NCBI GenBank assembly: GCA_009786175.1
Contig: WQTQ01000183.1
Span: 1-15,624 of the forward strand
DNA length: 15,624 nt
Source of the DNA: Bacillota bacterium
Lineage (GTDB): Bacteria; Bacillota_A; Clostridia; Lachnospirales; WQUN01
Reading direction: 5' to 3'
Position 1 is the first letter of the stretch. Each line of letters opens with the position of its first letter. Below the pieces are notes generated by a model that saw only the letters and a program-made list of their open reading frames with translations, was not told the DNA's origin and did no database searches. The position numbers were made by a program, and so were the translations under genes. Below, one piece after another: positions 1 to 15,624 of this stretch.

Positions 1-332
1 GGCTCTGCTTCCAAAGCTTGTTTCATATGCTGCATGTACTGCTTCTTGTCCGCCTGGGCACGCAGGGAATACACTGCAGGCCCTTTGCTTGCGTTAAGCA
101 TACGGCTTTGTATGAATGTGGCATCTATGGCCTTACCCATGCGACCGCCAAGGGCGTCAATTTCCCGCACCAAATGGCCCTTCGCGCTGCCGCCGATACA
201 TGGGTTGCAGGGCATAAGGGCTATGCTGTCCAAACTTAGGGCAAAAAGTGTTACTTTTTGGCCAAGTTGCGCTGCGGCGAAAGCCGCTTCACAACCGGCG
301 TGACCGCCGCCAATTACTACAATGTGTTTCAT
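1..332 (-). CDS. mnmG: MnmG (GidA), tRNA U34 carboxymethylaminomethyl modification FAD enzyme, N-terminal part
   Basis: Partial: the gene starts at ATG 332-330 and runs off the left edge, leaving 110 codons. The protein opens with [17 protein letters not shown], a Rossmann FAD-binding motif with GGGHAG at residues 8-13. Residues 40-63 contain [20 protein letters not shown] followed by ALGG, the family signature around the conserved cysteines. MnmG is known to bind FAD and to work with MnmE in an alpha2-beta2 complex that installs the (carboxymethyl)aminomethyl group at C5 of wobble uridine U34, using methylene-tetrahydrofolate; it is cytosolic. A Shine-Dalgarno site (AAGGA) lies about 9 nt before the start. 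The gene is the last visible member of the rpmH-to-mnmG operon, 13 nt after the PC4-like gene. Where the family usually has Ser or Ala after MPCNP there is Cys45, a small variation. Identification is secure. Confidence 0.96.
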
Positions 333-345
333 GTTTGTAATCCTT

Positions 346-567
346 CTACAATCCAATTTCGTCCAGCATTTGTTTAAGTTTAGACACCTCTTCGGAAGAA
401 AGAGTAACGCCTTTGCCCATTCTTTCCCGCTGTGGCGACCATTCTCTAATGTCGTACTTCGGCTCACGTTCATTCCAGCTTATTAAGTTGAGTTCCTTTG
501 TCCAACCTTTCGAATTTTCGGATAAAATTCCGATGTGCCTTGTTATTTCGTATTTGAATTCTGCCAT
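346..567 (-). CDS. PC4/YdbC-family single-stranded nucleic-acid-binding protein
   Basis: This 73-aa protein matches the bacterial YdbC branch of the PC4 (transcriptional coactivator p15) family. The core reads [20 protein letters not shown] and continues into an IREWSP segment and MGKGVTLS, with aromatic Trp22, Trp31 and Trp43 on the predicted beta-sheet and a C-terminal helix (about 58-71) expected to dimerise. Family members bind single-stranded DNA or RNA as a dimer of antiparallel sheets; no cellular role is established for the bacterial branch. The ATG at 567 has an AGAGGAG site about 9 nt upstream. The gene lies 17 nt after mnmE and 13 nt before mnmG, so it is almost certainly cotranscribed with the tRNA-modification pair. 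That location suggests, but does not show, a link to RNA handling. No signal peptide or membrane segment is visible. Confidence 0.85.
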
Positions 568-584
568 TACATAATGCTCCTCTC

Positions 585-1952
585 TTATTTACCTAAACAA
601 AACTCTGCAAAAATCCTATCTAAAATATCGTCCCCAACTTCTACGCCCAAAACCTCCCCAAGTGCCATATATGCAGCGCGAAGCCTTACAGACACTAAAT
701 CCTCCGGCACACCCAGTTCTATTTCTTGCATGGCAATGCGCACGTAGTTTATCGCCTGCTCTATCAAAATACGATGGCGTTCGCGGGTGATTATATCCGC
801 ATCGTTGTTGGCATCGCCTATGCCGGATAGGAATAATTCGTGAATCTGCGCGTATAGTTTATCCAGCCCTTCACCCGTCTGGGACGAGATTTCAATAATA
901 ATTACTTCGCCGCTTTCCTCCGGCGCAAAAGAAGAAAATGGCTCCAAATCACACTTATTCATCAGCACAATCAAAGGCTTACCCCTCAACCGCTGCAACA
1001 TTTCCATATCCTCTGTATCAAACCCCTGTAGTTTATCTACTACATACAACACAAACTCTGACTCTTTGGCCGCTTCCAATGTTTTTTCAACCCCAATTTT
1101 TTCAACAGGGTCTTCTGTCTCACGTATACCTGCTGTATCCATAAGCAGCAAAGGAACGTCGCCAACTACTACACGCTCTGTTAAAATATCCCGCGTAGTA
1201 CCGGCTTGCTCATGTACAATAGCCCTGTCCTCGCTTAAAATCGCATTAAGCAATGTAGATTTGCCCGCATTTGGGCGGCCTATTATTACTGTTTTTATAC
1301 CATCCCGCAGCATCCGGCCTACGGCCGCTGTTTTATACAAAGCTTCCAAACCTGCAATAACTTCGCTGCCTTCACCAAGTATTTGCATTGCGTTTTTGGC
1401 TTCTTCTTCATGTTCCGGGTAGTCAATACTAAGCTCGATGTGGGCAATCCAATGTAAGATTTTATCCCGCAAAATTTCAATCCGGCGGGACAAGCCGCCG
1501 CCAAGCTGCCTTAACCCGGCACGGCGTGCCGCGTCACTTCCTGCGTTTATTAAATCCATTACCGCTTCTGCCTGGGTAAGGTTTATGCGTCCATTCAAAA
1601 AGGCGCGCTTTGTAAACTCGCCGGGTTCGGCAAGTCGCGCACCTTCATGAATCACAGCGTCCAGTACGCCGCGCAATACAACCATGCCGCCATGGGCATA
1701 AATTTCAACAGTGTCTTCTTTTGTGTAAGAACGGGGCGCAAGCATTGGACAAACCATTACTTCGTCAATAATTTCCCCGTTGCTATAAATTTTTCCGTAG
1801 TACATTTTGTGGCTCTCTAACTTTTGCGCAGGAGAAAATACACGCCCAAGCAAATTCAGCACACCTTCACCGGACATTCTTACAATACCGATTGCCCCAT
1901 GGCCATAAGCCGTAGCAATTGCAGCAATTATATCCTTATCTTTACCCGTCAT
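585..1952 (-). CDS. mnmE: MnmE (TrmE) tRNA modification GTPase
   Basis: This 455-aa protein has the usual family length. The N-terminal tetrahydrofolate-binding domain covers about residues 1-120. A helical domain (about 121-215 and 380-455) flanks a Ras-like G domain with P-loop GRPNAGKST (225-233), G2 TTRD (252-255), G3 DTAG (272-275) and G4 NKCD (332-335). The C-terminus is CLGK (452-455), the conserved C-x-G-K motif that carries the catalytically important cysteine. MnmE is a potassium-stimulated GTPase that dimerises through its G domains and partners with MnmG to modify U34 of tRNAs reading NNA/NNG codons. The ATG at 1952 overlaps the jag stop codon (TAATG) and has no strong Shine-Dalgarno site, pointing to translational coupling. 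All key residues are present, so it should be active. Confidence 0.98.
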   Translation of the reverse strand: MTGKDKDIIAAIATAYGHGAIGIVRMSGEGVLNLLGRVFSPAQKLESHKMYYGKIYSNGEIIDEVMVCPMLAPRSYTKEDTVEIYAHGGMVVLRGVLDAVIHEGARLAEPGEFTKRAFLNGRINLTQAEAVMDLINAGSDAARRAGLRQLGGGLSRRIEILRDKILHWIAHIELSIDYPEHEEEAKNAMQILGEGSEVIAGLEALYKTAAVGRMLRDGIKTVIIGRPNAGKSTLLNAILSEDRAIVHEQAGTTRDILTERVVVGDVPLLLMDTAGIRETEDPVEKIGVEKTLEAAKESEFVLYVVDKLQGFDTEDMEMLQRLRGKPLIVLMNKCDLEPFSSFAPEESGEVIIIEISSQTGEGLDKLYAQIHELFLSGIGDANNDADIITRERHRILIEQAINYVRIAMQEIELGVPEDLVSVRLRAAYMALGEVLGVEVGDDILDRIFAEFCLGK

Positions 1953-2581
1953 TACGCTTTTTTAGCACCCGCAGATATAACAACATAACGATGAGGCTCG
2001 TTTCCTTCGCTGTAGGTACGCACGTCTTTGCTGTTTTGCAAAGTAGTATGAATTATGTGACGCTCGAAACGGCTCATGGGCTCTAACTTAACACTATGGC
2101 GTTTTTCCCTTACTTTGCGGGCTATATTGCGGGCAAGAGCCTCTAATGTATCTCTACGGCGTTTACGGTAGTTACCCGTATCCAAAATTATATTTAAGTC
2201 TTTAATGCCGCGCCCGTTAATCATAAGATTGGCAATATATTGCAAAGAGTCGATAGTTTGGCCGCGCTTGCCTATAAGGATACCCATGCTGTCGCCAATA
2301 AAGTTTACATAAATGCGCCTGTCTTTTCTGGTTACTTCAATTTCCATACTTAGGCCCATGGAAAGAGTTACTTCCCTAAGGAAATTTTTAACCAATGTTT
2401 CCGGGTCCTCTTTGCGGGAAACTTTTACTATAGCCGGTTTCGCGCCTATACCAAAAATGCCGCCCTTCGCGCCTTCATCTATTACAGTAATGTCAACTTC
2501 CTCTTCCACAGCATTAAGAGCTTTTAAGGCTTCTGCTATGGCCAATTCTACTGTTTTCGCGCTTCTTTCAACTGTCTCCAT
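1952..2581 (-). CDS. jag: Jag/KhpB RNA-binding protein (Jag-N, KH, R3H domains)
   Basis: The 209-aa protein shows the three Jag domains in order. The Jag-N domain is at about 1-52, with the GAKGGIFGIGAKPA segment (37-50). A KH domain spans about 76-135 with the GKRG loop at 104-107. A C-terminal R3H domain covers about 142-206, with the R-x-x-x-H pair at Arg171 and His175. Jag (SpoIIIJ-associated protein, KhpB) is a cytosolic RNA-binding protein. In several Gram-positive bacteria it affects cell elongation and division or small-RNA biology, and it is nearly always encoded next to yidC, as here (16-nt gap). The start at 2581 has a strong AGGGAGGG site about 6 nt upstream. The linker between Jag-N and KH is short (about 25 aa), the compact clostridial form. 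Confidence 0.95.
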   Translation of the reverse strand: METVERSAKTVELAIAEALKALNAVEEEVDITVIDEGAKGGIFGIGAKPAIVKVSRKEDPETLVKNFLREVTLSMGLSMEIEVTRKDRRIYVNFIGDSMGILIGKRGQTIDSLQYIANLMINGRGIKDLNIILDTGNYRKRRRDTLEALARNIARKVREKRHSVKLEPMSRFERHIIHTTLQNSKDVRTYSEGNEPHRYVVISAGAKKA

Positions 2582-2597
2582 ATATACCCTCCCTAGT

Positions 2598-3698
2598 TTA
2601 GTATTCTTTTTTCGAGAATGGTAATTTTAGCGGTATACCATCTTTTTTGTTTAGAATCAAATCTTGCACTAATTGGAATATCTGAGATGTTACCCAGAAT
2701 AATGCCACACCGCCCGGCAAGCCAACGGTAATAAAACCTATAAATATCGGCATTATAATCAACATCATTTTTTGCTGCATCTTTACTTTTTCATCTGCAT
2801 TTGGGTCTGCCATTCTTTGCTGAGATACCCACTGAGAGCAGAACATTGTAATTACCGTCAAAAGTGGCAGAACAATATAAGGCCATGTCCAGCCGCTTTG
2901 CTCTACCATGCTAAGCCCAAAGAATGTTTCTATAGAGTGACGGTATTCGTTTAGCTGGCCAATTATAGTCCAGTAATATGCCGGTACTTGCTCTTGAAGC
3001 CAAGCCCAATTTTCAGATGTAAAGCGGCTGATAACACGTGATAAATCTGCGGGTACTGACAAGCTGATAACATCGCCAACTTGCTCCCTTGCAGCTTCAA
3101 AGGAATAACCCCGATTCATTAAGTGTAATACTTCTTCGTTATTTTTTATTATCCTGCTTGGAATAAGATCCTCTGCAATAGGCCAAAGCAGTTCAATATA
3201 ACCCGGCACTTGTTGGATTGCCACAGAAATATCGTTATACAGCTCTCTTAGGTATGTTATATACAAAAACGCCTGCCGCATAATAAAGTTTAAACCTATG
3301 AACAACGGCATTTGCAGCAGCATAGGGAAACAGCCCTTTAAAGGGTTAGCGTCATGCTTTTGCATTAGCACCTGTTTTTCCGCGTTCATTTTCTTAACAA
3401 TTTCCGGGTCTTTGGAATTACCGTACTTTGCTTGTATTTTATCAAGCTCGGGTTTAAGCTCCCGCATTCTCATCATAGACTTCTGTGCTTTAATGCTTAA
3501 GGGCATCATACAAGCGCGGAAGATAATTGTCATAAGAATAATTGTAAAGCCTAATGAATTAGCCGGACCTATGGCAAAAACAATATTAAATAAAAAATTT
3601 ACGACATGTCCAAATATAGCCGCAATAGGCCCAACAATAAAACCCGGCTCCCGTTCAACTTGTCTTGCTAAAAAAACTAAATTGGTTAATACATTCAA
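2598..3698 (-). CDS. yidC: YidC/Oxa1 family membrane protein insertase
   Basis: The 366-aa protein has the YidC core. Predicted membrane segments lie at about 30-62, 122-143, 271-290 and 311-347. The hydrophilic-groove arginine is in the context IIFRACMMPL (Arg61). A cytoplasmic coiled-coil hairpin spans about 75-117 (MRMRELKPELDKIQAKYG), and GCFPMLLQMPLFIG (122-135) is a family hallmark. YidC inserts membrane proteins alone or with SecYEG. Translation must begin at TTG 3698-3696: GGGAGG lies 7 nt upstream and no in-frame ATG occurs before the core. There is no lipobox cysteine, unlike Bacillus SpoIIIJ. Compared with Bacillus, an insertion of roughly 100 aa (about 150-262) separates the second and third core segments and should face outside; this explains the length. 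It lies between yidD (18-nt gap) and jag. Confidence 0.96.
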   Translation of the reverse strand: MNVLTNLVFLARQVEREPGFIVGPIAAIFGHVVNFLFNIVFAIGPANSLGFTIILMTIIFRACMMPLSIKAQKSMMRMRELKPELDKIQAKYGNSKDPEIVKKMNAEKQVLMQKHDANPLKGCFPMLLQMPLFIGLNFIMRQAFLYITYLRELYNDISVAIQQVPGYIELLWPIAEDLIPSRIIKNNEEVLHLMNRGYSFEAAREQVGDVISLSVPADLSRVISRFTSENWAWLQEQVPAYYWTIIGQLNEYRHSIETFFGLSMVEQSGWTWPYIVLPLLTVITMFCSQWVSQQRMADPNADEKVKMQQKMMLIIMPIFIGFITVGLPGGVALFWVTSQIFQLVQDLILNKKDGIPLKLPFSKKEY

Positions 3699-3716
3699 AA
3701 CTTAACCTCCCACAAT

Positions 3717-3926
3717 TTAGGGGACAGGATCATACCCGCCCCTGGAAAAAGGATTGCATCGTGCTATCCTTTTAGTACCCATCCACACGCCTTTTACTGC
3801 CCCATGACGTTCTACAGCCTCTATCATATAAGCCGAACAGGTGGGGTAATACTTACACCTTGGGCCCAATAACGGAGAAATACATAACCTATAAAACTTA
3901 ACTATTAATATTATTAGAAACTTCAT
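3717..3926 (-). CDS. yidD: YidD, membrane protein insertion efficiency factor
   Basis: This 69-aa protein carries the full YidD signature: [18 protein letters not shown], then [23 protein letters not shown] and the terminal GGYDPVP. The conserved cysteines are Cys24, Cys30 and Cys57. A short hydrophobic or amphipathic N-terminus ([14 protein letters not shown]) suits peripheral membrane attachment. YidD is thought to help YidC-dependent insertion, and it precedes yidC by 18 nt here. I chose ATG 3926 because it aligns with family N-termini; an upstream in-frame TTG at 3959 would add 11 residues. From the ATG the gene overlaps the rnpA 3' end by 29 nt in another frame. No convincing Shine-Dalgarno site precedes the ATG, so translation may be coupled to rnpA. 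Confidence 0.93.
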
Positions 3927-4302
3927 AAGGTAAACCCAACTTTTTTTCCAATCTTTCAAACAGGCGTCTAACAGAATTGTTAATTTGCCAAAACGCGCCC
4001 TTACCTGTAAGCTGCGCTGTTGGGGTACGGGCTACAATAACAAAATCGTAACCTATGGCTTGTCCATCATGTAAAAGTAAACGGCAAGCCTCTTTAACCC
4101 ATCGCTTAATACGGTTACGTACTACTGCACAGCCTATTTTTTTGCTTACAGTTATGCCAATCCTGTTTTGATTAAGATCATTTGCCAGGGCGTAAGCTAC
4201 AAAAAAAGAATCTGCAGCGTACTTACCCTGGCTATAAACTTTTTTAAAGTCTTGATTTTTTTTAAGAGATAATATTTTTGTTGTCTTATGCAGACAGCAC
4301 AT
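3898..4302 (-). CDS. rnpA: Ribonuclease P protein component
   Basis: This 134-aa basic protein is the RNase P protein subunit, which binds the catalytic RNA and helps it recognise the 5' leader of precursor tRNAs. The family pattern is clear: [18 protein letters not shown] near the N-terminus, then [20 protein letters not shown] with the RNR motif at 62-64, then RWVKEACR. The protein is slightly longer than the usual 110-120 aa because of a tail after about residue 120 ([15 protein letters not shown]). ATG 4302 is the only plausible start: AGAGGT lies 5-6 nt upstream and no ATG, GTG or TTG follows before the conserved core. This start lies inside rpmH, giving a 17-nt out-of-frame overlap, so the Shine-Dalgarno site is itself L34 coding sequence. 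The 3' end overlaps yidD by 29 nt. Confidence 0.95.
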
Positions 4303-4423
4303 GTCTACCTCTTTGACGCCTTCTTCTCAAAACTTTACGGCCGTTAGATGTGCTCATGCGCTTACGGAAACCATGTTCTTTGCTGCGCTGCCTTTTTTTA
4401 GGCTGAAACGTCCTTTTGCTCAT
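4286..4423 (-). CDS. rpmH: 50S ribosomal protein L34
   Basis: This 45-aa protein reads [19 protein letters not shown], then [13 protein letters not shown] and a run of arginines ending RGRHVLSA. It is an almost exact L34 sequence with one extra residue (Ser2) compared with the usual MKRTFQPKK start. L34 is a small, very basic protein buried in 23S rRNA of the large subunit. The start at 4423 has a strong AAGGAAGGTGA Shine-Dalgarno site. It is the first gene of the leftward operon, behind a near-consensus promoter. The stop codon (TAA 4288-4286) lies 14 nt beyond the first base of the rnpA start codon. It is too short to show up in most length-filtered gene lists but is unambiguous. Confidence 0.97.
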
Positions 4424-4492
4424 TATGTCACCTTCCTTTAAATATAAATGGGCTTTACCCCAGTGTAATCTGATATTGACATTAGCTTTAGC

Positions 4493-4521
4493 ATTATATG
4501 CATTGATTCTATGTACGTCAA
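4493..4521 (-). promoter_or_regulatory. Sigma-A-type promoter of the rpmH-rnpA-yidD-yidC-jag-mnmE-mnmG operon
   Basis: On the minus strand the sequence has -35 TTGACG (4521-4516), a 17-nt spacer and a perfect -10 TATAAT (4498-4493). Transcription would start near 4486, giving a leader of about 63 nt before rpmH, which carries the L34 Shine-Dalgarno site. No other leftward promoter of this quality was seen in the interval, so it probably drives the whole minus-strand operon. It lies outside the main DnaA-box cluster. Confidence 0.8.
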
Positions 4522-4577
4522 TCCTTTCCTGTTTTTTATCTCGCTTTTCTTACTGAAAATTACTTGACACAGGTATT

Positions 4578-4706
4578 TGTGTGTAAAAATTGTTAATCTT
4601 ATGTACAAAAACTGTTGACATCGTATTGCTTATCCACAGCTAATTTGATATATTAGATAGGTGCCAAAAAAAGTTATACACAGCCTGTTGAAACTTGTGT
4701 GGATAA
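4578..4706. other. Upstream part of oriC: DnaA-box cluster in the rpmH-dnaA interval
   Basis: The 328-nt interval 4424-4751 between divergent rpmH and dnaA contains DnaA boxes. There is an exact TTATCCACA at 4630-4638 (+), an exact TTATACACA at 4674-4682 (+), and an inverted exact TGTGGATAA at 4698-4706. Weaker sites are TGTGTAAAA at 4580-4588 and TTATGTACA at 4599-4607. The three strong boxes lie within 77 nt, just upstream of dnaA, as in the bipartite origins of Bacillota. Besides helping build the initiation complex, these boxes overlap the region where the dnaA promoter must lie, which suits DnaA autoregulation. AT-rich sequence (4711-4730) follows the last box. The rest of the interval is the leftward promoter and unremarkable AT-rich DNA. 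Confidence 0.85.
4615..4644 (+). promoter_or_regulatory. dnaA: Candidate dnaA promoter with a DnaA box in its spacer
   Basis: An exact -35 TTGACA (4615-4620) is followed after 18 nt by GCTAAT (4639-4644), a 4-of-6 match to the -10 consensus. The exact DnaA box at 4630-4638 fills the spacer, so DnaA binding would block polymerase. An alternative is TTGAAA (4688-4693), 17 nt, TAGCAT (4711-4716), whose spacer also holds a DnaA box (4698-4706). Another TTGACA at 4564-4569 lacks a good -10. I cannot choose between them with certainty. Confidence 0.4.
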
Positions 4707-4736
4707 CTTTTAGCATTTTAATTAATTAAAACCAGC

Positions 4737-4754
4737 AAAGGAGAAATTGTAGTG
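4737..4754 (+). promoter_or_regulatory. dnaA: Shine-Dalgarno site that selects the GTG start of dnaA
   Basis: AAAGGAG (4737-4743) is 8 nt before GTG 4752-4754 and 14 nt before the in-frame ATG at 4758. The spacing favours GTG, which would make the protein begin Met-Asp-Met-His. Confidence 0.7.
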
Positions 4755-6080
4755 GACATGCATAATATTTGGGAGAAAGCTTTGCCTTTGCTAGAGAACT
4801 CAATGACACAGGTCGTTTACGCTTCTTTCATAGAGACTATATCTCCAATTTCCTATGAAAATGGCTTATTAACGCTTATGACCGATAGGGATTTTAACAA
4901 ACCTACGCTAAAAATCAGATATTTTCACGAAATTACACGTTGCGTCAGGTCTGTTTCAGGTAATAGTGATTTAGAAATACACATCGTATCCCCCGAAGAT
5001 TTTATTAGGGTAGAAAACACACAAACTAAGGCCTTTAACTACAATTATGAAAAAACTAACTTGCGAAAAAAATATGTATTCGAGACATTCGTCGCAGGGA
5101 AATGCAACGCTCTTGCTTACAATGCGGCAAAAGCTGTCGCGGAAACACCGGGTTCAAGCAGGTATAACCCGCTATTCCTATATGGCGGTGTAGGCCTTGG
5201 TAAAACTCATCTCGTTCACTCAATAGGCAATCATATACTTGACATATCGCCGGAGCTTAACGTTATGTATGTCTCCTCCGAAACATTTACCAATGAATTT
5301 ATTACCGCGATACGTGAACAAACCGGCCCGCAATTTAAAACTAAATACCGCAATGTAGACGTTTTATTAATAGATGACGTACAATTTTTAGAAGGTAAAG
5401 TGGAAACACAGGAAGAAATGTTCCACACTTTCAACGATTTATACAGTGCGAACAAGCAAATCGTTTTAACCAGCGACCTTCCGCCTAAAGAACTTACAGG
5501 CCTTGAGGCACGTCTTACATCACGCTTTGCCGCAGGCCTTATTGCAGACATAAATATACCGGACTATGAAACACGCGCCGCAATATTAGAAAAAAAATTA
5601 CAGCACGAACATTTAGAAATACCCCAGTCTGTAAAAGAATTTATTGTCCGCAACATAGTTTCAAATATACGCGACCTGGAAGGTGCGCTTAACAAAATAA
5701 TGGCATATGCTAACCTAAACAACACTCCTCTTTCTTTAGAATTGGCACAACTGGCGTTAAAAGATCAGCTTGTTAATGCCGCAAAACCTGATGTTACAAT
5801 GGAGTATATCCAACAGGTGGTAGCGTCCCATTTCAGACTAACCGCAGAAGATTTAAACAGCCGGAAGCGTACCCAGTCCATAGTTTTCCCAAGACAAATA
5901 GCAATGTATCTTTGCCGTAAAATAATGGACAAGTCTTTACCGGATGTAGGCAAATTCTTTGGCGGAAGAGATCACTCAACAGTAATCCATTCTTGCGAAA
6001 AAATTGCAAATGAAATAGAAATGGATGAAAAACTACGTGTTTTGGTAGAGGATTTAGAAATACGTATCAAAGGAGAATAG
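4752..6080 (+). CDS. dnaA: Chromosomal replication initiator protein DnaA
   Basis: This 442-aa protein has the four DnaA domains. Domain I (about 1-82) mediates self-association and helicase contacts. A short linker (about 83-105) follows. The AAA+ domain (about 106-320) has Walker A GGVGLGKT (145-152) and Walker B VLLIDDVQF (204-212). The C-terminal helix-turn-helix domain IV (about 345-442) contains the DnaA signature LPDVGKFFGGRDHSTV (396-411), which reads the box. DnaA-ATP assembles on the boxes on both sides of this gene and melts the origin. The GTG start is chosen from Shine-Dalgarno spacing. One variation stands out: the segment after sensor II's upstream helix reads LEARLTSRFAAGL (251-263), where Bacillus and E. 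coli have LEDRL-[RK]-SRF-x-WGL. The likely arginine finger (Arg258) is kept, but the following Trp is Ala. dnaN follows after the second origin segment. Confidence 0.98.
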   Translation: MDMHNIWEKALPLLENSMTQVVYASFIETISPISYENGLLTLMTDRDFNKPTLKIRYFHEITRCVRSVSGNSDLEIHIVSPEDFIRVENTQTKAFNYNYEKTNLRKKYVFETFVAGKCNALAYNAAKAVAETPGSSRYNPLFLYGGVGLGKTHLVHSIGNHILDISPELNVMYVSSETFTNEFITAIREQTGPQFKTKYRNVDVLLIDDVQFLEGKVETQEEMFHTFNDLYSANKQIVLTSDLPPKELTGLEARLTSRFAAGLIADINIPDYETRAAILEKKLQHEHLEIPQSVKEFIVRNIVSNIRDLEGALNKIMAYANLNNTPLSLELAQLALKDQLVNAAKPDVTMEYIQQVVASHFRLTAEDLNSRKRTQSIVFPRQIAMYLCRKIMDKSLPDVGKFFGGRDHSTVIHSCEKIANEIEMDEKLRVLVEDLEIRIKGE

Positions 6081-6082
6081 CC

Positions 6083-6254
6083 TGTGAATATTCTTGTTCA
6101 TAAAATGTGGACAAAATGTTCATAAAAATAAAAACCTGACACTGCTGTGGATACTCTTGATAACTAACGAATATATTCACAGTAACTCTACAAGATTTCC
6201 CACAGCAAAAACATTCATTTTGCAGGGCTGTAATTGCTTTTCCACCAATCCACA
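6083..6254. other. Downstream part of oriC: degenerate DnaA-box cluster between dnaA and dnaN
   Basis: The 232-nt dnaA-dnaN gap holds repeated near-matches to the DnaA box TTATNCACA. One-mismatch sites are TGTGAATAT (6083-6091), TGTGGACAA (6106-6114), TGTGGATAC (6146-6154) and ATATTCACA (6173-6181). Two-mismatch sites are TTTCCCACA (6196-6204), TTTTCCACC (6238-6246) and CAATCCACA (6246-6254). The last two are back to back and directly precede the C-rich cluster and trio array, the arrangement seen at the Bacillus subtilis unwinding region. No gene is supported here, although an open frame continuous with dnaN runs through it. Confidence 0.75.
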
Positions 6255-6300
6255 GCCCCTACTACTACCACTACTAATAATAAAATATAATAAATATATA
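6255..6300 (+). other. Origin unwinding region: C-rich cluster, DnaA-trio array and AT-rich DUE
   Basis: Directly after the last DnaA-like box, GCCCC (6255-6259) is followed by eight triplets at 6260-6283: TAC, TAC, TAC, CAC, TAC, TAA, TAA, TAA. Then comes an uninterrupted A/T stretch to 6300, ending at the dnaN Shine-Dalgarno site. This is the layout of the basal origin unwinding system described in Bacillus subtilis, where DnaA boxes load DnaA onto a single strand through trinucleotide DnaA-trios (3'-GAT type, read as TAC/TAA on this strand) next to a G/C patch. It marks the expected site of strand opening. Assignment is by pattern and position. Confidence 0.8.
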
Positions 6301-6315
6301 GGAGTGTTTCAATTG
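6300..6315 (+). promoter_or_regulatory. dnaN: Shine-Dalgarno site that suggests a TTG start for dnaN
   Basis: AGGAG at 6300-6304 lies 8 nt before TTG 6313-6315 and 14 nt before the in-frame ATG 6319-6321. Spacing favours TTG, although the ATG coincides with the usual family N-terminus. The two choices differ by two residues. Confidence 0.55.
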
Positions 6316-7443
6316 GTTATGACGCTCACTTGCGATAAACAACAATTACAAGATGCACTTGGTTTGGCAATACGCGCAGTATCGCCACGTACTACAATGC
6401 CCATTCTGGAATGTGTGCTGCTAAATGCAGAACAGGGAGTTGGGCTTACCCTTAGTGCAAGCAATTTGGAAATAAACATAGATACGGCACCTATTCCCGC
6501 AGAAACAAACATGTCCGGCTCAATAGCCCTTGACGCAAAGCTTTTTTCCGAAATAATAAGAAAAATGCCAGGGGAAGTTGTTTCTATAACCGTAGACGAA
6601 AAAAGTGACGTACAAGTAAAAAGCGGGCGTTCACGCCTTATGATACATGGGCAGCCCAGTGACGAGTTCCCCGTTATGTCGGAAAAAGAACTGATACCGG
6701 TAAATCAAGGGTATGTTTTAAAAGCTCAAACTCTTAAAGACATGATTCGTCAAACTATTTTTTCTGTTTCTACAGACCAAAGCAAGCTGGTATTAACCGG
6801 CGAACTTATAGAAGTAAAAGACAACACAATGCGCATGGTGGCATTGGATATGTACCGTATATCGTATAAGTGTACACCTTTGCCCGGAGACTGTACAGAC
6901 TCAAAAGCCATAGTACCGGCAAAAGCCCTTAACGAATTAAGCCGCATGTTATCATCTGATGAAAACGAAGAAGTAAACGTGCAGCTTACAGATAAGCGGA
7001 TTATATTTAAGGCAAGTAACTTTACGCTGACATCTAACCTTCTTGAAGGCGAATTTGTAAGGTATGATAAAATTTTTAACGAGGACTTCATTAGCATTGT
7101 TGAAATAAACCGTGCCGATTTGCTAAATGCCTTCGAACGTGCCATACTTGTGGCTACAGAGAATAAAACGCGTGCGGTAAAATTGGAAATAAGCGATGAC
7201 GATTTGATTATAAGTTGTTCCAGTGAACGTGGGGAAACAGAAGACGGTGTACCATGTAAAACAGACGGTAAGCCCTTAACAATCTCTTTTAACCCGCGCT
7301 ACTTTATAGAGGCTCTTAGGGCAGTGGAAGACGAAATAATAGTCTTAAAATTTAATACGCAGCTAAGCCCTTGTACCATCCGCAGCATAGAAGACGAAGC
7401 TGATTACAAATACCTGATTGTGCCCGTTAGAACAGAATCGTAA
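6313..7443 (+). CDS. dnaN: DNA polymerase III beta subunit (sliding clamp)
   Basis: From TTG 6313 the protein has 376 aa (374 from the ATG at 6319), the normal clamp size. The N-terminus reads MTLTCDKQQLQDALGLAIRA followed by VSPRTTMPILECVLL, the classic first-domain beta-clamp sequence. Three topologically equal domains of about 120 residues follow. The C-terminus carries FNPRYFIEALRAVEDEIIV and ends in APCT-like SPCTIRS and YLIVPVRTES, matching the family end (usually YLIMPVRL). The dimeric ring holds DNA polymerase III and many repair proteins on DNA through the cleft between domains 2 and 3. It lies downstream of dnaA and the unwinding region, and 9 nt upstream of recF. The open frame extends upstream to 6094, but that part is origin DNA with no homology to clamps and no Shine-Dalgarno site. 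Confidence 0.97.
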   Translation: MVMTLTCDKQQLQDALGLAIRAVSPRTTMPILECVLLNAEQGVGLTLSASNLEINIDTAPIPAETNMSGSIALDAKLFSEIIRKMPGEVVSITVDEKSDVQVKSGRSRLMIHGQPSDEFPVMSEKELIPVNQGYVLKAQTLKDMIRQTIFSVSTDQSKLVLTGELIEVKDNTMRMVALDMYRISYKCTPLPGDCTDSKAIVPAKALNELSRMLSSDENEEVNVQLTDKRIIFKASNFTLTSNLLEGEFVRYDKIFNEDFISIVEINRADLLNAFERAILVATENKTRAVKLEISDDDLIISCSSERGETEDGVPCKTDGKPLTISFNPRYFIEALRAVEDEIIVLKFNTQLSPCTIRSIEDEADYKYLIVPVRTES

Positions 7444-7452
7444 TTTTGCTGT

Positions 7453-8538
7453 ATGTGGATTAGTAATATTTCCGCCGCCGGGTTTCGCAATTTAAATATA
7501 TCAAATCAGCAACTTTCTTCGGGTGTAAATATTCTTCACGGTATGAACGCCCAAGGGAAAACCAGCTTTTTAGAAGCAATATATTTTTGCGCTTTTGGGC
7601 GTTCGTTACGGGCTGTGTCTGATAAGGAATTAATCCAATTTGGGCAAACCGCCGCCCATGTACGTGTAGATATAAACAGAGACGGATACACGTCTTTGCT
7701 GGATGCTCATATAGAGCGGGAAGGCTCAAAAACAAAAAAGGGTTTGGCACTAAATCATGTGCCTATAAAACATATGAAGGATCTGTTTGGTCGGCTTTTA
7801 ATTGTAATGTTTTCGCCGGAAGATTTGCGGCTGATAAAAGCGGGACCATATGAACGACGACGTTTTATGGATATGGAAATATGCCAACTTTCCCCCGTAT
7901 ACTACAGCGATTTAAAAGAATATTATCGCGCGTTAAAACAGCGGAATGCATTGCTTAAAATTTTGCAAAAAGACAAATCTCAGCAGGACAGTTTAAGTAT
8001 CTGGGACGAACAACTGGCCAACTATGGACAGCGTATTATGAAGCTGCGATCATCATTTGTAAAAAAAATAAACCGTATTGCCAAGGAAGTTCACTCAAAT
8101 ATAACCCAGGGTACAGAAAATTTGACATTAGCTTACGAGCCCAGTATTGTAAATATTGAAACATATTTAACCGGCCTTAGTAAATCTCATGTAAGGGACA
8201 TAGCGCAGGGCACTACAACCTTGGGAATACACAAAGATGATGTAAATTTTACAATAAACAATATTTCCGCAAGGTTTTTTGGCTCGCAAGGGCAACAACG
8301 TACAGCAGCATTATCCGCAAAACTTGCGGAAATTGAAATTATTAAGCAAAGCACCAATCAAACTCCAATATTACTCCTTGATGATGTACTTTCGGAGTTG
8401 GACGGAAACCGTCAACAATTTCTTCTGGAGCAGATAAAAAACTTACAAACCTTGGTAACGTGTACAGGGCTTGAAGATATACTTTTAACTATGAAAGACC
8501 ACAAAATTATGAAAATGGCAGAAGGGCGAATTAAGTAA
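7453..8538 (+). CDS. recF: DNA replication and repair protein RecF
   Basis: This 361-aa SMC-like ATPase matches RecF in length and motifs. Walker A is GMNAQGKT (30-37). The ABC-type signature is GSQGQQRTAAL (277-287), and Walker B is ILLLDDVLSELD (306-317). RecF acts with RecO and RecR to load RecA at single-strand gaps next to double-stranded DNA. The N-terminus WISNISAAGFRNL is typical. The start ATG 7453 follows the dnaN stop by 9 nt and has no visible Shine-Dalgarno site, so translation is probably coupled to dnaN. The S4-domain gene yaaA (rlbA), usually found between dnaN and recF in Bacillota, is missing: there is no room for it. A structured 105-nt gap separates recF from gyrB. Confidence 0.97.
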   Translation: MWISNISAAGFRNLNISNQQLSSGVNILHGMNAQGKTSFLEAIYFCAFGRSLRAVSDKELIQFGQTAAHVRVDINRDGYTSLLDAHIEREGSKTKKGLALNHVPIKHMKDLFGRLLIVMFSPEDLRLIKAGPYERRRFMDMEICQLSPVYYSDLKEYYRALKQRNALLKILQKDKSQQDSLSIWDEQLANYGQRIMKLRSSFVKKINRIAKEVHSNITQGTENLTLAYEPSIVNIETYLTGLSKSHVRDIAQGTTTLGIHKDDVNFTINNISARFFGSQGQQRTAALSAKLAEIEIIKQSTNQTPILLLDDVLSELDGNRQQFLLEQIKNLQTLVTCTGLEDILLTMKDHKIMKMAEGRIK

Positions 8539-8540
8539 GT

Positions 8541-8618
8541 CCCAGCCCCAAGAACAAAAATTTTGTTTTTGTTCCCGTAGGAAGCGGAAGCTGGCTTTGC
8601 CAGCTGTAGCGGCGGGGC
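8541..8618. repeat. Compact multi-hairpin element in the recF-gyrB gap
   Basis: Two perfect inverted repeats lie side by side. GAACAAAAA (8552-8560) and TTTTTGTTC (8566-8574) are separated by 5 nt; AGCTGGC (8589-8595) and GCCAGCT (8599-8605) are separated by TTT. An outer pair GCCCC (8545-8549) and GGGGC (8614-8618) could close both into a three-way junction. The element ends 13 nt before the gyrB Shine-Dalgarno site, so in recF-gyrB mRNA it would form a folded leader. No U-tract follows the GC-rich hairpin, so it is not a standard terminator. It could be a cis-regulatory leader for gyrB, an mRNA-processing site or a copy of a dispersed palindromic repeat. Confidence 0.6.
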
Positions 8619-8643
8619 CCCATTAAAATAAAAGGAGAGTTTT

Positions 8644-10551
8644 ATGTCCCACCCTGAATATTCAGCAGAAAATATCCAAGTATTAGAAGGCCTGGAGGCG
8701 GTACGATTACGCCCGGGTATGTATGTCGGTTCCACTTGCGCTAAAGGTTTGCACCATTTGGTTTACGAAATAGTAGATAACTCTGTAGACGAAGCTTTGA
8801 TGGAGGCTTGTGACACAATTATTGTGCGTATTCACCCGGATAACAGTATTTCTGTACGTGATAACGGTCGTGGTATACCCGTTGGTATACAAGCACAAAC
8901 AGGTTTGCCTGCCGTAGAGGTTATTTTTACGACCTTGCATGCGGGCGGTAAATTTGGCTCTGGCGGGTACAAAACCAGCGGTGGTTTGCACGGTGTTGGT
9001 GCTGCGGCTGTAAATGCTCTTTCCGAATGGCTGCACGTTCAAGTTTATGATGGCGAAAAAATTCATGAAATCGAATTTTCCCGTGGCGAAAAAACAAAGG
9101 ATGTTACTGTAGTCGGTGATACGAATGAAAAGGGAACTTTAGTTCATTTTAAGCCGGACCCGGAAATGTTTGATGAATTGGTGTATAATTTTGATACCCT
9201 TAAGCAACGGCTGCAGGAAACAGCGTTTTTAACAAAGGGGCTCAAAATAGAGCTTATAGACGAACGCCGGGACCCTAATCGCACACGCTCGTATAAATAT
9301 GACGGCGGCATAAAAGAATTTGTTGCCCATATAAATAAAAATAAAACCCCCTTAACAGAAGAAATTTTTTACTGCGAGTCCATGTATGAAAACGTATTGG
9401 TGGAAATATCGCTGCAGTATACAGACAGTTTTCAGGAAAACACGTATGCCTTTGTAAATAATATTAATACAACAGATGGCGGAACTCATGTTACAGGATT
9501 TCGTGCCGGTATAACCAAAACAGTAAATGACTATGGCCGTAAGTTTAAATTGCTAAAAGACAGCGATAAAAATTTGTCCGGCGAAGACGTCAGAGAGGGT
9601 TTAACGGCAGTAATATCCATAAAGGTTGAAGACCCACAATTCGAAAGCCAAACAAAAGTAAAGCTTAACAACGACGAAGCCCGTACCGCAGTAGAAAGTG
9701 TTTTAAATGAACAGCTTGCATACTTCCTGGAAGAAAACCCGTCTGTTGGCAGAATTATAATAGAAAACAGTCTTATGGCGGCAAGAGCGCGTGAGGCAGC
9801 CAAAAAAGCGAGGGAGCTGGTAAAACGTAAATCCGTACTTGAAGGCGGACGTTTGCCTGGCAAGCTTTCAGATTGTTCGGAAAAAAACCCGGAACTTTGC
9901 GAAGTATTCATTGTAGAGGGTGACTCTGCGGGTGGCAGCGCGAAAAACGCCCGTTCCCCGCAGAATCAAGCTATTTTACCGTTGCGCGGTAAAATAATGA
10001 ACGTTGAAAAAGCCCGTCTTGACAAAATTCTTGGCAACGAGGAAATAAAAGCTATGATAACGGCTTTTGGTACGGGTATTCACGACGATTTTGACATAGC
10101 AAAATTACGTTACCATAAAATAGTTATTATGACAGACGCTGATGTTGACGGTTCTCATATCCGTACGCTTATGCTTACGTTTATGTACCGCTTTATGCCG
10201 GAACTTATTAGCGGCGGGTATGTATATATTGCACAGCCGCCGCTGTACAAGGTGGAAAAAGGCAAAAATGAATATTACGCTTACAGCGACGCGGAGCTGC
10301 AAAATATTTTGAATGAGATTGGCCGTGAAGGCATTAAACCAATTCAGCGTTATAAAGGCTTGGGTGAAATGGACGCAGATCAGCTTTGGGATACAACTAT
10401 GGACCCGGAAAGGCGTATTCTTTTGCGCGTGTCTTTAGATGACGCTATTGCAGCAGATTTAATTTTTACACAGCTAATGGGTGATAAGGTTGAACCGCGC
10501 CGGGAATTCATTCAAGAGTTTGCCACGCAGGTTAGAAATTTGGACGTTTAA
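8644..10551 (+). CDS. gyrB: DNA gyrase subunit B
   Basis: This 635-aa protein is a full-length GyrB of the short Gram-positive type without the proteobacterial insertion. The GHKL ATPase domain (about 1-220) shows [10 protein letters not shown] (42-51), DNGRGIPV (73-80) and [15 protein letters not shown] (113-127). The transducer domain follows (about 221-395). The TOPRIM domain has the catalytic EGDSAGGSA (425-433), [12 protein letters not shown] (446-457) and the metal-binding DADVDGSHI (498-506). The tail contains QRYKGLGEM (568-576) and [11 protein letters not shown]. Wording such as [20 protein letters not shown] is typical of Lachnospiraceae and relatives. GyrB pairs with GyrA to introduce negative supercoils. 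AAAGGAG lies 6 nt before the ATG. gyrA, the usual next gene, is not here; a terminator follows instead. The residues after the catalytic motif, KNARSPQNQ, deviate from the common QGRxRxxQ. Confidence 0.98.
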
Positions 10552-10587
10552 CGGTTAAATTTCTAAAATACTGATACCAATACCGGG

Positions 10588-10614
10588 AAAAGAGACTGAA
10601 AAGTCTCTTTTTTT
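10588..10614 (+). terminator. Rho-independent terminator of the dnaA-dnaN-recF-gyrB unit
   Basis: A perfect 10-bp stem AAAAGAGACT (10588-10597) / AGTCTCTTTT (10602-10611) closes on a GAAA tetraloop and runs into a U-tract ending at 10614. It lies 37 nt after the gyrB stop. It separates the replication genes from the permease genes. Confidence 0.92.
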
Positions 10615-10676
10615 ATGTGTTTTTAAGTTGAAAATATATAAAAAAGATGTATTTGCAGTCTGATTCGAAAAAATGT

Positions 10677-10730
10677 TATACAAAATATATGATTTTATTT
10701 AGTTTGCGTTGTGTGAACATATTTTGTATA
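10677..10730. promoter_or_regulatory. 12-bp perfect inverted repeat, candidate operator of the permease operon
   Basis: TATACAAAATAT (10677-10688) recurs inverted as ATATTTTGTATA (10719-10730), with a 30-nt spacer, so the arm centres are 42 bp apart (close to four helical turns). The right arm covers the first bases of the candidate -10 box at 10727-10732, so a protein bound there would block transcription. As RNA only the right arm end would be transcribed, so it acts at DNA level if at all. The rest of the 214-nt gyrB-permease gap is AT-rich with no gene. Confidence 0.6.
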
Positions 10731-10732
10731 GT
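10704..10732 (+). promoter_or_regulatory. Candidate promoter of the tandem permease genes
   Basis: TTGCGT (10704-10709), a 17-nt spacer and TATAGT (10727-10732) preceded by TTTTG make a plausible sigma-A promoter. Transcription would begin near 10739, leaving a short leader with GGGAG (10752-10756) 9 nt before the ATG at 10766. The upstream terminator at 10588-10614 makes a separate promoter necessary. Confidence 0.6.
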
Positions 10733-10765
10733 AACTCAATTTTACATAGTCGGGAGCGATAGACC

Positions 10766-13700
10766 ATGCTGTACAAAGTAAAAGAAAAGTCAAAAATAAC
10801 ACTTCCGGAAGAATTAATACATGATTGGCAATTAGAAGAAGGAGATAAAGTAGAAATAATATCCCATGAAGGCGGCGTGTTTGTGCGCCCTATCGCGTTG
10901 CTTTCTAAGGCCAGGTTTGAAAAAATCAACAACATAGTTAAAACTGGCGAAAACACCAGCTTTAAAAAGAAGCTGCTGAACTTTAAAAGCAATGTGTCGT
11001 TTAAAGCGGTTATACGGCAGCCCATACGCATGTTAATTTTTTTGCTGTTGGTAGGGTTGGCCACGTTTGGTTTTGTTTCCAGAGTGGTGGAATATGCCGT
11101 GTTGAGCCGCGAAATTAACAGAATAGAGCAATTTTACCGCACTGCCGGTACACTTGTGCCAATAGACCCTATCGGTTTCAATAATGTTTATGAAGCGGCT
11201 AACCTCTTGGCAAACAGTAACCTTATAGAGTTTCATGACAGGCGAACTGTTGTGCAGGGTGTAATGCATGGCCACGCAAGTGGTATGCGCGGTTTTGGTA
11301 CATTGGGCGGCAATATTTTTCAACGTGGAGAGCAGCGTTATTCTTATAAGGGATTATACCCCTTTGATACTTTTTTAATTGTTGAACTTGTTGGCTCAAT
11401 TCGGCGGCCGTTAAACCTCCCGGATATGAATGAAACGATTATAACAAACCGGATAACGTTAAGGCCTGTGCAAATTATTGCGGGACATGACCAGTTTCTG
11501 CCCGGCAGACGGTACATGGCAGACCTTTTGGTAGATGAAAACGGAAATTCCATTGCAAGTGGTTTAGTGCATGGGGGCCGTTATTTAATACGCGCCATGC
11601 GGCAGGACGCTTTAAGTAACACCATTGAAATTTTCCCGGTGATGGACGGTTTGTACTTTGTAAGCGTGGATGATAAAGAGGGTTTGGATAATGTATGGTC
11701 CACTCTTTCCCGTGAGCTTCATATTTTAGACGCTAATACAAATATGTTGATGCTGCAAGGTACAAAGGATATGACTACACTGCCCATGGTACAGTCCCAG
11801 GTAATTGAACGCAGGCGCGGACGGTTTTTAACATATAGCGATTACGCAAATGCTAACCATGTAATGGTTGTGCCGGAACGCCTGGCCCGTCTTTTGGGTG
11901 AAACGGTTACTTTAACCCTTAGGGATATGCGTACTTTTACAGACGGTTCGCCATTGCCGCCGGAAGACCACCACATGAGACACAGGTTAATCCCCGGTGT
12001 GGAAGGGCTTTGGAGAAACATGCCTGCCGGGTATTGGGTAAGTATTCCGCGGGATTATGAAGGTGCTTGGCGGCGTTACCCGACGGTGGAAATTGAAGTA
12101 ATGGTTGTAGGTACGTACTTTGTGTCCGATGCCTGGGGCTTGCCCCGTTGGGCGCACATACGTGACAGTTTTAGAAATATAGAAGTTTTTGTGCCTGCGT
12201 CAATTATCCCCGATGGTTTTGGTATTGTAGATGCCCACATAGTAAGCGGTGCATATAATTTTGTTCTCTCATCCCCAAGGGATCAAGCGGCTTTTTTGGT
12301 AAGGTACCGTGACAGGCTGGAGTATATGGGTTTTATGGTGCAGTTTTCCGGGGCAGACCCAACTAACTTTTGGCGTTCTGCCGGGCCTATACGCAACGCC
12401 ATACGGCTTAATTTGGCGTTATTTTCCGCCGTTTTGACTGTTGTCTTAGCTCTTACTGTATTTGTGTATTTGCGCCAGCGTTATAAGGAATTTGCCATTA
12501 TGCGGGCAATGGGTGTATCCGACGGCAATACAACTTGGCAGGTTATCGCGCCGGTGTTGGTGTTGTGGATTCCCATCGTAATTATTGCGAGTATAGCGGC
12601 ATGGCAGTTCGCGCTGGTACAGGTTGATACAGGCATGGAAGTTTTGGCGGAAATTGATGTGCCTTACGATACCGCCGAAGAGTATACGCCCATGAATATC
12701 CTTCAAATGATGAGGTATGAAGCGGAACGTGCTGCCATGGAAATATTTCAGTTGTTTAGCGTACCGCAGATTATTTTGCTGTGTGCGGCGTTGGCTGCGG
12801 CCTGGATTGCCGCTGTGTTTATTGGTGTGCGTTTTTTTGCGGGGCAGTCTATGATACTTCTGCTGCAAAGTGCCCAAGGCAGCGCACCTGTACGTATGGC
12901 TAAGGAAACCGCGCCGCCAAAGGCGGTAAAAATTTCTGACGTATTTTTGTTTAAGCCAATTGTGCTAAGTTTTGAAGGCAGGGTAAGGTCACGCATACGC
13001 CATCATTGGCGGCATATACTGCGCGCGCCGGTTAAATCTGTGCTGGTGGTTGGTATGGCGTTGTTGTTTGTGGCGGCGTTGGGCTGGCTGGACAGGACAA
13101 TTACCGTTACGGAAAGCGAAATTGTACGGCTGCACGCCACCACCGTAATTACAGGCGAAGTTGTAGAAATTGGTGCGGGTGCGGACGGAGATAATTTACA
13201 TGGTCACCATATTCCATGGGGTACCCTTGACATATTGCGTGACAGCGGTTTTGTAGAGGATTACTACTTTACCACGCTTCATCAGTTTTCGGTGTTCCCA
13301 TATATATCTTTACCGCCCGGTATAATTCTTGACAGGAATATGTTTATCAGAAGTGGCTTAACGCCCCCGCCGGAGCCTATTTTGGACTTTGTAAAGGGTA
13401 TTAGTTGTTGGGACACATTTGTGTATAAAAGTTCAAGGCCTACGGCGTTTGGTGTAGGGCGTGGCGGAGAGTTTACAGTCACATTTGCCCCGGGGTACAG
13501 CGAGGCGGATTTTGTACCTGTTCCCCCCGGTGCAATGCTTAACGTCATTGTCCATGAGTCGTTGATGGAGCGGGATTTGTTAGTGTATAGGGGCGGTTTG
13601 ATAAACTATAGGCCCAACCACGCAGGGGCGCGATATTTAATAGAGCAAAGGCTATCCCTTGGGGATACGGCGTACTTTGGTGTTTCATGGTCTCCAAACA

Positions 13701-14305
13701 ACAGACCCGTAAGAATAATCGGTGTGTACAGCGGCGGCCACCCGCGAAGCGCGTACCATATGGGGCAGGGCTTGATATTAAGGCCAATGCTAATAGAAAG
13801 CGATATTGCGTCCCTTACCTTCACCGTTTATCAAGACAAAGTTATGTATTTGAATGACTTTGAACAGGAAATGGCATTGCAGCTGACCGGTTCTAATCAC
13901 AGAGTTATATTAAACGACGCGGAACTTAGGCTGGTTGTGGCACCACTGGAAGATAACCTTAACCTGCTGCGGATGTTGTACCCCGTAATGACGGGCCTTA
14001 GCTTTGTGCTTGCCCTTGGACTTAACTTGCTGCTTATGCTGCAAAATGCCAAAAACGCTGCAATATTGCGGGTACTTGGTATGCCGCGTCATAAAACCAG
14101 GTCAAACCTGTGTATGGAATTGTTGACTATGTCTGTTGCGGGTGTTATCGTCGGGTTTATGTCTGTGCCGGTTATGGGTGTTGCAATAGGCACAGTTGGG
14201 GTGATAGCCGGCATATATTTGGCCGGCGCGGTTATGGGTACCGTTGCCGGGGTTATGGTTATCAGCCAAAAAGTACCAATGGAATTATTGCAGGTAAGAG
14301 AATAA
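10766..14305 (+). CDS. Large FtsX/MacB-type ABC permease-like protein with N-terminal AbrB-like domain
   Basis: This 1179-aa protein begins with an AbrB/MazE-type swapped-hairpin domain (about 1-44; KVKEKSKITLPEELI, then LEEGDKVEII and GGVFVRPI), a fold that usually dimerises and binds DNA. A basic linker (45-83) follows. The rest has two FtsX-like halves. Half 1: membrane segment about 88-106, an ectodomain of about 440 residues (107-547), then segments about 548-570, 593-616 and 668-690, with the coupling loop KEFAIMRAMGVSDG (574-587). Half 2: segment about 756-774, ectodomain 775-1068, then segments about 1071-1093, 1118-1137 and 1141-1166, with NAAILRVLGMPRHK. The C-terminus QKVPMELLQVRE is FtsX-like. 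Such permeases need a separate ABC ATPase and move lipids, lipoproteins or peptides, or transmit force; the substrate is unknown. None of the ectodomain resembles a domain I recognise. No ATPase gene is visible. A paralogue follows 42 nt downstream. Confidence 0.85.
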   Translation: MLYKVKEKSKITLPEELIHDWQLEEGDKVEIISHEGGVFVRPIALLSKARFEKINNIVKTGENTSFKKKLLNFKSNVSFKAVIRQPIRMLIFLLLVGLATFGFVSRVVEYAVLSREINRIEQFYRTAGTLVPIDPIGFNNVYEAANLLANSNLIEFHDRRTVVQGVMHGHASGMRGFGTLGGNIFQRGEQRYSYKGLYPFDTFLIVELVGSIRRPLNLPDMNETIITNRITLRPVQIIAGHDQFLPGRRYMADLLVDENGNSIASGLVHGGRYLIRAMRQDALSNTIEIFPVMDGLYFVSVDDKEGLDNVWSTLSRELHILDANTNMLMLQGTKDMTTLPMVQSQVIERRRGRFLTYSDYANANHVMVVPERLARLLGETVTLTLRDMRTFTDGSPLPPEDHHMRHRLIPGVEGLWRNMPAGYWVSIPRDYEGAWRRYPTVEIEVMVVGTYFVSDAWGLPRWAHIRDSFRNIEVFVPASIIPDGFGIVDAHIVSGAYNFVLSSPRDQAAFLVRYRDRLEYMGFMVQFSGADPTNFWRSAGPIRNAIRLNLALFSAVLTVVLALTVFVYLRQRYKEFAIMRAMGVSDGNTTWQVIAPVLVLWIPIVIIASIAAWQFALVQVDTGMEVLAEIDVPYDTAEEYTPMNILQMMRYEAERAAMEIFQLFSVPQIILLCAALAAAWIAAVFIGVRFFAGQSMILLLQSAQGSAPVRMAKETAPPKAVKISDVFLFKPIVLSFEGRVRSRIRHHWRHILRAPVKSVLVVGMALLFVAALGWLDRTITVTESEIVRLHATTVITGEVVEIGAGADGDNLHGHHIPWGTLDILRDSGFVEDYYFTTLHQFSVFPYISLPPGIILDRNMFIRSGLTPPPEPILDFVKGISCWDTFVYKSSRPTAFGVGRGGEFTVTFAPGYSEADFVPVPPGAMLNVIVHESLMERDLLVYRGGLINYRPNHAGARYLIEQRLSLGDTAYFGVSWSPNNRPVRIIGVYSGGHPRSAYHMGQGLILRPMLIESDIASLTFTVYQDKVMYLNDFEQEMALQLTGSNHRVILNDAELRLVVAPLEDNLNLLRMLYPVMTGLSFVLALGLNLLLMLQNAKNAAILRVLGMPRHKTRSNLCMELLTMSVAGVIVGFMSVPVMGVAIGTVGVIAGIYLAGAVMGTVAGVMVISQKVPMELLQVRE

Positions 14306-14310
14306 AAACA

Positions 14311-14326
14311 CCCCTGATATCAGGGG
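14311..14326. repeat. 16-bp perfect palindrome between the two permease genes
   Basis: CCCCTGATATCAGGGG lies 5 nt after the first permease stop and 7 nt before the AGGAG of the second. On the plus strand it is followed by GGTAAAATA, with no U-tract, so it should not terminate rightward transcription efficiently. As RNA it can form a 6-bp G/C-rich stem with an ATAT loop and may stabilise or separate the two cistrons. On the minus strand the same hairpin is followed by TGTTTTTATT, which looks like a terminator for leftward transcripts. Confidence 0.65.
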
Positions 14327-14347
14327 GTAAAATAGGAGCTGAATTGT

Positions 14348-15624
14348 ATGCAACGACAAATCCCGTTTATATCATCAATACGCCAGCCGCTTCGCACGCT
14401 TATTTTTATACTGCTTGTGGGCTTGGCCTCTTTTGGATTTGTTTCACGGGCGGTAGAGTACATTATTTTAAACCGGGAAATTACCAGAATAGAAAGATTT
14501 TACCGCACTACGGGTACATTGGTTCCTATAGACGTTACCGCACCAAATAATGTATACGAGGCGGCACAGCTTCTGGAGGGCAGCCCGTTAATAGAGTTCC
14601 ATGACAGGCGGGCAATTGTACAGGGTTTTATGAATGACAGGCCTAACGCCGTCAGCGGCTTCCGTACAGTTGGCGGCAATATTTTTCAGCGTGGCCAGCC
14701 GCCTTTTGATTATAAGGGCTTATTCCCCTTTGATACAATCGCGGTTATAGAGGTGCAGGGGATTATGAGACGGCCTTTGCGGCTGAGCAATAATGACATT
14801 GAAACGGATAGGATAACCGTGCGGCCCCAAGAAATTCTTTTTGGCCATGAGCAGTTTATGCCCGTTAGGCGGTATATGGCGGACTTGCTGGTAAATGAAG
14901 ACGGCGTTTCCATAGGGCAGGGTTTACGTATGGGCGGCCATTACTTGGTGCGCGCTTCCCGTCAGTCACGGACTTGTAATACCATAGAAATTTTCCCGTT
15001 AGTGGATGACATATATTTTGTATGTATGAACGACCGGGATAAACTGCGGGAAGTAATGAACGCCCTTGCCAGGGAATTGGCGGGCATAGAGCAGAACACA
15101 AACATGGTTATGATAACCGGTACAAAAGATATGACCGCGCTGCCAATGGTGCAAAACAGGGCCATAATGCCCGCTATGGGCCGCTTTGTAACCTACGAAG
15201 ACTATGTTAATGCCAACCCGGTTATTGTTATCCCGTGGCGTATGTACAGCCCAAGGTTTAATTCCCAAATTGGCGATACGTTAACAATAACATTGCGGGA
15301 CATGCGCACATTTACAGATGGCGCACCTTTCCCGCCGCCGGGCCATTATTACGCCGCGCGGCTGCCCGTGGGGATAGAAGCCCACTGGGCAAACATGCCC
15401 GCAGGCTACTGGACCAGCATACCCCGGGATTATACGGGTAACTGGCGCAACTACCCGACAATGGAAATAGAACTGGAAATTGTGGGCACATACAGGACTT
15501 GGGAGATGCCCCGCTGGGTTCACATTTCCGACAGTTTTCAGAATATGGAAGTGTTTATACCCGCGTCGGTTATACCGGAAGGGTTTGGCATAGTGGATAT
15601 GCACCTTGTGTCCGGCGCGTACAG
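14348..15624 (+). CDS. Second FtsX/MacB-type permease-like protein, paralogue lacking the AbrB-like domain (N-terminal part)
   Basis: Partial: 425 codons are visible before the window ends. ATG 14348 has AGGAG (14334-14338) 9 nt upstream. The protein opens MQRQIPFISSIRQPLRTLIF and goes straight into the first membrane segment (about 16-34), so it has no counterpart to the first 72 residues of the upstream gene. From there it aligns with the upstream protein without large gaps: 61 of 82 residues are identical in the stretch from RQPLRT to IVQG. Shared ectodomain landmarks include FYRTTGTLVPID, LIEFHDRR, GGNIFQRG, GTKDMTALPMVQ, LRDMRTFTDG and NMPAGYWTSIPRDY. It therefore arose by tandem duplication and has diverged. 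By analogy the full protein should be about 1100 aa with two FtsX-like halves. It probably shares the upstream promoter. The substrate is unknown, and a shared ATPase may lie further downstream. Confidence 0.85.
   Translation, partial: MQRQIPFISSIRQPLRTLIFILLVGLASFGFVSRAVEYIILNREITRIERFYRTTGTLVPIDVTAPNNVYEAAQLLEGSPLIEFHDRRAIVQGFMNDRPNAVSGFRTVGGNIFQRGQPPFDYKGLFPFDTIAVIEVQGIMRRPLRLSNNDIETDRITVRPQEILFGHEQFMPVRRYMADLLVNEDGVSIGQGLRMGGHYLVRASRQSRTCNTIEIFPLVDDIYFVCMNDRDKLREVMNALARELAGIEQNTNMVMITGTKDMTALPMVQNRAIMPAMGRFVTYEDYVNANPVIVIPWRMYSPRFNSQIGDTLTITLRDMRTFTDGAPFPPPGHYYAARLPVGIEAHWANMPAGYWTSIPRDYTGNWRNYPTMEIELEIVGTYRTWEMPRWVHISDSFQNMEVFIPASVIPEGFGIVDMHLVSGAY

What the first reader, a model, noticed from the sequence alone, without database searches (positions are those of the whole stretch)
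10766..11015. AbrB/MazE-like domain fused to the cytoplasmic N-terminus of an ABC permease
Residues 1-44 have the AbrB swapped-hairpin pattern (KSKITLPEELI, LEEGDKVEII, GGVFVRPI), followed in frame by a basic linker and an FtsX-type first membrane segment. FtsX-type permeases have cytosolic N-termini, so the domain would sit on the inner face. It could tether DNA to the membrane, act as a transporter-linked regulator, or have been reused as a dimerisation module. I do not know of a described membrane-anchored AbrB of this architecture.
Basis: partly seen in the sequence, partly recalled or inferred. Interest (0 to 1): 0.75.

Follow-up and report, generated by a model that had tools for sequence, protein, structure and literature searches.

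The report
Antitoxin-type domain on an ABC permease
In one lineage of bacteria a small DNA-binding and pairing domain, of the kind used by bacterial antitoxins, has been joined to the inner end of a large membrane transporter protein and kept there, probably reused to pair the proteins rather than to read DNA.

Summary
ORF 10766-14305 (+, 1179 aa) is one open frame. Residues 1-44 are an AbrB/MazE-type domain: Pfam PF04014 scores 26.7 bits on residues 1-50 (cut-off 24.7) and 38.5 bits on a full-length homologue. Confident PDB fold matches are AbrB, SpoVT, MazE and an archaeal AbrB-like protein. A helix (48-60) and a fast-changing basic linker lead to TM1 of an 8-TM duplicated FtsX-type (type VII ABC, YbbP-like) permease.

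The fusion is no assembly accident: three more metagenomic proteins (55-64% identical) keep it, and the four form one supported clade. All 25 other homologues with a readable N-terminus start just before TM1, as does the tandem paralogue at 14348. No fusion appeared in 38 family or 392 order genomes searched.

New here: the closest stand-alone relatives of domain plus helix are ~90-aa AbrB antitoxins beside YafQ/RelE-like toxins, and an internal Met in two of the four marks the old permease start.

The fold core and helix are conserved; the stretch holding the DNA-facing loop is shortened in two of four. I therefore favour reuse as a pairing module (0.45). Autoregulation through a 12-bp inverted repeat upstream stays open (0.25).

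The parts
10585..10614 (+). intrinsic terminator after gyrB, separating it from the fusion gene
   Evidence: 13 pairs then T run
10677..10688 (+). left arm of a 12-bp perfect inverted repeat TATACAAAATAT, candidate operator
   Evidence: 1 of 1000 dinucleotide shuffles of 10616-10765 reaches 12 bp; noticed after the fact
10719..10730 (+). right arm of the same inverted repeat; arm centres 42 bp apart; overlaps TATAGT at 10727-10732, a possible -10 (my reading; not reported by the scan)
10766..14305 (+). fusion gene: AbrB-type domain + 8-TM duplicated FtsX-type ABC permease, 1179 aa
10766..10897 (+). residues 1-44: AbrB/MazE-type swapped-hairpin domain
10907..10945 (+). residues 48-60: helix after the domain, shared with stand-alone antitoxins; residues 45-58 are 77% identical on average among the four fusions
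10946..10999 (+). residues 61-78: low-confidence, basic, fast-changing linker (26% mean identity over 59-78)
11000..11134 (+). residues 79-123: TM1 of the permease and its extension
11135..12385 (+). residues 124-540: first large extracytoplasmic domain
   Evidence: topology by analogy with YbbP
12386..12865 (+). residues 541-700: TM2-TM4, first FtsX module
13001..13135 (+). residues 746-790: TM5, start of second FtsX module
13136..13915 (+). residues 791-1050: second large extracytoplasmic domain
13916..14302 (+). residues 1051-1179: TM6-TM8, second FtsX module
   Evidence: TM6 and TM7 also by hydropathy
14348..15622 (+). tandem paralogue (425 aa seen, runs off the window) without the AbrB domain, starting MQRQIPFISSIRQP

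Best explanation
An AbrB-type antitoxin gene, of a kind paired with a YafQ/RelE-like toxin, was fused once in front of a complete FtsX-type permease gene of a tandem array. It lost its C-terminal (by analogy toxin-binding) tail and its toxin. The domain and its helix were kept as a cytosolic self-association module. One permease chain is probably a whole type VII transporter (two FtsX modules, like YbbP), so a swapped-hairpin AbrB dimer would tie two transporters together, or tie one to another AbrB protein, through a flexible linker below TM1. Shown: the fusion, its conservation, its single clade, the kinship with antitoxins, absence of tail and of an adjacent toxin gene. Inferred: dimerisation, its role, and that DNA binding is no longer the selected function.
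For: The fusion is kept in 4 proteins down to 55% identity, one clade with support 100/97. Mean pairwise identity among the four: domain 49.5%, helix 77%, linker 26%, TM1 74%, second extracytoplasmic domain 48%. Invariant in all four: P14, G26-E30, G36-G37, R41-P42, A44-K48, F51, K53-I54, N56-I57, i.e. fold core plus helix. The stretch before P14 (beta1, loop, beta2) is two residues shorter in P0003 and P0004, the aligner placing the gap at different spots. Of 15 loci with stand-alone matches to the domain, 12 have a YafQ/RelE-like ORF beside them (L056-L065, L091, L092), two of the weaker ones a PIN-like ORF (L093, L094), one neither seen (L095). Fusion scar: 21 of 25 unfused homologues start with Met exactly 13 residues before the conserved Pro; P0002 and P0004 have an internal Met there. 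Whole-model fold search: YbbAP first, a single-chain pseudosymmetric permease with two ATPases.
Against: No dimer was modelled or measured. Only four sequences, of which P0002 and P0004 are sisters. The domain's 49.5% identity is lower than most of the permease. P0001 and P0002 keep a lysine-bearing loop that could still bind DNA. Loss of the basic residue after P14 is shared with the three closest antitoxins. Net charge before the GD motif is -1 to -2 in the fusions, but one antitoxin (L091) is also -2. No ATPase gene lies in the window.
Confidence: 0.45

Rival explanations
1. Membrane-anchored autoregulator: the domain still binds DNA and represses its own promoter through the inverted repeat, so that the permease is both transporter and regulator of its operon.
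For: A 12-bp perfect inverted repeat with arm centres 42 bp apart (about four helical turns) ends 35 bases before the start codon; 1 of 1000 shuffles reaches 12 bp, and of 207 half-overlapping 150-bp tiles of the window this is the only one with such a repeat. MazE, of the same fold, represses its own operon (PMC4803016, passages). P0001 keeps K4, K6, K8, K10.
Against: The repeat was noticed after the fact and the stretch is 73% A+T. The stretch before P14 is shortened in two of four fusions. No DNA of the other three fusions could be read. The motif GAAATTC/GAATTTC seen before 7 of 11 antitoxin genes is absent here, but it is absent before the three closest antitoxins too, so this weighs little.
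Confidence: 0.25
2. Evolutionary remnant or mild stabiliser without a specific role, tolerated because the N-terminus is flexible.
For: All 25 other homologues with a readable N-terminus do without it; the paralogue next door lacks it; restricted distribution.
Against: Persistence across 35-45% sequence divergence, 77% identity of the helix and invariant core residues while the linker has drifted to 26%.
Confidence: 0.15
3. Docking site: the domain forms mixed swapped dimers with stand-alone AbrB proteins, or holds a toxin, and so recruits them to the membrane.
Against: The antitoxins' C-terminal part is replaced by the linker. No toxin ORF next to the gene. No partner evidence.
Confidence: 0.08
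4. Assembly or frameshift artefact joining two genes.
For: Metagenomic sequence; no reads available.
Against: Same junction architecture in three other contigs (lengths 6,259, 71,738 and 49,090) at 55-64% identity.
Confidence: 0.02

Closest known systems
AbrB/MazE-type antitoxins paired with YafQ/RelE-like toxins (stand-alone, in relatives: L056-L065, L091, L092)
   Same: Same domain and following helix; 27-42% identity of nine of them to residues 1-65 of the window protein; PF04014 over the cut-off in the three scanned (L057, L058, L059)
   Different: About 90 aa, no membrane part, with a C-terminal tail and an adjacent toxin ORF; the fusion has neither
YbbAP of E. coli (type VII ABC transporter, PMC12646458)
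   Same: Single-chain permease with two FtsX modules and two large extracytoplasmic domains; best whole-model match (9ge7, E 5.3e-10)
   Different: YbbP has 10 TM helices and, as far as I know, no AbrB domain; our model has 8; 10% identity over the alignment, TM-score 0.24 by query length
MacB, LolCE, BceB (type VII ABC permeases)
   Same: FtsX-type permease with large extracytoplasmic domain
   Different: No AbrB domain (recalled); MacB and LolCE are two-chain dimers
AbrB and SpoVT of Bacillus, MazE of E. coli
   Same: Swapped-hairpin fold; top PDB matches of the N-terminal model
   Different: Soluble regulators, not part of a transporter
Membrane-anchored one-component regulators such as ToxR and CadC (recalled, no call)
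   Same: A DNA-binding-type domain cytosolic to a membrane segment
   Different: Winged-helix domain and single TM, not a transporter, and DNA binding is shown there but not here

Membership tests
AbrB/MazE/SpoVT domain superfamily | PF04014 score over the curated cut-off | tested here: met
   26.7 bits on residues 1-50 (cut-off 24.7); 27.4, 27.4 and 44.6 bits on the N-terminal pieces of P0003, P0004, P0002; whole-protein scores pass only in P0002 (38.5), not in P0001, P0003, P0004
AbrB/MazE/SpoVT domain superfamily | beta-alpha-beta-beta swapped-hairpin fold | tested here: met
AbrB/MazE/SpoVT domain superfamily | homodimer | not testable with these tools
   only single chains can be predicted here
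AbrB/MazE/SpoVT domain superfamily | DNA binding | not testable with these tools
   sequence pointers conflict: loop stretch full length in two, shortened in two
Type II antitoxin | adjacent cognate toxin gene | tested here: not met
   neighbours are gyrB and a permease paralogue
Type II antitoxin | C-terminal toxin-binding tail | tested here: not met
   the C-terminal part of the stand-alone relatives is replaced by the linker to TM1; its toxin-binding role is inferred
FtsX/MacB-type (type VII) ABC permease | FtsX permease domain | tested here: met
   PF02687 40.3 bits, cut-off 25.5, two stretches
FtsX/MacB-type (type VII) ABC permease | fold with large extracytoplasmic domain between TM1 and TM2 of each module | tested here: met
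   model pLDDT 73.4; YbbAP, MacB, LolCDE, BceAB among the top 16 in Foldseek, with low whole-model TM-scores (0.13-0.24 by query length) and some RND pumps at lower probability further down
FtsX/MacB-type (type VII) ABC permease | partner ATPase | tested here: inconclusive
   none in the window, which ends inside the paralogue; in relatives an ATPase ORF (judged by eye) follows in 9 of 12 loci and in L001

The most novel reading that the evidence does not exclude
A transporter that is its own membrane-bound transcriptional regulator: the antitoxin-derived domain on the permease binds the 12-bp inverted repeat at its own promoter, so that transport state or membrane insertion (transertion) feeds back on the operon next to the replication origin.
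Probability: 0.17. Interest if true: 0.85.

Novelty: new variant of a known kind. Interest (0 to 1): 0.5.

Why it matters
It shows a toxin-antitoxin DNA-binding domain captured by an unrelated membrane machine and retained under constraint, with the parent family, the fusion scar and the unfused paralogues all visible, so the route from addiction module to transporter part can be tested. I know of no type VII ABC permease with a cytosolic pairing or DNA-binding domain; if the domain pairs transporters or reads DNA, it adds a control layer to this family. Standard annotation misses it: three of four fusions fall under Pfam's whole-protein cut-off.

Tried and rejected
Own genome: none held. Genome contigs and viral contigs with the N-terminal alignment found no relative. 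Genome contigs with the full alignment found one 30% relative. Region searches for other fusions: residues 1-80 of P0001 returned only itself, P0003 and P0004 of 53 candidates (P0002 missed, so sensitivity is limited); residues 1-90 of P0002 returned only itself and P0004 of 48 candidates. In the order-wide search at most 8 candidates a genome were scored and only E <= 1e-10 was listed. A possible decayed fusion in G070 (match to model columns 23-171 across two TAA) was read and shows no AbrB remnant upstream. An operator like that of the stand-alone antitoxins was sought upstream and not found. Rfam on 10500-10900: four matches, all far under gathering scores. Charge and the residue after P14 were compared and are not decisive. 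Solved-structure sequence searches gave weak hits only, best AbrB-type at E 0.2 for the window and 0.006 for P0002. Literature: the rows shown (titles and abstract starts) held no paper on an AbrB-permease fusion; of PMC2701414, PMC12646458, PMC4022651 and PMC4803016 I saw passages only.

Full report
Observation. The ORF at 10766-14305 (+) reads through 1179 codons without a stop. Residues 1-50 match Pfam PF04014 (MazE_antitoxin) at 26.7 bits against a cut-off of 24.7; the whole protein scores 20.4, under the cut-off, which would explain why annotation misses it. FtsX PF02687 matches at 40.3 bits in two stretches.

Is it more than chance or an artefact? A search of 5.8 billion proteins returned 32 proteins including the query (only the 7995 candidates sharing most words were scored). 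Three of the other 31 (P0002, P0003, P0004; 64, 60, 55% identical, contigs of three different lengths) carry the domain in frame. P0002 passes the Pfam cut-off as a whole protein (38.5 bits), and the N-terminal pieces of P0003 and P0004 pass at 27.4 bits each. Twenty-five of the 31 start directly before TM1; the other three (P0021, P0023, P0029) lack that stretch, so nothing can be said of their N-termini. The four fusions form one clade, support 100/97, with P0005 and the window's second permease (14348-15622) next to it. One fusion event is the simplest reading.

Origin of the domain. A model of the fusions' first 200 residues was run over 38 genomes of the family of G001, the genome of the Defluviitaleaceae MAG contig L001. 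GyrB places the window's organism near this family: 74-76% identity to the six members tried, 65-68% to full-length GyrB of other genomes of the order (19 genomes). Of 36 matches, 22 are permease ORFs matching from column 56 on, 14 are ORFs of 91-193 aa matching within columns 1-62, and none spans both. In 392 genomes drawn from the order, 25 match at 1e-10 and none shows the fusion; the one row that reached upstream (G070) is spurious. Fifteen loci with stand-alone matches were fetched (L056-L065, L091-L095). Twelve have a YafQ/RelE-like ORF directly beside the AbrB ORF, including the best-matching ones; two weaker ones (L093, L094) have a PIN-like ORF; in L095 I saw neither (by eye). Of five of the YafQ/RelE-like ORFs scanned, one passes the Pfam cut-offs (L058: YafQ 34.5 bits, ParE 29.2), the rest match more weakly; of four scanned against NCBIfam, L058 passes RelE_StbE and L061 has no match. 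AbrB-RelE pairs are a known toxin-antitoxin kind (PMC2701414, passages).

Fusion scar. In 21 of 25 unfused homologues the start Met lies exactly 13 residues before the conserved Pro ahead of TM1. P0002 and P0004, sisters in the tree, have an internal Met at that very position; P0001 has Phe and P0003 Ser. This suggests that the antitoxin frame ran into a complete permease gene. In the window no internal start with a convincing ribosome site separates the parts, so I expect one polypeptide.

What is conserved. Mean pairwise identity among the four: residues 1-44 49.5%, 45-58 77%, 59-78 26%, TM1 74%, first extracytoplasmic domain 63%, second 48%. Domain and helix are held, the linker is free. 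Invariant positions mark the fold core (P14, GDKVE, GG, RP) and the helix. DNA-facing residues lie around beta1-beta2 in AbrB and MazE (R8, R15, R23, R24 of AbrB proposed, PMC4022651; W9, N11, R16 of MazE, PMC4803016). That stretch is two residues shorter in P0003 and P0004. Against over-reading this: R15A of AbrB still binds DNA (PMC4022651); the missing Lys/Arg after P14 is also missing in the three closest antitoxins; and net charge before GD is -2, -2, -1, -2 against a mean of +1.1 in 11 antitoxins, one of which is also -2.

Upstream region. After the gyrB terminator lies a perfect 12-bp inverted repeat, 10677-10688 and 10719-10730, arm centres 42 bp apart. One of 1000 dinucleotide shuffles of 10616-10765 reaches 12 bp. 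It was found by looking, so this is not a clean probability. The motif found before 7 of 11 antitoxin genes is not there, but neither is it before the three closest antitoxins.

Mechanism. Best supported: the antitoxin's pairing half was reused to associate permease chains, or whole transporters, on the cytosolic side (0.45). Autoregulation through the inverted repeat is the boldest open reading (0.25 as a rival; 0.17 with coupling to transport or membrane insertion). A remnant without function is less likely given the constraint. Nothing here measures dimerisation, DNA binding or transport.

Context. In relatives the permease is followed by an ABC ATPase ORF (by eye) in 9 of 12 loci read (one of the other three ends about 300 bases after the permease) and in L001, so an ATPase is to be expected beyond the window.

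Noticed in passing
14311-14326: A perfect 16-nt palindrome CCCCTGATATCAGGGG lies between the two tandem permease genes, ahead of a good ribosome site.
   Followed up: no
4424-4751: Probable replication origin: three of the window's four TTATNCACA boxes lie at 4630, 4674 and 4698, between the rpmH-like ORF (4286-4423) and dnaA (box pattern recalled).
   Followed up: partly
7443-7453: dnaN and recF are nearly adjacent, without the S4-domain gene often found between them in Bacillota (gene order recalled).
   Followed up: no
L066 6261-13009, L073 6898-13547: In two relatives' loci the large permeases come in tandem pairs with one ATPase ORF after the second gene.
   Followed up: partly
L058, L060-L065 upstream of antitoxin genes: GAAATTC/GAATTTC lies 27-41 bases before 7 of 11 AbrB antitoxin genes, in several within AGTnnGAAATTCnnACTT-like symmetry, a likely operator.
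   Followed up: partly
L001 7294-10029: Upstream of the relative's permease lie a peptidase-like ORF and a lipoprotein-like ORF with RCC1-type repeats (by eye).
   Followed up: no
L092 3091-3585: An AbrB-like stretch follows a RelE-like stretch in one 164-aa ORF, just before a YafQ-like ORF (by eye).
   Followed up: no
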